From the NCBI GenBank assembly GCA_947259365.1, contig CAMYMC010000001.1:62001-126000 (forward strand): a DNA stretch of 64,000 nucleotides, given 5' to 3'. This document shows, in pieces, positions 1 through 64,000 of this stretch. Both the position numbers and the translations under genes were made by a program. The stretch's first letter is position 1. The number at the start of each line of letters is the position of its first letter. The stretch is from an uncultured Acidimicrobiaceae bacterium. Lineage in GTDB: Bacteria; Actinomycetota; Acidimicrobiia; Spongiisociales; UBA5794. The notes under the pieces were generated by a model, which made no database searches, was not told the origin of the DNA, and saw only the letters and a program-made list of their open reading frames with translations.

Positions 1-40
1 GCTGTGAGACGGACGGACCGGACGAGGCATCGGAGCACCG

Positions 41-265
41 GTGACCGGCCCCGAGCGCGGCCCCCGGCCCGTGGCCCAGTCGGTCGCGACCCTGGGCATG
101 GCGCTGTGCGGGCCGGTCGCGTTCTTCACCGGACTGTGGGTGTTCGCGACGTTGTGGGCGGGCACGCCGGCCGCTCTCCTCGTCGTCTTCGCCGTCTCGG
201 CGACCGGCACGGTGTTCTTCACCCTGATCCATGCCGCGGCGGACGCGCGCCGGCGGAGCCGGTGA
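41..265 (+). CDS. Small two-helix membrane protein, unknown function
   Basis: This 74-residue protein starts at a GTG and has a charged N-terminus. Two hydrophobic stretches follow (about residues 15-37 and 43-65) and it ends in an Arg-rich tail, so it should sit in the cytoplasmic membrane with both ends inside. I do not recognise a family. It converges on fabF, whose stop lies 18 bases further on, so it is not part of the fatty-acid operon. Whatever lies upstream is outside the window. Third-position GC is high in this frame, which supports real coding; an overlapping frame on the same strand gives only an Arg-rich shadow. Confidence 0.5.
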   Translation: MTGPERGPRPVAQSVATLGMALCGPVAFFTGLWVFATLWAGTPAALLVVFAVSATGTVFFTLIHAAADARRRSR

Positions 266-283
266 GGGAGCCGGCCGCGGCCC

Positions 284-1528
284 TCAGGGCTTCCCGAAGA
301 CGAGGGCGACGTTGTGGCCCCCGAAGCCGAACGAGTTCGTCATCGCCCGGTCCACGTCGACCTCGCGCGCCGTGTTCGGGACGTAGTCGAGGTCGCACTC
401 GGGGTCGGGTGTCTCGTAGTTGATCGTCGGCGGAACGAGCCCGTCGCGAATTGCGAGCACGCAGACCAGCGACTCGAGGGCACCCGCACCGCCGAGGAGG
501 TGCCCGGTCATCGACTTCGTCGACGACACGGGCACGGTGTAGGCGGCGTCGCCGAACACCGTCTTGATGGCCGCGGTCTCCGTTGCGTCATTCGCCTTCG
601 TCGATGTCCCGTGAGCGTTGATGTAGTCGATCTCGTCGGGACGGAGCGAAGCATCGGCGAGGGCGTGGTCCATCGCCCGGGCGGCGCCGCGTCCACCGGG
701 TCGGGGGAGGGTGATGTGATAGCCGTCGGCCGACATCCCGTAGCCAAGGACCTCGGCGTAGATGTCGGCCTCTCTCGCCACGGCGTGGTCGTACTCCTCG
801 AGAACGAGGGTGGCGGCGCCCTCGCCCATGACAAAACCATCTCGGTCGGCGTCGAAGGGGCGGCTCGCCGCGGCCGGGTCGTCGTTGCGGGTGCTGATCG
901 CCTTCGCCTGGGAGAAGCTCGACAGGGCCAGTTCGCAGATCCCCGCCTCGGTGCCGCCGGCCACCATGACGTCTGCGTCGCCGCGGCGGATGATCTCAGT
1001 CGCGTCGCCGATGGCGTTCGCAGAGGCGGCGCATGCGGTCACGGCGGTCGTGTTCGGCCCGTAGAGATGGAAGTCGATCGAGACGACACCCCCCGCCATG
1101 TTCGAGATGATCTTCGTGATGGCAACCGGGGACACCCGGTCGGGGCCCCTGGCGCGGAGGACGTCCATCGTCTCCTGCATGGTGATGATGCCACCGATGC
1201 CCGAGCCGACGACGACGCCTGCCCGCTCGGCCTCGGGGTCGTCCTCGTCGTAGACGATCCCTGCATCCCGCAGCGCCTGATCCGTCGCCACCCAGAAGAA
1301 CTGGGAGTTCCGGTCCAAGCGCCGCGACACCTTTCGCGGCATGTACTCGTCGGGGTCGAACCCCGGAACCTCCGCCCCGATCTTCACTCCGAAGCCCGAC
1401 GTGTCGAACAGCGTGATGCGGCCAACACCGGAGGTGCCGTTGAGCGCGTTCTTCCAGAAGGTCTGGGTGTCGGCGCCGAGTGGATTGACGGTGCCGATGC
1501 CGGTGACCACGACACGACGTCGCGACAC
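284..1528 (-). CDS. fabF: 3-oxoacyl-[ACP] synthase II
   Basis: Elongating beta-ketoacyl-ACP synthase of type II fatty acid synthesis; it condenses malonyl-ACP with an acyl-ACP in the cytoplasm. The 414-residue protein begins MSRRRVVVTGIGTV and carries the active-site Cys at residue 166 in TACAAS. The two catalytic His regions are visible as NAHGTST and KSMTGHLLGGAG, and the C-terminus is SFGFGGHN. I chose the GTG at 1528 because GAGGAG lies six bases upstream and because upstream sequence in this frame belongs to acpP on another frame. It is the last gene of fabD-fabH-fabG-acpP-fabF, 20 bases after acpP. Length is normal for FabF. Confidence 0.95.
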   Translation of the reverse strand: MSRRRVVVTGIGTVNPLGADTQTFWKNALNGTSGVGRITLFDTSGFGVKIGAEVPGFDPDEYMPRKVSRRLDRNSQFFWVATDQALRDAGIVYDEDDPEAERAGVVVGSGIGGIITMQETMDVLRARGPDRVSPVAITKIISNMAGGVVSIDFHLYGPNTTAVTACAASANAIGDATEIIRRGDADVMVAGGTEAGICELALSSFSQAKAISTRNDDPAAASRPFDADRDGFVMGEGAATLVLEEYDHAVAREADIYAEVLGYGMSADGYHITLPRPGGRGAARAMDHALADASLRPDEIDYINAHGTSTKANDATETAAIKTVFGDAAYTVPVSSTKSMTGHLLGGAGALESLVCVLAIRDGLVPPTINYETPDPECDLDYVPNTAREVDVDRAMTNSFGFGGHNVALVFGKP

Positions 1529-1548
1529 GAATGCTCCTCGCCTCGGCG

Positions 1549-1794
1549 TCAGCCGTTGATCTTGGTCGAGACGATGTCGACTGCCTCGCCGACCGTGGTG
1601 ATGCCTTCCGCCTCGTCGTCGGGGATCTTCACGTCGAAGTTGTCTTCCAACGCCATGAGCAGCTCGACCACACCCAGGGAATCGACCTCGAGGTCTTCCT
1701 CGAACTTGGCGCTCATCGTGATGTTGTCGCGCTCGATCCCCAGCTCTTCCACGAGCAGGTCCACGAGCTTCGACTCGATCTCCACACGTTCCAT
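1549..1794 (-). CDS. acpP: Acyl carrier protein
   Basis: An 81-residue acidic acyl carrier protein. Ser39 in the DSLG motif is the expected 4'-phosphopantetheine attachment site, and the protein carries growing acyl chains between the Fab enzymes. It begins MERVEIESKLVDLLVEE, and an AAGGAGG-type ribosome binding site stands ahead of the ATG. It lies 20 bases after fabG and 20 bases before fabF on the same strand. Both length and helix layout are typical for AcpP. Confidence 0.96.
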   Translation of the reverse strand: MERVEIESKLVDLLVEELGIERDNITMSAKFEEDLEVDSLGVVELLMALEDNFDVKIPDDEAEGITTVGEAVDIVSTKING

Positions 1795-1814
1795 GGTGGT
1801 GGTCCCCTCCTCCT

Positions 1815-2549
1815 TCAGAGTGCCAGGCCGCCGTCGACGACGATGGCCTGGCCGGTGATGTACGCCGCCGCGTCCGACGCAAGATAGCCGACGAGCGATG
1901 CGACCTCCGCGGGCCTGCCGAGACGGCCCAACGCGATCGAGTTCACCGCGGCGGCCGCCGTCTCCTCGCCGAGTTCGGCGGTGAGCTCCGTCTCGACGAA
2001 GCCGGGAGCGACGGCGTTGACGGTGATACCGCGCGACCCGACCTCCTTGGCGAGCGACTTCGTGAACCCGATCACGCCTGCCTTCGTCGCGGCATAGTTC
2101 GTCTGGCCGGGGTTCCCGGCGATCCCGGACACCGAGCCGATCGAGATGATGCGGCCCCAGCGCGCTCGCACCATGGCTCGCAGCACGGACTTCGAGCAGA
2201 GGTAGAGCGAGCGCAGGTTCGTCGACATGACGTCATCCCAATCGGCGCTGCTCATCCGGAGGAGCAGCCCATCCCTCGTGATCCCGGCGTTGTTGACGAG
2301 CACCTCGACGGGGCCGAGCTCGGTGATGACGGTCTCCACCATTGCGGCGACGTCGTCATCGTCGCCGACGTCGGCCTGGATTGTGATCGCGGTGCCGCCG
2401 GCTTCGGTCACCAGCCCGGCCGTTGCCTCGGCGGCATCGGGCCTGCGGGCGTAGTTGATGGCGACGCGATGCCCGGTGCGAGCGAGCTCCACGGCGATGG
2501 CGCGCCCGATCCCGCGGGAGCCGCCGGTGACGAGCGCGACCCGGCTCAC
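1815..2549 (-). CDS. fabG: 3-oxoacyl-[ACP] reductase
   Basis: NADPH-dependent short-chain dehydrogenase that reduces 3-oxoacyl-ACP in fatty acid elongation. The 244-residue protein starts at a GTG and opens with the Rossmann motif VTGGSRGIGRA. It contains NNAG, and the catalytic YxxxK as NYAATKAG after a Ser-containing GSVSG segment. The C-terminus VDGGLAL is typical of FabG. The start overlaps the fabH stop by four bases (GTGA), indicating translational coupling. Insertion of fabG between fabH and acpP differs from the well-known Streptomyces order fabD-fabH-acpP-fabF, but the gene is clearly a member of the operon. Confidence 0.94.
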   Translation of the reverse strand: MSRVALVTGGSRGIGRAIAVELARTGHRVAINYARRPDAAEATAGLVTEAGGTAITIQADVGDDDDVAAMVETVITELGPVEVLVNNAGITRDGLLLRMSSADWDDVMSTNLRSLYLCSKSVLRAMVRARWGRIISIGSVSGIAGNPGQTNYAATKAGVIGFTKSLAKEVGSRGITVNAVAPGFVETELTAELGEETAAAAVNSIALGRLGRPAEVASLVGYLASDAAAYITGQAIVVDGGLAL

Positions 2550-3613
2550 GGCTCCGTCCGCCGCGGGCGCGCCTCGAGGATCTCCAGCGCCGTCATGTCC
2601 GTCGGAGCCAACGCGGCGTCCGACACCGCGACCGGCTCGATGCGGCTCCCCCAGCGCAGGGCGGCCGCTCCCCAGGTGAGCCCGCCGCCGAAGGCGACCA
2701 TGACGACGTTGGCTCCCGGGCGGATCCGCCCGTCCTCGAGCGCTTCGGTGAGCGCAATCGGGATCGTCGCTGCCGATGTGTTCCCGTACGAGGCGATGTT
2801 GATGTAGACCTTCTCCGGGGGCAGCTTCATCCGTTTTGCCGTGGCGTCGATGATCCTCACGTTCGCCTGGTGCGGGATGAGGATGTCGACGTCGTCGAGC
2901 TCGAGGCCCGATTCGGCCACGACGTTGGAGGCGCTCGCCCCCATCTGGACGACGGCGTTGCGGAACACCTCCCTGCCCTCCATGAGGATCGCCGGCTCCT
3001 CGTACGGATACGACCGGCCGTACTCGGTTCCGGTGTGGGTCACGGTGAGCAACTCGGCGAGGTTGCCGTCGGTGCCGAGGTCGACGGCGAGGATCCCATC
3101 GTCGCCCTCGGCCGGCTCGAGGACGACCGCGCCCGCACCGTCGCCGAAGAGGACCGCGGTCGAGCGCTCTTCGAAGTTCATGAACGCCGAGAGCTTCTCG
3201 ACACCGACGACGACGGCTCTGTCGATCGTGCCCGACGAGATCATTGCCCCGGCAAGGCTCAGCCCGTAGATGAATCCGGTGCATGCCGCGTTGAGATCCA
3301 TCGCAGCGGCGTTCACCACGCCGAGTTTGGCGTGGACGAACGAGGCTGCGGACGGGATGAGGCGATCGGGTGAGCACGTGCACACGAGGAGCAGCTGGAT
3401 GGCGTCTGGCTCGAGCCCGGCGGCGGCGAGCGCTCGCTTGGCGGCGACGGTCGCGAGGTCGGAGGCCTCGACGTGGGAGATCCTCCGTTCCTTGATCCCC
3501 GAACGCGAAGTGATCCAGTCGTCGGTGGTGTCCATCACCCTCTCGAGGTCGGCGTTGGTGAGCACCGCGGGGGGAAGGCACTTGCCCCACCCCGTGATCG
3601 TCGCTCGCCGCAT
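2546..3613 (-). CDS. fabH: 3-oxoacyl-[ACP] synthase III
   Basis: Initiating ketoacyl synthase that condenses an acyl-CoA primer with malonyl-ACP. The protein from the ATG at 3613 has 355 residues and starts MRRATITGWGKCLPP. It has the catalytic Cys111 in NAACTGF, His in IPHQAN and Asn in GNTSAA. I prefer this ATG because GGGAGG sits seven bases upstream and FabH proteins normally begin this way. An alternative ATG ten codons earlier (3643) overlaps the fabD stop as ATGA and would add a basic decapeptide. Next to fabD and coupled to fabG. Confidence 0.94.
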   Translation of the reverse strand: MRRATITGWGKCLPPAVLTNADLERVMDTTDDWITSRSGIKERRISHVEASDLATVAAKRALAAAGLEPDAIQLLLVCTCSPDRLIPSAASFVHAKLGVVNAAAMDLNAACTGFIYGLSLAGAMISSGTIDRAVVVGVEKLSAFMNFEERSTAVLFGDGAGAVVLEPAEGDDGILAVDLGTDGNLAELLTVTHTGTEYGRSYPYEEPAILMEGREVFRNAVVQMGASASNVVAESGLELDDVDILIPHQANVRIIDATAKRMKLPPEKVYINIASYGNTSAATIPIALTEALEDGRIRPGANVVMVAFGGGLTWGAAALRWGSRIEPVAVSDAALAPTDMTALEILEARPRRTEP

Positions 3614-3639
3614 CGGTGCCCTCCCGTGTGTCCGACCGG

Positions 3640-4566
3640 TCATTGTACGTTCAGCGCTTCGGCGACCCCACCGACGTCGTCGAGCGAACTCAGTGCTACG
3701 ACGACGGCATCGGGGATCGTGCGCCGCGCCATCCCTGCGGTCACGTCACCAGGGCCGACGTGGACGAAGGCCTCGACGCCGGAACGCGCCATCGCCAGGA
3801 GGGATTCCGCGAACCGGACCGGGCTCACCAGCTGGGTCGACAGCGCCTCCGCAGGATCCTCGATCGGGGCCGCCGTGACGTTCGAGAAGACCGGGAAGCT
3901 CCCCTCCCCGAACCGGGTCGAGGCAAGCGACGCCCGCAGCGCATCGGCGGCGGGGGCCATCATCGGCGAATGGAATGCGCCCGCGACCTTGAGGGGTATG
4001 GCCCGTCGGGCACCGAGGTCGCGAGCGTTGTCGGTGAGCCAGGCGATGTCGTCCTCGCCACCGGCGAGGACGACTTGGCCGGGAGCGTTGAGGTTCGCCA
4101 CCCACAGGCTTCCCCCCTCGGCGCGGCGTATCGCCGCGATCGCTCCCGCCGTCTCCTCGTCGGCACCGATGAGCGCGGCCATCGTCGAGCGCGTCGCGGC
4201 GGCAGCGGCGGCCATGGCACGGCCTCTCGCCGCGACGAGGCGGAGGCCTTCATCGAAGGCGAGGGCGCCCGACGAGGCGAGCGCGGTGTACTCGCCGAGC
4301 GAGTGGCCCGCCGCTGCTCGAGGCGGCTCGGCGAGCCGATCCCGCAACTCGGCCCACAGCGCATAGGCGATGGCGTAGAGCGCCGGCTGCGCCCGGTCGG
4401 TTCGGGTGAGGAGCTCCTCCGGCCCTTCGGCGCACACCGTCTCGAGCGACCACCCCAGGACTTCGTCGGCGATGTCGCCCAGCAGGTCGGGACGCGCCGC
4501 GAAGACGTCGGCACCCATGCCGACCGCTTGTGAGCCTTGACCCGGGAACAGGACTGCGTACCGCAC
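3640..4566 (-). CDS. fabD: Malonyl-CoA:ACP transacylase
   Basis: Transfers malonyl groups from CoA to AcpP, supplying the extender unit. The 308-residue protein starts at GTG and begins MRYAVLFPGQGSQ, where GQGSQ is the diagnostic N-terminal motif. The nucleophile Ser89 lies in GHSLGEY, and the catalytic His is visible in GAFHSP. A GGGAGG stands about 12 bases before the GTG. The first gene of the fab operon; a 9-bp perfect inverted repeat lies in its leader and overlaps that GGGAGG. Length and motifs are normal. Confidence 0.93.
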   Translation of the reverse strand: MRYAVLFPGQGSQAVGMGADVFAARPDLLGDIADEVLGWSLETVCAEGPEELLTRTDRAQPALYAIAYALWAELRDRLAEPPRAAAGHSLGEYTALASSGALAFDEGLRLVAARGRAMAAAAAATRSTMAALIGADEETAGAIAAIRRAEGGSLWVANLNAPGQVVLAGGEDDIAWLTDNARDLGARRAIPLKVAGAFHSPMMAPAADALRASLASTRFGEGSFPVFSNVTAAPIEDPAEALSTQLVSPVRFAESLLAMARSGVEAFVHVGPGDVTAGMARRTIPDAVVVALSSLDDVGGVAEALNVQ

Positions 4567-4581
4567 CTCGATGTAGGACCT

Positions 4582-4611
4582 CCCGGGGCGAAGACTGGTT
4601 ACCGCCCCGGG
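4582..4611 (-). promoter_or_regulatory. 9-bp perfect inverted repeat in the fabD leader
   Basis: Arms CCCGGGGCG (4582-4590) and CGCCCCGGG (4603-4611) are perfectly complementary around a 12-base loop. On the fabD strand the downstream arm runs into GGGAGG, the only good ribosome-binding candidate for fabD, so a folded hairpin would cover part of it. It may instead be an operator for a fatty-acid regulator; the sequence does not decide. Confidence 0.5.
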
Positions 4612-4688
4612 CAGCCTACGGTCCGGGTGATGCCCCGCCGGAGGCATCACCTCAGGCGCGACGGGGTATGTGCCGATGCCTCGAGCGG

Positions 4689-5357
4689 ATGCGCAGGTTG
4701 CTTCTCCCCCTCGCCCTCGTCGTCCCGGTCGCCGCGATCGCGCTGGTTCCCCGGGGACAGACCGGCCCGGATGGCCCCCTTCGGGTCGTCACCGGAAACC
4801 CGGTCCGCGTCGTGGTCTCCGCGAACCCGTCGGCGGCGACCATCGAGGCCCGCACCAGGGATGCGCTCACCGACGCCGCATCCTCGGCCCGTGATCCTGC
4901 GATGCGGTCAGAGTGGCTCCGTCTTCGCGACGACGCGAGGGCGCTGGAGATCCTGGCGACCCGGGCCGAAGCGAGCCTTTCCTCGGGACGGGCCGCTGCG
5001 CTCGCGTTCCCCATGTTCGCGGTGGACGCGAGCGGAGATCGGCTCACGATCGTCGCCATGACCATCGAGATCCTCCCGGGCCGGTCCGGGATGGCGACGA
5101 GCCGTGACCACGAGGACGGCCACGCCGAGGTCAACGACCAGCTCGCGCTGCGCTGCGGACCCGGGATCGCGAGGACGCTCACCGAGAGGGGAATGCGGGG
5201 CGCCGTGCTCGAGGCCGCGATCGCCGAACGGCTCCGTGAGCTCGCGGACGTCGCTCACGCCCAGTATCACGACACCGTGGCGAGCGCCAGGCTCGGAAGT
5301 CACGTCCGGCTCGCGACGGAAGCGAGCCGGAACGTGGCGGCGGCGCACTGCGTCTGA
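4689..5357 (+). CDS. Predicted secreted protein with HExxH metalloprotease-like motif
   Basis: A 222-residue protein with an N-terminal signal peptide or anchor (RRLLLPLALVVPVAAIALV). His141-Glu142-Asp-Gly-His145 forms an HExxH zinc-hydrolase signature, followed by two Cys (in LALRCG and at the C-terminal AHCV) and a QYHDT segment near the end. The arrangement of HExxH followed some 45-60 residues later by a Tyr/Asp-Thr segment recalls the DUF922 family of predicted secreted Zn proteases. This is my inference; overall similarity is weak. The start is uncertain: an ATG at 4668 would add seven residues, and neither site has a strong ribosome-binding sequence. Transcribed divergently from fabD, 100 bases before glgP. 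Confidence 0.55.
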   Translation: MRRLLLPLALVVPVAAIALVPRGQTGPDGPLRVVTGNPVRVVVSANPSAATIEARTRDALTDAASSARDPAMRSEWLRLRDDARALEILATRAEASLSSGRAAALAFPMFAVDASGDRLTIVAMTIEILPGRSGMATSRDHEDGHAEVNDQLALRCGPGIARTLTERGMRGAVLEAAIAERLRELADVAHAQYHDTVASARLGSHVRLATEASRNVAAAHCV

Positions 5358-5457
5358 GGTCGCTTGCCTTGCCTCGCCGCGGAGTCGCGTCGAGAATGCC
5401 CGGCCCTGCCGCCGCCGGGCGGCTGGGCGCAACACGACGTCGGACGCGAGGATCCGT

Positions 5458-7578
5458 GTGAACGTGCCGAACCCTGCGGGGATGATCCCGGTAGGCCCGA
5501 TGGTGGCCCTGCCGGTGCCGCGCGAGTTCGCAGGACTCCACCAGCTCGCCTACAACCTCTGGTGGTCCTGGGACCTCGCCGCCAGGGACCTGTGGGCCGG
5601 CATCGACGCCAAGCGCTGGGCGGCGAGTGCCAACCCCATCACGCTCCTCCAGCAGACGAAGGAGGACGAGTGGGAGGGGCTCGCCGCCGCCGACGGGTTC
5701 GTCGACCGCTACCACGACGTCATGGAGCGTTTCGACGCCCACCTCAGCGGGGACGGGACCTGGTTCCGGACCGAGCACGAGGGCGCGCTCGATGGCCCGA
5801 TCGCCTACGTGTGCGCCGAGTACGGAATCCAGGACAAGCTCCGCCTCTACTCCGGCGGCCTCGGCGTTCTCGCCGGCGACCACCTGAAGGCGGCGTCCGA
5901 CCTCGGCCTGCCGCTCGTCGCCGTCGGGCTGCTGTACCGGCGGGGCTACTTCCAGCAGGCGGTGGATCCGGACGGGAACCAGCAGCACACCTACGTGCCC
6001 ATCGATCCGGGCCGGCGCCCCATCCGGAGGGTCATCGACCCGAGGACCGGGCATCCGCTGGTCGTGCACATCGACTTCCCCGACCGGGTGGTCTCGATCG
6101 GCGCATGGCGGCTCGACGTCGGCCGGGTGCCGCTCATCCTGCTCGACACCGACCTGCCGGAGAACCACCCGGCCGACCGGCCCATCACCCACGCCCTCTA
6201 CGTTCGCGGCCGCGAGATGCGCTTCTGCCAGGAGCTCGTCCTCGGCTTCGGGGCGGTGAGGACCCTCGCCGCCCTGGACCTCGATCCGACCGTGTGGCAC
6301 ATCAACGAGGGTCATGCCGCTCTCAGCCTCGTCGAGCGTCTCGCCGTCGCCGGCGGCACCGACGAGACGCAGCGCACCACCGTTGGAGACGCGACGGTGT
6401 TCACCCTCCACACCCCGGTTCCCGCCGGGAACGAGGTGTTCCCCGTCGATCTCGCCCGCCGCTACCTCGAAGCCGCCGTGCCGCAGCTCCCGGTCGACGA
6501 CATCGCCGCCCTGGCCCAGGCGCGCGAGGACACTGCAGGCTCGTTCGACATGGGCGCGCTCGGTATCAGGCTCGCCGGCGCGGTCAACGGGGTCTCGCAA
6601 CGCCACGCCGCCGTCGTCAGCGACGACTGGGGTCACCTCATCGGGGGCGACGCCCTCGCGATCACCAACGGCGTCCACCCCCAGACCTGGGTCGGCAGCT
6701 CGGTGTCGAGGATCTTCAGGCGGCTCTTCGGGGACGACTGGCAGCGGCGCGCCGGCGCCCCGGGAGAATGGAATGCGGTGCGCGACGTCCCCGACGCCGA
6801 CCTGTGGAACGCCCACCTCGCCCAGAAGCGGCGGATGTTGCGGATCGTGCGCAACCGGCTGCGCGACCAGTACGCCCGGCATGGGCGGGGGCCGGACGAG
6901 CTGCGCGCCGTCGACGAGCAGCTGCCTGACGACCGCCTCACGATCGGCTTCGCCAGGCGGTTCGCCACCTACAAGCGCGCCAACCTCCTCTTCTCCGACC
7001 CCGCCCGGCTTCGTCGCCTGCTCACCGACCCGGAACGGCCGGTGCAGGTCCTCTTCGCCGGCAAGGCGCACCCCGCCGATCGTGAGGGCCAGGCGCTCAT
7101 CCGCTGGGTCGTCGAGATGTCGAGGTCACCGGAGCTGGCCGGCCACATCTTCTTCGTCGAGAACCACGATGTGGCCCTCGCCGCCGCGCTCGTCCAGGGC
7201 GCCGATGTCTGGCTCAACAACCCCAGACCGCCGAAGGAGGCGAGCGGAACCTCGGGGATGAAGGCGGCGGGCAACGGTGGGCTCAACCTCAGCGTTCTCG
7301 ACGGCTGGTGGGTCGAGGGCTACACCGGCAAGAACGGCTGGGGGTTCGCAGAGAGCTCGACCTCCGATGCCGAGGATGCGGCCACGCTCTACCACCTGCT
7401 CGAGAGCGAGGTCGTCCCCCTCTTCTACGAGCGCACCGACGCCGGTATCCCGGTGGCCTGGGTCGCAACGATGAAGGAGGCGATCGCCTCGATCCTCCCC
7501 CGCTTCTCCGCCCAGCGGATGGCCCGGGAATACACCGAGCGTGCCTACCTCCCGCTGGGGGCCGCCCGCCGCGACTGA
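5458..7578 (+). CDS. glgP: Alpha-glucan phosphorylase (DUF3417 type)
   Basis: Cleaves alpha-1,4-glucans with phosphate to give glucose 1-phosphate. The N-terminus carries the DUF3417 signature LAYNLWWSWD shortly after the start. The C-terminal half has EASGTSGMKAAGNG, whose Lys602 is the expected pyridoxal-phosphate lysine. The 706 residues match the short bacterial phosphorylase group (TIGR02094-like); many actinobacterial members are longer (about 850) and extend past the final YTERAYLPL block, which here ends the protein. I chose GTG 5458, six bases after AGGA; GTG 5464 is possible. Convergent with the aminotransferase downstream. Confidence 0.9.
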   Translation: MNVPNPAGMIPVGPMVALPVPREFAGLHQLAYNLWWSWDLAARDLWAGIDAKRWAASANPITLLQQTKEDEWEGLAAADGFVDRYHDVMERFDAHLSGDGTWFRTEHEGALDGPIAYVCAEYGIQDKLRLYSGGLGVLAGDHLKAASDLGLPLVAVGLLYRRGYFQQAVDPDGNQQHTYVPIDPGRRPIRRVIDPRTGHPLVVHIDFPDRVVSIGAWRLDVGRVPLILLDTDLPENHPADRPITHALYVRGREMRFCQELVLGFGAVRTLAALDLDPTVWHINEGHAALSLVERLAVAGGTDETQRTTVGDATVFTLHTPVPAGNEVFPVDLARRYLEAAVPQLPVDDIAALAQAREDTAGSFDMGALGIRLAGAVNGVSQRHAAVVSDDWGHLIGGDALAITNGVHPQTWVGSSVSRIFRRLFGDDWQRRAGAPGEWNAVRDVPDADLWNAHLAQKRRMLRIVRNRLRDQYARHGRGPDELRAVDEQLPDDRLTIGFARRFATYKRANLLFSDPARLRRLLTDPERPVQVLFAGKAHPADREGQALIRWVVEMSRSPELAGHIFFVENHDVALAAALVQGADVWLNNPRPPKEASGTSGMKAAGNGGLNLSVLDGWWVEGYTGKNGWGFAESSTSDAEDAATLYHLLESEVVPLFYERTDAGIPVAWVATMKEAIASILPRFSAQRMAREYTERAYLPLGAARRD

Positions 7579-7604
7579 CTCCGTTTCGGGGGCCCTGGCC
7601 CGGG

Positions 7605-8777
7605 TCAAAGGCGCTCCAGCGCCCGTCTGATGCCGCGCACCGCCTGTGCGGTGCGTTGGTGGTTCTCGACGAGGGCGAACCGCACGAACCGGTCGGCCGA
7701 AGGGCCGAACCCGATACCGGGGCTCACTGCGACCTTCGCCTCCCGGAGGAGGTGCACGGCGAAATCGAGCGAACCCATCTCGACGTACGGGCCGGGGATC
7801 TCCGCCCACACGAACATCGTCCCCCGCGGCCTGTCGACCTTCCAGCCCGCCCGGTTGAGCCCCTCGACGAGGACGTCGCGCCGCTTCTGATAGATCGCGT
7901 TGACCTCGTCGATGTAATCGTCGCACTCGTTGAGCGCGATGATCGATGCGATCTGGATCGGCTGGAACGTCCCGTAGTCGAGGTACGACTTGAGCTTGGC
8001 GAGTGCCTCGACCGCCGCGGGATTGCCGACGACGAACCCGACCCTCCATCCCGCCATCGAGTGCGACTTGGAGAGGGTGTACAGCTCGACGCCGACCTCC
8101 TTGGCGCCCGCCACCTCGAGCAGGCTCGGCGGCCGGTAGCCGTCGAAGCTGATGTCGGCGTAGGCGAAGTCGTGAACGATCATGACGTCGTGCTCGGCGG
8201 CGAAGGCGACGAGCCGCTCGAAGAAGCCGAGCTCAACGGTGGTCGTCGTCGGGTTGTGAGGGAAGGAGACGGCGATGACACGCGGCCGGGGCCACGAGTC
8301 CAAGAACGCCTCGTGGAGGTGGCCGAAGTAGTCCACCCCCTGCGAGACCGGCACTCGGCGCACCTCGGCGCCGGCGAGCGCCGGCGCGTAGATGTGAATG
8401 GGGTACGACGGCTCGGGGACGAGCGCAGCGTCGCCTGGTTGGACGAGCGCCCACATGAGGTGGGAGATCCCTTCCTTGGCACCGATCGTGTTGATGACCT
8501 CCGTCTCGGGGTCGAGCTCTACACCAAACCGGCGCCGGTACCGGTCCGCAACGGCCTTCCGCAGGTTGGGTAGCCCCCTCGAGGACGAATACCGGTGGTT
8601 TCGGGCGTTGCGGGCGGCCTCGGCGAGCTTGTCGACGACCGCGGGCGGCGATGCGATGTCGGGGTTCCCGAACCCGAGGTCGATGATGTCTTCACCGGCC
8701 CGGCGCGCCTCCGCCTTCAAACGGTTGACGTGGGCGAAGACGTACGGAGGGAGGTTGTTGATGCGGCGGAACTCCAT
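7605..8777 (-). CDS. Class I aminotransferase, AlaC-like
   Basis: PLP-dependent aminotransferase of 390 residues. It opens [20 protein letters not shown] and then IDLGFGNPD, a beginning typical of the AlaC/YfdZ alanine transaminase branch. Lys in [11 protein letters not shown] should bind PLP, and the C-terminal Arg in FVRFALVEN contacts the substrate carboxylate in this fold. Alanine/pyruvate with 2-oxoglutarate is the likeliest reaction, but related enzymes use other amino acids, so specificity is inferred. It stands alone between convergent glgP and the DUF1232 gene, 68 bases away. Confidence 0.82.
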
Positions 8778-8845
8778 TCCCAGAGCGTACCGCCGTCGCG
8801 GGATTCCACGGGTCCTCTCGCCGGCGACGGGGTCTATCGGGGCCC

Positions 8846-9313
8846 TCAGGCCCCCTCTTCTCCGTCGCTGATCCAGTGGCCGACGAAGCGCCGCACCGGC
8901 GCCGGGACGAGCTCGGCGCCCCAGGACACGAGGCCGCTGACGAGCTCGAACGCGTCCTCGCTACCCGGCCAGTGCCGATCGACGGTGTCGGGCGGCAAGC
9001 CCTTGATGAGGTGATCGATGGCGAGCGCCACCAGCAGCAGATCGTCCACGCTGCCGAGCACGGGAAGCGAGTCCGGGACCAGGTCGATGGGGGACACGAC
9101 GTATGCGGCAACGGTGCCGGCGACGATCTTGCGTCGCATCGGGACTACGGGGTCCTTGAGGAGGCGGAAGAGCAGGAGGACGAGGTGCGGCAGCACCAGG
9201 AGCCCCTCCCGCAAGATCTCGGCGCGGGAGCGGGGAGGAACCGGCTGCGAGCGATCCACCGACCCCCGCATCGGCCGTTCCGGCATGGGGACGATCTCGG
9301 CGTCGTCGCTCAT
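8846..9313 (-). CDS. DUF1232 membrane protein
   Basis: A 155-residue protein whose centre, with [17 protein letters not shown], is the hallmark of DUF1232 (a small domain of unknown function, common next to membrane proteins). One or two hydrophobic stretches are visible ([14 protein letters not shown] and around [12 protein letters not shown]). The ATG overlaps the stop of the ROK kinase gene as ATGA, so the two are coupled. A GC-rich hairpin (8839-8854) spans its stop codon but lacks a T-run. Confidence 0.8.
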
Positions 9314-10266
9314 GCGCGCTGCTCCACCCGCAGCGACAGCCTGCCCGTCGCCAGGTCCTCGGCGAGGAGGGCGGCGCCCACGGCACTCGCCCGCGGCCCG
9401 AGTGCGGCGACGAGGATCGGCGGCAGCATCCGATGGGATCCGCCGTGCAGCGCATCGGCTGCAACCCGACGCGCCGGGCCGAGCAGCGACTCGCCTACCG
9501 AGCCGAGGCCGCCGCCGACGATGATCACCTGCGGGTCGAGAACCGCGATGAGATTGCACAGTCCGCGACCGAAGGCCTCACCGACCTGGGCAACGAGGTT
9601 GCGGGCGGTCTCGTCGCCGCCGTCGGCCGCCCCGGTGATGGCTTCGCCGGTCGGCGGCTCCCCGCCGAGCGCCTTCGCCAAGGTCCCCTCCGGGTTCTGG
9701 GCGATGAAATCCCGGGCCAACCTCACGAGAGCCGGCCCGGACGCCACGGTCTCCCAGCACCCTCGCTTGCCGCAATCGCACTGGGCACCGCCCGGCTGGT
9801 ACAACATGTGACCCCACTCGCCGGCGAACGAACCACCCCGATGGACCCTGCCGTCGAGGACGATGGCACCCCCGATCCCGGTACCCAGCGTCACGAGGAG
9901 CATGTCGTCGTAGCCCCGGCCTGCGCCGAGATGGAGCTCACCCCACGCCCCGGCGTTGGCGTCGTTGTCCACGACGACGGGGACGCCGAAGAGATCGGCG
10001 AGCCGGGACCTGACCTGGAGCCCGGTCCCCGCGACGTGAGGGCCCCAGACGAACGCACCTGAAGGCCACTCCACGAGCCCGGCGACGCCGACGCCCACCG
10101 CCTCGATGTCGTCGGTCCACACCGCCCGGATCGCGGCGGCAGCGTTGCCGACGAGGTCCTCGGACGGTGGGGTCGACAGCTTCGCCTCGTCGACGAGGTC
10201 GTTGTTCTCCATGCGAACGGCGAGCGTCTTCGTCCCGCCGAGGTCGATTCCGATCGTCGTGGCCAC
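9310..10266 (-). CDS. glk: ROK-family glucokinase
   Basis: ATP-dependent sugar kinase, most likely glucokinase. The 318-residue protein has the phosphate-binding IGIDLGGTKT at its start, the sugar-binding block GEWGHM, and the ROK zinc site CDCGKRGCWE. There is no N-terminal helix-turn-helix, so it is a kinase rather than a NagC-type repressor. It lies 18 bases after a 73-residue gene and is coupled (ATGA) to the DUF1232 gene, in a run that begins with SRPBCC and ArsA genes. Substrate is inferred from the family. Confidence 0.88.
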   Translation of the reverse strand: MATTIGIDLGGTKTLAVRMENNDLVDEAKLSTPPSEDLVGNAAAAIRAVWTDDIEAVGVGVAGLVEWPSGAFVWGPHVAGTGLQVRSRLADLFGVPVVVDNDANAGAWGELHLGAGRGYDDMLLVTLGTGIGGAIVLDGRVHRGGSFAGEWGHMLYQPGGAQCDCGKRGCWETVASGPALVRLARDFIAQNPEGTLAKALGGEPPTGEAITGAADGGDETARNLVAQVGEAFGRGLCNLIAVLDPQVIIVGGGLGSVGESLLGPARRVAADALHGGSHRMLPPILVAALGPRASAVGAALLAEDLATGRLSLRVEQRA

Positions 10267-10284
10267 GGGTGCCCCTCCGCCGAG

Positions 10285-10506
10285 TCAGTCGAGCTGGATC
10301 TTCGTCGGGCCTTCTTCCTCGTCACCAGTCTCTTCGACCCGGCCTGCGGTGGCGAGCTCGTCGAGAAAGGCCCCGATCCCGGCGAGCACCTCGTACCCGG
10401 CGCGCATCCAGTGCAACCCGGCCCTGCGGAGCCCGGAGCGCACTGCGTCGTTGAGGTCGCCGAGCCCGTCCCGCCCGCCGGATCCACCGCCCGACGACGC
10501 CGTCAT
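10285..10506 (-). CDS. Small conserved-context protein after arsA, unknown function
   Basis: A 73-residue protein with a Gly-rich start (ASSGGGSGGRDGLGD), a central amphipathic stretch LRRAGLHWMRAGYEVLAG and an acidic tail. It is real by position: its ATG overlaps the ArsA stop as ATGA. Codon third positions are GC-rich, and the same region read in other frames gives no sensible protein. I do not recognise a family. Its place directly after an ArsA-type ATPase suggests a partner or accessory role, by inference only. Confidence 0.6.
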   Translation of the reverse strand: MTASSGGGSGGRDGLGDLNDAVRSGLRRAGLHWMRAGYEVLAGIGAFLDELATAGRVEETGDEEEGPTKIQLD

Positions 10507-11672
10507 TCGTCGATCCCAAACGTGACCCGCAGCTCGCCGCCGAGCAGCTGGGCGCGTCGCACCTGGCGACGCTTCAGCGAGTCGGGAAGGACGAACGAAC
10601 GCCGGTACGGCCCGACGGTGATGAAGAGCTCGTCGGCGTGACGGAGGACGTCGACATCGCCCTTCTCGACGAAGGGCACCGAGAGGACGAGCACGACCCG
10701 GTCGTCCTCGTCTTCGACGCGGAACGGCCGCCCGGAGGCGAGCCGGATCGTCGGGTCCCGGTCCCCGTACAGCTCCTCGCCGACGAGCCGCAGCTTGTCG
10801 ACCCCGACCATCTCCTCGTCGAAGAGCCGGAGGGTCCGGATGTCGACGTCGGCGAAGCCCTCGTGGACCGCCTCCATGTGCGTCTCCTGGATCTCGCGCC
10901 ACCGCTTGAAATACGGATCGGTCACCGTGTCCGGCAGAACCCGATTGACGATGGCCGCATCGACCGCGTAGCCGAAGAGCCCGAGGTACGTGTAGGTCCG
11001 TCGCGCCTCGGCGATGACCATCTTCTCCGGGTTCATGACGAGCCGGGCGCTCGTCACGTCCGGGTTGGCGAGGATGTCGCGGATGCCGTCGAGACGCTCG
11101 TAGAAGCGGGCGACCGCGGCGAAGACCTTGTCGTCGGCGACCGGGAGCGTGGTGACCCGGGTGAGGACCGGCCGCACGACCTTCACGACCCGCCTGCCCA
11201 GGGGGAACATCTTCTCCATGTACCACGACAGCACCTCCGGCAGGCTGAGGAGGCGCAGCGTCTCCGCAGTCGGCGCGCAGTCGACGATGATGACGTCGTA
11301 GTCGCCCGAGCGGACATGATCCCTGACCGAGGCGAGCGAGAAGATCTCGTCCATTCCGGGGAACACCGTGAGCTCCTCGGCCTCGATCCCTTTCAGACCC
11401 GACCAGTCGAAGAGGTCGGTGAGGTGATCGCGGACGTCGCCCCACGAGTCCTCGAGGCGCTGCTGGGCATCGATCTGCTGGGCGGCGAGGCGTTCGACGA
11501 CCGTGGTCGCCTCGTCGCCGAGGGCGACCTGGTACGCGTCGGCGAGGCTGTGAGCCGGGTCCGTCGACATGACGAGTGTGCGATGACCGAGGTCCGCGGC
11601 CCGGAGCCCGGTTGCCGCCGACACCGTCGTCTTGCCGACGCCGCCCTTTCCGGTCACCAGGATGACCCGCAT
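10503..11672 (-). CDS. ArsA-type ATPase with C-terminal ArsA-HSP20-like domain
   Basis: A 389-residue P-loop ATPase of the ArsA/GET3 class. It begins MRVILVTGKGGVGKTT, a deviant Walker A with the signature Lys. STDPAHSLADAY (switch I region) and IIVDCAPTAETLRLL (switch II) follow. The last 85 or so residues, from TIRLASGRPF onward, resemble the HSP20-like domain often found at the C-terminus of actinobacterial ArsA proteins. No ArsB or arsenic regulator is nearby, so an arsenite role is unlikely; client-protein or membrane-protein handling is a guess. The start overlaps the SRPBCC gene by one base (TGATG). Confidence 0.88.
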   Translation of the reverse strand: MRVILVTGKGGVGKTTVSAATGLRAADLGHRTLVMSTDPAHSLADAYQVALGDEATTVVERLAAQQIDAQQRLEDSWGDVRDHLTDLFDWSGLKGIEAEELTVFPGMDEIFSLASVRDHVRSGDYDVIIVDCAPTAETLRLLSLPEVLSWYMEKMFPLGRRVVKVVRPVLTRVTTLPVADDKVFAAVARFYERLDGIRDILANPDVTSARLVMNPEKMVIAEARRTYTYLGLFGYAVDAAIVNRVLPDTVTDPYFKRWREIQETHMEAVHEGFADVDIRTLRLFDEEMVGVDKLRLVGEELYGDRDPTIRLASGRPFRVEDEDDRVVLVLSVPFVEKGDVDVLRHADELFITVGPYRRSFVLPDSLKRRQVRRAQLLGGELRVTFGIDE

Positions 11673-12112
11673 CAGGCTCGCTCTGATCTCTTCTTCAGGC
11701 CGCGCAGCGCGCTCGACACGATCTGCTTTTCGGCCTGACGCCGCAAGAAGCCCGGTACCGTGAACGCCGGGTCGACGCGGAGGGCATAGAGGACCCTCGT
11801 GCCCCCGTCGTCGAGCTCCCCGAACTCGTAGCTCCCCTCCATGGCTCTGATGTCGGGCCCCGGCTCGGCTTCCCACGAGAACCCGCTCTCGAGGTCGTAG
11901 CTGTAGACGAGCGTGTACGTGATCTCCTTGATCATGGCGTCGGCGACGAACGCGACCTTCACCGGTCGCCCCAGCTCGTCCTCCTCGAGGATCTCGACCT
12001 CTTTCACGCCCGTCGCCCACTCGGGGTAGGCCTCGAGGTCGAGCGCGACCTCGAAGACGTGCTGCGCGTCCGCAGACACCTCGATGCTCTGCACCGTGCC
12101 TTCCATCGCCAT
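11672..12112 (-). CDS. SRPBCC / polyketide-cyclase-like lipid-binding protein
   Basis: A 146-residue protein of the START-like SRPBCC fold. It begins with an IEVSADAQHVFEVALDLEAY strand-helix block, followed by WATGVKEVEIL and a long C-terminal helix ending in LKKRSERA. Such proteins bind hydrophobic ligands in a cavity. It precedes arsA with a one-base overlap, an arrangement common in actinobacteria, so the two products probably work together. The ligand is not predictable from the sequence. Confidence 0.8.
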   Translation of the reverse strand: MAMEGTVQSIEVSADAQHVFEVALDLEAYPEWATGVKEVEILEEDELGRPVKVAFVADAMIKEITYTLVYSYDLESGFSWEAEPGPDIRAMEGSYEFGELDDGGTRVLYALRVDPAFTVPGFLRRQAEKQIVSSALRGLKKRSERA

Positions 12113-12158
12113 GGCGACCGCACACCTCGGGTGGCTCGTTTCGCCGACAGCTTAGAGT

Positions 12159-12830
12159 TCAGGCCCGCGCCCGGACCCAGTCGTAGCGGAGGGTGTAGGC
12201 GACGACCTCGTCGCCATCGGGGTGCGCAGCGAGGAAGGCCGCCACACCACGGGCGAACTCATCGTCTGTGATGAGCTGCAGCGAGCTCACGAACCGGGCA
12301 CGGATCGCGGTCGCGTACGCCCTCGCCGACCGGCGGATCTCGGCGTCCACCGGGACGATCTCGACCTCGAAAGCCCCCCGGTCCGCGAGATGTCCCGCCA
12401 GCAGTGCCGGGTCGGGAAACCGGCGGGCATCGTCTTCGGCGATGCCCGGAAACCAGCGGCTGAGAAACGAGCTGACGTGGTGACGAGGGCCCAGCGTCCA
12501 CACCGAGAGCGACCCTCCCGCCCGGAGGACGCGGAGGGCCTCGTCGAGGGCGCGCCGCCAATCGCAGTAGTGGATCGAGAGGTGGGCGTAGAGGAGCCCG
12601 ATCGTCCCGTCCCGCAGCGGGAGCTGCTCCCCGCGCCCACCGACGACGGCGACCCCCGGCCGCCGCAACGCCCGGATCGACATCGACCGCTCCGGCTCGA
12701 TCACGAGGGGTCGCAGCCCGAGGGGCACCCACGCTTCGGCGTGAGCTCCGTACCCGCCACCCAGGTCCACCGCCCATTCGCCGGCGCCGAGCCCGGCCCG
12801 CTCTGCACTCATCCGTGCCCGGTCGAGCAT
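12159..12830 (-). CDS. Class I SAM-dependent methyltransferase
   Basis: Rossmann-type methyltransferase with motif I VDLGGGYG, an acidic residue after strand 2 (VIEPERSM) and the LRVLRAGG loop typical of small-molecule methyltransferases. The substrate is unknown. The ATG given here has no convincing ribosome-binding site. The same frame continues upstream for about 23 plausible codons (…ALAAAYEHREPTPG before Met) to a GGGAGGG at about 12902-12908, but offers only GTC or ACG as a start. The true N-terminus may therefore lie near 12896, inside the end of the phosphoesterase gene. Same strand as the arsA cluster. Confidence 0.75.
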   Translation of the reverse strand: MLDRARMSAERAGLGAGEWAVDLGGGYGAHAEAWVPLGLRPLVIEPERSMSIRALRRPGVAVVGGRGEQLPLRDGTIGLLYAHLSIHYCDWRRALDEALRVLRAGGSLSVWTLGPRHHVSSFLSRWFPGIAEDDARRFPDPALLAGHLADRGAFEVEIVPVDAEIRRSARAYATAIRARFVSSLQLITDDEFARGVAAFLAAHPDGDEVVAYTLRYDWVRARA

Positions 12831-12885
12831 GCCGGGAGTCGGTTCCCGATGCTCGTACGCGGCAGCGAGGGCGCCGAGGTCGACG

Positions 12886-13641
12886 TCACCCGTGACGGAT
12901 CGCCCTCCCTGTGGCCCGGAAATACCCGACGTTCACGCAGGTCGTGGCCCCCCGCCGCCACCGGCTGGCGCGGGGCTGATGGATGTCGCCGAAGTAGTGG
13001 AACGCGGGTGATGCCCGGTCGATGTAGTCGAGGATCGCGGAGCTACCCTTCATCCGTCCCGCGATGACGTCGGTGGACAGCGCCGGGATCGCAGGAGGGA
13101 CGTGGGTGCAGAGCACATCGACCGCTCCGAGCGAGTCGAGCTTGTCCGCCATTGCGTCCTCGCTCACCTCCCCGGGCGTCCCGATCGAGACCATGCCCCC
13201 GCCGGCGAACCCCACCTGAAGGCCGTCGATGTCGACGACCTCGCCGTCGACGTACCTCGCCGCCGGGGGAAGGTGACGTTCGAGGAGGTCGGGACGGTCG
13301 ACGTTGCCGTACGTCACATAGGCGTCGGCGTCGGCGAGAGCCGCGCAGACCTCGACATACGCCGACTCCATGTGCTCCTCGTAGCGGGTGCGGAGCTCCT
13401 TTTCCCTTCCCCGGGAGAACTCCCTCCAGAGCCGCCCCGCCGCGGCGAAGTCGCCGGCCGTGCGGAGGCGCACCATCTCGGCCGTGAAATCGCGACCGGA
13501 CACATCGGTGATGATGCCGTCGTACGTGCGGTAGTCGACGAGGTTGATGAGGTCGCCGAGGACGAGCAGCGGCCCCGGATGGGCCGCCGCGACCTCTCCA
13601 AGCGCTCCGGCAGCGCCGTGGACGTCGGACACGAGCCACAT
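12886..13641 (-). CDS. Metallophosphoesterase
   Basis: Calcineurin-like phosphoesterase of 251 residues. Metal-binding motifs are visible in order: VSDVHG at the N-terminus, LVLGDLIN, a GNVD block and CTHVPP followed by FHYFGDIHQP. Substrate is not predictable. The ATG overlaps the stop of the preceding small membrane-protein gene (TGATG), and GAGAGGGG stands just upstream. A GTG one codon earlier is possible. The C-terminal end overlaps the possible extended N-terminus of the methyltransferase. Confidence 0.85.
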   Translation of the reverse strand: MWLVSDVHGAAGALGEVAAAHPGPLLVLGDLINLVDYRTYDGIITDVSGRDFTAEMVRLRTAGDFAAAGRLWREFSRGREKELRTRYEEHMESAYVEVCAALADADAYVTYGNVDRPDLLERHLPPAARYVDGEVVDIDGLQVGFAGGGMVSIGTPGEVSEDAMADKLDSLGAVDVLCTHVPPAIPALSTDVIAGRMKGSSAILDYIDRASPAFHYFGDIHQPRASRWRRGATTCVNVGYFRATGRAIRHG

Positions 13642-13934
13642 CACTCGCCCCTCTCCGGCTCGGCTCGCAGCGTGATCGCGACGTACGCGAGCGCCGCCGC
13701 TCCGACGAGAGCCCCCGCCAGAGCAACCCCGGTCGCCCAGCCGGCGAAGGTCGCCGACATGCCGCCGAGCCCGAATCCGGTGAGGCCGGCGACGGCAAGC
13801 CTTCCGGTCCGACCAAACGACGCTTCCGGATCCCGGCGCCCCGGCGCCCCGGGTTCTCCGAGCCCGCGAAGCAGCGCCCAGCCGACGACGCCGGCGAGGC
13901 CGACGACGGTCGCGATCGCGTAGACGGCGGTCAG
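13641..13934 (-). CDS. Small membrane protein with probable CTG start
   Basis: A 97-residue protein, not obvious by ATG/GTG scanning. The frame between the zinc-ribbon gene and the phosphoesterase gene has strongly GC-rich third positions throughout and no stop. It encodes a hydrophobic N-terminal helix (TAVYAIATVVGLAGVVGWALL), a polar Gly/Pro/Arg loop and two more hydrophobic stretches, and ends ERGE. The likely start is CTG at 13934, six bases after GGAGG and overlapping the upstream stop as CTGA. Its stop overlaps the phosphoesterase ATG. Function unknown; the tight coupling to both neighbours is the main support. Confidence 0.6.
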   Translation of the reverse strand: MTAVYAIATVVGLAGVVGWALLRGLGEPGAPGRRDPEASFGRTGRLAVAGLTGFGLGGMSATFAGWATGVALAGALVGAAALAYVAITLRAEPERGE

Positions 13935-14488
13935 CCGGCACCTCCGAGGGGTGTACGCAACACGAGGATCGACGCAGTGATCACGACGACGGCAGCGACG
14001 ATGCTGAGCGTGCGCGGCCCCATCCAGGCCTCGCCGTCACCGCGGGCCAGCCGTACCGCGTCGCGGGCGGCGGCCGCCCAAATCGCAAGACCGATGCCGA
14101 CGAGCACCCATCCTCCGGCGTTGTCCGCAGTCACCACGGCGATGCCGGCACCGAGCGCGAAGACCGCCAGGACCGCGCTCAACACACCCTCCACCGAATG
14201 TCCCACGCGCAACAGCCCCATGCCGGGGATCACCGAGGCTCGCAACGCCTCCGTCGGTGAAACCCGTTCGCGGGGCTCGGTGAAGCTCTCATAGATGGCC
14301 GTGCCGCATGTCTCACACGACGCGGCCGGCGCTTTGTTGATCTCACCGCACACCCGGCAGTACCAGCCCCGGGACCGCCTCCGGCGGCGCGACGGGGAGG
14401 AGAACTGGGCGTAGCACTGCCCGCACCACGCCGCGTTCGGCGAGTTCGACGCGCCGCACTGCGGGCACGTCGTCAGCTCACGCTCCAT
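13931..14488 (-). CDS. Double zinc-ribbon membrane protein
   Basis: A 185-residue protein. The N-terminus has two zinc-ribbon-like modules: CPQCGA...CGQCYA (residues about 8-26) and CRVCGE...CETCGT (about 44-63). A linker follows, then about four hydrophobic helices (from VEGVLSAVLAVFALGAG to the end). Membrane proteins of this layout are widespread and mostly uncharacterised. The ATG follows the divergent QueG gap by 25 bases; the stop overlaps the CTG of the next small membrane gene. Confidence 0.7.
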   Translation of the reverse strand: MERELTTCPQCGASNSPNAAWCGQCYAQFSSPSRRRRRSRGWYCRVCGEINKAPAASCETCGTAIYESFTEPRERVSPTEALRASVIPGMGLLRVGHSVEGVLSAVLAVFALGAGIAVVTADNAGGWVLVGIGLAIWAAAARDAVRLARGDGEAWMGPRTLSIVAAVVVITASILVLRTPLGGAG

Positions 14489-14513
14489 CGCCGCAAGCGT
14501 AGACCCGCGTCCG

Positions 14514-15614
14514 TTACCCGTCGTGGATCCCGCGAACACCCGCGGCGCGCAGCTCCTCGATGACCTCGGGGCGCCGCTCGCCCGTCGCCGCCTCAGCGAG
14601 CACCGCAGCACCATCGCCTGCGTCGAGTGCCGCGAGTGCCCACACGGCATGGGCGCGCAGCAGCCAATCCGGGTGGCCGCAATACCCGGCGAGGACCTCG
14701 AAGGCGTCGCGGCCGCCGGAGTTGCCGAGCGCCACGACGACGTTCCTCCGCAGATACCGCGCGTGGCGCCTCGGCACGTAGAAGTGACGGAACCGCTCGA
14801 CGAGCGAGCCGTCGTCGAGCGACAGTAGGGCGACGAGGTCGTGTCGGCCCCCCGCCCGGCTTGCCGTCTGCAGCAGGGGCCAACCCGGTGGGCAGGCATC
14901 GAGGCAGTCGTCGCATCCGTAGATCCGGTCGCCGATCGCCGGCCTCATCTCGCGCGGGATCACCCCGGGGGCCTGCAACCAGTGGGAGATGCACAGCCGC
15001 GCGTCGAGGACGCCGGGGGCAACGAGGGCACCGGTCGGGCAGGCAGGGAGACAGGCGACACAGGTGCCGCAATCACGCTTCATCGGCGCCGAGGGCTCGA
15101 GGTCGGCGTCGGTGGCGACAGCGCCGAGGAGCACCCACGGGCCGGCCCCGGGGACGAGCGCCATGGTGCTCTTCCCCCACCAGGCGACGCCGGCGCGAAC
15201 CGCGGCGGCGCGGTCGACGAGACGGTTGTCATCGACGAGGACGCCCGCCCGGTGCCCGGCGTCGCGCAGCATCTCCGCGATCGCGCCCAGCGTCAGGCGG
15301 AGCTCCTCGTAGTGGTCTTCGGTCGCGAACCTCGCGACCCTGCCAGTCCCCGGCGCCGCCGCCCCCGGCGAGCCGGCGGCGGGGAGGTAGGCGCGGGCGG
15401 CGACCGCGAGCCGGCGTGCCCACGGAAACGACTGCGACACGTCGGTGGCGACGGCGGGATCCGTGTACGTGAGCCGGACCCCTCCAGAGGTTCCGCTGGC
15501 TGCCCGCTCCTCGAGTGACTCGCGTACGTCGGGGAACGGTGCCGCATCACACACGCCGAAGCCGATACAGCCGTCGTCGCGAGCGCGCTCGTGGATCGCA
15601 CGCGTCAGGTCCAC
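14514..15614 (-). CDS. queG: Epoxyqueuosine reductase
   Basis: Cobalamin- and iron-sulfur-dependent enzyme for the last step of queuosine synthesis in tRNA. The 366-residue protein has two 4Fe-4S motifs: CGTCVACLPACPTGA, then CDDCLDACPPG. The catalytic Asp region lies in VDDNRLVDRAAA and WWGKSTMAL. After the clusters comes a HEAT-like repeat tail (RYLRRNVVVALGN, LLRAHAVWALAALD), as in full-length QueG. Length is normal. No other queuosine gene is in the window. Confidence 0.88.
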   Translation of the reverse strand: MDLTRAIHERARDDGCIGFGVCDAAPFPDVRESLEERAASGTSGGVRLTYTDPAVATDVSQSFPWARRLAVAARAYLPAAGSPGAAAPGTGRVARFATEDHYEELRLTLGAIAEMLRDAGHRAGVLVDDNRLVDRAAAVRAGVAWWGKSTMALVPGAGPWVLLGAVATDADLEPSAPMKRDCGTCVACLPACPTGALVAPGVLDARLCISHWLQAPGVIPREMRPAIGDRIYGCDDCLDACPPGWPLLQTASRAGGRHDLVALLSLDDGSLVERFRHFYVPRRHARYLRRNVVVALGNSGGRDAFEVLAGYCGHPDWLLRAHAVWALAALDAGDGAAVLAEAATGERRPEVIEELRAAGVRGIHDG

Positions 15615-15732
15615 GCCGCCAGCTTATGGTCACCGCGGAGGCGACGGCGGCGGGCATCCCGGCGCGAGGGCGGGACCATGGAGACGTCGCTTCGCCAACG
15701 CGGCGTTGCGCCCGACCGACCGGCGACGCCCC

Positions 15733-15936
15733 TCAGCCGGCCGCCGTCTCCCGATCTTCCCCGGGCTCGACGAGGCGGAGCGGTGCGACGAGGCCGGCGT
15801 CGGAGAGGGCACCAAGCGCGAGGCCTTCGTCGTCGCCGAGCTCGACCGGCGCGGTGAGTCCGATGAGTGCCGAAACGACGCAATCGTCACAGGCCGCCGT
15901 GTGCTGCATCACGCACCGGTCGCAATCGATGATCAC
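15733..15936 (-). CDS. Short Cys-rich actinobacterial protein
   Basis: A 67-residue protein starting at a GTG that follows AGGAGG by about seven bases. It opens MIIDCDRCVM and has a second pair in ACDDCVV, giving four Cys in CxxC arrangement within the first 20 residues, which suggests a metal site. The rest is acidic with a short hydrophobic helix ending LVAPLRLVEP. I recall similar short proteins in other actinobacteria but know no function. The gene points away from the oxidoreductase gene at 16075. Confidence 0.6.
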   Translation of the reverse strand: MIIDCDRCVMQHTAACDDCVVSALIGLTAPVELGDDEGLALGALSDAGLVAPLRLVEPGEDRETAAG

Positions 15937-16074
15937 GTCCTTCACCTCCTGATGCGCTGCCGGCCGCGGCGGGCCTGCGGCGTCGTGATCGTCCGGGACC
16001 ACCGTACGTCGGGACTGTGACAGAAAGCCCCCGTCGGCGGCCTCGCTAATGTCGGCGGACGAGGTGGTAGCACG

Positions 16075-17103
16075 ATGAGATTGGGACTGGGACTCGGATA
16101 CTGGGGAGCCAAGTCCGGCCTCGACATGGATCTCGTCCTCGAGGCCGAGCGGCTCGGTTACCACTCGGTGTGGGCCGCCGAGGCGTGGGGATCGGATGCC
16201 GTGACGGTGTTGACGTGGGTGGGCTCACGCACCGAGCGGATCCGGCTCGGTTCGGCCATTCTCCAGATGCCGGCGCGAACGCCGGCGATGACCGCGATGA
16301 CGGCCGTGACCCTCAACGAGCTCAGCAGCGGTCGGTTCATCCTCGGGCTCGGAGCGAGCGGCCCCCAGGTCGTCGAGGGGTGGCACGGACAGCCGTTCGG
16401 CAAGCCCCTCGTGAGGAGCCGGGAGTACGTCGACATCGTTCGTGCGATCCTCGCCAGGGACGCACCGCTCGTTCACGACGGGCCGCATTACCAGATCCCC
16501 TACCGGGGGCTGGACGCCACCGGGCTCGGCAAGCCGCTCAAGCTCATCACCCACCCCGCCCACGAGCTCCCGATCTACCTGGCCTCGATCGGCCCCCGCA
16601 ACGTGGCCCTCACCGCCGAGATCGCCGACGGCTGGCTTCCCGTCTTCTTCTCCCCCGACAAGAGCCCTGCCATCTACCGGGACGCCCTCGAGGCGGGGTT
16701 CGCCGCCGGCGGGCGAACCGACCCGTCGACCTTCGACGTCGCCCCTACCGTGTCGGCGATCGTCGCCGACGATGTCGAGGCGGCCCGCGCCGCCGTCAAG
16801 CCGACGCTGGCGCTCTACGTCGGCGGGATGGGGGCACGAGGCAGGAACTTCTACTTCGACCTCGCGTGCCGCTACGGCTACGCCGACGCCGCAGAGGAGA
16901 TCCAGGACCATTACCTCGGCGGCCGGCGGCTCGCGGCGACGAAGGCGGTCCCCGACGATCTCGTGGACGAAGTCGCCCTCGTCGGCACGAGGTCGATGGT
17001 CGCCGATCGCCTCGACACATGGCGCCGAGCCGGCGTGACGACCCTCATCGTCAACGCGCCCGACTCCGACACCCTGAGGACGCTCGCCGAGGTCGTCGCC
17101 TGA
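16075..17103 (+). CDS. LLM-class, probably F420-dependent oxidoreductase
   Basis: A 342-residue TIM-barrel protein of the luciferase-like monooxygenase class. It begins [11 protein letters not shown], followed by [16 protein letters not shown], a region near the cofactor site. [18 protein letters not shown] follows, as in F420-dependent members. Two-electron transfer with coenzyme F420 is expected; the substrate is unknown. The ATG has GAGGTGG seven bases upstream. It converges on the NYN gene with only 21 bases between stops, where a GC hairpin without a T-run could serve both strands. Confidence 0.85.
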
Positions 17104-17124
17104 CCCCCGGCCTGGCGCGGCGCC

Positions 17125-18369
17125 TCAGGCCCCGAAGAGGGGAACGAGCACTTCCGACCAGAGCGCGACGGCTCCGGCCGACGAGACCGCCTCCCGGACT
17201 TCCCGGTCGCTCGAGATGACGACCGTCGGCCCCGCGGTCGCGCCGGCCAGCTCGACGATCTCCTCGTCGGCGAGCCGGTCCGACTCGGCGAACCGGACAC
17301 GCACTCCACCGCGAACCGTCTCCGGGGTGCGTTCCCCGGCGACGGTGGAGTCGTAGACGACCACGACGGCGTGGCGGTTCGCCGACTGCCGGTGCAGCCT
17401 GCGCAGGGTCTCCTCGAGCCGGCGTCGCGCCGACCCGGTGAGGGATCCCGCCGGCTCGACCCGGGCCAGGACGTTGTAGCCGTCGACGACGACGGTGGCC
17501 GCCGGCGCGGCGAGCAGCCAGTTCAGCGCGTCCGGCGAATCCGGCGCCACCCCGAGGGGGAGCGCCAACCCACCACTTGTCGGCCCTGCCGGGGATGGCC
17601 GGACGTCGACGGCGGCGCTGGCGGCGAGCTCGAACTGGCCATCGAGGGCCCTGGCGAGCTCTGTAGGGTCCCGCGGGGTGAACTCGCGTGCCCCTCCGTC
17701 GGCGACCACCCGGGACCGGCGCATTTTCCGAACCCGGTCGCGCAGCGACGCGGCAACGGCCCTCGTTTCGGACAAGGCCTCGAGAGCATCGGCGAGCCGC
17801 GACCGCAACGCGTCCGTCTCGGCGGCCGCCCGATCGATCTCGCTCCGGTCCGACCGGGTGAGCTCACGGATCCGCGCCCGTGCCTGCTCGATGCGCTCCG
17901 CGGCCTCGGCTCGAGCCTCGGCGGCCTCGGCTCTTGCCTCCTGCACCCGGGCCTCCGCTTCGGCGGCGTACCGCTCGAGACGGCCGAGCTCGGCGAGGGC
18001 CTCGTCGGCGCGTCGTCCGGCGTCGGCGGCGGTGCGGTCGGCGAGAGCGGCGGCGACGGTCGCCCACCAGCTCGGGGCGCGCTCGAGATACGCGTCGGAC
18101 ACGGCACGGGCGGTCTCGGTGGTATCGGTGGTATCGGTGGTATCGGTGGTATCGAGGGCCTCAGCGACCTTCTCACGGAAGGCCTCGTCCTCGTCGAGTG
18201 TCGCGAGCAACGACCTCGCAAGCGGCGGAGGGAGCGTCCGGGCCGACGACTGCGCCACCTTCCGCAGCTTCGCCGGCACGTCCGCCGGATCCATGTCCCC
18301 CAGGACCCGGCGGGCCGCGGCGACGATTGGCGCCAGAAGCTCGAGCAACTCTTTCGGGACACGGGCCAC
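17125..18369 (-). CDS. NYN-domain (YacP-like) protein with coiled coil
   Basis: A 414-residue protein. The first third is helical and includes a low-complexity DTT repeat, a long Ala/Glu/Arg coiled coil follows (roughly residues 120-220), and the last 160 residues form a NYN/PIN-like nuclease domain. In that domain VVVDGYNVLA holds the first catalytic Asp, VVVYDST the next acidic residue and VISSDREVRE another. This layout occurs in actinobacterial YacP-like proteins thought to be RNases; activity is inferred. GTG at 18369 was chosen for GAGGAG six bases upstream; a GTG-type extension to 18441 looks non-coding. Divergent from the ilv leader. Confidence 0.82.
   Translation of the reverse strand: MARVPKELLELLAPIVAAARRVLGDMDPADVPAKLRKVAQSSARTLPPPLARSLLATLDEDEAFREKVAEALDTTDTTDTTDTTETARAVSDAYLERAPSWWATVAAALADRTAADAGRRADEALAELGRLERYAAEAEARVQEARAEAAEARAEAAERIEQARARIRELTRSDRSEIDRAAAETDALRSRLADALEALSETRAVAASLRDRVRKMRRSRVVADGGAREFTPRDPTELARALDGQFELAASAAVDVRPSPAGPTSGGLALPLGVAPDSPDALNWLLAAPAATVVVDGYNVLARVEPAGSLTGSARRRLEETLRRLHRQSANRHAVVVVYDSTVAGERTPETVRGGVRVRFAESDRLADEEIVELAGATAGPTVVISSDREVREAVSSAGAVALWSEVLVPLFGA
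18112..18156. repeat. Five tandem 9-bp units within the NYN gene
   Basis: Three perfect copies of GGTATCGGT flanked by one variant on each side. They encode Asp-Thr-Thr repeats in the NYN-domain protein. Units of nine bases keep the frame, so copy number could vary between strains without breaking the gene. Confidence 0.9.
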
Positions 18370-18474
18370 GCCCGGCTCCTCACCCGTGACGTTCGCCGCG
18401 CCCGGGCATCGGAGCTTGACACCCGGGCCGCATGCGCACATACTCGCAGCTCAGCCAGCGTAGATCGGACGGCG

Positions 18475-18513
18475 ATGACGGCGACATACCGACTGGTAGG
18501 CCTTATCGGGTAG
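18475..18513 (+). CDS. ilvB leader peptide
   Basis: A 12-codon ORF encoding MTATYRLVGLIG. Its second half has Leu, Val, Leu and Ile codons, the regulatory amino acids of the downstream pathway. A strong hairpin begins at its stop codon and an intrinsic terminator follows 30 bases later, ahead of ilvB. Branched-chain leader peptides of this kind are known before ilvB in actinobacteria; the mechanism is transcription attenuation by ribosome stalling. Confidence 0.75.
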   Translation: MTATYRLVGLIG

Positions 18514-18539
18514 CGCACGCGACCCATGCCGCGTGCGCT
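18512..18539 (+). promoter_or_regulatory. Attenuator hairpin after the ilvB leader peptide
   Basis: Perfect 10-bp stem AGCGCACGCG / CGCGTGCGCT with an 8-base loop, starting inside the leader stop codon. A ribosome stopped in the leader ORF would prevent it from forming, so it is well placed to choose between downstream structures. Confidence 0.7.
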
Positions 18540-18542
18540 TCG

Positions 18543-18565
18543 ACCCTCCACCCGGAGGGTTTTTT
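18543..18565 (+). terminator. Intrinsic terminator in the ilvB leader
   Basis: Perfect 7-bp stem ACCCTCC / GGAGGGT with an ACCC loop, directly followed by six T. This is the clearest rho-independent terminator in the window. Its place between a Leu/Val/Ile leader peptide and ilvB marks it as an attenuator. Confidence 0.85.
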
Positions 18566-18609
18566 CGTACCCGGCGAGGCCCGGCCCGGCTGCGACGCAG
18601 GAGCCAGCG

Positions 18610-20328
18610 ATGAGCGAGACACTGACGGGAGCCCAAGCACTCATACGAGCCCTCGAGCTCGAAGGGGTCGACGTCATCTTCGGCGTCCCGGGAGGGGCGA
18701 TCCTTCCCGCATACGACCCCCTGCTCGACAGCCCGATGCGCCACGTCCTCGCGAGGCACGAGCAGGGCGCCGGACACATGGCGAGCGGCTACGCCCACGC
18801 CTCGGGCCGGGTCGGCGTCATGATGGCCACCTCCGGGCCGGGGGCGACGAACCTCATCACCCCGCTCCAGGACGCCCACATGGACTCGATCCCCGTGGTG
18901 GCCATCACCGGCCAGGTCGCCACCCGCTCGATCGGCAACGATGCGTTCCAGGAAGCGCACACGTGGGGCATCTCCATGCCCTGCACGAAACACAACTACC
19001 TCGTGACCGACCCGAACGACATCCCCGACGTCGTCCGTGAGGCGTTCCACCTCGCCGCGACCGGCCGGCCGGGACCGGTGCTCGTCGACCTTCCCAAGGA
19101 CATCCTGGCCGGGACGATGACGTGGCATCGCGCCGGCGAGCTGAGCCTGCCCGGCTACCGGCCGTCGGTGAAGGGCCACCCGAAGCAGGTCAAGGCGGCC
19201 GTCGATCTCATCCTCCACTCCGCCCGTCCCGTGCTGTACGCCGGTGGGGGGATCATCCGTGCCGACGCCGCGGACGAGCTGCGCCGTTTCGCCGAGATGG
19301 CGAACACCCCGACCGTCACGACCCTCATGGCTCGCGGGGCGATCCCGGACTCGCACCCGCTGGCAATGGGCATGCCGGGGATGCACGGCAACTACGCCGC
19401 GATCACGGCCATGCAGAAGTCCGACCTCCTCATCGCCGTCGGCGCCCGCTTCGACGACCGGGTCACCGGAGACACAACGACCTTCGCCCCCGAGGCCCGC
19501 ATCATCCACGTCGACGTCGACCCTGCCGAGATCGGAAAGGTGCGGGCGGTCGACGTCCCCATCGTCGGTGATGCGAAAGCCGTACTCGCTCAGCTCATCG
19601 CAACGATGCAGAAGGCTCTGGGCGACGGCGCCGCTCCGGAGCGGGCGGAGTGGTTCGCCACGCTCCGCGGCTGGCAGGAGGAACATCCGCTGCACTATCA
19701 CCAGGAGCCCGAGGGACCGATCCAGCAGCAGTACGTCATCGAGGAGCTCCACCGGCTCACCGGCGGCAACGCCATCGTGGTCGCCGGCGTCGGCCAGCAC
19801 CAGATGTGGGCCTCCCAGTTCTGGGGCTTCGAGCGGCCCCGGACCTGGGTCAACTCCGGCGGTCTCGGCACGATGGGATATGCCGTGCCGGCCGCCATCG
19901 GCGCCAAGGCGGCGATGCCGGAAGAGACGGTGTTCGCCATCGACGGCGACGGCTGTTTCCAGATGACGATGCAGGAGCTCATCACGGCCGCCACCGAGGG
20001 CATCCCGGTGAAGATCGCCGTCATGAACAACGAGTCGCTCGGCATGGTCAAGCAGTGGCAGAACCTGTTCTATGACGGACGACTCAGTGCCGTCGAGTTC
20101 GGCTCTGCGGCTCCCGATTACGTCAAGCTCGCCGAAGCGATGGGGTGTGCCGGCCTGCGCGCCGAACATCCCGACGACGTCACACCGGCGCTCGAGAAGG
20201 CGCTGGCCATCAACGATCGGCCGGTCGTCGTCGAGTTCCGCTGCGACCCGGGTGCCATGGTCTTCCCGATGGTGCCGGCCGGCGGCTCGAACGACGCCAT
20301 CGTGCTCTCGATCGAGGACCTCGCATGA
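18610..20328 (+). CDS. ilvB: Acetolactate synthase, catalytic subunit
   Basis: Thiamine-diphosphate enzyme that makes acetolactate or acetohydroxybutyrate, the first shared step of valine, leucine and isoleucine synthesis. The 572-residue protein shows [15 protein letters not shown], the catalytic Glu in [13 protein letters not shown]-related central motifs and the ThDP-binding [13 protein letters not shown] 18610 follows AGGAG by seven bases; an upstream GTG-type extension runs into the attenuator and is excluded. ilvN follows with an ATGA overlap. Confidence 0.96.
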
Positions 20329-20837
20329 GCCAGCACCACGTCATCAGCGTCCTCGTCGAGAACAAGCCGGGCGTGCTCGCCCGAATCGCTTCGATGTTCG
20401 CCAGGCGCGGGTTCAACATCCACTCCCTCGCCGTGGGGCCGACCGCGGAACCGGAGATGTCGCGCATAACCCTCGTCGTCGACGGCCCCGAGATGGAACA
20501 GATCATCAAGCAGCTCTACAAGCTCGTCCACGTCGTGAAGGTGACGGAGATGATGCCGGCCGACGGCGTCGAGCGCGAGGTCATGCTGCTGCGGATCACC
20601 GCCGATTCCGAGCGTCGCGGCGAGATCCTCGACGCCGCCGGGATCTTCGAGGCGAAGGCTGTCGACGTCGGGGTGAAGACGATCACGTTCGAACTCTCCG
20701 GGACGCCCGCCAAACTCGCGGACTTCCTCGAGCTCATGCGGCCGTACGGCATCGTCGACCTCGTCAAGTCGGGTCGCATCGCCCTCACCAAGGACGCCAA
20801 GACGAGAAACGGGCGCCCCAAGCTCAGGTCGGCGTGA
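20325..20837 (+). CDS. ilvN: Acetolactate synthase, regulatory subunit
   Basis: The 170-residue regulatory partner of IlvB, responsible for valine feedback. The N-terminal ACT domain ([16 protein letters not shown], then [14 protein letters not shown]) spans about residues 5-80, and a second ACT-like half follows, ending KNGRPK-like. The ATG overlaps the ilvB stop by four bases, so the subunits are made together. Length and order are typical. Confidence 0.95.
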
Positions 20838-20866
20838 ATGCGCCGCCACGAGGATCCGGATACGCC

Positions 20867-20962
20867 ATGACGACGAGTGGAACGCCCCAGGCCCCGGCTC
20901 AGCCGCACCCCCGGTGCAGTAGCCCGGGCGCGGCGACGCCGCCGACACTGCTGCTTACGTAG
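20867..20962 (+). CDS. Candidate leuA leader peptide
   Basis: A 31-codon ORF in the ilvN-leuA gap, rich in Pro and Ala. It ends PTLLLT just before TAG, giving three consecutive Leu codons (CTG CTG CTT) near the stop. A GC-rich hairpin starts immediately after the stop. Leu-codon runs in short leader ORFs before leuA are a known actinobacterial attenuation device. The ATG lacks a strong ribosome-binding site, and no T-run follows the hairpin, so the exact mechanism is open. Confidence 0.6.
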   Translation: MTTSGTPQAPAQPHPRCSSPGAATPPTLLLT

Positions 20963-20985
20963 CCGGGACGGCCTCGGCCGCCCGG
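20963..20985 (+). promoter_or_regulatory. Hairpin after the leuA leader ORF
   Basis: CCGGG-A-CGGCC pairs with GGCCG-CCCGG, with one bulged A. It starts at the base after the leader TAG and lies 46 bases before leuA. No T-run follows. Confidence 0.5.
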
Positions 20986-21031
20986 CCCCACCGCCGGCAC
21001 CACACCACGCAGCAGACCCAGGAGTAGACCC

Positions 21032-22567
21032 ATGGCAACCGACCGCCTCATCATCTTCGACACGACCCTGCGCGACGGCGAACAAGCGCCGGGCATCGCG
21101 CTCTCACCGGACGACAAAGTCGCCATCGCCCACCAACTCGCCCGCCTCCAGGTCGACGTCATCGAGGCGGGGTTTGCCGCGTCGTCACCCGGCGACTTCG
21201 AGGCGGTCTCCCGGATCGCAGCCGAGGTCCCGGGCCCCGTCATCGCGTCGCTGGCGAGAACCCATCCCGATGACATCGACCAGGCCGCCGATGCGCTCAA
21301 GGCCGCGGCTCGGAACCGGATCCACGTCTTCATCTCGACATCGCCGATCCACATGGAACGGATGCTGCGGATGACGCCGGACGAGGTGATGAACGCTGCC
21401 GTCGAGAGCGTCGCCCGGGCCCGCCGCTACAGCGACGACGTCGAGTTCTCTCCTCAGGACGCCACCCGATCCGACCCCGATTTCGTCGTTGCGATCTGTC
21501 GGGCGGCGGTGGAAGCCGGCGCCACGACGATCAACGTGCCCGACACCGTCGGCTACGCCACGCCGGCCGAGTTCACCGCGATGATGACCCGGGTCTACGA
21601 CGAGGTCCGCGGCGGTAACGAGGACGTCATCGTCTCCACCCACTGCCACAACGACCTGGGACTCGCGGTGGCCAACTCGCTGTCCGCGATCCACGCCGGG
21701 GCTCGCCAGATCGAGACGGCGGTGAACGGCATCGGGGAGCGGGCCGGCAACACCTCGACCGAGGAAGTCATCATGGCGATCAAGACGCGTGAGGACGTCT
21801 TCGGCGTCGAGATCGGAGCCGACACGACGGAGATCTACGAGACGTCCCGCCTCGTGTCCCGGCTCACCGGCTACCCGATCCAGTTCAACAAGGCGGTCGT
21901 CGGACGCAACGCGTTCGCCCACGAGTCCGGCATCCACCAGCACGGCGTGCTGCGGGACCGGGAGACATACGAGATCATGGACCCGGACGCGATCGGCCAC
22001 CAGTCGATGATCGTGCTCGGCAAGCACTCCGGGCGCGCGGCGTTCTCCGATGCGCTGGCCCGGATGGGGATCACGCTCGAAGACGACGACCACGCCAGAG
22101 CCTTCGCCCGGTTCAAGGAGCTCGCCGACCGCAAGGGCGAGATCAGCGAGGAGGGCCTGCGCGCCATCGTCGAGGAGGAGACAGGCGTCGCCTCCGAGCT
22201 CATCCGCCTCGTCGGGATCCACGTCTCCGGCGGCGACCGGGAGACCCCGGTGGCGGCGGTGCGGGTCGACCAGGGCGGTGAGATTCGCGAGGTCCAAGCC
22301 GAGGGCGACGGCATGGTCAACGCGGCGTTCGTGGCGCTCCAGGATGCCTTCGGGATCCCGGCGACGCTCCTCGACTACCGGGTGAGCCCCATCACCGCGG
22401 GTGCCGACGCCATGGCAGAGGTGAGCGTCATCGTCCAGGTCAGGGCGTCCACCTACTCGGGACGCGGCGTCTCCACCGACGTCGTCGAGGGCTCGGCACG
22501 AGCGTTCGTCGCCGCGCTCAACAAGGCGCTCGCCGACCGGGGCACCAATCTCTTGAGCGAGGGTTGA
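21032..22567 (+). CDS. leuA: 2-isopropylmalate synthase
   Basis: Condenses acetyl-CoA with 2-oxoisovalerate, the committing step of leucine synthesis. The 511-residue protein shows [13 protein letters not shown] (divalent metal and catalytic Arg), STHCHNDLG (metal His pair) and the NGIGERAGN block. A C-terminal LeuA regulatory dimer domain follows from about residue 390. ATG with AGGAG ten bases upstream. Lies 69 bases after its candidate leader ORF; leuB begins on its stop codon. ilvC, ilvD and leuCD are not in the window. Confidence 0.95.
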
Positions 22568-23631
22568 TGGAGGCGCGGTTCGCTCTCCTCCCCGGGGACG
22601 GCATCGGGCCGGAGATCGTCGCCGAGGCCCGCCGCGTGCTCGAGGCGGTGGCCGGGCGCTTCGGCCACGCGTTCACCTTCGATGTCCAGCCGATGGGTGG
22701 CGCCGCGATCGACGAGTTCGGCGATCCACTGCCCCAGTCGACACTCGCGGCATGCCGGGCTGCAGACGCGCTGCTCCTCGGCGCCGTCGGCGGCCCCCGC
22801 TGGGACGACCCGACGGCGAAGACGAGGCCCGAGGCGGGGCTGCTCCGCATCCGCAAGGACCTCGGGCTCTACGCCAACCTCCGCCCGGTGCAGCCCCATC
22901 GTGCCCTCATCGACGCCTCGCCGCTGCGGCGCGACGTCGTCGAGGGAACCGACATCCTCTTCGTCCGCGAGCTCACCGGGGGCATCTACTTCGGGCCCGA
23001 CGGCGTCGACGAAGACGGCTCCCGGGCCTTCTCGACGATGGAATACACCACCGCCGAGATCGCCCGCATCGTGAGGGTCGCCGCCGATGCGGCGACGGCA
23101 CGCCGCGGCAAGCTCACCTCGGTCGACAAGGCGAACGTCCTCGAGGTGTCTCGCCACTGGCGGCGCGTCGCAGCCGACGTCGTCGCCGCCGAATACCCCG
23201 GGCTCGAGTACGAGGTCGTCCTCGTCGACGCCATGGCGATGCACCTGCTCTCCCGGCCCCGAGACTTCGACGTCGTCGTCACCGGGAACATGTTCGGCGA
23301 CATCCTCACCGACGAGGCGTCCATGCTGCCGGGATCGCTCGGAATGCTCCCGTCGGCGTCGCTGGGCGATCCTGGGCCAGGGCTCTTCGAACCGGTCCAC
23401 GGCTCCGCCCCCGACATCGCGGGCCGCGGCGTCGCCAACCCCCTGGCGACGATCCTCGCCGCAGCCATGGCGTTGCGGCACGCCCTCGGGCTGAGTGCCG
23501 AGGCCGAGGCCGTCGAGCGTGCCGTCGCCTCCGTCATCGAGCGCGGGTTGCGCACCGCCGATATCGCCGCCGGAGGGCCCTTCGTCTCGACGGCGGAGAT
23601 GGGCGCCGCCGTCGCAGCCCAACTCGGCTGA
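22567..23631 (+). CDS. leuB: 3-isopropylmalate dehydrogenase
   Basis: NAD-dependent oxidative decarboxylation of 3-isopropylmalate in leucine synthesis. The 354-residue protein shows [10 protein letters not shown] at the N-terminus, [10 protein letters not shown] (substrate Arg), [11 protein letters not shown] (catalytic Lys and cofactor loop) and [13 protein letters not shown] (metal Asp). [12 protein letters not shown] follows, as in the IMDH group. ATG 22567 overlaps the leuA stop by one base (TGATG); a TTG one codon earlier is less likely. Confidence 0.95.
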
Positions 23632-23653
23632 CCCCGTTGGTGCCGGGGTGCCG

Positions 23654-23659
23654 TAGCCT
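23654..23659 (+). promoter_or_regulatory. TAGCCT -10 box, probable leaderless start
   Basis: A TAnnnT box ends six bases before the GTG of the M1 peptidase gene, so transcription would start at or next to the start codon. No clear -35 is visible. Confidence 0.35.
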
Positions 23660-23665
23660 GGCTCG

Positions 23666-25213
23666 GTGACCCCCCGCCTCACAGTCCCGGCGCTCCTCGT
23701 TGTTCTCGCCGCTGCGTGCTCACCGGCGACGCCCGCCACGACGACCACGACTCCGACGACGCCGCCGACGGCGACGACGGCGACGACGGCGACCTCGACG
23801 ACACCGGCGACGACGGCACGGCCGGTCACGACCTCAGCACCGACGCCCACGGCGTCGACGACGACGAGCGAGGCGGCGGGCTTGCTCGGGCTCGACGCCG
23901 CTGGCATCGGGGACGACTATTTCCCGGAGCTGGGGAACCCGGGCTACGACGTTGCCCATTACACGCTCGACCTCGATTTCGACCCGGCCACGGGCCGACT
24001 CGAGGCTGAGACGACAATCGAGGCGCTGGCAACCGAAGCGCTGACGAGCATCAACCTCGACTTCGCCCGCCTCGATGTCGAGCGCGTCAGCGTCGACGGG
24101 TCGGCGGCGGACTTCGGCGGTGTCGGCGAGGATCTCGTCGTGGTGCCGGGGGCGCCGATCGCCGCCGGCGAGGCCTTCGTCGTGGCGGTCGGCTACTCGG
24201 GTGTCCCCGCCGCGGCGGCGTCGACTGCGATCCCGTTCGGCGTCGGCTGGCTCGACAGCGGCACCGGCCAGAGCTACGTCGTCGCCGAACCCGACGCCGC
24301 CCACACCTGGTTCCCCGGCAACGACCACCCCCTCGACAAGGCGACGTTCACGTTCCGCATCACCGTCCCCGACGGCGTGACGGCGGCGGCCAACGGGACC
24401 CTCGTCGACGAGCTCGACGCCGGCGGTGGCACCACGTGGGTGTGGGAGATGGACCGGCCGATGGCGACATACCTGGCGACCGTCGTCATCGGCGACTTCA
24501 CCATCGTCCGCGACGCGGACGCGTCCGTCGACGCCGGCATCCCCATCAGGCACGTCCTCCCCGGCTCGACGACCGTTGCCGACTGGCCCGGCCTGGAGCG
24601 ACAGGGCGAGATGGTCGCCTTCTTGAGCGAGCTGTTCGGCCCCTACCCCTTCGATCGATACGGCATCGCCATCGTCGACGGCTTCGGCGCCGCCCTCGAG
24701 AACCAGACGCTGAGCCTCTTCGACACAAACCTCGCAACGTCTGCGTTCTTCGAGGACGTGCTCATCCACGAGCTGGCCCACCAGTGGTACGGGGACAGCG
24801 TCAGCCCGGCTTCGTGGCGCGACATCTGGCTCAACGAGGGATTCGCCTCCTACGCCGAATGGCTGTGGCTCGAGCGGGAGGCGGGACGCGAGGAACTCGA
24901 GGCGGGTATCGCCGCCGAGCGGATGCTGTTCGCCTCGGCCGGGTTCCCCCCGCCGGGTGACCCACCGCCGGGAGACCTCTTCAATGCGTCCGTGTACCGG
25001 GTCGGGGCGATGACGCTCCACGCCTTCCGTCTCACCGTCGGCGACGACGCCTTCTTCGAGACGCTGCGCCGCTACGCCGCGGACTTCAGGGACGCCAACG
25101 CCTCGACCGAGGACTTCGTCTCGCTCGCCGAGGATGTCTCAGCCATGGAACTCGACGGCCTGTTCGACGCCTGGCTCTACGACCCGGACGTGCCGGCATT
25201 CCCGGCCGGCTGA
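23666..25213 (+). CDS. M1-family metallopeptidase lipoprotein
   Basis: A 515-residue zinc aminopeptidase-like protein anchored as a lipoprotein. The lipobox VVLAAAC lies at residues about 12-18. A 50-residue Thr/Pro/Ala-rich linker follows, then the beta-sheet domain and the catalytic HELAHQW with its third ligand in LNEGFASYAEW. The usual exopeptidase motif GAMEN appears as AALENQT. An outer-surface peptide-degrading role is inferred. The GTG has no ribosome-binding site but is preceded by a TAGCCT box, consistent with a leaderless mRNA. Confidence 0.87.
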   Translation: MTPRLTVPALLVVLAAACSPATPATTTTTPTTPPTATTATTATSTTPATTARPVTTSAPTPTASTTTSEAAGLLGLDAAGIGDDYFPELGNPGYDVAHYTLDLDFDPATGRLEAETTIEALATEALTSINLDFARLDVERVSVDGSAADFGGVGEDLVVVPGAPIAAGEAFVVAVGYSGVPAAAASTAIPFGVGWLDSGTGQSYVVAEPDAAHTWFPGNDHPLDKATFTFRITVPDGVTAAANGTLVDELDAGGGTTWVWEMDRPMATYLATVVIGDFTIVRDADASVDAGIPIRHVLPGSTTVADWPGLERQGEMVAFLSELFGPYPFDRYGIAIVDGFGAALENQTLSLFDTNLATSAFFEDVLIHELAHQWYGDSVSPASWRDIWLNEGFASYAEWLWLEREAGREELEAGIAAERMLFASAGFPPPGDPPPGDLFNASVYRVGAMTLHAFRLTVGDDAFFETLRRYAADFRDANASTEDFVSLAEDVSAMELDGLFDAWLYDPDVPAFPAG

Positions 25214-25326
25214 GGCCAGCGAAGCCGCGCCGGATCTCGGTCTCGAAGGGTTCCGCCCGACCTCGGTCCTGCGACATCGCTCGCGACTCGGCCCCCGGCC
25301 GCCCGACACGCGTCGGTGTCACCGCA

Positions 25327-25332
25327 TAGCGT
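25327..25332 (+). promoter_or_regulatory. TAGCGT -10 box before the SLH gene
   Basis: TAnnnT box 35 bases before the SLH start codon and five bases before an 11-codon ORF (25338-25373, MVPRGEEWFSW) that overlaps the SLH start. The leader would contain GGGAGGAG for the main gene. Confidence 0.35.
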
Positions 25333-25366
25333 TGGTGATGGTGCCTAGAGGGGAGGAGTGGTTCTC

Positions 25367-26116
25367 ATGGTGACCATTCGGATCAATCGCCGTGTGGCGT
25401 TCCTGTTGGTCCTGGTGGTGTTGCTGGCGATCCCGGCGGGGTCGTGGGCGTCGCACACCTACAGCGACGTTCCGGACTCCAACGTCTTCCACGACGACAT
25501 CTCGTGGTTGGCGGATGCTGAGGTGACGAAGGGCTGCAACCCGCCCGACAACACCGAGTTCTGTCCGGGCGATGCGGTGACCCGAAGCCAGATGGCGGCG
25601 TTCATGCGCCGCTTCGCCCGTTACATCGATGCCGAGGACGGCACGCCCGGATTCTCCGACAGCGCCGGCGACGCCGACACGCTCGACGGTCTCGACTCGA
25701 CGGCGTTCCTCGGGGGCGGCGCCCAGGCGTTCTTTGCAGGCGGTGAGCAGGCCGAGACTCTGCCAGAGGCCGTGACGCCCCAGATCGTACGTTCGGTGAC
25801 GTTCACCCCACCGTCAGACGGAATCGCGATCGTGAACTCGAGTCTGCATGCCTATGACCCCGACCGCAACGACAGCCTCAGGTGTTCCATCACCAAAGAC
25901 GTCGACTGGATCGACACCGCCTTCACTCAACAGTGGACGAGCAGCGGTTTGAACGTCGGCGAGGACGGGCAGGTGGCGGGAACCCGCGGCTTCGAAGTCA
26001 CCGGGGGTGACGCGGTAACCGTCAACCTCGTGTGCGCGACCTACCGGAGGTCGGCACCCGGTAGCCCGATGGAGGTGCGGGACTCGGCGTTGACCGCGAT
26101 GGTCTTCTCAGACTGA
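25367..26116 (+). CDS. Secreted S-layer-homology protein
   Basis: A 249-residue exported protein. A signal peptide (RRVAFLLVLVVLLAIPAGSWAS) is followed by one SLH module: YSDVPDSNVFHDDISWLAD, two Cys around a Pro/Asp loop, then DAVTRSQMAAFMRRF. A DADTLDGLDS linker and a C-terminal beta-rich domain with two further Cys follow. SLH modules bind the cell wall; the C-terminal domain is unrecognised. ATG 25367 lies eight bases after GGGAGGAG; GTG 25358 is too close to it. The style is one I associate with Acidimicrobiia. Confidence 0.82.
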   Translation: MVTIRINRRVAFLLVLVVLLAIPAGSWASHTYSDVPDSNVFHDDISWLADAEVTKGCNPPDNTEFCPGDAVTRSQMAAFMRRFARYIDAEDGTPGFSDSAGDADTLDGLDSTAFLGGGAQAFFAGGEQAETLPEAVTPQIVRSVTFTPPSDGIAIVNSSLHAYDPDRNDSLRCSITKDVDWIDTAFTQQWTSSGLNVGEDGQVAGTRGFEVTGGDAVTVNLVCATYRRSAPGSPMEVRDSALTAMVFSD

Positions 26117-26504
26117 CAAGCCGCGAGCGGAACGGGTAGCTGGGGATCGAGCGGGTGTGCCCAGCCGCGCGCCAGCTCCGGGGCTGCGGTGGACTCCGCC
26201 AGGGTCGGTCGCGTCGGCCTGCGCCGCCAGAGGCCGAAGGCCCGCCGCCAACATCCGCTTGGCATTGCGGCATCGACTCCGACAGCGTCGGTTTGGCAAC
26301 GGGTGCGTCGGGCCCGGAGGAACACCGAGCGCGACGGTAGCCGGCTCGAGCCTCAGCGACCGGCCGGGCCGCCAACGAGTTCCTCTTGCTCCCGGAGCCC
26401 TTGCCCTTCGGAAGCTCTACCGGCGAGTGACAACCGGGTCCCGCCGGACAACCGAGGAGACCGGCCGTCTCCGGTAGCCTCACGCACCCGATCCGAGGAG
26501 CATC
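26117..26504. other. 388-base intergenic stretch without a convincing gene
   Basis: Short frames exist on both strands, but none shows the GC-rich third-position pattern, a ribosome-binding site or a recognisable motif. The right end holds a hairpin (26451-26475; stems ACCG/CGGT and GAGAC/GTCTC around CGGCC) that runs into the TAGCCT box of gnd. No tRNA-like fold or repeat is seen. Confidence 0.6.
26475..26480 (+). promoter_or_regulatory. TAGCCT -10 box of gnd
   Basis: TAnnnT box 24 bases before the gnd GTG. The predicted leader of about 18 bases includes GAGGAG. The box begins on the last base of a hairpin-forming inverted repeat. Confidence 0.35.
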
Positions 26505-27956
26505 GTGACCGCGGTCGCCGACATCGGCGTGGTGGGCTTGGCCGTGATGGGGCGCAACCTCATCCTCAACATGGACGACCGCGGGTTCGTCGTCGCCGCC
26601 TTCAACCGCACGACGGCGAAGGTCGACGAGTTCCTCGCCGGCGAGGCCGAGGGGACGCGCGTCGTCGGCGCTCACTCGCTCGGCGAGCTCGTCGGCCTCC
26701 TCGAGGCACCGCGGCGGATCATGCTCATGATCCGGGCCGGACCTGCGGTCGACGAGGCGATCGGCTCCCTCATCCCCCTCCTCGACGACGGCGACATCAT
26801 CATCGACGGCGGCAACTCGCTCTACACCGACACGATCGCCAGGACCGCCCGGGTCGAGGCTGCAGGCCTTCACTACGTCGGGACGGGTGTCTCCGGCGGC
26901 GAAGAGGGCGCCCGCCACGGGCCCTCGATCATGCCGGGAGGGTCGGCCGCCGCCTGGCCCCACGTCCGGAACCTCTTCACGTCGATCGCAGCCTCCGTCG
27001 ACGGCGTCCCCTGCTGTGACTGGGTGGGCAGCGACGGCGCCGGCCACTACGTGAAGATGGTGCACAACGGCATCGAGTACGGGGACATGCAGGTCCTCAC
27101 CGAGGCCTACGACATCATGCAGCGAGGGATCGGGTTGTCCCACGACGAGATGGCCGGCGTCTTCGCCGGATGGAACAGCGGCCGGCTCGACTCCTATCTC
27201 GTCGCGATCACGGCCGACATCATGCGGACGCGCGACGACGACGGTGAGCCCCTTCTCGAGCACATCCTCGACGCCGCCGGACAGAAGGGCACGGGCAAGT
27301 GGACGGTCATCTCGTCGATGGAGCTCGGCCAGCCGGTGACCCTCGTCGCCGAGGCCGTGTACGGCCGCATCGTCTCGTCGCTCCTCCACCAGCGCGCCGC
27401 TGCGGCAAAGGCGCTGTCGGGTCCCGAACCGCGAATGCGCGGAGACCGCGACGAGCTGCTGAGCGATCTGGAGGACGCCGTCTACGCATCGAAGATCGTC
27501 TCCTACGCCCAGGGATACATGCTCCTGGCCGCTGCGGCATTGGAGCACGGCTGGGAGCTCGACTTCGCTTCGATCGCGTCGATGTGGCGGGGCGGGTGCA
27601 TCATCCGCTCCCGCTTCCTCGGTGAGATCATGGAGGTGTACACCGAGGACCCGGGTCTGCCCAACCTGCTCGTCTCGGAGTTCTTCGGCTCGGCGGTCGA
27701 CGCCGCCCAGGCGGGATGGAGGCGCACGGTCGCTCGCGCGGTCGGCGCCGGGATCCCGGTTCCGGCGTACTCGTCCGCCCTCGCGTTCTACGACGGCTAC
27801 CGCACGGCCCGGGGCCCGGCGAACCTCATCCAGGCCCAGCGGGACTACTTCGGCGCCCACACCTACGAGCGGGTCGACCGACCCCGCGGCGAGCACTTCC
27901 ACACCAACTGGACGGGCTCCGGTGGGGACGTCGCATCGACGACGTACGAGGCGTGA
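26505..27956 (+). CDS. gnd: 6-phosphogluconate dehydrogenase (decarboxylating)
   Basis: Oxidises 6-phosphogluconate to ribulose 5-phosphate with release of CO2 in the pentose phosphate pathway. The 483-residue protein shows IGVVGLAVMGRNL (nucleotide binding), GVSGGEEGARHGPSIMPGG (substrate loop) and GHYVKMVHNGIEYGDMQ, with the catalytic Lys. WTVISSMELGQPVTL and a C-terminal RDYFGAHTYER block follow. This is the long, homodimeric NADP type. The GTG follows GAGGAG by five bases. Its stop overlaps the next start as GTGA. Confidence 0.95.
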   Translation: MTAVADIGVVGLAVMGRNLILNMDDRGFVVAAFNRTTAKVDEFLAGEAEGTRVVGAHSLGELVGLLEAPRRIMLMIRAGPAVDEAIGSLIPLLDDGDIIIDGGNSLYTDTIARTARVEAAGLHYVGTGVSGGEEGARHGPSIMPGGSAAAWPHVRNLFTSIAASVDGVPCCDWVGSDGAGHYVKMVHNGIEYGDMQVLTEAYDIMQRGIGLSHDEMAGVFAGWNSGRLDSYLVAITADIMRTRDDDGEPLLEHILDAAGQKGTGKWTVISSMELGQPVTLVAEAVYGRIVSSLLHQRAAAAKALSGPEPRMRGDRDELLSDLEDAVYASKIVSYAQGYMLLAAAALEHGWELDFASIASMWRGGCIIRSRFLGEIMEVYTEDPGLPNLLVSEFFGSAVDAAQAGWRRTVARAVGAGIPVPAYSSALAFYDGYRTARGPANLIQAQRDYFGAHTYERVDRPRGEHFHTNWTGSGGDVASTTYEA

Positions 27957-28828
27957 GCGAGGCCGTGGCGAGATCGGCGCCCGAGGTCATGCCCGCCCTC
28001 GTCACACCGTTCGACGCGGACGGGTCACTCGATCTCGCTGCGCACCGACACAACGTGGCCACCTTGTGGAAGCGCGGGGCGCGGGGCTTTCTCCTCGGTG
28101 GCAGCTCCGGCGAGGGGCCCTACCTCGAGCCGGGGGAACGGGCCTCCCTCGTCGCAGCGGCTCGCGGCGTCGTCCCTGACGCCTACCTCCTGGGAGGAGT
28201 CAACGGCGAGTCGGTTCGACTCGCGACGATCCAGCTCGACGAAGTCGCCACCGCCGGCGCCGACGCGTGCCTCGTCATCACGCCGACCACCCTCAGCCGG
28301 GACGACGACGCCGCTGTGCGCCGGTTCTACGAAGCGATCGCGGACATCTCCCCGCTGCCGGTCCTCCTCTACACGGTGCCGAGGTGGACCGGGTACGCGC
28401 TGCCGGTCGACGTCGCGACAGCGCTCGCCGCCCACGCCGGCGTCGTCGGGATCAAGGACTCGGGTGGCGACCCGGCGCGGATCGGCGAGCTCGTCACATC
28501 TCTGCACGGCGCGCCCTTCCTCGTCTATGCCGGCGCGAGCGGAGCCGTCGCCGCGAGTGTCCGGTTGGGTGCCACCGGAGCTATCACCGCTTCGGGGAAC
28601 TACGCGTACGAGCTCGTCGCATCGGTCGTCGCCTCGGTCAGGACAGGCTCCGACCCCTCGAGCGCTCAGGCGCGGCTGAGTGCGATCACCTCCGCCGTGG
28701 AGCGGTGGGGCCTGGCAGGCACGAAGGCTGCGGCCGCCGCCGCCGGCCTCGACCCGGGGTGGCCTCGTCTCCCCCTCCGGCCCCTGCCCGACGACGTCGC
28801 AGCCGAGCTCGCCGCCGTCCTCGGCTGA
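27953..28828 (+). CDS. DapA/NAL-family aldolase-type lyase
   Basis: A 291-residue TIM-barrel Schiff-base enzyme related to dihydrodipicolinate synthase and N-acetylneuraminate lyase. The N-terminus has ALVTPFDADGSLD and GGSSGEGPYL. The catalytic Tyr lies in LLYTVPRWTGYA and the Schiff-base Lys in VGIKDSGGD. The loop after Tyr differs from the usual YNVPxRT of lysine-pathway enzymes, so a sugar-acid aldolase is equally possible. GTGA overlap with gnd supports a carbohydrate role, but this is inference. Confidence 0.8.
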   Translation: MSEAVARSAPEVMPALVTPFDADGSLDLAAHRHNVATLWKRGARGFLLGGSSGEGPYLEPGERASLVAAARGVVPDAYLLGGVNGESVRLATIQLDEVATAGADACLVITPTTLSRDDDAAVRRFYEAIADISPLPVLLYTVPRWTGYALPVDVATALAAHAGVVGIKDSGGDPARIGELVTSLHGAPFLVYAGASGAVAASVRLGATGAITASGNYAYELVASVVASVRTGSDPSSAQARLSAITSAVERWGLAGTKAAAAAAGLDPGWPRLPLRPLPDDVAAELAAVLG

Positions 28829-28835
28829 GACGCCT

Positions 28836-29534
28836 TCAGCGGCGCAGCGACACTGCTCCGGAGATGAACTCGAGGTTCGGGACGTCGATGAAGCGGGCAT
28901 CCTCGACTTCGATCCGGGTGGTGGCGAGCCCGATCTCGGTGATGCGGCCCTCGACATCGCCCACGCGGACCATTTCTCCCGGCGAATACCGGCTGGCCAC
29001 GTGACGGCCGGCGGCGATCTGCCGCGCCACCGGCACAGCACCGATGCCGGCGCCGAGCGCCACGGTGAGCGCGGTGCCGAATGCCAGGGCGGCGACGAGG
29101 ATCAGGATGATGTCGGTCGAGATCCCGATCTGCTGCATCGCGATGACGACCCCGATCCCCAGGATCACCGCCGAGGCGAGGAGTCGCACCCGGCCGGCGA
29201 GCACCGCCGACACGCTGCGCAGCGCAGTCTCGGCGAAGAGTCCGACGATGCGCCCGAGCGCCCTGGCGATGATGAGGACGATGAGCGCCACCATCACCTT
29301 CGGGACAGAGTCGATGACGGACTCGAGGAGCTGGTCGGCCTGATCCGGGTCGATGACGACGAGGGCGCCGACGACGAGCACGGCGAGGATGAGCACGGGG
29401 ACGAGACGGGCGACGAGCTCCCGCCACCGCTCGGGGAGCCTCGAGCGGAGGACCCGTCCCACGATCCAGATGACGACGGCGACACCGACCGCGACACCGA
29501 CCGTCACGATCCTGCTCGTCAGCGCGTCGTCCAT
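28836..29534 (-). CDS. Small MscS-type mechanosensitive channel
   Basis: A 232-residue membrane protein. About four hydrophobic helices are followed by a pore-like helix rich in Ala and Gly (ALAFGTALTVALGAGIGAV) and a beta domain with SPGEMVRVGDVEGRITEIG. This is the middle-domain signature of MscS channels. It would release solutes under hypo-osmotic stress. The protein is short; the C-terminal cytoplasmic vestibule of E. coli MscS is mostly absent. A TATAGG sequence about 40 bases upstream may be its -10. Convergent with the lyase gene, seven bases apart. Confidence 0.82.
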   Translation of the reverse strand: MDDALTSRIVTVGVAVGVAVVIWIVGRVLRSRLPERWRELVARLVPVLILAVLVVGALVVIDPDQADQLLESVIDSVPKVMVALIVLIIARALGRIVGLFAETALRSVSAVLAGRVRLLASAVILGIGVVIAMQQIGISTDIILILVAALAFGTALTVALGAGIGAVPVARQIAAGRHVASRYSPGEMVRVGDVEGRITEIGLATTRIEVEDARFIDVPNLEFISGAVSLRR

Positions 29535-29596
29535 GGCTGTCCTCGCCTCTCCGGCCGGCCGTCAGCCTATACCGGGGTACCGGTCGGTTCCCATCC

Positions 29597-29887
29597 TCAC
29601 TCCCCCGCCTCCCCGATGTCGGATTGGGGGCCGTATTCCACGAGCGCCCTCGCCATCGCCACCGCGATGTCGATCCCGAGCCGGGCGGCCGAGGCGAGGA
29701 ACTCGTCGAAGCGGATCGTACGCATGACGGGCTCCGACAGGTCACCGGCGAGCTCGCCACTCCACAGCTCGGCGAGGAACTGCTGGCACTCGTCGCAGCC
29801 GGCAACGTGATCGTCGAGGCCTGAGTCGAGACCGTCGACGAAGGCGAAGAGCCGCTCGTCCGTCGTCCGGCAAGATCTCATCGCCAT
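29597..29887 (-). CDS. Putative zinc-finger anti-sigma factor
   Basis: A 96-residue protein with the HxxxCxxC zinc signature DHVAGCDECQQF at about residues 26-37, the core of ZAS-type anti-sigma factors. A C-terminal region without a transmembrane helix follows, so the protein should be cytoplasmic. It starts at ATG 29887, overlapping the sigma-factor gene by ten bases; a second ATG at 29881 overlaps the stop as ATGA. Position and motif indicate control of the preceding sigma factor. Confidence 0.75.
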   Translation of the reverse strand: MAMRSCRTTDERLFAFVDGLDSGLDDHVAGCDECQQFLAELWSGELAGDLSEPVMRTIRFDEFLASAARLGIDIAVAMARALVEYGPQSDIGEAGE

Positions 29888-30435
29888 GCCTCCATGTCCT
29901 CACGCATCGCCCGCCTCGCCCGCAGGATCCTGGTCCTGACGGTGTTGAGCGGTAGGTCCATCTCGTCGGCGATCTCCTGGTACGAGAGCCGTCCGAACTC
30001 ACGGAGGACCAACGGTCGCCGCAGGCTCTCGGGGAGACCCTCGATGACGTCGTTGAGACGGTGCCGCAACTCGGCGAGCTCGGCCTGGCGCTCGGGGCCC
30101 GAGAGGGTGGCACGCTCGGGGATGGACTCCGTGGGGTATTCCCGCCGCCGCGTGACGGTGTTCAACGCCAGGTTCGTCACGATCCGGTACAACCACGACC
30201 GCACCTGGGCCCTCCCCTCGAAGGCGCCGAGCCCTCGGTACGCCCTGACGAACGCATCCTGGGCGAGATCCTGGGCCACCACCGGGTTCCTCACGATCCG
30301 CAACGCCGCCCCGAAGACGAAGTCCTGGTGTCGGCGGACGAGTTCCCCGAACGCCTCGAGGTCGTGCTCGACCATCGCCACCAGCTCGTCGTCGGCGAGC
30401 GCCGCGTAGCTCTGTGTGTGACGGCTTGGACCCAC
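29878..30435 (-). CDS. ECF-type RNA polymerase sigma factor
   Basis: A 185-residue sigma-70 factor with only regions 2 and 4. Region 2 includes RIVRNPVVAQDLAQDAFVRA and RSWLYRIVTNLALN; region 4 has LREFGRLSYQEIADEMDLPL followed by a RILRARRAM helix. The start is taken as the GTG at 30435, with GAGGAC upstream; the nearest ATG (about 30345) would cut into region 2. Co-translated with the zinc-finger protein downstream. A 16-bp near-palindrome lies 13 bases upstream. Target genes are not identifiable from the window. Confidence 0.86.
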   Translation of the reverse strand: MGPSRHTQSYAALADDELVAMVEHDLEAFGELVRRHQDFVFGAALRIVRNPVVAQDLAQDAFVRAYRGLGAFEGRAQVRSWLYRIVTNLALNTVTRRREYPTESIPERATLSGPERQAELAELRHRLNDVIEGLPESLRRPLVLREFGRLSYQEIADEMDLPLNTVRTRILRARRAMREDMEAWR

Positions 30436-30447
30436 GACGTCCTCGGC

Positions 30448-30463
30448 AGGTTCCCGGAAACCT
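30448..30463. promoter_or_regulatory. 16-bp near-palindrome before the sigma-factor gene
   Basis: AGGTTCCCGGAAACCT matches its reverse complement at 14 of 16 positions. It lies in the gap between the divergent sigma-factor and pntAA genes and could be an operator for either. Confidence 0.4.
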
Positions 30464-30557
30464 ACACGTGGGGCGCGGCCGGGGCCGCACGCGATGGGCA
30501 TGGCCTCATCGTGACGAGGGTGCCGACGGTGAGAGCCGGAGCCTCCGGCGCGTCGAG

Positions 30558-30563
30558 TAGCGT
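30558..30563 (+). promoter_or_regulatory. TAGCGT -10 box of pntAA, probable leaderless start
   Basis: TAnnnT box ending seven bases before the pntAA ATG; no ribosome-binding site precedes that ATG. Confidence 0.35.
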
Positions 30564-30570
30564 GCCTCCG

Positions 30571-31698
30571 ATGCGCGCTGCAGTACTCCACGAGAGAAGT
30601 CCGGACGAGCGCCGGGTCGCCGCCGTGGCTGCCACCGTCGAGAAGATGACGGAGTGGGGCTGGGACGTCGCCGTCGAGCCCGGGGCCGGAGCCGGGGCCG
30701 GCGTCACCGACGGTGCCTTCACCGCCGCTGGAGCAACAGTGACTCGGGACGCGCTCGCCGGAGCCGCCCTCGTCCTCCAGGTCGGCCCGCCCGAGCCTTC
30801 GCTCATCGGCGAGTTCGGCGAGGGTTCGACCGTCGTGGGGTTCCTCGACCCCTTCGTGCGCGCCGACCTCATCCGGGAGATCGCCCGGCGCCGGCTCACC
30901 GCTCTCGCCGTCGAGGCGATCCCACGGATCACGCTCGCCCAGAGCATGGACGCCTTGTCCTCCCAGGCCAACCTCGCCGGGTATGCCGCGGTGCTCGCCG
31001 CAGCCGGCGCCTCCCCCCGAATGTTCCCGATGATGGTCACCGCCGCCGGCACGATCCCGCCGGCGAAGGCCCTCATCCTCGGTGTCGGTGTGGCCGGGCT
31101 GCAGGCCATCGCCACGGCCCGGAGGCTCGGCGCCGTCGTCCATGCCTACGACATCAGGACCGAGACGAAGGAGCAGGTCGAGAGCCTCGGCGCCCGCTTC
31201 GTCGCAGCACCGACGGAGGAAGCCGACGAGGGCGGCTATGCCCGCGAGGTCGAAGAGGACACCCAGGCACGCCAGCACGAGGCGCTCGCCCCGTTCGTCG
31301 CCGATGCCGACATCATCGTCACGACCGCTCAGATCCCGGGCCGGGGAGCCCCGCGGCTCGTGACGTCGGAGATGCTGGCGGAGATGCGGCCCGGCTCGGT
31401 CATCATCGACATGGCCGCGGCTACCGGCGGCAACGTCGAGGGCTCCCGTCCCGGCGAGGTCGTCGAGATCGGCGGTGTCGCGATCCACGGACCCACGAAC
31501 CTGGCAAGCGCCGTCGCCGCCGACGCGAGCCGCATGTACGCCAGGAACCTCATCGGACTCCTCGAGCGGGCCCGGGGCGATGGCGGCGGCCTCGCCATCG
31601 ATCTCGACGACGAGATCCTCGACGGTTGCACCGTGGTGCACGAGGGGGAAGTCCGCCACCCCCTCTCGACCGCCCTCCTCGAAAGGACGGCGCCTTGA
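30571..31698 (+). CDS. pntAA: NAD(P) transhydrogenase subunit alpha, part 1
   Basis: The soluble NAD(H)-binding domain I of proton-translocating transhydrogenase. The 375-residue protein has the alanine-dehydrogenase-like N-terminal half (DALSSQANLAGYAAVL) and a Rossmann fold with ILGVGVAGLQAIATARRLG. DIIVTTAQIPGRGAPRL and SVIIDMAAATGGN follow. The enzyme couples hydride transfer from NADH to NADP+ with proton entry, supplying NADPH. First gene of a three-gene operon; its stop overlaps the TTG start of pntAB. GTG 30562 is an alternative start. Confidence 0.92.
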   Translation: MRAAVLHERSPDERRVAAVAATVEKMTEWGWDVAVEPGAGAGAGVTDGAFTAAGATVTRDALAGAALVLQVGPPEPSLIGEFGEGSTVVGFLDPFVRADLIREIARRRLTALAVEAIPRITLAQSMDALSSQANLAGYAAVLAAAGASPRMFPMMVTAAGTIPPAKALILGVGVAGLQAIATARRLGAVVHAYDIRTETKEQVESLGARFVAAPTEEADEGGYAREVEEDTQARQHEALAPFVADADIIVTTAQIPGRGAPRLVTSEMLAEMRPGSVIIDMAAATGGNVEGSRPGEVVEIGGVAIHGPTNLASAVAADASRMYARNLIGLLERARGDGGGLAIDLDDEILDGCTVVHEGEVRHPLSTALLERTAP

Positions 31699-31988
31699 GC
31701 CCGGAGTTCATCGCCGGCATCGTCGTCTTCGTCCTCGCCGCGTTCGTCGGGCTCGAGGTGATCTCGAAGGTGCCACCGACGCTGCACACGCCGCTGATGT
31801 CGGGCGCCAATGCCATCTCGGGGATCACCATCGTCGGGGCCGTCGTCGCCGCCGGGATCGGTGAGGGCGCCCTCGCCACCGTCCTCGGGTTCCTCGCCGT
31901 CACCGCAGCGACGATCAACGTCGTCGGGGGCTTCCTCGTCACCGACCGGATGCTCGAGATGTTCCGGAAGAAGCCGGACCGCCGATGA
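31695..31988 (+). CDS. pntAB: NAD(P) transhydrogenase subunit alpha, part 2
   Basis: A 97-residue membrane subunit. It starts with a TTG overlapping the pntAA stop (TTGA) and begins MSPEFIAGIVVFVLAAFVG. It contains SKVPPTLHTPLMSGANAISG, the conserved block of transhydrogenase domain II, then two hydrophobic helices and FLVTDRMLEMF. It forms the proton channel with PntB. The size and the split from PntAA are normal for the three-subunit type. Because of the TTG start and short length it is easily missed. Confidence 0.9.
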   Translation: MSPEFIAGIVVFVLAAFVGLEVISKVPPTLHTPLMSGANAISGITIVGAVVAAGIGEGALATVLGFLAVTAATINVVGGFLVTDRMLEMFRKKPDRR

Positions 31989-33343
31989 CCGAGCTCCTCT
32001 ACCTGGCGGCCGCCGTGCTGTTCATCTTCGGCCTCAAGCAGCTCTCCGGACCGCGTACCGCCCGGCGGGGAAACGTGCTCGCTGCCGGCGGGATGCTCCT
32101 TGCGGTCGTTGTCACCCTCGTCGACGCCGCGATCGTCACGTGGGGCACGATCATCGCCGGGCTCGCCACCGGGACCGTGATCGGAGCGGTCCTCGCCGCC
32201 CGCATCCAGATGACCGCGATGCCGCAACTCGTCGCGGCGTTCAACGGCTTTGGGGGCGCCGCCTCCGCGCTCGTCGCCCTCGCCGAGCTGGAGAGGTTCG
32301 ACGCCGTCTTCGCCGAGGAGACCGGGGTCACCGTCGCCCTCTCCCTGCTCATCGGGACGGTGACGTTCTCCGGCTCGTTCGTTGCCTTCGCCAAGCTCCA
32401 GGGGCTCGTCCCCGGCCGCCCCCTCCTGTTCCCGGGGGCCCAGGTGATCAACGCGACCCTCGGCGCGGGGGCCGTCGCGCTGGGAACCTGGGCCGTCCTC
32501 GCCGACGCCGCCCCCGCCTACTGGTCGATCGTGGCCGTGGCCTTCGTCCTCGGCATCCTCGGCGTCACCCCGATCGGCGGAGCCGACATGCCGGTCGTCA
32601 TCTCGTTGCTGAACTCGCTCTCCGGCGTTGCCGCCGCCATGGCCGGGTTCGTCATCGGCAACTCCGCCCTCATCATCGGCGGCGCTCTCGTCGGTGCCGC
32701 CGGGTTCATCCTCACCGTGCTGATGGGCCAGGCGATGAACCGCTCCCTCGCCAACGTCCTGTTCTCCGGGTTCGGCACCGAAGGCGGGCCTGCGGTGGCG
32801 ACCGGAGACAAGCCGGTGAACCGGGCGACTCCCGAGGACGTGGCGATCGCCGTCGGCTACGCCTCGCGGGTCATCATCGTCCCCGGCTACGGGCTCGCCG
32901 TCGCCCAGGCCCAGCACGCCGCCCGTGACCTCGCCAACGCGCTCGAGGCACGCGGGGTGACCGTCGAGTACGCCATCCATCCCGTCGCCGGGCGGATGCC
33001 GGGGCACATGAACGTGCTTCTCGCCGAGGCCGACGTCTCCTACGACCTCCTCCTCGACCTCGACCAGTCGAACCCGCGTTTTCCCCAGACCGACGTCGCG
33101 CTCATCGTCGGCGCCAACGACGTTGTCAACCCCTCCGCCCGAGACGACACGACGAGCCCGATCTATGGGATGCCGATCCTCGAGGTGGACCGTGCCCGCA
33201 ACGTCGTCGTGGTGAAGCGGTCGCTGTCACCGGGGTTCGCCGGCATCGACAACCCGCTGTTCTATCTCGAGAACACGATGATGCTCTTCGCCGACGCGAA
33301 GGCCGCACTCGAGTCGGTCCTCGGCGCGCTCGGCGACGTGTGA
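31985..33343 (+). CDS. pntB: NAD(P) transhydrogenase subunit beta
   Basis: A 452-residue subunit. About eight or nine membrane helices lead into the NADP(H)-binding domain III at the C-terminus (IIVPGYGLAVAQAQHAARDL, then HPVAGRMPGHMNVLLAEA and VIGAND-like IVGANDVVNP). MPQLVAAFNGFGGAASALVA is the characteristic domain-II block. The ATG overlaps the pntAB stop (ATGA). Length is normal. Confidence 0.94.
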   Translation: MTELLYLAAAVLFIFGLKQLSGPRTARRGNVLAAGGMLLAVVVTLVDAAIVTWGTIIAGLATGTVIGAVLAARIQMTAMPQLVAAFNGFGGAASALVALAELERFDAVFAEETGVTVALSLLIGTVTFSGSFVAFAKLQGLVPGRPLLFPGAQVINATLGAGAVALGTWAVLADAAPAYWSIVAVAFVLGILGVTPIGGADMPVVISLLNSLSGVAAAMAGFVIGNSALIIGGALVGAAGFILTVLMGQAMNRSLANVLFSGFGTEGGPAVATGDKPVNRATPEDVAIAVGYASRVIIVPGYGLAVAQAQHAARDLANALEARGVTVEYAIHPVAGRMPGHMNVLLAEADVSYDLLLDLDQSNPRFPQTDVALIVGANDVVNPSARDDTTSPIYGMPILEVDRARNVVVVKRSLSPGFAGIDNPLFYLENTMMLFADAKAALESVLGALGDV

Positions 33344-33939
33344 TGGACCCCGAGTTCTTCCGCCGCCTCGTCGCCGGGCGGCGGATGGTGCGCAATTACA
33401 CCACCGAGCCGGTCGACGCCGCCGTCGTCGATCGGCTCCTCGACGCCGCCCGCAGGGGCCCCTCGGCGGGCTTCACCCAGGGCGTGTCGTTCGTCGTCGT
33501 GACGGACGCCGCGATGCGATCCACGATCGCCGCGCTGGCCCACGAACCCGACTACGTCGCCGCCGGCTTCGACCCGTGGATCTCGCGTGCCCCGGTGCAC
33601 ATCGTCGTGTGCGTGAGCGAGGAGGCGTATCGGGCCCGGTACCGGGAGCCGGACAAGAGCCCCGACGGCTCAGAGCCGCAATGGCCGGTCCCCTATTGGT
33701 GGGTCGATGCCGGCGCCGCCCTCATGCTCCTCCTCCTCGGCGCCGTCGCCGAGGGTCTCGGGGCGGGGTTCTTGGGCTCGCACGCCCTCGACCGGCTCGC
33801 AGAGACACTGGGGATCCCCGCCGAAGTCTCGCCGATCGGCATCGTCACCCTCGGCCACCCGGCGCCTGACCGGCGTTCACGATCGCTCGATCGGGGCCGG
33901 CGTCGCTGGGACGACGTCGTCCACCGCGAAGGCTGGTAG
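33343..33939 (+). CDS. Nitroreductase-family FMN protein
   Basis: A 198-residue flavoprotein. The N-terminus has an Arg-rich phosphate-binding block (RLVAGRRMVRNY), followed by DAARRGPSAGFTQG. The dimer-interface and FMN region VDAGAALMLLLLGAVAEGLG comes next, with GFLGSHALDRLAETLGIP, as in nitroreductases. It is likely an NAD(P)H-dependent reductase; the substrate is unknown. Its ATG overlaps the pntB stop by one base, so it is probably co-transcribed with the NADPH-producing enzyme. Confidence 0.82.
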   Translation: MDPEFFRRLVAGRRMVRNYTTEPVDAAVVDRLLDAARRGPSAGFTQGVSFVVVTDAAMRSTIAALAHEPDYVAAGFDPWISRAPVHIVVCVSEEAYRARYREPDKSPDGSEPQWPVPYWWVDAGAALMLLLLGAVAEGLGAGFLGSHALDRLAETLGIPAEVSPIGIVTLGHPAPDRRSRSLDRGRRRWDDVVHREGW

Positions 33940-34079
33940 CCGGCCGGGCTCAGGCCTCGGCGCGATCGTACTGGCGGTAGTCCCCGGTACGGAGGTGGCA
34001 GGACGCGAGATGGCCCGGCTCCTCGTCCACGGCGCGGAGCCGGCCAGGAGCCTGCGGTGGAGGTGTGACGCCGCGGGTA

Positions 34080-34085
34080 TAGCAT
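34080..34085 (+). promoter_or_regulatory. TAGCAT -10 box of the ABC exporter genes
   Basis: TAnnnT box (within TATAGCAT) ending eight bases before the GTG of the ABC ATPase gene; no ribosome-binding site is seen, so a leaderless mRNA is likely. Confidence 0.4.
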
Positions 34086-34093
34086 GCGCCGCC

Positions 34094-34984
34094 GTGCTCG
34101 AGCTCAGCGGCCTCACCAAACGCTACGGCGACGTCGTCGCGCTCGACCGATGCAGCTTCGAGGTCCGCCGCGGCCAGCTGCTCGGACTGTTGGGGCCCAA
34201 CGGCGCCGGCAAGACGACGGCGATGCGCTCGGTGTTCTCCCTCGTCCGGCCCGATGCCGGCTCGGTGACCTGGGACGGCGCCGATATCGCTCCGCAGACC
34301 CGCCTCGGCTTCGGGTACATGCCGGAACAGCGCGGGCTGTATCCACGAATGCGCGTCCACGACCAGCTCCGTTACTTCGGCCGGCTCCACGGCATGGGAG
34401 CGACTGATGCCGCGACCGCCGCCGATCGCTGGCTCGAGGACCTGGGCCTCGCCGACCGCCGCCGCGACCGGCTCGAGGAGCTTTCCCACGGCAACCAGCA
34501 GCGGGTGCAGCTCGCCGCGGCTCTCGTCCACGACCCCGAGCTCCTGGTGCTCGACGAGCCCTTCTCCGGCCTCGACCCGATCGGGGTGACCGCGATGGCC
34601 GAGATCCTCGCCGCCCGCGCCGCGGCCGGATCGGCCGTCGTGTTCTCAAGCCACCAGCTCGACCTCGTCGAGGACCTCTGTGAGGAGGTCGTCGTCATCG
34701 ACCGGGGCCGGGTCGCCCTCTCCGGTCCGGTGCGCGAGCTCCGGGCTCGCTCGCCGCTGCGCTACCTCGTCGTCGAGATCGAGGGCGGCGACACGGGCTG
34801 GGTGCGAGGCGTACCGGGTGCGACCCTGCTCGAGGCACGGGGCGATCGCATCCGGCTGACCGTGCCCCGAGACACCGACCTCGGCGCCGTCGTCGCCGCC
34901 GTCGACGGCACCGGACGGGTACGCCACTTCAGCTTCGAACCCCCGAACCTCTCAGAGGTCTTCCTCGAGGCGGTGGACCGTTGA
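34094..34984 (+). CDS. ABC transporter ATP-binding protein, NatA-like
   Basis: A 296-residue ATPase with Walker A GPNGAGKTT, Q-loop region FGYMPEQRGLYPRM, signature ELSHGNQQRVQLA and Walker B ELLVLDEPFSGLDP. SSHQLDLVEDLCE carries the switch His. A DUF4162-like C-terminal tail follows. It pairs with the permease downstream (TTGA overlap), forming a NatAB-type exporter. The substrate is unknown; sodium export in NatAB of Bacillus is the best-known function of the group. The GTG start follows a -10 box with no leader. Confidence 0.88.
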   Translation: MLELSGLTKRYGDVVALDRCSFEVRRGQLLGLLGPNGAGKTTAMRSVFSLVRPDAGSVTWDGADIAPQTRLGFGYMPEQRGLYPRMRVHDQLRYFGRLHGMGATDAATAADRWLEDLGLADRRRDRLEELSHGNQQRVQLAAALVHDPELLVLDEPFSGLDPIGVTAMAEILAARAAAGSAVVFSSHQLDLVEDLCEEVVVIDRGRVALSGPVRELRARSPLRYLVVEIEGGDTGWVRGVPGATLLEARGDRIRLTVPRDTDLGAVVAAVDGTGRVRHFSFEPPNLSEVFLEAVDR

Positions 34985-36156
34985 CGCCCGCAGAGACAGT
35001 CCGGCTCGTGGCGATGCGGGACTTCACGGAGCGGGTTCAGTCGCGGGCGTTCCAGATCTCGACGGCGTTCACCCTCCTCCTCGTCCTCGGTGCTGCGATC
35101 ATCCCCTCGTTGTTCCGAGACGACACCGCTCCTCCGCTGGAGATCGGAGCTGTCGGTGAGGTGTCGCCGCTGCTCGCCACCCAGGTCGCCGTGGCGCTCG
35201 ACGGTGACCGCAGCGTCGAGGTCGTGGCCTTCGGCAGCGTCACCGCTGCCGAGGCGGCGCTCGACGACGGCGAGATCGGGCTGGTCGTCGTCGCCGGCGC
35301 AGAGGTCATCGTCGGTGACGGGCCGTCGGCGACGGCATCGATCGTGGGTGCGGTGGCGGCCGCACTCGACGTCGCCGACCGGGCAGCGGAACTCGGTCTC
35401 ACCGCCGCCGATGTCGCCGCCTTGATCGGTGAGGGGGCGTACCCGATCCGCAGCCTCGAGCCGGAAACCGACGAGCAACAGGCGAACCGAGCGTTCGCCT
35501 TCGTCGGCTCCATCCTCCTGTTCATCTCCATCGTCACGTACGGGCAGTGGATCCTCATCGGGGTGATCGAGGAGAAGACGAACCGGGTCGTCGAGGTGGT
35601 GCTCGGCGCGGTGCGGCCCCACCTCCTCCTTGCCGGCAAGGTCGCCGGCATCGGGCTTCTCGGCCTCGGCCAGCTCCTCGGCACCGCTGCGATCGGTCTC
35701 ACCGCCATCACGATTGCCGGCACGTTCACCCTGCCGTCGGCCACCGTATCGGTCGTCGGCAACGTCGTGTTCTGGTTCGTCCTCGGGTACGCGTTCTATG
35801 CGACCGCCTACGCCGCCGCCGGGGCACTCGTCTCCCGCCAGGAGGAGGCCCAGAACGTGGCGTTCCCGCTCACGATCGTGCTCACCGCCGCGTACTTCAT
35901 CGCGGCGGCTTCGATCGGAGGGGACAACCCCGTGCTGCGCGTCACCTCGCTGCTTCCTCCCTTCGCCCCGATGACGATGCCCCTTCGCATCGCCGGCGGG
36001 GACGCCTCGACGGTGGAGATCGGCGTTTCGATCCTCCTCATGGTCGGCGCCGTCTACGTGCTCATCAGGATCGCGGGCCGCGTGTACAGCGGCGGCCTTC
36101 TCCGCACCGGCGGGAAGGTGCGCATACGCGATGCGTGGCGTTCCGCCGAGGCATGA
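34981..36156 (+). CDS. ABC-2 type permease, NatB-like
   Basis: A 391-residue membrane protein. It has one N-terminal helix (ISTAFTLLLVLGAAIIPSLF), a large extracytoplasmic domain of about 150 residues, then five or six helices from FAFVGSILLFISIVTYGQW on. The cytoplasmic loop GVIEEKTNRVVEVVLGAV is characteristic of the NatB/ABC-2 family. The start is a TTG overlapping the ATPase stop. It forms the membrane part of the exporter. Confidence 0.86.
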   Translation: MTPAETVRLVAMRDFTERVQSRAFQISTAFTLLLVLGAAIIPSLFRDDTAPPLEIGAVGEVSPLLATQVAVALDGDRSVEVVAFGSVTAAEAALDDGEIGLVVVAGAEVIVGDGPSATASIVGAVAAALDVADRAAELGLTAADVAALIGEGAYPIRSLEPETDEQQANRAFAFVGSILLFISIVTYGQWILIGVIEEKTNRVVEVVLGAVRPHLLLAGKVAGIGLLGLGQLLGTAAIGLTAITIAGTFTLPSATVSVVGNVVFWFVLGYAFYATAYAAAGALVSRQEEAQNVAFPLTIVLTAAYFIAAASIGGDNPVLRVTSLLPPFAPMTMPLRIAGGDASTVEIGVSILLMVGAVYVLIRIAGRVYSGGLLRTGGKVRIRDAWRSAEA

Positions 36157-36214
36157 GCTCACCGCCCCACAACTACACTCCCCGGCGGACCCATCGCCCA
36201 CACGGGGGACGATC

Positions 36215-36283
36215 GTGACCTGCCATTCCATCGACACGACGGTTCTCGTCCCGGCGCCCCACCCCCGCGAAGGGGCGTCGTGA
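36215..36283 (+). CDS. Short leader ORF coupled to metK
   Basis: A 22-codon ORF from GTG 36215 with GGGGGA six bases upstream. Its TGA overlaps the metK GTG as GTGA. The peptide starts [10 protein letters not shown] and has no Met run or other obvious sensing codons. Its last codons run through a hairpin that covers the metK ribosome-binding site, so translating this ORF would open the hairpin. Whether the peptide itself matters is unknown. Confidence 0.45.
36253..36279 (+). promoter_or_regulatory. Hairpin covering the metK ribosome-binding site
   Basis: GGCGCCCC (36253-36260) pairs with GGGGCGTC (36272-36279), with one G-T pair and an 11-base loop. The second arm contains the GGGG of the GAAGGGG ribosome-binding site just before GTG 36280. 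Confidence 0.55.
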
Positions 36284-37479
36284 GCGCCCGGACGTTCACC
36301 TCGGAGTCCGTGACCGAGGGCCACCCCGACAAGGTGGCCGATCAGATCTCCGACGCGGTGCTCGACGCCCACCTCGAGATCGACCCGTGGAGCCGGGTTG
36401 CCTGCGAGACGTTGGTGACGAACTCGCTGACGGTCGTCTCGGGCGAGATCACGAGCACCGCCACGGTCGACGTCGAGAAGGTGGCCCGCGAGACGATCAC
36501 CGCCATCGGGTACGACGACCCCGACCTCGGCTTCGACGGGGGGACCTGCACCGTCCAGGTCGCGATCGCGGCACAGTCACTCGACATTGCGATGGGCGTC
36601 GACGACTCCGAGGAGGTCCGCAGCGGTGTCGTCTCGGGCGACGACAAGCTCGACCGCCAGGGTGCCGGCGACCAGGGCCTCATGTTCGGCTACGCCACCG
36701 ACGAGACGGACGTGTTGATGCCGCTGCCCATCCACGTCGCTCACAGGATGGCGGAGCGCCTCGCCGAGGTCCGCCGGGACGGGACACTCCCCTACCTCCG
36801 CCCGGACGGCAAGACCCAGGTCAGCTTCGAATACGACGACGACGCCCGTCCGATCCGCCTCTCAGCCGTGCTCATCTCGACACAGCACGCCGAAGGCGTC
36901 GATCGCGACACGTCGATCCGACCCGACCTCATCGCGCACGTCATACGACCCGTCGTGCCGGAGCGGTTTCGCGACGACGAATGCGACGTGTACGTGAACC
37001 CGACAGGGCGGTTCGTCACCGGCGGCCCCGCCGCCGATACCGGCTTGACCGGGCGCAAGATCATCGTCGACACGTACGGGGGAATGGCCCGCCACGGCGG
37101 CGGCGCGTTCTCCGGCAAGGACCCGTCGAAGGTCGACCGGTCGGCGGCGTACGCGGTGCGCTGGGTGGCCAAGAACGTCGTCGCCGCCGGCGCGGCGATG
37201 CGCTGCGAGGTGCAGGTGGCGTACGCGATCGGCGTCGCCAAACCCGTTTCGCTCCATGTCGAGACGTTCGGGACGGCGCGGGTCGATCCCGCCCGGATCG
37301 ACGACGCCATCCGGGACGTCTTCGACCTCCGGCCGGCGGCGATCCTCTACGACCTCGATCTGCAGCGGCCGATCTACCGGGCGACGGCCGCGTACGGGCA
37401 TTTCGGCAGGGTCGGCAACGGCTTCACCTGGGAGCGCACCGACCGCGTCGACGAGCTCCGCTCCGCCCTCGGTCTCTGA
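36280..37479 (+). CDS. metK: S-adenosylmethionine synthetase
   Basis: Makes SAM from methionine and ATP. The 399-residue protein shows [20 protein letters not shown] (ATP and metal site), [16 protein letters not shown] and [35 protein letters not shown] is the P-loop-like phosphate-binding block. The start is GTG with GAAGGGG ahead. Length is normal. A short coupled ORF and a hairpin precede it. No SAM riboswitch could be recognised in the 123-base leader. Confidence 0.96.
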
Positions 37480-37484
37480 GGCCC

Positions 37485-38753
37485 GTGGGTACCGAGCCGG
37501 CGCCGGCGCCCCGCGACGATAGGGAGCGAGCCGACCGGCTCGATGCGGCCGACCCCCTCGCTCTGCACCGGCGGGAGTTCGCCGCCACCGATGAGGGCCT
37601 CGTCTACCTCGACGGCAACTCGCTGGGCCGGATGCCGGCGGCGGCCGCGTCACAGGTACGGGCCGCCCTCGAGGAGGAGTGGGCCCGTGGCCTCGTTGCC
37701 TCCTGGGAACGTTGGGTCATGCTGCCGCGTCGTGTCGGGGACGCCATCGGCCAGCTCGTCGGGGCGCGTCCCGGGGAGGTCCTCGTCACCGACCAGACGT
37801 CGGTGAACCTCTTCAAGCTGGCAACGGCGGCCGTGGGGGTTGGGCGCCCCGACATCGTGACCGACGACGCCAACTTCCCCTCGGACCGGTACGTGCTCGG
37901 TAGCGTCGCCGCCGCGGCCGGAGGCGAGCTGCGGGTCATCGAGACCGATCCCGTGGACGGCGTGTCCGCCGACGACGTCACCGCGGCGCTCGACACCGGT
38001 GTCGGGCTCGTCAGCCACTCCCACGTGGCGTTCCGCTCCGGTGCGCTCGCCGACATGGGCACGATCACCGCAGCCGCCGCGGAAGCGGGGGCGATGACGC
38101 TGTGGGACGTCTCGCACTCCGTGGGCGTCGTCCCCATCGAGCTGCGCCGCAGCGGCGCCGACCTCGCCGTCGGCTGCACCTACAAATACCTCAACGGCGG
38201 GCCCGGGGCGCCGGCGTTCGTCTACGTCCGCGACGACCTCCAGGGGCGCCTCGATCAGCCGATCCGCGGCTGGTGGAGCCACGATGACATGTTCGCGTTC
38301 GCCTCCGACTATGCGCCGGCGCCCGGCATCGATCGCTTCGCCACCGGCACTCCCCCGATCCTGTCCCTGGTGGCCGCACAGGCGGGCATCGCGATGACGG
38401 CGCGGGCCGGGCTCGATGCGATCCGGGCCAAGAGCGTGTCGCTGACGTCGCTGCTGATCGAGCTGGCCGACAGGGATCTCGCCCCGCTCGGTTTCACCGT
38501 CGCCACCCCGCGCGACGGGGAGCGGAGGGGCAGCCATGTCGCCCTCCGCCATCGAGACGCCTACCGGCTCACACGTGCCTTGCGCGACCGGGACGTCGTC
38601 ATCGACTTCCGGGCGCCCGACACCCTGCGGCTCGGCGTCGCCCCCCTGTACACAACGCACCGCGAGGTGGCGGAAGCCGTCGCCGTGATCCGTGACATCG
38701 TGGTGACGGGCTCCCACGAGGCGTATCCTCACCACCGGGCGGGCGTGACGTGA
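37485..38753 (+). CDS. kynU: Kynureninase
   Basis: PLP enzyme that cleaves kynurenine to anthranilate and alanine. The 422-residue protein has YLDGNSLGRMP at the N-terminus, the PLP-stacking region TDQTSVNLFKLA and WDVSHSVGVVPIEL. The Schiff-base Lys lies in GCTYKYLNGGPGAPAF, and GWWSHDDMFAF and TGTPPILSL follow, all typical. The start is a GTG five bases after the metK stop; metK and kynU are probably one transcript. No other tryptophan-degradation gene is present in the window. Confidence 0.93.
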   Translation: MGTEPAPAPRDDRERADRLDAADPLALHRREFAATDEGLVYLDGNSLGRMPAAAASQVRAALEEEWARGLVASWERWVMLPRRVGDAIGQLVGARPGEVLVTDQTSVNLFKLATAAVGVGRPDIVTDDANFPSDRYVLGSVAAAAGGELRVIETDPVDGVSADDVTAALDTGVGLVSHSHVAFRSGALADMGTITAAAAEAGAMTLWDVSHSVGVVPIELRRSGADLAVGCTYKYLNGGPGAPAFVYVRDDLQGRLDQPIRGWWSHDDMFAFASDYAPAPGIDRFATGTPPILSLVAAQAGIAMTARAGLDAIRAKSVSLTSLLIELADRDLAPLGFTVATPRDGERRGSHVALRHRDAYRLTRALRDRDVVIDFRAPDTLRLGVAPLYTTHREVAEAVAVIRDIVVTGSHEAYPHHRAGVT

Positions 38754-38799
38754 GCCGGACCCCGGAGACGGCCCGCGCCCTGCGCCGTGAGGCGGGAAC

Positions 38800-39459
38800 G
38801 TGAACGAGATCGACCGGGACGTGAGAGCGGAGATCTACCGCTTGCTCGTCGCCGGCGGGCCGGGACCCAGCGCCCACGAGATCGCGCCCGGCGTCGGCCT
38901 CGACGTCCCGGAAGTGGAACGAGCCCTCGCCCGACTGGCGGAGGAGCGCCGCATCGCGCTGGTCCCCGGACAGTGGCAGGTTGCGATGGCGCACCCGTTC
39001 TCCGGCGTGCCCAGCGACCATCTCGTCCGGATCGGCGATCGCACGTGGTGGGCCAATTGTGGCTGGGACGGCTTCGCCGTGCTCGCGCTCCTCGGCGACG
39101 GGGACGTCGAGGCCCGGTCCCCGCTCGGCAGCGGCGTCGACACCTGGCGGGTCCGCGACGGAGTCGTCGCTCCCGGCGGTCTCGTCCACTTCGTGGTGCC
39201 GGTCCGTGAGTTCTGGGACGACATCGGGTTCACCTGAAGCACCATCCTCTGCTTCCGGTCGGAAGCCGAGCTCGAGACGTGGCTGGAGCGCCGGGGCCAC
39301 GCCCGAGGAGCCACGATCCCGGTGCAGACCGCGTACGACCTGGGACGAAGCTGGTACGCGGGACGGCTCGATCGCGACTGGAGCCCATCGACGCTCGCCG
39401 AGGCCGAGGCCGTCTTCAGGCAGCAGGGCCTCGAAGGAGACTTCTGGACGTTTCGCTGA
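38800..39459 (+). CDS. MerB-like protein with in-frame TGA, candidate selenoprotein
   Basis: A 219-codon frame related to alkylmercury lyase (MerB). A winged-helix-like N-terminus (residues 1-60) precedes WWANCGWDGFAV, where Cys87-x-x-Asp90 matches MerB Cys96-x-x-Asp99. At codon 146 (39235-39237), after FWDDIGFT, stands TGA; MerB has its second catalytic Cys (Cys159) at the matching spacing (59 residues from Cys87; 63 in MerB). The same frame continues for 73 codons with normal codon use: STILCFRSEAELETWL, then an AYDLGRSWYAGRLD block and a GLEGDFW end. I infer selenocysteine at 146. If TGA stops translation, a 145-residue protein without the C-terminal half results. Alternatives are a nonsense mutation or a sequencing error. 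GTG start with GAGG eight bases upstream. Confidence 0.72.
39247..39270 (+). promoter_or_regulatory. Candidate bacterial SECIS element
   Basis: A perfect 6-bp stem GCTTCC (39251-39256) / GGAAGC (39261-39266) carries the apical loop GGTC. It extends below a single U-C mismatch by CTC/GAG. The loop starts 19 bases after the TGA, inside the 16-37 base range I recall for bacterial SECIS models, and its first bases are G, as those models require. The hairpin lies wholly in coding sequence. Confidence 0.65.
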
Positions 39460-39507
39460 CGGCGTCCGGCACCGGTGTGACAGCCGACCCGGAGGACCCA
39501 CCGTTCC

Positions 39508-40416
39508 TCAGATGCGCTCGATCGGGGTGATCGCAGACCGGGGGCCGTACTTGGGTGCGCCGATGCCGGCGTTCTTGAGGAGAAGCAGCACCCTCCTCCG
39601 CTGTCCCTGGTACGGCGTCAGCAGCTCGAGCATTCGAGCGTCGTCGCCCCGCGGCTCGCCGGCGAGGGCCCACGCCACCATGTTGGGGATGTGGTAGTCG
39701 CCGACGGGGACGGCGTCGGCGTCGCCCCGTGCGATCCCCATGATCGCCGCCGCGGTCCACGGCCCGATGCCGCGGATCGCCAGCAGCCGATCCCACGCCG
39801 CCTTCTTCGGCATCGAGACGATCTCGTCGATTCTCTTCGCCCGGCGGGCCGCCTCGACGAGCTTCTCCGCCCTGGCGCGCTCCACACCGAACCGGTGGAA
39901 GTCCTCATACGCCATGGCGGCGAGTCGATCCGGCGCCGGAGGAAGGCGGAACCCACCCGGCCCCGGCGCCGGCTCCCCGAGCACCTCGACGAGGCGCCGG
40001 TACCCGGTTCGCGCCTGACGGGAGGTGACCCGCTGGCCGAGGATCGCCGCGACGGCGACCTCGAAGGGCTGCAGCGTCCGACCCAGCCGAAGCCCGGGGC
40101 TGCGCCGGTGGAGATCGCGCACGACGCCCGGTCCGGGTTGGAACGCTTCGGGGTCATCGTCGAGGCCGAGGAGGCCGGGGACCGTCTCCAGCAGCCATCC
40201 GCCGCCACGTCCCCACGCGGTCGCGGTGATCTCGGGGCCGGTGCGCTCGAGTCGGATGGTGCCCGGACCGTCGGGCGTGCGGCTGGTGCGCCACGCCCCG
40301 GCCGCAGTGACACGGCCGCGTCCCGCCGATTTCATGTCGAGCGCCCGCAGCGTGGCGGCGAGCGCGTACCGGGCCGGAAGGCTGATGCGGCGCTGCTGTG
40401 CCGTTGCCGGGACCAC
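39508..40416 (-). CDS. DNA-3-methyladenine glycosylase, AlkA-like
   Basis: Base-excision repair glycosylase of the HhH-GPD superfamily, 302 residues. The helix-hairpin-helix LLAIRGIGPWTAAAIMG is followed by the catalytic Asp in VPVGDYHIPN. An N-terminal AlkA-like domain and the interface LQPFEVAVAAILGQRVTSRQA precede it. It removes alkylated bases. There is no C-terminal iron-sulfur Cys cluster, which separates it from MutY and Nth. It converges on the MerB-like gene (48 bases apart) and is divergent from the septum-formation-like gene. Confidence 0.85.
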   Translation of the reverse strand: MVPATAQQRRISLPARYALAATLRALDMKSAGRGRVTAAGAWRTSRTPDGPGTIRLERTGPEITATAWGRGGGWLLETVPGLLGLDDDPEAFQPGPGVVRDLHRRSPGLRLGRTLQPFEVAVAAILGQRVTSRQARTGYRRLVEVLGEPAPGPGGFRLPPAPDRLAAMAYEDFHRFGVERARAEKLVEAARRAKRIDEIVSMPKKAAWDRLLAIRGIGPWTAAAIMGIARGDADAVPVGDYHIPNMVAWALAGEPRGDDARMLELLTPYQGQRRRVLLLLKNAGIGAPKYGPRSAITPIERI

Positions 40417-40515
40417 GGCGCCACGGTAGCCGCAGCCGCAGCCGCCACCCCGAACCCGGTCAAGCTGCCCTATGGCAGTGCCGATGAGAGCAGGGTCCGT
40501 CGTCAGGAGCCGACC

Positions 40516-41265
40516 GTGCCCGAGGGAGACAAACCGAGCCAGACATCCGAGGACCTCATCCGTCGCGCCCGGGAGGGGTTCGACGCTCCCGGCTCCGCGG
40601 CACCGCCGGCCCCATCACGGCCGGCGGGTGCCGGCGATGTCCCCGTGCGGGAGCCCATCAGGCCGGAGCACGACGGCGGCGACGCCCCGCCGGACCCGTA
40701 CGGCGGCCCCGACACGGGGTCCGATCTGCCCCCGGGCCGCTCCCGGATGGACCCGATCCAGTACACGCCGCCGGTGACTCCGCCCCCGTCTCCGGTAGGC
40801 ACCGTCCTGCGCAAGTTCGGGGGACTCATCCTCGTCGGCGTCATCGTGCTCGGCGGGTTCGTGTGGCGTGCTCTCGACGACACGAAGGCGATCGAGGACC
40901 TCGCTGCGGGTGACTGCCTCGCCGAGCCGGAGGACGAGCTCATCACCTCCGTGGAGACGGTGAGCTGCGAGGAGGCGCACGACTACGAGGTCTACGCCGT
41001 GGTCCGACTCCCCGACGGGGCCAGCGCACCGTACCCGGGAGACGAGAACACGTTCTTCGCATCGCTCGAGGCATGCCTGCCGCGATTCGATGCCTATGTC
41101 GGCGCCGCCTACGTGGATTCGATCTACGACATCAACACGATCTATCCCACCCGGGAGTCGTGGGAGGAGGACGACGATCGGGAGGCCACGTGCCTGCTCG
41201 CCGAGTACACGCTGGCGGGCAACATCGTCCCGGTCGTCGGCTCAGTGCGTAGCAGCGGCCGCTGA
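40516..41265 (+). CDS. Single-pass membrane protein with septum-formation-like domain
   Basis: A 249-residue protein. A long Pro/Asp/Gly-rich cytoplasmic region (residues 1-100) is followed by one membrane helix (FGGLILVGVIVLGGFVWRAL). An extracytoplasmic domain follows, with DLAAGDCLAEP, VSCEEAHDYEVYAVVRLP and a later Cys pair. Paired Cys and a GDC...C..H pattern are typical of the actinobacterial septum_form domain, whose function is unclear. GTG 40516 follows AGGAG by seven bases. Confidence 0.75.
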   Translation: MPEGDKPSQTSEDLIRRAREGFDAPGSAAPPAPSRPAGAGDVPVREPIRPEHDGGDAPPDPYGGPDTGSDLPPGRSRMDPIQYTPPVTPPPSPVGTVLRKFGGLILVGVIVLGGFVWRALDDTKAIEDLAAGDCLAEPEDELITSVETVSCEEAHDYEVYAVVRLPDGASAPYPGDENTFFASLEACLPRFDAYVGAAYVDSIYDINTIYPTRESWEEDDDREATCLLAEYTLAGNIVPVVGSVRSSGR

Positions 41266-41283
41266 CCGCGGCCCGGCGGGACG

Positions 41284-41289
41284 TAACAT
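41284..41289 (+). promoter_or_regulatory. TAACAT -10 box before the thioesterase-like gene
   Basis: TAnnnT box ending eight bases before the ATG, which has no ribosome-binding site; a leaderless transcript is likely. Confidence 0.35.
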
Positions 41290-41297
41290 CCCCGTCG

Positions 41298-42074
41298 ATG
41301 CGGGCCCTCTACCACGCGGAGGACGACGACGCCTTCATGGCGACCGAGTTGACCCGCGGGCCGTGGTCTGCCGAGGCCCAGCACGGCAGCGCTCCCGCCG
41401 CCCTCTTCGTGCGCCAGTTCGAGCGGCTCGATGCTCCGGTGACGATGCAGCTCGCCCGGGTCACGGTGGAGTTGCTCCGGCCGATCCCCGTCGGCCGGCT
41501 GCGGGCGCCGGCCAGGGTCGTCCGATCCGGCAAGCGGGTCCAGTACGCCGAGGCGGCGCTGCTCGACGGTGAGCGAGAGGTGGCGAGGGCGAGCGCCTGG
41601 TACACAACCGTCGTCGAGGCTGCGATCGGCACGCCGGATCCTCCGCCTCCCCTCCCCGACGCCGATGTGGAACACACCCCGCCACCGTGGTTCGAACCGG
41701 CGGGGTTCCACGTCACCGCCGTTTCGATCCGTTTCGTCGACGGTTCCTTCACCGAGCCGGGCCCGGCGACGGCGTGGATCGAACTGCTCGTGGACGTCGT
41801 CGCCGGCGAGCCCGCCTCGTCGTGGGCTGCGGCGATGGCGGCATCCGACTTCGGCAACGGCATCTCGGCGCTCGCCGACCCTCGCGACTACACCTTCATC
41901 AACACCGATCTCAGCGTCCACCTGGCGCGGCCACCGGCCGACGGGCGCATCGCCCTCGAAGGCGAGACGATCGACGGGCAACACGGCGCAGCGGTGGCGC
42001 GCAGCAAGCTCTACGACCGACGCGGTGCGATCGGCCACGCGGCCCAGACGTTGATGGTGAGCCGGAGACGCTGA
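41298..42074 (+). CDS. Thioesterase-like (double hot-dog) protein
   Basis: A 258-residue protein of the TesB-like/thioesterase superfamily. Its N-terminal half shows GPWSAEAQHGSAPAALFVRQ and the beta strand VTVELLRPIPVGRL. Its second half has ASDFGNGISAL, then FINTDLSVHLARPP and DGQHGAAVARSKLYD. The two repeats form a double hot-dog fold. Acyl-CoA hydrolysis is the usual activity; the substrate is unknown. It stands alone, 42 bases before the TPM gene. Confidence 0.8.
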   Translation: MRALYHAEDDDAFMATELTRGPWSAEAQHGSAPAALFVRQFERLDAPVTMQLARVTVELLRPIPVGRLRAPARVVRSGKRVQYAEAALLDGEREVARASAWYTTVVEAAIGTPDPPPPLPDADVEHTPPPWFEPAGFHVTAVSIRFVDGSFTEPGPATAWIELLVDVVAGEPASSWAAAMAASDFGNGISALADPRDYTFINTDLSVHLARPPADGRIALEGETIDGQHGAAVARSKLYDRRGAIGHAAQTLMVSRRR

Positions 42075-42103
42075 CCTCGCCGGGCCGATCGCCCGGCTCC
42101 GGC

Positions 42104-42109
42104 TAGCGT
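42104..42109 (+). promoter_or_regulatory. TAGCGT -10 box of the TPM-domain gene
   Basis: TAnnnT box ending six bases before the ATG, with no ribosome-binding site; a leaderless start is likely. Confidence 0.35.
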
Positions 42110-42115
42110 GAGCGC

Positions 42116-44464
42116 ATGCTGCGCCGAGCGCTGAGTGCGACGCTCGTGGCCCTGTGGGTGATGGCGCCGCTCCGGGTTTCCGCGCAGACGGGTCCCGATG
42201 ATTGCGGCGAGTACCTGGGCATCGTGTGCGACGGCTGGGTCACCGACGACGCCGGCGTCCTCGACGACGAGCCCGCTCTCGAGGACGCGGTCGGACGGAT
42301 CGTCGGTCGGTACGGCAACCAGATCGCCGTCGTCATCGTCTCCGACGGCCGCGGCCGCGATCCCGAGTCGCTGGCCGCCGAGGTGGGCAATGCATGGGGC
42401 GTCGGCGATGCCGACCTGCAGGACGGTGTGGTCGTGCTCGTCGACCTCGCCGCCCGTCGCACCGTCGTCGACACCGGCCCGGGGGTGACGCTGCCCGATC
42501 CGGATCGCATCGCGGGCGCCGGCAACAGCTTCTTCGCCGCCGGCGAGTGGGACGCCGGGGTGACGGCCCTCGTCGGCAGCGTCGAGCAAGGCCTCGCCGA
42601 GTTCCACGACACCGGCGCCTCGGTTCCCGACACTGACGCCTCGGTTCCCGACACCGACGCCCCGATCGTGGCCCCGCCACCGCCCTCCGACGTCGATGAG
42701 CTGCCGTCGACCGGAGCCATCGTCGCCACCCTCGCCGCCGCCGGTGCCGTCTGGGCCGGAGGCGTTGCGATTTCGTCGCGCCGTAAACGCACCCGCAAGA
42801 CCCGGGCTCTGCGTGAGGAGCACATCGATGGAGAGCTCACCCGGCTCGACCCCGCCGGCCACGAGCTCCCGCTCGTCTCGGACTACCAGATCCCGTACCC
42901 CGGCGGTGCCGCTGCGGTGAGCACGCGTGCGGCCCTCGACGTCCTGGCCGCGCTGGCGGCGGGGAGGCCCGTCGACGACGAAGGCGCCTTCCGGGCAGTG
43001 TGGGGAACGGGTCTCGCCGTGGTCGTCGACCGGGACCGGCTCCTCGAAGACACCGCGGTGCCGCTCGAGCTGCGCGCCTCCGGAGAGCGAGCGTTGCTCG
43101 AAGACGCGGTCCAGCAGGCCGCCGCCGACGCCCTCGACGTCGATGTCGACGACGAGAGATTCGATGTCCACCGGGCGGAGGTGCGCCGACTCGTGGACAC
43201 GTTGCGGCCCCATCGGGTCGCCGCGGCCCGGCGCCGGGTGGCGGCGACGATCGCAGCCCATCTCAGCCCGGCCCCGCCCGGCGAGGCGGTCCTCACCGAC
43301 GATGGGGAGCGGTTCGTGCGGGCCGCGGCCGCCCTCGACGCCGCCGCTCCCCTCGCCGATTCCGTGCGCGAGCTCGATGAGGTCTACCGCACCGCGCGGG
43401 TGAAGACGGCGCGGCTCGAGGACCTCTACGCCAAGCTGCCGGCGACCACGACCCGACCCGCCGTCGCCGCCGCCCTCGCCGACGTGGTCGACGACCCCGC
43501 CGCGGCCGTCGAGCGCTACGAGCGCGTCCTCCACGAGCTCGAGGAACGAGGGTCCCAGCTCGAGGCCGATGGCCTGTCCATTCCTGCGATCGCAGCACTG
43601 CTGCTCATGAACAACGACGAGGGCGACATCAGCGAGTTCCTGGATGCGTACGACGACCACCGCGACCGGGGAGCCCCCGCCGACGAAGCCGTCGAGTACG
43701 CCCTCGCCGGGCTCAGGGACCGCGGTGAGCTCGAGGTCGTCCGCCGCGAGGCGCGACGGCTCGGGCTGTCGGTGTCGATCACCGCCGCGCTCCTGAGGCG
43801 GCGCGACGACGGCCCCGCCGTCTTCGAGCAGTTGCTCGAACGGCTCGCCGAGCACGGCGTCGTTGACGACACCAGGCGCACGATCGCCGCCATCCTCGCC
43901 ATCTCCCTCGAGCCGGTCCAGGCGATGCGGCGGTGGCTTGCGGCCCGCGAGGCGCTCGCCGGGCTGGGGCTGACCGGATCGTACGCGGACGTCGCCGCCG
44001 CCTTCGGTGCGTCCGATCCCAGGGGCCCGAGGACCTTCGCTCTCGCCTACGCCGCGCAGCGCCAGGCGCTGGCACGTTCGACGATCGACGACGCCGACCG
44101 CTTTGCCCCCGAGTTGGCTCACGACGGCACGAGGCACCAGACGGACTCGTGGACGGGTAGGCCGCTGCCCCGGGGCCTCGCCGACTTCGATCCGTTCACC
44201 CTGCTCTTCTATCACTGGATCGTGACCCGGGGCCACAGCGGCTCGTACGGCTGGGAGCCGGTGTACCGGGACACCTCGTGGTCCTCCGACCGCGGCTCGT
44301 GGTGGGGCGAGGTCTTTGGTGGCTGGGGCGGCGGCGGCGGCTTCGGCGGCGGCCGCGGCGGCGGTTCGTCGTGGGGGGGCGGAGGCTGGGGCGGCGGCGG
44401 TTTCGGCGGGTTCGGCGGTGGGGGCGGCTTCGGCGGCGGCGGTGGCGGATCTTCGGGCTGGTGA
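42116..44464 (+). CDS. Large TPM-domain membrane protein with Gly-rich tail
   Basis: A 782-residue exported protein. A signal peptide (LRRALSATLVALWVMAPLRVSA) is followed by a TPM (Psb32/YgcG-like) domain, residues about 40-165, with VTDDAGVLDD and VVVLVDLAARRTVVDTG. A linker with a doubled SVPDTDA follows, then one membrane helix (about 205-225), a helical cytoplasmic region of about 450 residues and a 60-residue tail of Gly, Trp and Phe (from WWGEVFGGWGG on). TPM proteins act in membrane-protein quality control or stress by current ideas; the exact role is unknown. Confidence 0.8.
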   Translation: MLRRALSATLVALWVMAPLRVSAQTGPDDCGEYLGIVCDGWVTDDAGVLDDEPALEDAVGRIVGRYGNQIAVVIVSDGRGRDPESLAAEVGNAWGVGDADLQDGVVVLVDLAARRTVVDTGPGVTLPDPDRIAGAGNSFFAAGEWDAGVTALVGSVEQGLAEFHDTGASVPDTDASVPDTDAPIVAPPPPSDVDELPSTGAIVATLAAAGAVWAGGVAISSRRKRTRKTRALREEHIDGELTRLDPAGHELPLVSDYQIPYPGGAAAVSTRAALDVLAALAAGRPVDDEGAFRAVWGTGLAVVVDRDRLLEDTAVPLELRASGERALLEDAVQQAAADALDVDVDDERFDVHRAEVRRLVDTLRPHRVAAARRRVAATIAAHLSPAPPGEAVLTDDGERFVRAAAALDAAAPLADSVRELDEVYRTARVKTARLEDLYAKLPATTTRPAVAAALADVVDDPAAAVERYERVLHELEERGSQLEADGLSIPAIAALLLMNNDEGDISEFLDAYDDHRDRGAPADEAVEYALAGLRDRGELEVVRREARRLGLSVSITAALLRRRDDGPAVFEQLLERLAEHGVVDDTRRTIAAILAISLEPVQAMRRWLAAREALAGLGLTGSYADVAAAFGASDPRGPRTFALAYAAQRQALARSTIDDADRFAPELAHDGTRHQTDSWTGRPLPRGLADFDPFTLLFYHWIVTRGHSGSYGWEPVYRDTSWSSDRGSWWGEVFGGWGGGGGFGGGRGGGSSWGGGGWGGGGFGGFGGGGGFGGGGGGSSGW

Positions 44465-44467
44465 GCG

Positions 44468-45268
44468 ATGAGGCGACCGCTCATCACCTCGACGGCCAAC
44501 GAACGCATCAAGTCGCTCGCCCGGCTCCATAAGCGGAACGAGCGCGACGCCACCGGGAGATTCATCGCCGAGGGCGCCCGGGAGCTCGCGACCGCCCACC
44601 GCTCCGGGGTCACCATCGAGCTCGTCGCGGTGTGCCCGGCGCTCATCTCGGCGAGCGGACTCGCCCTGGCAGAAGCGATCGAGGCATCCGGTGCGGAGCG
44701 GCTCGACCTCGGCGACGCCGCCTACTCCCGCGTGTCGTTCCGGGAGCATCCCGACGGGATCCTCGGCGTCGCCGTGGCCCGCCATCTGGGGCTCGACGCC
44801 CTCGAGCTCGGCAAGGCCCCGATCGTGCTCGTCGTCCAGGGGGTGGAGAAACCGGGGAACATGGGGGCGATGCTTCGCAGCGCAGACGCCGCGGGTGCGG
44901 ACGGAGTCGTCGTCGCCGAGCCGGGCACCGACCTCGTCAACCCCAACGTGATCCGCGCCTCCCAGGGAGCAGTGTTCACGGTCCCGGTGGCGACGGCGAC
45001 GATCGCGGACGTCATCGACTGGGCAACGGCCAACGACCTCGCGTTGGTGGCCGGGTCCGATGACGCGAAGGAGACGTTCTGGGACACCGACCTCGGGGAC
45101 GGGGTTGCCCTCGTCGTCGGAGCGGAAGCCGCGGGGCTGGACCGGCGGTGGCGTGATCGCGCCCGGCTCGTACGCATCCCGATGCTCGGGTCGGCCGACA
45201 GCCTCAACGTCTCCGTAGCCGCCGCCCTCCTCTTGTACGAGGCGGTGCGCCAGCGTGCGCGCGGCTGA
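44468..45268 (+). CDS. SpoU-family 23S rRNA (ribose-2'-O) methyltransferase
   Basis: SPOUT methyltransferase of 266 residues, TrmH/RlmB branch. It starts with the substrate-binding domain RRPLITSTANERIKSLARL. The C-terminal knot has VVQGVEKPGNMGAMLRSADA, ALVVGAEAAGLD and the SAM-binding IPMLGSADSLNVSVAAALLL. It methylates a ribose in rRNA or tRNA; the exact target is not predictable. The ATG lies three bases after the TPM gene stop, on the same transcript. Confidence 0.88.
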   Translation: MRRPLITSTANERIKSLARLHKRNERDATGRFIAEGARELATAHRSGVTIELVAVCPALISASGLALAEAIEASGAERLDLGDAAYSRVSFREHPDGILGVAVARHLGLDALELGKAPIVLVVQGVEKPGNMGAMLRSADAAGADGVVVAEPGTDLVNPNVIRASQGAVFTVPVATATIADVIDWATANDLALVAGSDDAKETFWDTDLGDGVALVVGAEAAGLDRRWRDRARLVRIPMLGSADSLNVSVAAALLLYEAVRQRARG

Positions 45269-45299
45269 GCATGCCCCCCGAGGCGGGGCCGGTCGCGCC

Positions 45300-47963
45300 T
45301 CACCCAACCGGCGCTGCGGGCTCGAAGCCGAGGCGGCGGATGACCCAGTCGATGCCCTCGTCGGGTTCGAACGTTCGCCCCTCGGCAATGCCGAAGCCCC
45401 AGGCTGGGTCGTCCGCAGCGGCGCCGGCGATCCGACGCACGAAGCGCTCCCGCTCCTCGTACGGTGCGAGGACCATGCTGAGCCGGTCCCGCGTCGCGTC
45501 CGCGATCCCCAGGGTGCGCGCCGCACCCTCGGTATCACCCTCGGCGGCGAAGACGGCCGCAGCACCGGCGAGCGCATGGCAGAGGCACGCGTAGTTGTCG
45601 ATCGATCTGAAGGTGACGAGGGCCTCGGCTGCCTTCACCCGCGCAGGCTCGTCGCCGACACCCACCATTGCATCGGCGAGGGCGAGGGCATCCGCGGCGT
45701 GAGCGGTGAGCGTCGGTGCCCCGATCGACGCTGCGACGTCTGAGAAACGCTCGATATGCGTTCGCGCCGCCACCGGATCCTCCATCGCCACCGTTTGGCC
45801 GTACAGCAGCTCCGCCAAGGCACTGCCGATGCGGTCCTCCGCGTCGGAGTGGAGCTCGATGGCCCGCCTGAACAACTCGGCCGACTCCTCGATCGGAACG
45901 GTCCCGAACCCGGCCACGCCTTGGTAGAAGCGCGCCCACCCGAGGTTGCGCCGGTCGTCGGCGTGCTCGAAGACCACGGCGGCTGCAGCCAGGAGCTCCA
46001 GGCCCTCTTCGTAGCGGCCGAGCCTCACGCAGAGCAGTCCCCCGGTGCCCATCTGGAGGCGGGCGCGCAGCATCTCCGGCAGCTTCTCGCCGCCGGCCTC
46101 CAGCATCGCTATCGCCCAGTCGTAGCCCTCTCGCAGGAACGAGGTCGCGTCCCGCATCGCGGAGGAGTCGCCCTCCGCCGCGTACATCCAGAAGAACCGG
46201 GTGAGCGCGGAGACGATCGTGGCCCCGGTCACCGGATCGTGCTCGACGGCCCACCCCAGCGCCGTCCGAATGTTGTCGACCTCCATCCGGAACCGCAGCA
46301 ACCACGCGACCTGGTTGCGGCCCTCCAGCTCACGGGCACCCTGCTTGACGAGGGCGAGCACCCACTCGAGGTGGGCCCGGGCGGCGCCGTCGTGCTCGCC
46401 TTCGTCGGCGAGCGCCCGGGCCGCGAAGTCGCGGATCGTCTCGAGCATCCGATACCGCATGGACCCGTTGCGCTCTGCGATGACGAGGGACTGGGCGACG
46501 AGGTGATCGAGACGGTCGAGCACGTCTGGATCGTCGCCCTCGACTACCTCTGCCGCATCGAGGTCGAAGCCGCCGGCGAAGACGGAGAGGCACCGGTACA
46601 GCCGCTGTTCCTCTGGAGCGAGGAGATCGTACGACCAGGCCACGGTGTCGCGCAGCGTCTGGTGGTGGGGCACCTCGTCCCGGTCGCCGCCGCGCAGAAG
46701 CGCGAACCGATCCCCGAGGCGGCCGTCGATGTCGCCGAGGCTCATCGAGCGGAGCCTGGCTGCCGCCAGCTCGATGGCGAGGGGGAGACCGTCGAGCCTG
46801 CGACAGATCGTCGCTACCGCCGCTGCATTGCCATCGGTGAGCGCGAACGAGGCATCGGCGGCGCCCGCACGCGCGACGAAGAGCGCCCCGGCGTCGGATG
46901 CTCGAACGGCGGGGGCGCTCGTGTCCGCTGGAACCGTCATCGTCGGGATCCTCCACACCCGCTCGCCTCCGACACCGAGGGGCTCGCGTGAGGTGGCCAG
47001 CACCTTCACCCCGGGGGCCGCCCTGAGGATTCGCGTCACGAGACGGGCGATTGCGGAGAGGAGGTGCTCGCAGTTGTCGAAGACGAGCAACGCCTGTTGG
47101 GGAGCGAGCGTCCCGACGACGACGTCCTCCGGATCCAGGGCCGCGGGAGCGGGCCGGCGCATCGCGCCCAGCATCTCGGCGGCAATCCGCGTGTCGTCGG
47201 CGAGCGGGGCGAGCTCGAAGAGCCACACCCCGCCCGGATGCGCCTCCATGCGCCGACGCGCCACCTCGACGGCGAGCGTCGTCTTGCCGGCGCCCCCGGC
47301 ACCGGTGACGGTCAGTAGCCGGGCGTCCTCGAGCCCCGACTCGAGCTCGGCCAGCTCGGTCTCACGGCCCAACACGGGCTTCACGGCGGCGGGCAGGTTC
47401 GTCGGCGTGTCCTCGGTGCGCAACGGCGGAAACTCCCCGGCGAGGCCCGACTCCACGACCTGGTAGATCCTCTCCGGTCTGGCCAGCCCGCGAAGGTGGT
47501 GCTCGCCAAGGTCGCGAAACTCCGCAGGGTCAGCCCGATCGCCGCACAGCTCCCGGGTCGCCGCCGAGACGAGGATCTGGCCACCGTGGCCGGCCGCTTC
47601 GATCCGCGCCGCCCGGTTCGGCGCCGGACCGACGTAGTCGCCGTCGAGCGGCTCACCGGGACCGGTGTGGATGCCGATCCGCACCCGCAGCCGCCCCACC
47701 TCGCCGCCCCAGCTGACACTCTCGAGCGCCGACTGCACCGCAACCGCCGCCGTGACGGCGTCCGCAGGATCGGCAAAGACCGTCATGAAGCCGTCACCGG
47801 TCGTCTTGACGACGTGGCCGTCCCGGGTGCGGATCGCGTCGGCAACGATCGCATGGTGGCGGGCGATCGCCGCCTCCATCGGTTCCGGTGCCGTCTCCCA
47901 CGCCGTAGAGGAGCCCTCGATGTCGGTGAAGAGGAACGTCACCATTCCAGACGGGAGTCCCAC
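45300..47963 (-). CDS. Class III adenylate cyclase fused to STAND ATPase
   Basis: An 887-residue signalling protein. Residues 1-170 form a class III nucleotide cyclase: VTFLFTDIEGSS (metal Asp), KTTGDGFMTVF (metal Asp with a purine-selecting Lys nearby) and PAPNRAARIEAAG (transition-state Asn and Arg). All catalytic residues appear present. Next comes an NB-ARC-like ATPase with Walker A GAGGAGKTT and Walker B LLVFDNCEHLL, then TPR-like helical repeats to the end. There is no C-terminal LuxR helix-turn-helix. GTG 47963 follows GGAGG by seven bases. It should make cAMP in response to a ligand sensed by the C-terminal part (inference). Confidence 0.86.
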   Translation of the reverse strand: MGLPSGMVTFLFTDIEGSSTAWETAPEPMEAAIARHHAIVADAIRTRDGHVVKTTGDGFMTVFADPADAVTAAVAVQSALESVSWGGEVGRLRVRIGIHTGPGEPLDGDYVGPAPNRAARIEAAGHGGQILVSAATRELCGDRADPAEFRDLGEHHLRGLARPERIYQVVESGLAGEFPPLRTEDTPTNLPAAVKPVLGRETELAELESGLEDARLLTVTGAGGAGKTTLAVEVARRRMEAHPGGVWLFELAPLADDTRIAAEMLGAMRRPAPAALDPEDVVVGTLAPQQALLVFDNCEHLLSAIARLVTRILRAAPGVKVLATSREPLGVGGERVWRIPTMTVPADTSAPAVRASDAGALFVARAGAADASFALTDGNAAAVATICRRLDGLPLAIELAAARLRSMSLGDIDGRLGDRFALLRGGDRDEVPHHQTLRDTVAWSYDLLAPEEQRLYRCLSVFAGGFDLDAAEVVEGDDPDVLDRLDHLVAQSLVIAERNGSMRYRMLETIRDFAARALADEGEHDGAARAHLEWVLALVKQGARELEGRNQVAWLLRFRMEVDNIRTALGWAVEHDPVTGATIVSALTRFFWMYAAEGDSSAMRDATSFLREGYDWAIAMLEAGGEKLPEMLRARLQMGTGGLLCVRLGRYEEGLELLAAAAVVFEHADDRRNLGWARFYQGVAGFGTVPIEESAELFRRAIELHSDAEDRIGSALAELLYGQTVAMEDPVAARTHIERFSDVAASIGAPTLTAHAADALALADAMVGVGDEPARVKAAEALVTFRSIDNYACLCHALAGAAAVFAAEGDTEGAARTLGIADATRDRLSMVLAPYEERERFVRRIAGAAADDPAWGFGIAEGRTFEPDEGIDWVIRRLGFEPAAPVG

Positions 47964-48025
47964 GAGTTGTCCTCCGGACGCGCAGCTCCCCAAAGATACC
48001 CCAGCCCCACCGCCGGTGCCGATGC

Positions 48026-48055
48026 TTGACATCGAACATGTGTTCGATCTACGGT
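48026..48055 (+). promoter_or_regulatory. LexA-controlled promoter (SOS box)
   Basis: TTGACA (48026-48031) and TACGGT (48050-48055) are spaced by 18 bases. Between them lies ATCGAACA-N2-TGTTCGAT (48031-48048), a near-perfect palindrome. Its core CGAAC-N4-GTTCG matches the Gram-positive/actinobacterial LexA box. The downstream gene is a nuclease. Confidence 0.85.
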
Positions 48056-48077
48056 CGACGACCAACGGGAGGCACGG

Positions 48078-49706
48078 TTGCTGGGAGTGCAGCGCACCTT
48101 CGACGATCTCGGCGCACCGCTCTACGAGGTGCCGTTCTGCGTACTCGACCTCGAGACGACCGGGGCGACGGCGAATGAGTGCGAGATCACCGAGATCGGA
48201 GCCGTGAAGTACCGGGGCGGCGAGCTCGTCGCCACGTTCCAGACCCTCGTCAACCCGGGCGTCCCGATCCCCCCGACGATCACCGTCCTCACCGGGATCA
48301 CCCACCTCATGGTCGTCGACGCACCACCGATCGCGGAGGCCCTCCCCTCGTTTCTCGAGTTCATCGGGGACTCGGTGATCGTCGGCCACAACGTCCGGTT
48401 CGACATGAGCTTCCTCGATGCGGCCGCCGACCGTCTCGGGTACGGCAAGCTGGCGAACCGCACCGCCGACACGGTGGCGCTGGCCCGGCGCCTCGTGCGC
48501 ACCGAGGTGCGAGACCTCAGGTTGCGGACTCTCGCCGCTCATTTCCGCTCGCCGGTGAGCCCCAACCACCGAGCGCTCGAGGACGCGCAGGCGACGGCGC
48601 ACGTCTTCTTCGAGCTGCTCGCCCGGGCCGGCGCCATCGGCGTGACCCATCTCGACGACCTGATGCGGCTCCCCACCGCGAAGGGAAGCCCCCAGTACGA
48701 CAAGCTGGCGCTCACCGAGGGCCTGCCCCGGCGGCCCGGCGTGTACTCGTTCGTCGACCGCGAGGGCGAGGTCATCTACGTCGGCAAGGCGAAGAACCTC
48801 CGCACCCGGGTGCGCTCCTACTTCTACGGGGATACGAGGCGTACGGTGCAGCAGATGCTGAAGGATCTCGTGCGGATCGACCACGTCGCATGCGCCACCG
48901 AGCTCGAGGCCGAGGTCGCCGAGCTGCGGCTCATCCACGCCACCCGCCCCCGCTACAACCGTCGATCGCGCCCGCCGAAGACGACCCACTGGGTCAAACT
49001 CACGGCCGAGGAGTTCCCTCGTCTGTCCATCGTGCGGTCGCTGCGTGACGACGGTTGTCTCCATCTCGGGCCGTTCCGCTCGAAACGACAGGCCGAGACC
49101 GTCGTCCACGCTCTGTGGGATGCGACGCCGATCCGCCGCTGCATGACGAAGGGCGGCCGCCGCTCCCCCGCCTGCCACTTCGCCCAGCTCGGCGTCGCCC
49201 TCTGCCCCTGCGACGGGTCGGTCGCCCGTGCCGACTACGAGACCGTCGTCGCCGCGCTCCGGGCCGGCATCCTCACCGACCCCGAGAGCCTGCTCGAGCC
49301 GCTCGCCGCGAGAATGCGGCGCCAGGCCCGGCGACAACGGTTCGAGGACGCCGCAGCCGCCCGCGACCGGCATCGAGCACTCGCGTCGGCACTCGAGCAG
49401 CGGCGGACGTGGAACGCCCTCGCCGCTGCCGGACGGATCTGGGCCAGGGACGACTCGGGCGACTCGATCGTCGTCGACCACGGCCGCCTCGCCGCGACAT
49501 GGCGCGACTCGGCCGACCCGCCCCTCGCCCTCGCTCCTGGCGATCCGTTCCCGGTGTCGGCGGTTCCCCCTACCGTCGCGCTTGCCGAGGAGGCGAGGCT
49601 CGTTTGGAAGTGGCTCGATCGCCCGGAGGTGCGGATCGTCGACATCGACCGCCCGCTCGCCTTCCCGGCTGCAGAGGTCCGCCGCCTCGAGCGACTCGTC
49701 TCCTGA
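48078..49706 (+). CDS. DEDDh exonuclease fused to GIY-YIG (UvrC-N) nuclease
   Basis: A 542-residue fusion. The N-terminal DnaQ-like 3'-5' exonuclease shows CVLDLETTG (Asp, Glu), VGHNVRFDMSFLD (Asp) and NHRALEDAQATA (His, Asp). From about residue 215 a GIY-YIG domain follows, with PGVYSFVDREGEVIYVGKAK and RTRVRSYF, as in the UvrC N-terminus or Cho. A C-terminal region has a Cys group near CMTKGGRRSPACH. The same architecture occurs in mycobacteria (Rv2191 type). The TTG start follows GGGAGG by five bases. The LexA box upstream places it in the DNA-damage response. Confidence 0.9.
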   Translation: MLGVQRTFDDLGAPLYEVPFCVLDLETTGATANECEITEIGAVKYRGGELVATFQTLVNPGVPIPPTITVLTGITHLMVVDAPPIAEALPSFLEFIGDSVIVGHNVRFDMSFLDAAADRLGYGKLANRTADTVALARRLVRTEVRDLRLRTLAAHFRSPVSPNHRALEDAQATAHVFFELLARAGAIGVTHLDDLMRLPTAKGSPQYDKLALTEGLPRRPGVYSFVDREGEVIYVGKAKNLRTRVRSYFYGDTRRTVQQMLKDLVRIDHVACATELEAEVAELRLIHATRPRYNRRSRPPKTTHWVKLTAEEFPRLSIVRSLRDDGCLHLGPFRSKRQAETVVHALWDATPIRRCMTKGGRRSPACHFAQLGVALCPCDGSVARADYETVVAALRAGILTDPESLLEPLAARMRRQARRQRFEDAAAARDRHRALASALEQRRTWNALAAAGRIWARDDSGDSIVVDHGRLAATWRDSADPPLALAPGDPFPVSAVPPTVALAEEARLVWKWLDRPEVRIVDIDRPLAFPAAEVRRLERLVS

Positions 49707-49749
49707 GGTCGGGGGCCACGCCGGCCCGGTTGGGCGCGATGACGACCAC

Positions 49750-49755
49750 TAGCCT
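49750..49755 (+). promoter_or_regulatory. TAGCCT -10 box of the Cdc48-like gene
   Basis: TAnnnT box ending eight bases before the ATG, with no ribosome-binding site; a leaderless start is likely. Confidence 0.35.
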
Positions 49756-49763
49756 CGGCGTCG

Positions 49764-51767
49764 ATGCGGTTCATCGTACGACCCGGCTCCGACCCCCAGG
49801 CGCGCGCCGACACCGCCCTCCTCGCGGCGATGGGCCTGCCCGGAGGCGGCGTCGTCGCCGTCGCCGGCACCCACGTGCTCGTCATGCCCGGTGATGTGGC
49901 GTCACCCACCGCCCTGACGCTGGGTCCGCGGGCCATGGCCAACGCGGGCGTCGCCAACGGTGACACCGTCGAGGTCAAGCGGGCGATGCTGCCGGAGGCA
50001 AGCCGGGTTGTGCTCGCACCGATCGACGCCACGCTCGATGGCCGCCATCTCGCCCGTTCCCTCCAGGGCTTGCCGGTCACGGTCGGTGACCTCGTCGCCG
50101 TGCGCACCGCGTATGGAGACGACCCTGCGGCGGCCGAGATCGAGGTCGAGGTCGTCTCCGTGGAACCATCCAACGCCGGCACCGTCGGATCGGCAACCGT
50201 CGTTCACGAGGAGGGAGAGGAGCCCCCCGAGGTCATCACCCGGCCCGAGGGGACAACGGTCGGCGATGCGGCGACGACCGCCGATGCGCTCCTCGCCGGT
50301 CTCGACACCGAGCTCGAGACGCTCACAGGATGGCTGGCCCTCCTGACGTCGGTCGACGACCTCCCGACGGCGTGGGGGTTGCCGCGCGTCGCCGGTGTCC
50401 TCCTCGAGGGCCCGGCAGGCGGCGGCAAGTCCGAACTCGTCGCCAGGGCCGCCGGCCGCGCCGACGCCACCGTGGTCGAGATCTCCCTCGAGCTGGTGTT
50501 CAAGCCCGACAGGCTCCTCGAACGGCTCGAGCGCGCCGTCAAGACCACTACCGGGCCCGCCGTGATCTTCGTCGACCGCCTCGACGCCGTCGCCGGCGAC
50601 GACGCCATGTTCCGCAACCAGGTGAGCGCGGTGCTTCGCTGGTACCTCGACGCGGTCGCCGACAAGCCGCGTGTGGCGACCGTCCTCGCCATATCTTCGA
50701 CCGCCAAGCTGTCCCTGGTCGTCTCGAAATCGCCGCTCCTCCCCCGGACGCTGACCATCCCGCCCCCGGACCTGAACCGGCGGACCCGTCTCTTCGAAGC
50801 GGCGCTCGCCAGAGTGCCCAGCGCCGACGACATCGACTACGCCCAGCTCGCTTCACGAACCGCCGGGTTCTCCGGCGCCGACATCATCGCCGCCGTGGTC
50901 CACGCGTCGGCGCTCATCGCCCCCGACGGCGAGCGCGTCGACCAGGCGCTGCTCGTGCGAGCGATCCAAGAGACGACACCGTCTCTGGGCACGGCCTCGC
51001 TCGGCGAGATCCCAAGCTACGGATTCGAGCGCGTCGCCAACCTCGACGACGTGAAGCAACGGCTCACCGAAGCGGTGATCTGGCAGATGCAGGAGCCAGA
51101 GCGGTTCGCCCGGCTCGGCATCGAACCGCCCAAAGGCCTCCTCCTCTACGGTCCGCCCGGCACCGGCAAGACGTTCGTCGTGCGGGCACTCGCCCACGAA
51201 TCCGGCGCTGCGTTCTTCACGATCAAGGGCGCCGAGCTGCTCGACAAGTACGTCGGTGAGTCGGAACGTGGCGTCCGCGAGGTCTTCGCCAGGGGTCGGG
51301 CGGTCGCCCCCGCCCTCCTGTTCTTCGACGAGATCGATGCCCTGGCACCCGTGCGCGGCAACGCGACGAATTCGGTCACCGACTCCGTCGTCGCCGCCCT
51401 CCTCACCGAGATGGACGGGGTCTCCGATCGCGGCGACGTCTTCGTCATCGGCGCCACGAACCGGCGCGATCTCGTCGACCCCGCGCTGCTGCGTCCCGGC
51501 AGGCTCGAGACGCACCTCCACCTCGGACTCCCCCCCGCCGAAGCGAGACGGGCGTTCTTCTCGATCCAGGACGTCCCCTTCGCCGACGACGTCGACGTCG
51601 AGCAGCTCATCGGCGCCTCGGATGGCCTCTCGTTCGCCGAGCTCAGCGGCCTGCTGCGGGAAGCAGCACTGCAAGCGCTGCGCCGCGACTCCACCGCGAT
51701 CGCCGTCACCTCCGCGGACCTCGACTTCGCGATGGGCCGCTACTCCGGGAAGGGTCCGGAGACGTAA
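49764..51767 (+). CDS. Cdc48-like double AAA+ ATPase
   Basis: A 667-residue homologue of Cdc48/VAT, matching the actinobacterial type described as Cpa, a proteasome partner. The N-terminal Cdc48-N-like double-psi barrel spans about residues 1-140. D1 (about 180-390) has Walker A GPAGGGKS but Walker B VIFVDRLD, with Arg in place of the catalytic Glu and no clear arginine finger. D2 (about 410-650) is canonical: GPPGTGKT, LLFFDEIDAL and the TNRRDLVDPALLRPGR sensor/arginine-finger block. The C-terminus lacks an HbYX motif. No proteasome gene is in the window. Confidence 0.88.
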   Translation: MRFIVRPGSDPQARADTALLAAMGLPGGGVVAVAGTHVLVMPGDVASPTALTLGPRAMANAGVANGDTVEVKRAMLPEASRVVLAPIDATLDGRHLARSLQGLPVTVGDLVAVRTAYGDDPAAAEIEVEVVSVEPSNAGTVGSATVVHEEGEEPPEVITRPEGTTVGDAATTADALLAGLDTELETLTGWLALLTSVDDLPTAWGLPRVAGVLLEGPAGGGKSELVARAAGRADATVVEISLELVFKPDRLLERLERAVKTTTGPAVIFVDRLDAVAGDDAMFRNQVSAVLRWYLDAVADKPRVATVLAISSTAKLSLVVSKSPLLPRTLTIPPPDLNRRTRLFEAALARVPSADDIDYAQLASRTAGFSGADIIAAVVHASALIAPDGERVDQALLVRAIQETTPSLGTASLGEIPSYGFERVANLDDVKQRLTEAVIWQMQEPERFARLGIEPPKGLLLYGPPGTGKTFVVRALAHESGAAFFTIKGAELLDKYVGESERGVREVFARGRAVAPALLFFDEIDALAPVRGNATNSVTDSVVAALLTEMDGVSDRGDVFVIGATNRRDLVDPALLRPGRLETHLHLGLPPAEARRAFFSIQDVPFADDVDVEQLIGASDGLSFAELSGLLREAALQALRRDSTAIAVTSADLDFAMGRYSGKGPET

Positions 51768-51771
51768 GGGG

Positions 51772-52482
51772 TCATCGCGCCGCCGCGACCGCCTCGGCGA
51801 CGGTGAACCGGCCCTCGTAGAGCGCCCGCCCGACGACGACCGCTTCGGCGCCCGTGTCGCTCACGGCTTCGATGTGCTCGAGGCGTCCCACGCCTCCCGA
51901 CGCGATGATGGCGAGCTCTGGAGCTGCAGCCATCACCGCGGCGAGCACATCGAGTCCGGGTCCTGCCATCGTCCCGTCGGTCGCGATGGCGGTGACGAGG
52001 GCGCGTCGGACGCCTGCGTCGGCGAGGCCACGGGCGAACTCGGTCGCCGGAGGGCCAGCCTCCAGCCACCCGCCGCCCATCGCCCGGCCCTCTCGAACGT
52101 CGATCGCAACGACGAGATGATCCGGACCGACCGCGTCGAGGATCTCCCGGATGCCGGAAGCGCCGGCGACCGCAGCCGTGCCGACCACGACCCGCGCCGC
52201 GCCGTAGCGGACGGCGGCTGAGGCGATCTCGGCGGTGCGGATGCCGCCACCGAGCTGGAAGGGGACGTCCTCGGCCACCAGGCTCTCCCACAGCTCCCGG
52301 GCGGGTCGCCCCCGCCGCGCCCCATCGAGGTCGACGACGTGGCAGAGCTCCGCCCCCTCCTCGCCCCATCGCGCCAGTTGCACCGCGGGATCGGAGCCGA
52401 ACGTCACCTTCTCTGCGAAGTCTCCGCGACAAAGCCTCACAACGTCTCCGCCGAGCACATCGATCGCAGGGATCACGAGCAC
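51772..52482 (-). CDS. hisA: ProFAR isomerase
   Basis: Cytoplasmic TIM-barrel isomerase of histidine synthesis that opens the ribose ring of ProFAR. The 236-residue protein from GTG 52482 starts MLVIPAIDVLGGDVVRL. The first phosphate-binding and catalytic Asp block is IPAIDVLGG, the second lies in TAIATDGTMAGP with the other catalytic Asp, and ASGGVGRLEHI closes the barrel. A GTG two codons later is an alternative start. It is divergent from the regulator gene and the rest of the his genes, sharing one control region. Confidence 0.92.
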   Translation of the reverse strand: MLVIPAIDVLGGDVVRLCRGDFAEKVTFGSDPAVQLARWGEEGAELCHVVDLDGARRGRPARELWESLVAEDVPFQLGGGIRTAEIASAAVRYGAARVVVGTAAVAGASGIREILDAVGPDHLVVAIDVREGRAMGGGWLEAGPPATEFARGLADAGVRRALVTAIATDGTMAGPGLDVLAAVMAAAPELAIIASGGVGRLEHIEAVSDTGAEAVVVGRALYEGRFTVAEAVAAAR

Positions 52483-52529
52483 GGCGCCGAGTCTCCCCGT
52501 CGATGCACGCGCACGTTGTGTCCTCCCCT

Positions 52530-52569
52530 TCGACAAGCTGATCTTAATGTTCTAACATGCTACAACATT
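52530..52569 (+). promoter_or_regulatory. his promoter and overlapping palindromic operator
   Basis: TCGACA (52530-52535) and TAACAT (52553-52558) with a 17-base spacer form a good promoter for the regulator-hisG operon. A 24-bp near-palindrome (52546-52569), AATGTT-N12-AACATT with a central CATG, matches its reverse complement at 20 of 24 positions. It covers the -10 and probable start point. It lies beside a TrpR-family gene and between the divergent his units, so it is the natural operator for that regulator. Confidence 0.75.
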
Positions 52570-52629
52570 TTGACGACGCTGTCCGGCCGGAGCGTGACGT
52601 CTCGAGTGTGAGCAACAGGGAGGACACCC

Positions 52630-52941
52630 ATGGGGATGCCGATGGCGGGTGATGACTGGAGAACGGAGGCGACCGCCGACCTGTTCGACGTCATCCTGTC
52701 GCTGCGGACGCGCGACGAAGCCGCGGCGTTCTTCCGCGACCTGTGCACGAGAAGAGAACTCGACGAGATGAGCGCCCGGTGGGCGGTCGCCCGCAAGCTC
52801 GCCCTCGGGCTCCCCTACCGGGAGATCGCGAGCGAAACCGGTGTCTCGACGGCCACGATCACCCGCATCAACCAGTGGCTCCAGCATGGGACCGGTGGGT
52901 ACCGGATGATGCTGGAGCGCTCCGGGGGAGGTCCGGCCTGA
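52630..52941 (+). CDS. TrpR-family (YerC-like) regulator, probably of histidine genes
   Basis: A 103-residue DNA-binding protein of the Trp-repressor superfamily. The helical core has LDEMSARWAVARKLALG, followed by the helix-turn-helix GLPYREIASETGVSTATITR. It lies first in the his operon and beside a palindrome. TrpR-family proteins near hisG have been proposed as histidine regulators (HisR) in Gram-positive bacteria, which fits this place. The ligand, possibly histidine, is inferred. ATG 52630 follows GGGAGGAC by five bases. The stop overlaps hisG (TGATG). Confidence 0.84.
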   Translation: MGMPMAGDDWRTEATADLFDVILSLRTRDEAAAFFRDLCTRRELDEMSARWAVARKLALGLPYREIASETGVSTATITRINQWLQHGTGGYRMMLERSGGGPA

Positions 52942-53804
52942 TGACGCCGGAGCCGCTCCGGATCGCGGTCCCGAACAAGGGTCGGCTCGAGGGGCCGACA
53001 GCGGCACTGCTCCGCCAGGCCGGGCTCGTCTACGAGAAGACCGAGCGCGCCCTCGCCGTGCCGGTGCAGGGAATGGACGTCGAGGTGCTGTTCGTCCGCA
53101 CCGAGGATGTCTGCGAGCTCGTCGCAGACGGTGTCGCCGCCCTCGGGGTGACGGGACTCGATCTCCTCTCCGAGTCGGGAGCGCAGCTCGCCGTCCTCGC
53201 CCACCTCGGCTATGGGAGGTGCCGGCTCGTCGCCGCCGCCCCCTCCGCAAGCGTGATCACCGCGATCGCCGACTTCGACCGTCTCCGGGTGGCGACCTCG
53301 CACCCGACGACGACGGAGCGGTTCTTCGCCGACAAGGGCGTGTCGGTGACGACCGTGCCGCTGCGAGGCTCCGTCGAGGTGGCGCCGAAGCTCGATGTCG
53401 CCGATGCCGTCGTCGACCTCGTCTCCAGCGGCTCGACGCTGCTCGTCAACGGACTCCGCCCGGTCACCACGTTGCTCGAATCCGAGGCGGTGCTCGTCGG
53501 AACAAACGGCGTCCTCCACGGGAAGGACGATCGCCCCGGCCAGGTCATCACGATGTTCAGCTCGGTCGTCGCCGCCCGCCGCACGCGCTACCTCCTCATG
53601 AACGCACCGGCGTCGGTGCTCCCCCGCATCGAGGAGATCATCCCCGGATTCGACTCACCCAGCATCGTGCCCCTCGCCACGGAGGGCATGGTGGCCGTCC
53701 ACTCGGTCGTCGACGCCGACGACGTGTGGTCGGTGCTGCCGAGGCTCAAGGCGGCGGGGGCGTCGGGCGTCCTCGTCCTGCCGATCGAACAGCTCATCCC
53801 GTGA
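52941..53804 (+). CDS. hisG: ATP phosphoribosyltransferase (long form)
   Basis: First committed step of histidine synthesis: ATP plus PRPP gives phosphoribosyl-ATP. The 287-residue protein starts with LRIAVPNKGRLEGPTAALL and shows VAALGVTGLDLL. The PRPP-binding block DAVVDLVSSGSTLLVNGLRP follows. The length and the C-terminal ACT-like part (from about residue 210) mark the long, histidine-inhibited, HisZ-independent type. The ATG overlaps the regulator gene stop by one base and its own stop overlaps hisD. Confidence 0.94.
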   Translation: MTPEPLRIAVPNKGRLEGPTAALLRQAGLVYEKTERALAVPVQGMDVEVLFVRTEDVCELVADGVAALGVTGLDLLSESGAQLAVLAHLGYGRCRLVAAAPSASVITAIADFDRLRVATSHPTTTERFFADKGVSVTTVPLRGSVEVAPKLDVADAVVDLVSSGSTLLVNGLRPVTTLLESEAVLVGTNGVLHGKDDRPGQVITMFSSVVAARRTRYLLMNAPASVLPRIEEIIPGFDSPSIVPLATEGMVAVHSVVDADDVWSVLPRLKAAGASGVLVLPIEQLIP

Positions 53805-55108
53805 GCCCGGTGCGCCTGCGGACCGTTGAGCTGGCCAGGCTCTTCCCCAACGAGCGGGATGCGCTGGTGCGCCGCTCCCCCGTTCCCGACGAGGCGACGA
53901 ATCGGGACGCCGCCGCCATCGTCGAGGCCGTGCGCCACGGCGGCGACGCGGCGCTCGTCGACGCCAACCGCGCCTACGGAGGGGGACGCACCCTCGGCAG
54001 GCTTCGCGTCCATCCATCCGAGCTCCATGCCGCCCTCGAGGCACTCGACCCCCGGCTCGTGGACGCGCTCACGGACGCGGCGGCGCATCTGAGGGCGTGT
54101 CACAGGCCGCAACGGCCCGAGGACGAGACGATCCGGGTCGTCCCCGGTGTGACGGTCGAGCGGCGCTGGTCCCCGCTGCGACGGGTCGGCGTCTACGTCC
54201 CGGGCGGCCGGGCGGCATACCCGTCTTCGCTGCTCATGGCGGTGATCCCGGCCCGCGTCGCAGGCGTGGCCCAGATCGCGGTGGTGTCTCCGGCCGACGA
54301 CGATGGCGAGATCGCCCCCGTGCTGGCAGCCGCCGCCGCGCTCATGGGCATCGACGAGTTCTACGCCACCGGCGGTGCCCAGGCCGTCGCCGCTCTCGCC
54401 CATGGGACGGAGACCATTCCGGCGGTGGACAAGATCGTCGGGCCCGGCAACGCCTGGGTGACCGCGGCGAAGCTCGCGGTCTACGGTGACGCCGCCATCG
54501 ATCTCCCCGCCGGGCCCAGCGAGGCGGTCGCTCTCGCCGACGGGACAGCCGACGCCCGGTTCGTCGCCGCCGATCTCCTCTGCCAGGCCGAGCACGGCGC
54601 CGAGTCGCCGGCCGTCCTCGTCACCACCGACCGGGAGTTCGCAGACGCGGTCCTCGCCGAGCTCGACACGCTGCTGCCGACGCTCGACCGTGAGCCGGTC
54701 CTGCGGGCCGCACTCGCCGACCACGGGCTCGTCGTCATCGCACCCCACCTGGAGGACGCAATCGCCTTCGTGAACGACTACGCCCCCGAGCACGTCGGCG
54801 TCGACACCGACGACGCCGAGAAGGTGGCGGCGGCGATCACGAACGCCGGCTCGGTGTTCGTCGGCCCCTGGTCGCCGCACTCGGCCGGCGATTACGCAAC
54901 CGGCGGCAACCACATCCTCCCGACCGGGGGACTCGCCCGCACCCACGGACCCCTCTCGGTCGCGGACTTCGGCTCGTGGCGCCAGGTCCAGACGCTCGAT
55001 CGAGAAGGCCTCTCGGCCCTGAGGAGCACCATCTCGCTCATCGCTGCGGCCGAGGGCCTCACCGCACACCGGCTCGCCGTCGACGTGCGCTTCGGGGAGG
55101 GCCGGTGA
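53801..55108 (+). CDS. hisD: Histidinol dehydrogenase
   Basis: NAD-linked zinc enzyme for the last two oxidations to histidine. The 435-residue protein shows VGVYVPGGRAAYPSSLLM, YATGGAQAVAALAHGTETI and VDKIVGPGNAWVTAAK. QAEHGAESPAVLVTT carries zinc-site residues, and NDYAPEHVGV and AGDYATGGNHILPTGG follow. Length is normal. The GTG overlaps the hisG stop (GTGA). Confidence 0.95.
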   Translation: MSPVRLRTVELARLFPNERDALVRRSPVPDEATNRDAAAIVEAVRHGGDAALVDANRAYGGGRTLGRLRVHPSELHAALEALDPRLVDALTDAAAHLRACHRPQRPEDETIRVVPGVTVERRWSPLRRVGVYVPGGRAAYPSSLLMAVIPARVAGVAQIAVVSPADDDGEIAPVLAAAAALMGIDEFYATGGAQAVAALAHGTETIPAVDKIVGPGNAWVTAAKLAVYGDAAIDLPAGPSEAVALADGTADARFVAADLLCQAEHGAESPAVLVTTDREFADAVLAELDTLLPTLDREPVLRAALADHGLVVIAPHLEDAIAFVNDYAPEHVGVDTDDAEKVAAAITNAGSVFVGPWSPHSAGDYATGGNHILPTGGLARTHGPLSVADFGSWRQVQTLDREGLSALRSTISLIAAAEGLTAHRLAVDVRFGEGR

Positions 55109-56154
55109 CTCTGCCCCGCTACCAGTGGCAGCCGACGACGGCTGAGATCGCGGCGAGAGCGAGCATCGCCGCCGACGAGGTCATCAGGTTCGACCACAAC
55201 ACCTCACCCTTCCCGACCGAGTGGGCCGCCGGCGTCGCCGCCGACGTCGCCCGCGGCCTCAACGAGTATCCCGGGGCCAGCTACCTCCCGATCCGGGAGG
55301 CGGCCGCAGCGGCCTGCGGGCTCGACGTCGAGCACATCGTGCCCGGCGCCGGGGTCGACGAGTTGATCCTCCTGTGCGGGAGGGCCTTCCTCGGCCCCGG
55401 TCGTCGCGCCGTCGAGGTCACGCCGACGTATCCCCTATACCGGATCGCCACCGCCCAGGCGGGAGCCGGCCTCAGCACCGTCGCTGCCGGCCCGCCCGCA
55501 TTCGAGTTCCCCGCAGCCGACGTCGTCGAGGCGGCCAGGGACGCCGACGTGCTGTGGCTCTGCGTGCCCAACAACCCGACGGGCACGACCGCCACCGCAT
55601 CCGACGTCGCCGCGGCGGTGGCCGCCACCGACGGGATCGTCGTCGTCGACGCCGCGTACGCGGAGTTCACCGGCGACGACTGGAGCGGCGCCGTGGGCGC
55701 CCACCACAACGTCATCGTGCTCCGGACGCTGTCGAAGGCGTACGGACTCGCCGGGGCCCGCGTCGGCTTCGCCATGGCACATCCCTCGCTCATCGATCGC
55801 CTCGACGCCGTTCGCCCTCCCGGGTCGATCTCGTCGGTATCGGCCGACCTCGCCGTCGCCGCTCTCCGAGACCCCGAGCGCATGGGGGCCCACGTCGCCG
55901 AGCTCATCGCCGCACGCAACGACCTCATCGAGAAGCTCGAGTCGCTCGGCTGGGATCCGTTGCCATCTCTGGCGAACTTCGTGCTCACCGACGTCGGCCC
56001 GGGCGCGCCCGGCCTCGCCGGCGCCCTCATGGACGACGGCCTCGTCGTGCGGACCTTCCCGACGGGCCCACTCCAGAGCTACGTCCGGGTCACCGTGCGC
56101 ACGCCGACCGAGCACGACCGCCTCATCGACGGGATCAGGAGGTACATGCGATGA
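55105..56154 (+). CDS. hisC: Histidinol-phosphate aminotransferase
   Basis: PLP aminotransferase that converts imidazole acetol phosphate to histidinol phosphate. The 349-residue protein has the N-terminal block NTSPFPT and LNEYPGASYLPIREAAA. CVPNNPTGTTA carries the PLP-contact Asn, and the Schiff-base Lys lies in RTLSKAYGLAGARVGF. The C-terminal YVRVTVRTPTEHDRL holds the substrate Arg. The GTG overlaps the hisD stop (GTGA) and the stop overlaps hisB (ATGA). Confidence 0.94.
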   Translation: MTLPRYQWQPTTAEIAARASIAADEVIRFDHNTSPFPTEWAAGVAADVARGLNEYPGASYLPIREAAAAACGLDVEHIVPGAGVDELILLCGRAFLGPGRRAVEVTPTYPLYRIATAQAGAGLSTVAAGPPAFEFPAADVVEAARDADVLWLCVPNNPTGTTATASDVAAAVAATDGIVVVDAAYAEFTGDDWSGAVGAHHNVIVLRTLSKAYGLAGARVGFAMAHPSLIDRLDAVRPPGSISSVSADLAVAALRDPERMGAHVAELIAARNDLIEKLESLGWDPLPSLANFVLTDVGPGAPGLAGALMDDGLVVRTFPTGPLQSYVRVTVRTPTEHDRLIDGIRRYMR

Positions 56155-56735
56155 CGAGAAGCTCCGACGTGAGCCGCAAGACCCTCGAGACCGACGTTCG
56201 CGTGTCGCTGCGGATCGAAGGCTCCGGCCTCGGGCGCATCACGACCGGCGTGGGCTTCTTCGACCACCTCCTCACCAGCCTCGCCCACCACGGACTGTTC
56301 GACATCGACGTCGAGACCACGGGTGATCTCGACGTCGACGATCACCACACCGTCGAGGACACCGCCCTCGCCCTCGGTCAGGCCTTCGGCGAGGCGCTGG
56401 GTGATCGCTCGGGCATGTCGCGCTACGGCGACGCCGCGGTGCCGATGGACGAGGCGCTCGCCACCGCCGTCGTGGACGCCGGGGGACGCCCCTACGCGGT
56501 CGTGGAGCTGGCGTTCGCGTCGGAGCGGATCGGGGCGCTCACCACCCAGATGATCCCGCACGCCGTCGAGGCTCTTGCCCGCACTGCCGGGTTCACGATC
56601 CACCTCACCGCGTCGGGGCGTAACGACCATCACGTCGCCGAGGCGGCGTTCAAAGCCCTCGGTCGAGCGCTGCGCGCCGCGGTGGCACTCGATCCGGACC
56701 GGGATGGGGTGCCGTCGACGAAGGGCCGGACGTGA
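56151..56735 (+). CDS. hisB: Imidazoleglycerol-phosphate dehydratase
   Basis: Mn-dependent dehydratase of histidine synthesis; single-function type of 194 residues with no phosphatase domain. Metal-binding blocks are GVGFFDHLLTSLAHHG, DVDDHHTVEDTALALG and GRNDHHVAEAAFKALG. The start has AGGAGG eight bases upstream and overlaps hisC as ATGA. Confidence 0.95.
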   Translation: MTRSSDVSRKTLETDVRVSLRIEGSGLGRITTGVGFFDHLLTSLAHHGLFDIDVETTGDLDVDDHHTVEDTALALGQAFGEALGDRSGMSRYGDAAVPMDEALATAVVDAGGRPYAVVELAFASERIGALTTQMIPHAVEALARTAGFTIHLTASGRNDHHVAEAAFKALGRALRAAVALDPDRDGVPSTKGRT

Positions 56736-57364
56736 CGCGCGTCGCGATCGTCGACCACGGTGCGGGCAATCTCGTCTCCATCGCCCAGGGCCTCCGCCGC
56801 GCCGGAGGCGACGTCTTCGTCACATCGTCGCCGGCGGACCTCGACGAGGCCGACGGCGTCGTTCTTCCCGGCGTCGGCACCACCGGAGCTGCCATGCGGC
56901 GCCTCGCCCGATCCGGCCTCGTCGACCCGCTCCGCCGCTTCGAGGGACCGCTCCTCGGCATCTGCGTCGGGCTCCAGCTCTTCTTCGAGAGCTCCGAAGA
57001 GGACGACGGCGGGCCCGGTCTCGCGCTCATCGAAGGAACGGTCCGCCGGCTTCGCGGTGCCCCGCTGCTGCCCCACATCGGGTGGAACGACGTTGCGGTG
57101 CACCCCGACCCGGTCTTCGACGGTCTCGGCTTCGACCGGGACGGTGGGGCTCCGACGTTCTACTTCGTGCACAGCTTCGCCCCGGTCCCGGCCGACGAAG
57201 GCGTCGTCATCGGTACGACCGACTACGGGGGCCGCTTCGTCGCTGCTGCCAGGAGCGGCAACCTGGTCGGGGTGCAGTTCCACCCGGAGCGATCCGGTGC
57301 CGGAGGGCTCCGGGTCTTGTCGAACTTCGTGACATCGTGCCGGGAGGCGTCCCGTGCTGCGTAG
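56732..57364 (+). CDS. hisH: Imidazole glycerol phosphate synthase, glutaminase subunit
   Basis: Class I glutamine amidotransferase that supplies ammonia to HisF. The 210-residue protein shows [13 protein letters not shown] and VLPGVGTTG. The nucleophile is Cys78 in [11 protein letters not shown], and His/Glu lie in [10 protein letters not shown]. The GTG start overlaps hisB by four bases, and its end overlaps hisF by 11 bases, ensuring equal production of the two subunits. Confidence 0.95.
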
Positions 57365-58127
57365 ACGGGTCATCCCCTGTCTCGACGTGACCTCAGGGCG
57401 GGTGGTCAAGGGCGTGCGGTTCGTCGATCTCACCGACGAGGGCGACCCGGTCGAGCTGGCGGCGCGTTACGTGGCCGAAGGCGCGGACGAGATCTGCTTC
57501 CTCGACATCACCGCGTCGAGCGACGGTCGGGAGACGATGCTCGAGGTGGTCCGCAGCACCGCCGAGCACGTGTTCGTCCCCCTCACCGTCGGCGGCGGCG
57601 TCCGCTCGGTCGACGACATGCGGGCGGCGTTGCGGGCGGGCGCGGACAAGGTGACGGTCAACACAGCCGCCGTCGAGCGGCCGGAACTCATCTCGGAATG
57701 CGCCCGGGCATTCGGTACCCAGTGCGTCGTCCTCGCCATCGATGCGAAGCGGAGGAACGGACGTCCTCCCTGGGAGGTCCACACGTACGGCGGACGGACA
57801 CCTACCGGACGTGACGCGGTGCGTTGGGCGGCGGAGGGGGCCGACCGTGGCGCCGGAGAGATCCTCCTCACGTCGATGGACCGCGACGGCACGAAGGCGG
57901 GTTACGACCTCGAGCTGCTCGAGGCGGTCCGGACCGCGGTGACCGTGCCCGTCATCGCATCCGGCGGCGCCGGCACGATCGCCCACTGCGTCGATGCCCT
58001 CGGTCCGGGCCGGGCCGACGCCGTCCTCGCCGCGTCGATCTTCCACCGCGGCGAGATCGAGATCGTGGACCTCAAAGCAGGGCTCGCTGCGTCCGGCATC
58101 CCGGTGCGGGCGGGAGCCCGGTCATGA
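57354..58127 (+). CDS. hisF: Imidazole glycerol phosphate synthase, cyclase subunit
   Basis: TIM-barrel cyclase that uses ammonia from HisH to form IGP and AICAR. The 257-residue protein begins [20 protein letters not shown], with the first catalytic Asp in CLDV. It also has [40 protein letters not shown] (second catalytic Asp) and [10 protein letters not shown]. The GTG lies inside the end of hisH. The stop overlaps hisI as ATGA. Confidence 0.95.
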
Positions 58128-58735
58128 GCGTCGACGACATCCGTTTCGACGACTCCGGCCTCGTTCCGGGGATCGTCCAGGACGCCGTGACCCGACGGGT
58201 CCTCATGCTCGGCTACCTGACCGCCGAGAGCCTCCGCGCCACGCTCGACACCGGGGTCGTCACCTTCTGGAGCCGATCCCGCAACACGCTGTGGCAGAAG
58301 GGCGAGACATCCGGCAACACGTTCCGACTCGTCGACATCCGCCCGGACTGCGACGGGGATGCCCTACTCATCCTCGCCGAGCCGGCGGGCCCGGCGTGTC
58401 ACACCGGCGGTGCGTCCTGTTTCGAGGACCACCCCGACCAGGGGTTCGCCTGGCTCGAGCAACTGTGGGACGCGATCGCGGCCCGCGCCATCGACCGCCC
58501 GGCCGGGTCGTACACCGCGGCCCTCGTCGCCGGAGGCGTCGACGCCGCCGGGCGCAAGGTCATGGAGGAGGCGACCGAGGTGTTGCTCGCCGCGAGGGAC
58601 CACGATGCCGGAGGCGACCCCGTCCGGGTTGCCGAAGAGGCCGCCGACCTCGTGTACCACCTCCTCGCACTGCTCGCCGAGCGGGGACTCGAGCCATCGG
58701 CGACCATCACCGTCCTTCGCGACCGGGCACGGTGA
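58124..58735 (+). CDS. hisIE: Bifunctional PRA-CH / PRA-PH protein
   Basis: Catalyses hydrolysis of phosphoribosyl-ATP and opening of phosphoribosyl-AMP, steps two and three of histidine synthesis. In the 203-residue protein, residues 1-110 are the HisI cyclohydrolase ([29 protein letters not shown], and zinc Cys in DIRPDCDGD and CHTGGASCF). The rest is the HisE pyrophosphohydrolase ([30 protein letters not shown]). Fusion of the two domains in this order is common. Last gene of the his operon. Confidence 0.93.
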
Positions 58736-58800
58736 TGGCGGGCCCTACGCCGGCCGGCCATAGACTCCTCGAACGCAATGACCGATCCGACCCGCCCGGC

Positions 58801-59316
58801 ATGATGCCCCGACGACGCACCTCGAAGGCGTTGCCGGCACTCGTCGCCCTCGCGTTGCTCGCCGCCGCCTGCGGCAGGGCCACCGTCGATGCCAGCGGCA
58901 TCCCGGAGCTCCCGGAGACGACACCCGAGGCAGTCGGCGAGCTCCTCGCCGCCTCCGATGTGCCGGTCGCCCTCAACGTCTGGGCGTCCTGGTGCATCCC
59001 GTGCCGCTCCGAGGCGCCGCTGCTCGATCGCGCCTCGTCCGAGTTCGGCGACCGGATCAGGTTCGTCGGCGTCAACGTGCGCGACAGTCAGACCGGTGCC
59101 CGTGAGTTCATCGCCGAGTTCTTCCCCGATGCCGCCATCGAGCACCTCTACGACAGGGATGGCCGGGTCCCCGTCGCCCTCGGTGGGGGCACCTGGGTAC
59201 CGTTGACGATCTTCTTCGCCCCCAACGGCGAGGAGGTCGACCGCCACTTCGGGGTCATCGACGAGCGCACCCTCGCGCTCCAGATCGACGAGCTGCTCGC
59301 TCGCTCCGGAATCTGA
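58801..59316 (+). CDS. TlpA-like thioredoxin-fold lipoprotein
   Basis: A 171-residue exported protein. A signal peptide ends in the lipobox LLAAAC (Cys near residue 24). A thioredoxin-like domain with WASWCIPCRSEAP (CxxC) and a cis-Pro loop WVPLTIFFAPNG follows. A periplasm-equivalent thiol-disulfide role is likely. Two adjacent ATG codons (58801, 58804) could start it and neither has a ribosome-binding site. An eight-codon ORF (58778-58804, MTDPTRPA) behind a TAGACT box ends on them and might couple translation. Confidence 0.78.
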   Translation: MMPRRRTSKALPALVALALLAAACGRATVDASGIPELPETTPEAVGELLAASDVPVALNVWASWCIPCRSEAPLLDRASSEFGDRIRFVGVNVRDSQTGAREFIAEFFPDAAIEHLYDRDGRVPVALGGGTWVPLTIFFAPNGEEVDRHFGVIDERTLALQIDELLARSGI

Positions 59317-59317
59317 C

Positions 59318-60007
59318 GTGGAGTTCACCCTCCTCGGTGCCGCGTTCGTCGGGGTGGTCGGCGTCTACGCCATGTTGTGGTGGGAGGCGCGGCGCGGCAA
59401 CGCCGCCGAGTGCTCGAAGGACCTGTGGGACGTCGCCCTCGGTGCGATGGTCGTCGGTGTCGCCGTCGGCAGACTGGCGGCGATGATCGGCGACGGGGTC
59501 AATCCCGTCGCCAACCCCGCCGACATCCTCCTCGTCAGGGCCGGGGTCGCCGCCGGTCCGGCTGCGGTGGCCGCACTCGCCTGGGTTGCCTGGGTGGGAC
59601 GGCGTGAGCTGATCCCCGTAGCCGACGGTCTCGCCGCAGCCGCTCTGACCGGGCTCGCCGGCTGGCACGGCGGCTGCCTCGCTCGGGACGCATGCCTCGG
59701 CAGCCCATCCACCTTGCCCTGGGCCTGGGCCCAGGAGGGATCGACCGTCACCCGGCACCCGGTGGAGCTGTATGCCGCCGTTGCGCTGCTGGCTGCTGGG
59801 TTCGTCATCGCCGTGTGGCGGATGAGGCGGATACCGCCGGGAGCTGCAGCCGGGATCGCCCTGGCGATGGCGGGTGGCGTTCGTCTCGTCACCGAGCCGC
59901 TCCGGCCGTCGCTCTCCGGTGGACCCGTCGGCTGGTACGTCGCCGCGCTTGCGGCCGGACTGCTCCTCGTCGCCCTCGCGGCACGCCGGGCCGCCGCACC
60001 GGGCTGA
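59318..60007 (+). CDS. Lgt-like integral membrane protein
   Basis: A 229-residue membrane protein with about six or seven hydrophobic helices. The loop containing GGCLARDACLGS, STLPWAWAQEG and TRHPVELYAAVALL resembles the catalytic loop of prolipoprotein diacylglyceryl transferase (Lgt), where RHPxQLYE is conserved. RLVTEPLRPSL near the end resembles its C-terminal Arg block. It is shorter than usual Lgt and lacks the classical HGNFxN sequence. It may be a divergent Lgt or a related membrane enzyme. It starts one base after the TlpA-like lipoprotein gene, so the two are co-expressed. Confidence 0.6.
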   Translation: MEFTLLGAAFVGVVGVYAMLWWEARRGNAAECSKDLWDVALGAMVVGVAVGRLAAMIGDGVNPVANPADILLVRAGVAAGPAAVAALAWVAWVGRRELIPVADGLAAAALTGLAGWHGGCLARDACLGSPSTLPWAWAQEGSTVTRHPVELYAAVALLAAGFVIAVWRMRRIPPGAAAGIALAMAGGVRLVTEPLRPSLSGGPVGWYVAALAAGLLLVALAARRAAAPG

Positions 60008-60010
60008 CGA

Positions 60011-62707
60011 TCAGCGGCGCCGTCTCCGCAGCAGACGCCCGAGCGTCTCCTCTTCGGGATGGATCTCTCGTGCCTGGTCTGGCTTGATGTCTCCGGCGTC
60101 GTCCGTGGCGATGGCCTCGACCGCCTCCCGCCCGGCCGGGCTCAGCTGCTCCCGCCACACCTCGAGGTCCCCTCGGGTGACAACGAGCCTGCGCAGGGCG
60201 ACGTCGAGGAGGAAGAGGGCGAGCGCCACCGCCACCAAGAACGGCCAGACGTCGCGCTCCGCCGCTCCAACCGCCGGGGCCGGGTCGTAGAACGCGGCCA
60301 GGTCGGGCCCGACCCGCCCCCCGGTGAGCTCAGCGATATCCGGAGCGAGCTGGGGGTCCGGTTCACGGAATGCGAACTCGTCGGCGTAGCCGGCGACGAT
60401 GCCCGAGCTGCCGGACGCGAGCGTCCCCGAAGCGTCCTCGACCCTCACCGCAACCCAGTAGGCGCCCTCCGCGGCGACGGGCACACGGGTCTGGAACCCG
60501 GTCTCTCCGACCCGCTGCATCGGGATCATCGCCACGCTGCCTCCCGAGTCGCGGATCTGGGCGACGGCGACGGCGTCGAGGGGCACCGCGGCCTCGAAGT
60601 CGATCTCCAGCGATCCGCCGTCGAGCCTCACTTCCGGCGGCGTCTCCCGGCCCGGGGGGAGCACATCGCCGACGACCCGGCCCCAGAAGTCCACGAAGCC
60701 CTCCCACGGCACCCAGTCGCTCGCCCAACGCGCCGTGGCGTCCGACGTCCACACGGTGGCTCGGCCGAGCCCGCGCTGCCAGGTGGCGAGGAGCGGGTCG
60801 CCCGGGCCGAGTTCGAGAGGCATGAGGGCCGTGTCCTTGGCCCGGGTGAGGACGTAGCCCCGCAGCGGCGGCGCCGAGCTGAGACCTGCGGTCACCTGGG
60901 AGGCGGCGCCGAGCGCGGGCACGAACGCGCCTTCAGCGATGAGGGGGCGCGCCACGCGCAGGGTCTCTTCGACGAAGATCTCGGGCACGGCCTCGAGATC
61001 ACGTCCGGGGTAGAACTGGCCACCACCGAGCGCCGCCATCCTCCGCAGCGTCTCCCCGGAACCCTCCCCGGTGCCGAGCACCGACAGGGTGACGCCCTCG
61101 GCCGCGATGTCCTGGGCGACCTGGAGCAGCCCGGGGTCGTCACCCCATCCGTCGGTGAAGAGCACGATGTGACGGATCTCCTCGGGCGCCTCGCGCAACG
61201 CGTCGAGCGCCTCGGCGAGCGCCGGCGAGATCTCGGTGTCCCCCTGCGGGGTGAGGCTGTTGAGCGCTTCGGCGATAGCGCCGGCCGCGGGCTTCTCCGC
61301 GAGCGGCAGCGCCCATCTCGTCCCCGAGGTGAACGCGAGCACGCCGACCCGGTCGGTCGGCTGCAGCGCGTCGATCGCCAGCCCGGCGCCGGCCCGCGAG
61401 ATGTCGGTCTTGTTGACGCCGCCCGGCTCGGCGATGCCCCGGTCCTCGCCGCCGCAATGGCAGTCGGCCATCGAGCCCGACGTGTCGATGACGAGGACCT
61501 CGGCGACGGGCTGGCGGCGGATGAGATCGTCCGGGTCCGACGTGACGGGGAGCAGGTCTTCGAGGGCGCTGTCCTGGTACCCGCCGAGCCCGAAGGACCG
61601 ATCGCCGCCGACGACGACGAGACCACGGCCCAGCTCCTCGACAAAGCCGGCGAGATCGTCCGAGGACTCGGGCCGGGGAGCGGGGAGGTTGACGAGGACG
61701 ACGGCGTCGTACACGAGGAGCTCTTCGGCCGAGGGCACGGTCACGAGCCGGTCGACGACCATGCCCCCCGCGTCGAGAGCCCGCTCCAGTTCTGCCCCCT
61801 CGTCGACGGTGCCCTCGACGAGGGCGACCCGGGCGGGCCCGAGGACGGCAACGAGCGCCTCACCGGTGTCGTTCTCCTCGATCTGGTCGAACGACGCGTC
61901 GACCTGCGCCCGGATGCGCAATGCGCCCGGCTCGATCGCCGGGATTTCGGCCCGAACCCGGTTGGCCCCGACGTCGAGGTCGACGAGGAACACGGCTTCG
62001 GTGTCGCCGGCGGAGATCGTCACCGTGGCGGGCCCGGCGGCGGTGGCTTGGACGACCGCCTCCACGGGCACGAGGTCGCCGCGGCGAGCCGTCACCGGCG
62101 CGTCCACCCTGGTGACGAGTGCGTCGTTGCTCCTTCCCGTCTCGAGGATCACGACATCGACGGCGATGCCGGCATCCGCGAGCTCTCGGGCGGCCGCCCG
62201 GGCATCGCCCTCCGTCTCCACAGCGTCGGTGACGACGACGATCCGGCGCGATCCCTCCGTCGGCAGCACCGCGGCGGCGCCCCGCAACGCGGCGGCGATG
62301 TCGGTGGCGCTCGGGTCGATCACGGTGCGCACGGTGTCGAAGCTCCGCCCCGTGGCGAGCGCGGCGTCGAGGCGGAGATCACCGCCGAACACGGCGACGG
62401 CGGTCTGATCCTGAGGCCCTGCGGTGCCGATCGCATCCACGACGAGGCGCTCCTGAGCGTCACGCGCCGGCCCGGTCACCGACGCGGAGCGGTCGAGGAG
62501 GAAGAGAACCGACTTCTGCGGGGACGGGCGGATGACGAGCGGCTGGGCGAGGGCGAGGACGACCAGGAGCACGCCGCCGATCCTGAGGCCGACGGCGACC
62601 CTGTGCTGACGATAGGGAACGGCACGCCGTCCGGAGCGGGCGACGAGAACCACGAGAGCGATCGCAGGCGGCGCCGCCAGCAGCCACCACGGTGCCTCGA
62701 ACGTCAT
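60011..62707 (-). CDS. Large membrane protein with two vWA-like domains
   Basis: An 898-residue protein. Two N-terminal helices frame a short Arg-rich loop, as in BatA-type proteins. The first vWA-like domain has FLLDRSASV (about residue 70). The middle region has beta-sandwich character. The second vWA domain carries a full MIDAS, VIDTSGSMAD, about residue 405, and FTDGWGDD. A final helix (WPFLVAVALALFLLDVALRRL) and a charged cytoplasmic tail end the protein. It is probably part of a surface or secretion-related complex together with the next gene. The function is unproven. ATG overlaps the upstream stop (ATGA). Confidence 0.8.
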   Translation of the reverse strand: MTFEAPWWLLAAPPAIALVVLVARSGRRAVPYRQHRVAVGLRIGGVLLVVLALAQPLVIRPSPQKSVLFLLDRSASVTGPARDAQERLVVDAIGTAGPQDQTAVAVFGGDLRLDAALATGRSFDTVRTVIDPSATDIAAALRGAAAVLPTEGSRRIVVVTDAVETEGDARAAARELADAGIAVDVVILETGRSNDALVTRVDAPVTARRGDLVPVEAVVQATAAGPATVTISAGDTEAVFLVDLDVGANRVRAEIPAIEPGALRIRAQVDASFDQIEENDTGEALVAVLGPARVALVEGTVDEGAELERALDAGGMVVDRLVTVPSAEELLVYDAVVLVNLPAPRPESSDDLAGFVEELGRGLVVVGGDRSFGLGGYQDSALEDLLPVTSDPDDLIRRQPVAEVLVIDTSGSMADCHCGGEDRGIAEPGGVNKTDISRAGAGLAIDALQPTDRVGVLAFTSGTRWALPLAEKPAAGAIAEALNSLTPQGDTEISPALAEALDALREAPEEIRHIVLFTDGWGDDPGLLQVAQDIAAEGVTLSVLGTGEGSGETLRRMAALGGGQFYPGRDLEAVPEIFVEETLRVARPLIAEGAFVPALGAASQVTAGLSSAPPLRGYVLTRAKDTALMPLELGPGDPLLATWQRGLGRATVWTSDATARWASDWVPWEGFVDFWGRVVGDVLPPGRETPPEVRLDGGSLEIDFEAAVPLDAVAVAQIRDSGGSVAMIPMQRVGETGFQTRVPVAAEGAYWVAVRVEDASGTLASGSSGIVAGYADEFAFREPDPQLAPDIAELTGGRVGPDLAAFYDPAPAVGAAERDVWPFLVAVALALFLLDVALRRLVVTRGDLEVWREQLSPAGREAVEAIATDDAGDIKPDQAREIHPEEETLGRLLRRRRR

Positions 62708-64000
62708 GCGGCGACCCTCCGCCTGGGGAGCGGGCGCCCGTAGGCGACCCACCACTCGATCATCACGACGGCGAGGAGCACCGCCAGGATCAGCGGGGCC
62801 CACTCCCGCAACAGCGACGTGTCCTCGAGGGCGGAGGCATCGTCGAGGGTCGTCGCGATCGAGCGTGGGGGTGCGGAGGCTTCGCTTGCCGCGAACTGGC
62901 GGGCGTACACGGCCGAGCCGGCCGGCGCTCCTTCCGCGTCGCTGTAGCTGATCCGATAGATGCCCGGCCTCCCGGTCCGGGTGTACTCGAGCACTCCCGG
63001 CGTCACCGTCTCGCCCTCTCCGCCGGGCGGGGTGACGGCTGCTGCACCCCCAGGCGGCGGCGCCAGCGGGATCGGTGTGCCGGCGACGGCGGTGCCGGCC
63101 GTCGACAGCCGGCTCCCGCCGAGGTAGTCGATGATCCGCGCCCCGAAGACGGGGAAGCCCACCTGGACCGGAAGGTTCGAGCGGGCAACATCGAAGGTGA
63201 AGTAGACCGCCCGGTTGCCATCGATCTCGCCGAGGAGCACGAGGGGGGCATCGCCGGCACGGAGCAGCGGAAGCCAGCCGGGAGCCTCGACGATGTCCGC
63301 CTCGGCGATGGCGAGACCGCTCAGGTCGAGGCCCTCGAGGATGGGCTCGGAGGGCCGCTGGTATGTGACGACCGGGCTCTCGACACGTCCGACGATGCTC
63401 ACTCCCCCGGGTGGGACCTCAGGGGCGAGCAGCCAGGCCGGGCGATCGACGAGGTCGGCCGAGCCGCCGTCGAGGATGACGATGTCCGGCGGGGTCTCGC
63501 TCGCCGGGCCCGCGCCGGGCAACGCTGCGACAAGGGCGTCGAGGAACGGTGAGCCTTCGCCGGCGATGGTGACGGTGAGCTGGGACGCCGCCGACAACAC
63601 GAGTGCCGACGCGTCGTCGGTCGGATTGGCATCGGGGTCGCCGGCGAGGCGGACCTCGACGACCTGACCCGGGCCGGCATCGACCGGCACGATCTCTTGC
63701 TCTCGAGCTCCCGGCCCCAAGGTCAAGTCGAGCGAACCGGCGGCGAGGCCGTCAACGAGCAACTCGGCGCGCACCTCACGCAACCGGGCCGAGAAGTTCG
63801 CCACCTCCATGAACACCCGTGGAGGACCCTCGCCGGGCACGCCCGTGCCGAACGCCGTGACCGCCACGTCGTCGCCCGTCGCGTCGAAGGGCACATGGCG
63901 CGCCGAGCTCACCGGCTCCTCGAACGCGCCAGCAGTGCCGCCGTCGCTGAGGATGAGGAGCGTCGTGGGCCGGTCGGGGGTCGACAAGCCCCGGGCGAGC
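62704..64000 (-). CDS. BatA/vWA-type membrane protein, N-terminus cut by window end
   Basis: At least 431 codons of a gene that continues beyond base 64000. The visible part begins in a vWA-like strand (TTLLILSDGG), passes through beta-rich domains and ends in one membrane helix (WAPLILAVLLAVVMIEWWVAY) with an Arg-rich tail. A TTG at 63985-63987 could be read as a start, but the frame stays open and protein-like to the edge (LARGLSTPDRP). The layout matches aerotolerance-type BatA proteins. Coupled to the following 898-residue vWA gene. Confidence 0.75.
   Translation of the reverse strand, partial: LARGLSTPDRPTTLLILSDGGTAGAFEEPVSSARHVPFDATGDDVAVTAFGTGVPGEGPPRVFMEVANFSARLREVRAELLVDGLAAGSLDLTLGPGAREQEIVPVDAGPGQVVEVRLAGDPDANPTDDASALVLSAASQLTVTIAGEGSPFLDALVAALPGAGPASETPPDIVILDGGSADLVDRPAWLLAPEVPPGGVSIVGRVESPVVTYQRPSEPILEGLDLSGLAIAEADIVEAPGWLPLLRAGDAPLVLLGEIDGNRAVYFTFDVARSNLPVQVGFPVFGARIIDYLGGSRLSTAGTAVAGTPIPLAPPPGGAAAVTPPGGEGETVTPGVLEYTRTGRPGIYRISYSDAEGAPAGSAVYARQFAASEASAPPRSIATTLDDASALEDTSLLREWAPLILAVLLAVVMIEWWVAYGRPLPRRRVAA

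Follow-up and report, generated by a model that had tools for sequence, protein, structure and literature searches.

The closest described relatives of the gene reported here are the organomercurial lyases of the MerB family, for which the strict conservation of Cys96, Asp99 and Cys159 is stressed in the available part of PMC8261052. SaoL, with the motif CU, is the sole MerB-like selenoprotein in the list of a 2026 review (PMC13188914), and PMC9312934 has, under the accession of SaoL, an entry for an alkylmercury lyase MerB-like protein, both as given in the sections of these sources at hand. In Geodermatophilaceae, selenocysteine (Sec) is encoded by UAG in a formate dehydrogenase, a UGSC protein and AhpC, with a tRNA-Sec(CUA), according to the accessible text of PMC5330540. 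MerB is absent from the main text of PMC2398784 and PMC5029168 and, by term search, from that of PMC12013277, each to the extent that the text was available. A literature search combining MerB, alkylmercury lyase or organomercurial lyase with selenocysteine or selenoprotein, covering titles and the openings of abstracts, gave no report of the clade described below among the papers listed, and an earlier mention may exist. A search for SaoL itself gave, among the papers listed, the word in other senses.

The gene, here named Sec-merB, lies in a 64-kb stretch of DNA (the window, taken at its full length) from an uncultured Acidimicrobiaceae bacterium (the host). The features discussed are listed below; L, G and C numbers denote loci, genomes and contigs.

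37500..38753 (start approximate), + strand: kynureninase, the upstream neighbour, with its stop 46 nt before Sec-merB; no known mercury link
38800..39459, + strand: Sec-merB, predicted MerB-family selenoprotein gene of 219 residues with GTG start and TGA terminator
39058..39060, + strand: Cys87 codon, in the column of MerB Cys96; invariant in the family alignment and aligned with C96 of 1s6l
39067..39069, + strand: Asp90 codon, in the column of MerB Asp99 (the proposed proton donor); invariant in two family alignments
39235..39237, + strand: UGA codon, predicted selenocysteine 146, in the column of MerB Cys159; TGA in 79 and TAG in 1 of the best 80 of 416 relatives
39251..39266 (loop 39257-39260), + strand: apical hairpin of the predicted bacterial SECIS (bSECIS), GCUUCC-GGUC-GGAAGC, starting 13 nt after the UGA
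39508..40416, - strand: HhH-GPD DNA glycosylase, the downstream neighbour on the opposite strand; no known mercury link

The earlier note on this DNA had described a single frame interrupted only by one internal TGA, with a Cys87-x-x-Asp90 motif ahead of it. Both parts of the description are reproduced: the frame encodes 219 residues with the TGA as codon 146 (39235-39237), and the motif precedes it by 59 residues. The corresponding spacing from Cys96 to Cys159 in MerB is 63, as counted from the printed 1s6l alignment. The read-through product matches the Pfam MerB family PF03243 over 120 residues spanning the UGA (residues 67-186; E 2e-18, 67 bits, cut-off 27). When the product was divided at the TGA, the upstream part gave 2.9e-6 and 27.7 bits, just above the cut-off of 27, and the downstream part 6.1e-5 and 23.4 bits, below it. 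Each half thus matches on its own, which indicates that both are MerB-like and stand in the correct order. Third codon positions are the most changeable on both sides of the TGA in all five pairs compared, and the product shares on average 38% identity with 58 relatives ahead of the codon and 41% beyond it. The Pfam match across the TGA and the purifying pattern beyond it exclude a chance arrangement and agree with the earlier proposal that coding continues past this codon.

Profile alignment with 1s6l and 5c17 places C87 at C96, D90 at D99 and the UGA residue at C159 (1s6l residue numbers counted from the printed alignment). As alignment tools read U as C, the alignment was repeated with Sec masked to X. 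All 29 UGA-bearing proteins aligned in this manner have a UGA residue in the C159 column, including 16 single-TGA rows of the family. The identification of the TGA with the second catalytic cysteine, proposed earlier from spacing, consequently holds also when the masked residue cannot steer the alignment. C87, W89 and D90 are invariant across 59 sequences of the Sec-merB family. An AlphaFold model of the read-through product, computed with an alignment of 59 of 79 family sequences (Sec-merB included; L099 and one duplicate removed beforehand), reached a mean pLDDT of 97.4 and a pTM of 0.92, the last 73 residues included. All ten PDB entries that Foldseek matched to the model at E<=0.001 are MerB structures, with a TM of about 0.6 and identities of 19–21%; a TM of 0.60 means, for the modelled structure, a related but diverged fold. 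The canonical catalytic set Cys96/Asp99/Cys159 is incomplete in Sec-merB in that C and D are present and the third position is a UGA, for which Sec is predicted. No model of NCBIfam release 20.0 accepts the product, which scores 25.5 and 16.5 bits against the canonical MerB models NF009710 and NF033555 (cut-offs 193 and 200). Identity with SaoL (NF040728) was considered and rejected at 12.9 bits against a cut-off of 140.

Relatives were collected by several routes. A scan of 396 genomes of the host's phylum found a relative at E<=1e-8 in 23 genomes, giving 26 matching stretches: 19 with TGA as single stop, one with TGA and TAG, one with TAG only (L042) and five without a stop. In L042 the TAG lies elsewhere and the C-terminal part is lost, and this locus is probably a broken copy. 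Among GTDB species genomes, 416 relatives were found; the best 80, i.e. those most similar to Sec-merB, carry TGA (79) or TAG (1) at the Sec column. By their labels, these 80 belong to Actinomycetota, Chloroflexota, Thermomicrobiota, Gemmatimonadota, Acidobacteriota, Fidelibacterota (Marinimicrobia), Calditrichota, KSB1 and one bin named Gammaproteobacteria, with some of the labels doubtful: L043, labelled Acidobacteria, equals L166, which comes from a genome of the host's order. The pairs L043/L166 and L044/L164 are separated by zero branch length and represent the same organism reached by two routes. A scan of 345 genomes of the class yielded 29 matches above 190 bits; 27 of these are genes with a single TGA, and two (L168, L170) have Cys instead. 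In addition, six weaker single-TGA stretches were obtained from the class, four of which were analysed (L189, L191-L193), with the second copy in G632 and that in G669 left out; the stop-free class stretches read were L168, L170, L171 and L194-L199. One class stretch, in G572, contains a single TAG.

Cysteine occupies the Sec column in L030, L031, L168, L170, L200 and L201, and tyrosine in one remote relative, L171. With this one exception, the column holds a Sec codon or Cys; Cys there is what the earlier note had named as support for Sec, and the unrelated residues that it had named as a refutation did not appear. On a quick tree L030 and L031 fall inside the Sec family (support 81), and L168 and L170 at its unresolved base, a placement that fits Sec/Cys exchange in either direction, as far as the sequences can tell. 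In L168, L170, L200 and L201 the Asp99 column is likewise Cys (C-x-x-C); two of these genes reside on proteobacterial plasmids, and one is annotated merB. A plasmid search returned two Cys relatives, from Sphingomonas and Paraburkholderia, both with C-x-x-C instead of C-x-x-D. Among viral contigs, none of the 17 pattern matches is a relative.

The machinery for Sec insertion, whose absence the earlier note had named as a refutation, was found in the host: tRNA-Sec, selA, selB and selD all score above curated cut-offs, and selA adjoins selB. The tRNA-Sec reaches 72.9 bits and is labelled tRNA-SeC tca by ARAGORN. It is present as two copies of equal score on different contigs (G000:C37:5-95 and C41:77748-77838), the first beginning at position 5 of its contig; the two may be one gene assembled twice. 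The host selA lacks internal stops, and the only internal stop of selD (L016, G000:C37:25583-26506) is an in-frame TGA, at what we take to be the usual Sec site of SelD. Judged by its sequence, host SelD is probably a selenoprotein itself. In 20 further genomes, an RF01852 match over the cut-off was found in 17; the three without (G013, with the Cys homologue L030, G399 and G404) all have selB over the cut-off. Three weak over-cut-off RF01852 hits in the 20-genome set (49.7–54.6 bits) are tRNA-Ser by ARAGORN. Across the class, tRNA-Sec accompanies the TGA gene in 24 of 27 genomes, versus 194 of 318 others (Fisher p 0.002); as these hits were taken by score, without regard to the anticodon, the weakest may include tRNA-Ser cases. 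The three TGA-gene genomes without a tRNA-Sec match are G607 and G620, which have selB, and G718 (68% complete), which does not.

The single TAG at the Sec column belongs to Geodermatophilus saharensis DSM 45423 (L099:6442-6444). The tRNA-Sec of this organism (L136) carries the anticodon CTA, scores 65.4 bits against RF01852 and is labelled tRNA-Pyl by ARAGORN. Conversely, the best tRNA-Sec of 15 TGA-bearing genomes has the anticodon TCA, as do those of the host and of the Cys-form genome G028. The pairing of a TAG gene with a CTA tRNA-Sec, versus TGA genes with TCA, indicates that codon and anticodon changed together.

The hairpin downstream of the UGA was analysed in 99 unique sequences, a set from which L030 and L031 (Cys), L036 (out of register after the UGA) and identical sequences had been dropped. 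The GGUC loop is present in 91 sequences and other loops in eight. In 500 synonymous recodings that drew on the family's own codon usage, GGUC occurs in 21.3 sequences on average and in 36 at most, and the mean stem measures 5.88 bp in the real sequences compared with 1.65 bp in the recodings. The stem covariation score is 0.280 versus 0.148 after shuffling (none of 500 shuffles as high). Both partners vary in five of the seven stem pairs, compared with a mean of 3.5 after shuffling (4 of 500 shuffles reach five), and stem cells are paired in 90.6% versus at most 63.3% for slid partners. Codon choice at the loop is skewed accordingly: Ser is TCG in 77 of 77 cases (background 317/960) and CGG is used for Arg in 79 of 88 (background 407/1646), with a Fisher value of about 1e-35, where the p-values take no account of relatedness. 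When 39235-39285 is folded as a single sequence, the hairpin is present with a stability no better than shuffles (z -0.42), and the case for a SECIS therefore rests on conservation.

A covariance model built from the 99 sequences has its sole match in the window at 39235-39270 (up to E 1). It also locates the C159-column UGA in all nine loci to which it was applied from the other families described below (L180, L181, L183, L185-L189, L191). Neither the 13 loci of relatives that lack a Sec codon nor the selD locus gave a match; the lack of matches in Cys genes is partly due to protein divergence, as the model includes coding sequence. Applied to the whole host genome, the model returned two full matches, namely Sec-merB and its paralogue, and two weak partial ones (on C30 and C1), which were discarded because a quick look revealed no convincing gene there. 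A comparison of the window with Rfam at gathering thresholds yielded no hits.

The class scan further revealed nine matching stretches with two UGAs (L180-L188), located in all nine at the columns of C96 and C159; with Sec masked to X, the first UGA again falls in the C96 column in nine of nine proteins. The host itself has such a gene (G000:C43:55846-56514, - strand; L180:1992-3551, - strand), in which the double-UGA MerB-like domain is fused to an AAA domain, and the same fusion occurs in L183. In L181 (841-2130, + strand) the fusion partner of the double-UGA domain is an adenylate/guanylate cyclase domain of class III; L182 and L184 resemble L181 when judged by eye. The Asp99 column holds Glu in six of the double-UGA proteins (L180-L184, L188) and Asp in three (L185-L187). 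Four further loci (L189, L191-L193) combine Cys at C96 with UGA at C159. Predicted hairpins likewise follow the first UGAs of the double-UGA genes.

Neither of the two genes adjoining Sec-merB is a mer gene or a Sao gene. The cut-off of the merA model TIGR02053 is exceeded in two of 21 genomes, including G028 with its Cys form, and the best match in the host reaches 312.7 against a cut-off of 454. Together with the identity of the neighbours, this result shows that Sec-merB is not part of a mer operon. A different setting recurs in Chloroflexota: at 23 of 23 loci an rpsB-like gene, a tsf-like gene, Sec-merB and a pyrH-like gene follow in this order on one strand (e.g. L119, L070, L066), where the order was counted with any one open reading frame per cluster and the tsf-like frame of L065 lies 2.2 kb away. 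A stricter check of the order was passed by 9 of the 23 loci, because several loci had more than one tsf-like frame or overlapping frames. The neighbour names in Chloroflexota rest on one Pfam-scanned member per cluster, and pyrH on an amino-acid-kinase match plus position. Such surroundings are odd for a metal-resistance gene. At the other 57 loci, no mer family is found among the 25 commonest Pfam or NCBIfam families and no neighbour family recurs more than three times; this tally covers 119 of 208 selected proteins and would overlook a mer gene with one or two occurrences.

Fold, residue columns, Sec coding, SECIS constraint and Sec machinery are computed results; from them we infer expression, substrate and reaction of the product as follows. 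SelB with Sec-tRNA-Sec(UCA) would decode the UGA at 39235-39237, directed by the bacterial SECIS hairpin 13 nt downstream, and Sec would thereby be placed where MerB has its catalytic Cys159. The Cys87 thiolate and the Sec146 selenolate would then hold the metal atom of the substrate, an organometal and most likely an organomercury compound, Asp90 would protonate the carbon, and Hg(II) would stay bound until passed to cellular thiols. MerB chemistry with a selenolate ligand is proposed because the three catalytic positions are retained. The advantage of selenium would presumably lie in tighter binding and a more reactive nucleophile. The product may also have the strong mercury affinity suggested in the earlier note, and mercury as its substrate. 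Cleavage of organomercury or other organometals as the main role of the product is, on this evidence, slightly favoured.

The assignment of the TGA to Sec, likewise made in the earlier note, draws on the conservation of the Sec column, the presence of tRNA-Sec, selA, selB and selD, the SECIS constraint and the TAG/CTA pairing; insertion of Sec at 39235-39237 is almost certain on these data, and the gene can with high probability be described as encoding a MerB-family selenoprotein, if its chemistry is kept broad. Were the TGA a plain stop in a decaying merB, the probably broken relative L042 would provide a parallel; yet the same codon stands in the same column in 79 of the best 80 of 416 relatives, which makes a sequencing error at 39235-39237 untenable, and both the purifying pattern beyond the TGA and the SECIS constraint speak against decay. 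We regard pseudogene or error as negligible. Insertion of cysteine at the UGA through SelB and an unusual tRNA-Cys(UCA) would restore MerB, and recoding of this kind is named in the title of a 2018 article in RNA Biol (known to us through its citation in the available part of PMC8124441). However, the tRNA with anticodon UCA that was identified in the host is of the canonical tRNA-Sec type (72.9 bits; tRNA-SeC tca), selA is free of internal stops and selD has only the UGA at its likely Sec site, and cysteine insertion is very improbable. A general reassignment of UGA in the host is contradicted by its use as terminator of both Sec-merB (39457-39459) and the upstream kynureninase (38751-38753), and its probability is vanishingly small.

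A more serious competitor accepts Sec and the MerB fold and gives the protein another task, as a sensor of metals or electrophiles or as a housekeeping redox or thiol enzyme. The absence of an adjoining mer gene, the position between tsf-like and pyrH-like genes in the 23 Chloroflexota loci and the merA count of two in 21 genomes are in line with such a task, as are the related MerB domains that are fused to AAA domains (L180, L183) or, in L181, to a class III cyclase, and the Glu in the Asp99 column of the second family (L180-L184, L188). Conversely, C87, W89 and D90 are invariant in 59 family sequences, as a lyase needs, and the product of Sec-merB stands alone with 219 residues and no output domain; stand-alone merB genes may, moreover, act on natural methylmercury. 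A non-lyase role is accordingly a real prospect, if somewhat short of even. Selenium binds mercury far more strongly than sulphur, and a natural Se-MerB would therefore test whether selenium improves or poisons C–Hg cleavage.

The wider picture suggested by the sequences is that of a large, overlooked Sec-dependent branch of the MerB superfamily, spread over the eight phyla named above (Actinomycetota to KSB1), encoded with UGA or (in Geodermatophilus) UAG, including double-Sec members, some of which would have turned into input domains through which class III nucleotide cyclases and AAA ATPases sense metals. Taken as a whole, this picture is evenly poised. The sequences show the Sec codons, the two Sec columns and the fusions, and a selenium-based metal-sensing role of the fused double-Sec domains would be an extension of these data. 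The branch would have been overlooked because its genes look truncated, the Sec codon reading as a stop. Surveys that demand an intact Cys159, the conservation stressed in the available part of PMC8261052, or a full-length annotated protein would presumably miss Sec-merB genes, so that methylmercury degraders may be undercounted in Chloroflexota, Gemmatimonadota, Acidobacteriota and Actinomycetota. The limits of Sec coding, moreover, become testable with double-Sec active sites and UAG-encoded Sec.

In comparison with known systems, the Sec-merB product shares with the organomercurial lyase MerB (PF03243; 1s6l, 3f0o, 5c17) the fold, the C96-x-x-D99 motif and the second catalytic position. It differs in the predicted replacement of Cys159 by Sec, in an identity of 19–21% to the solved MerB structures and in scores far below the NCBI cut-offs and, unlike canonical MerB, the gene has no adjoining mer gene. 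L099 resembles the UAG-Sec selenoproteins of Geodermatophilaceae in combining tRNA-Sec(CUA) with a UAG Sec codon; a MerB-family UAG gene is not among the proteins named in the accessible text of PMC5330540, to which L099 thus adds one. SaoL (NF040728) is, according to the parts of its descriptions at hand, a MerB-like protein with Sec, as predicted for the Sec-merB product, with a CU motif in contrast to TU, i.e. without the Cys before Sec. SaoL is over its cut-off in none of the 396 genomes of the host's phylum. Sec-containing MerB-like proteins are hence already known in the form of SaoL, from which the Sec-merB product, as predicted here, is distinct by score.
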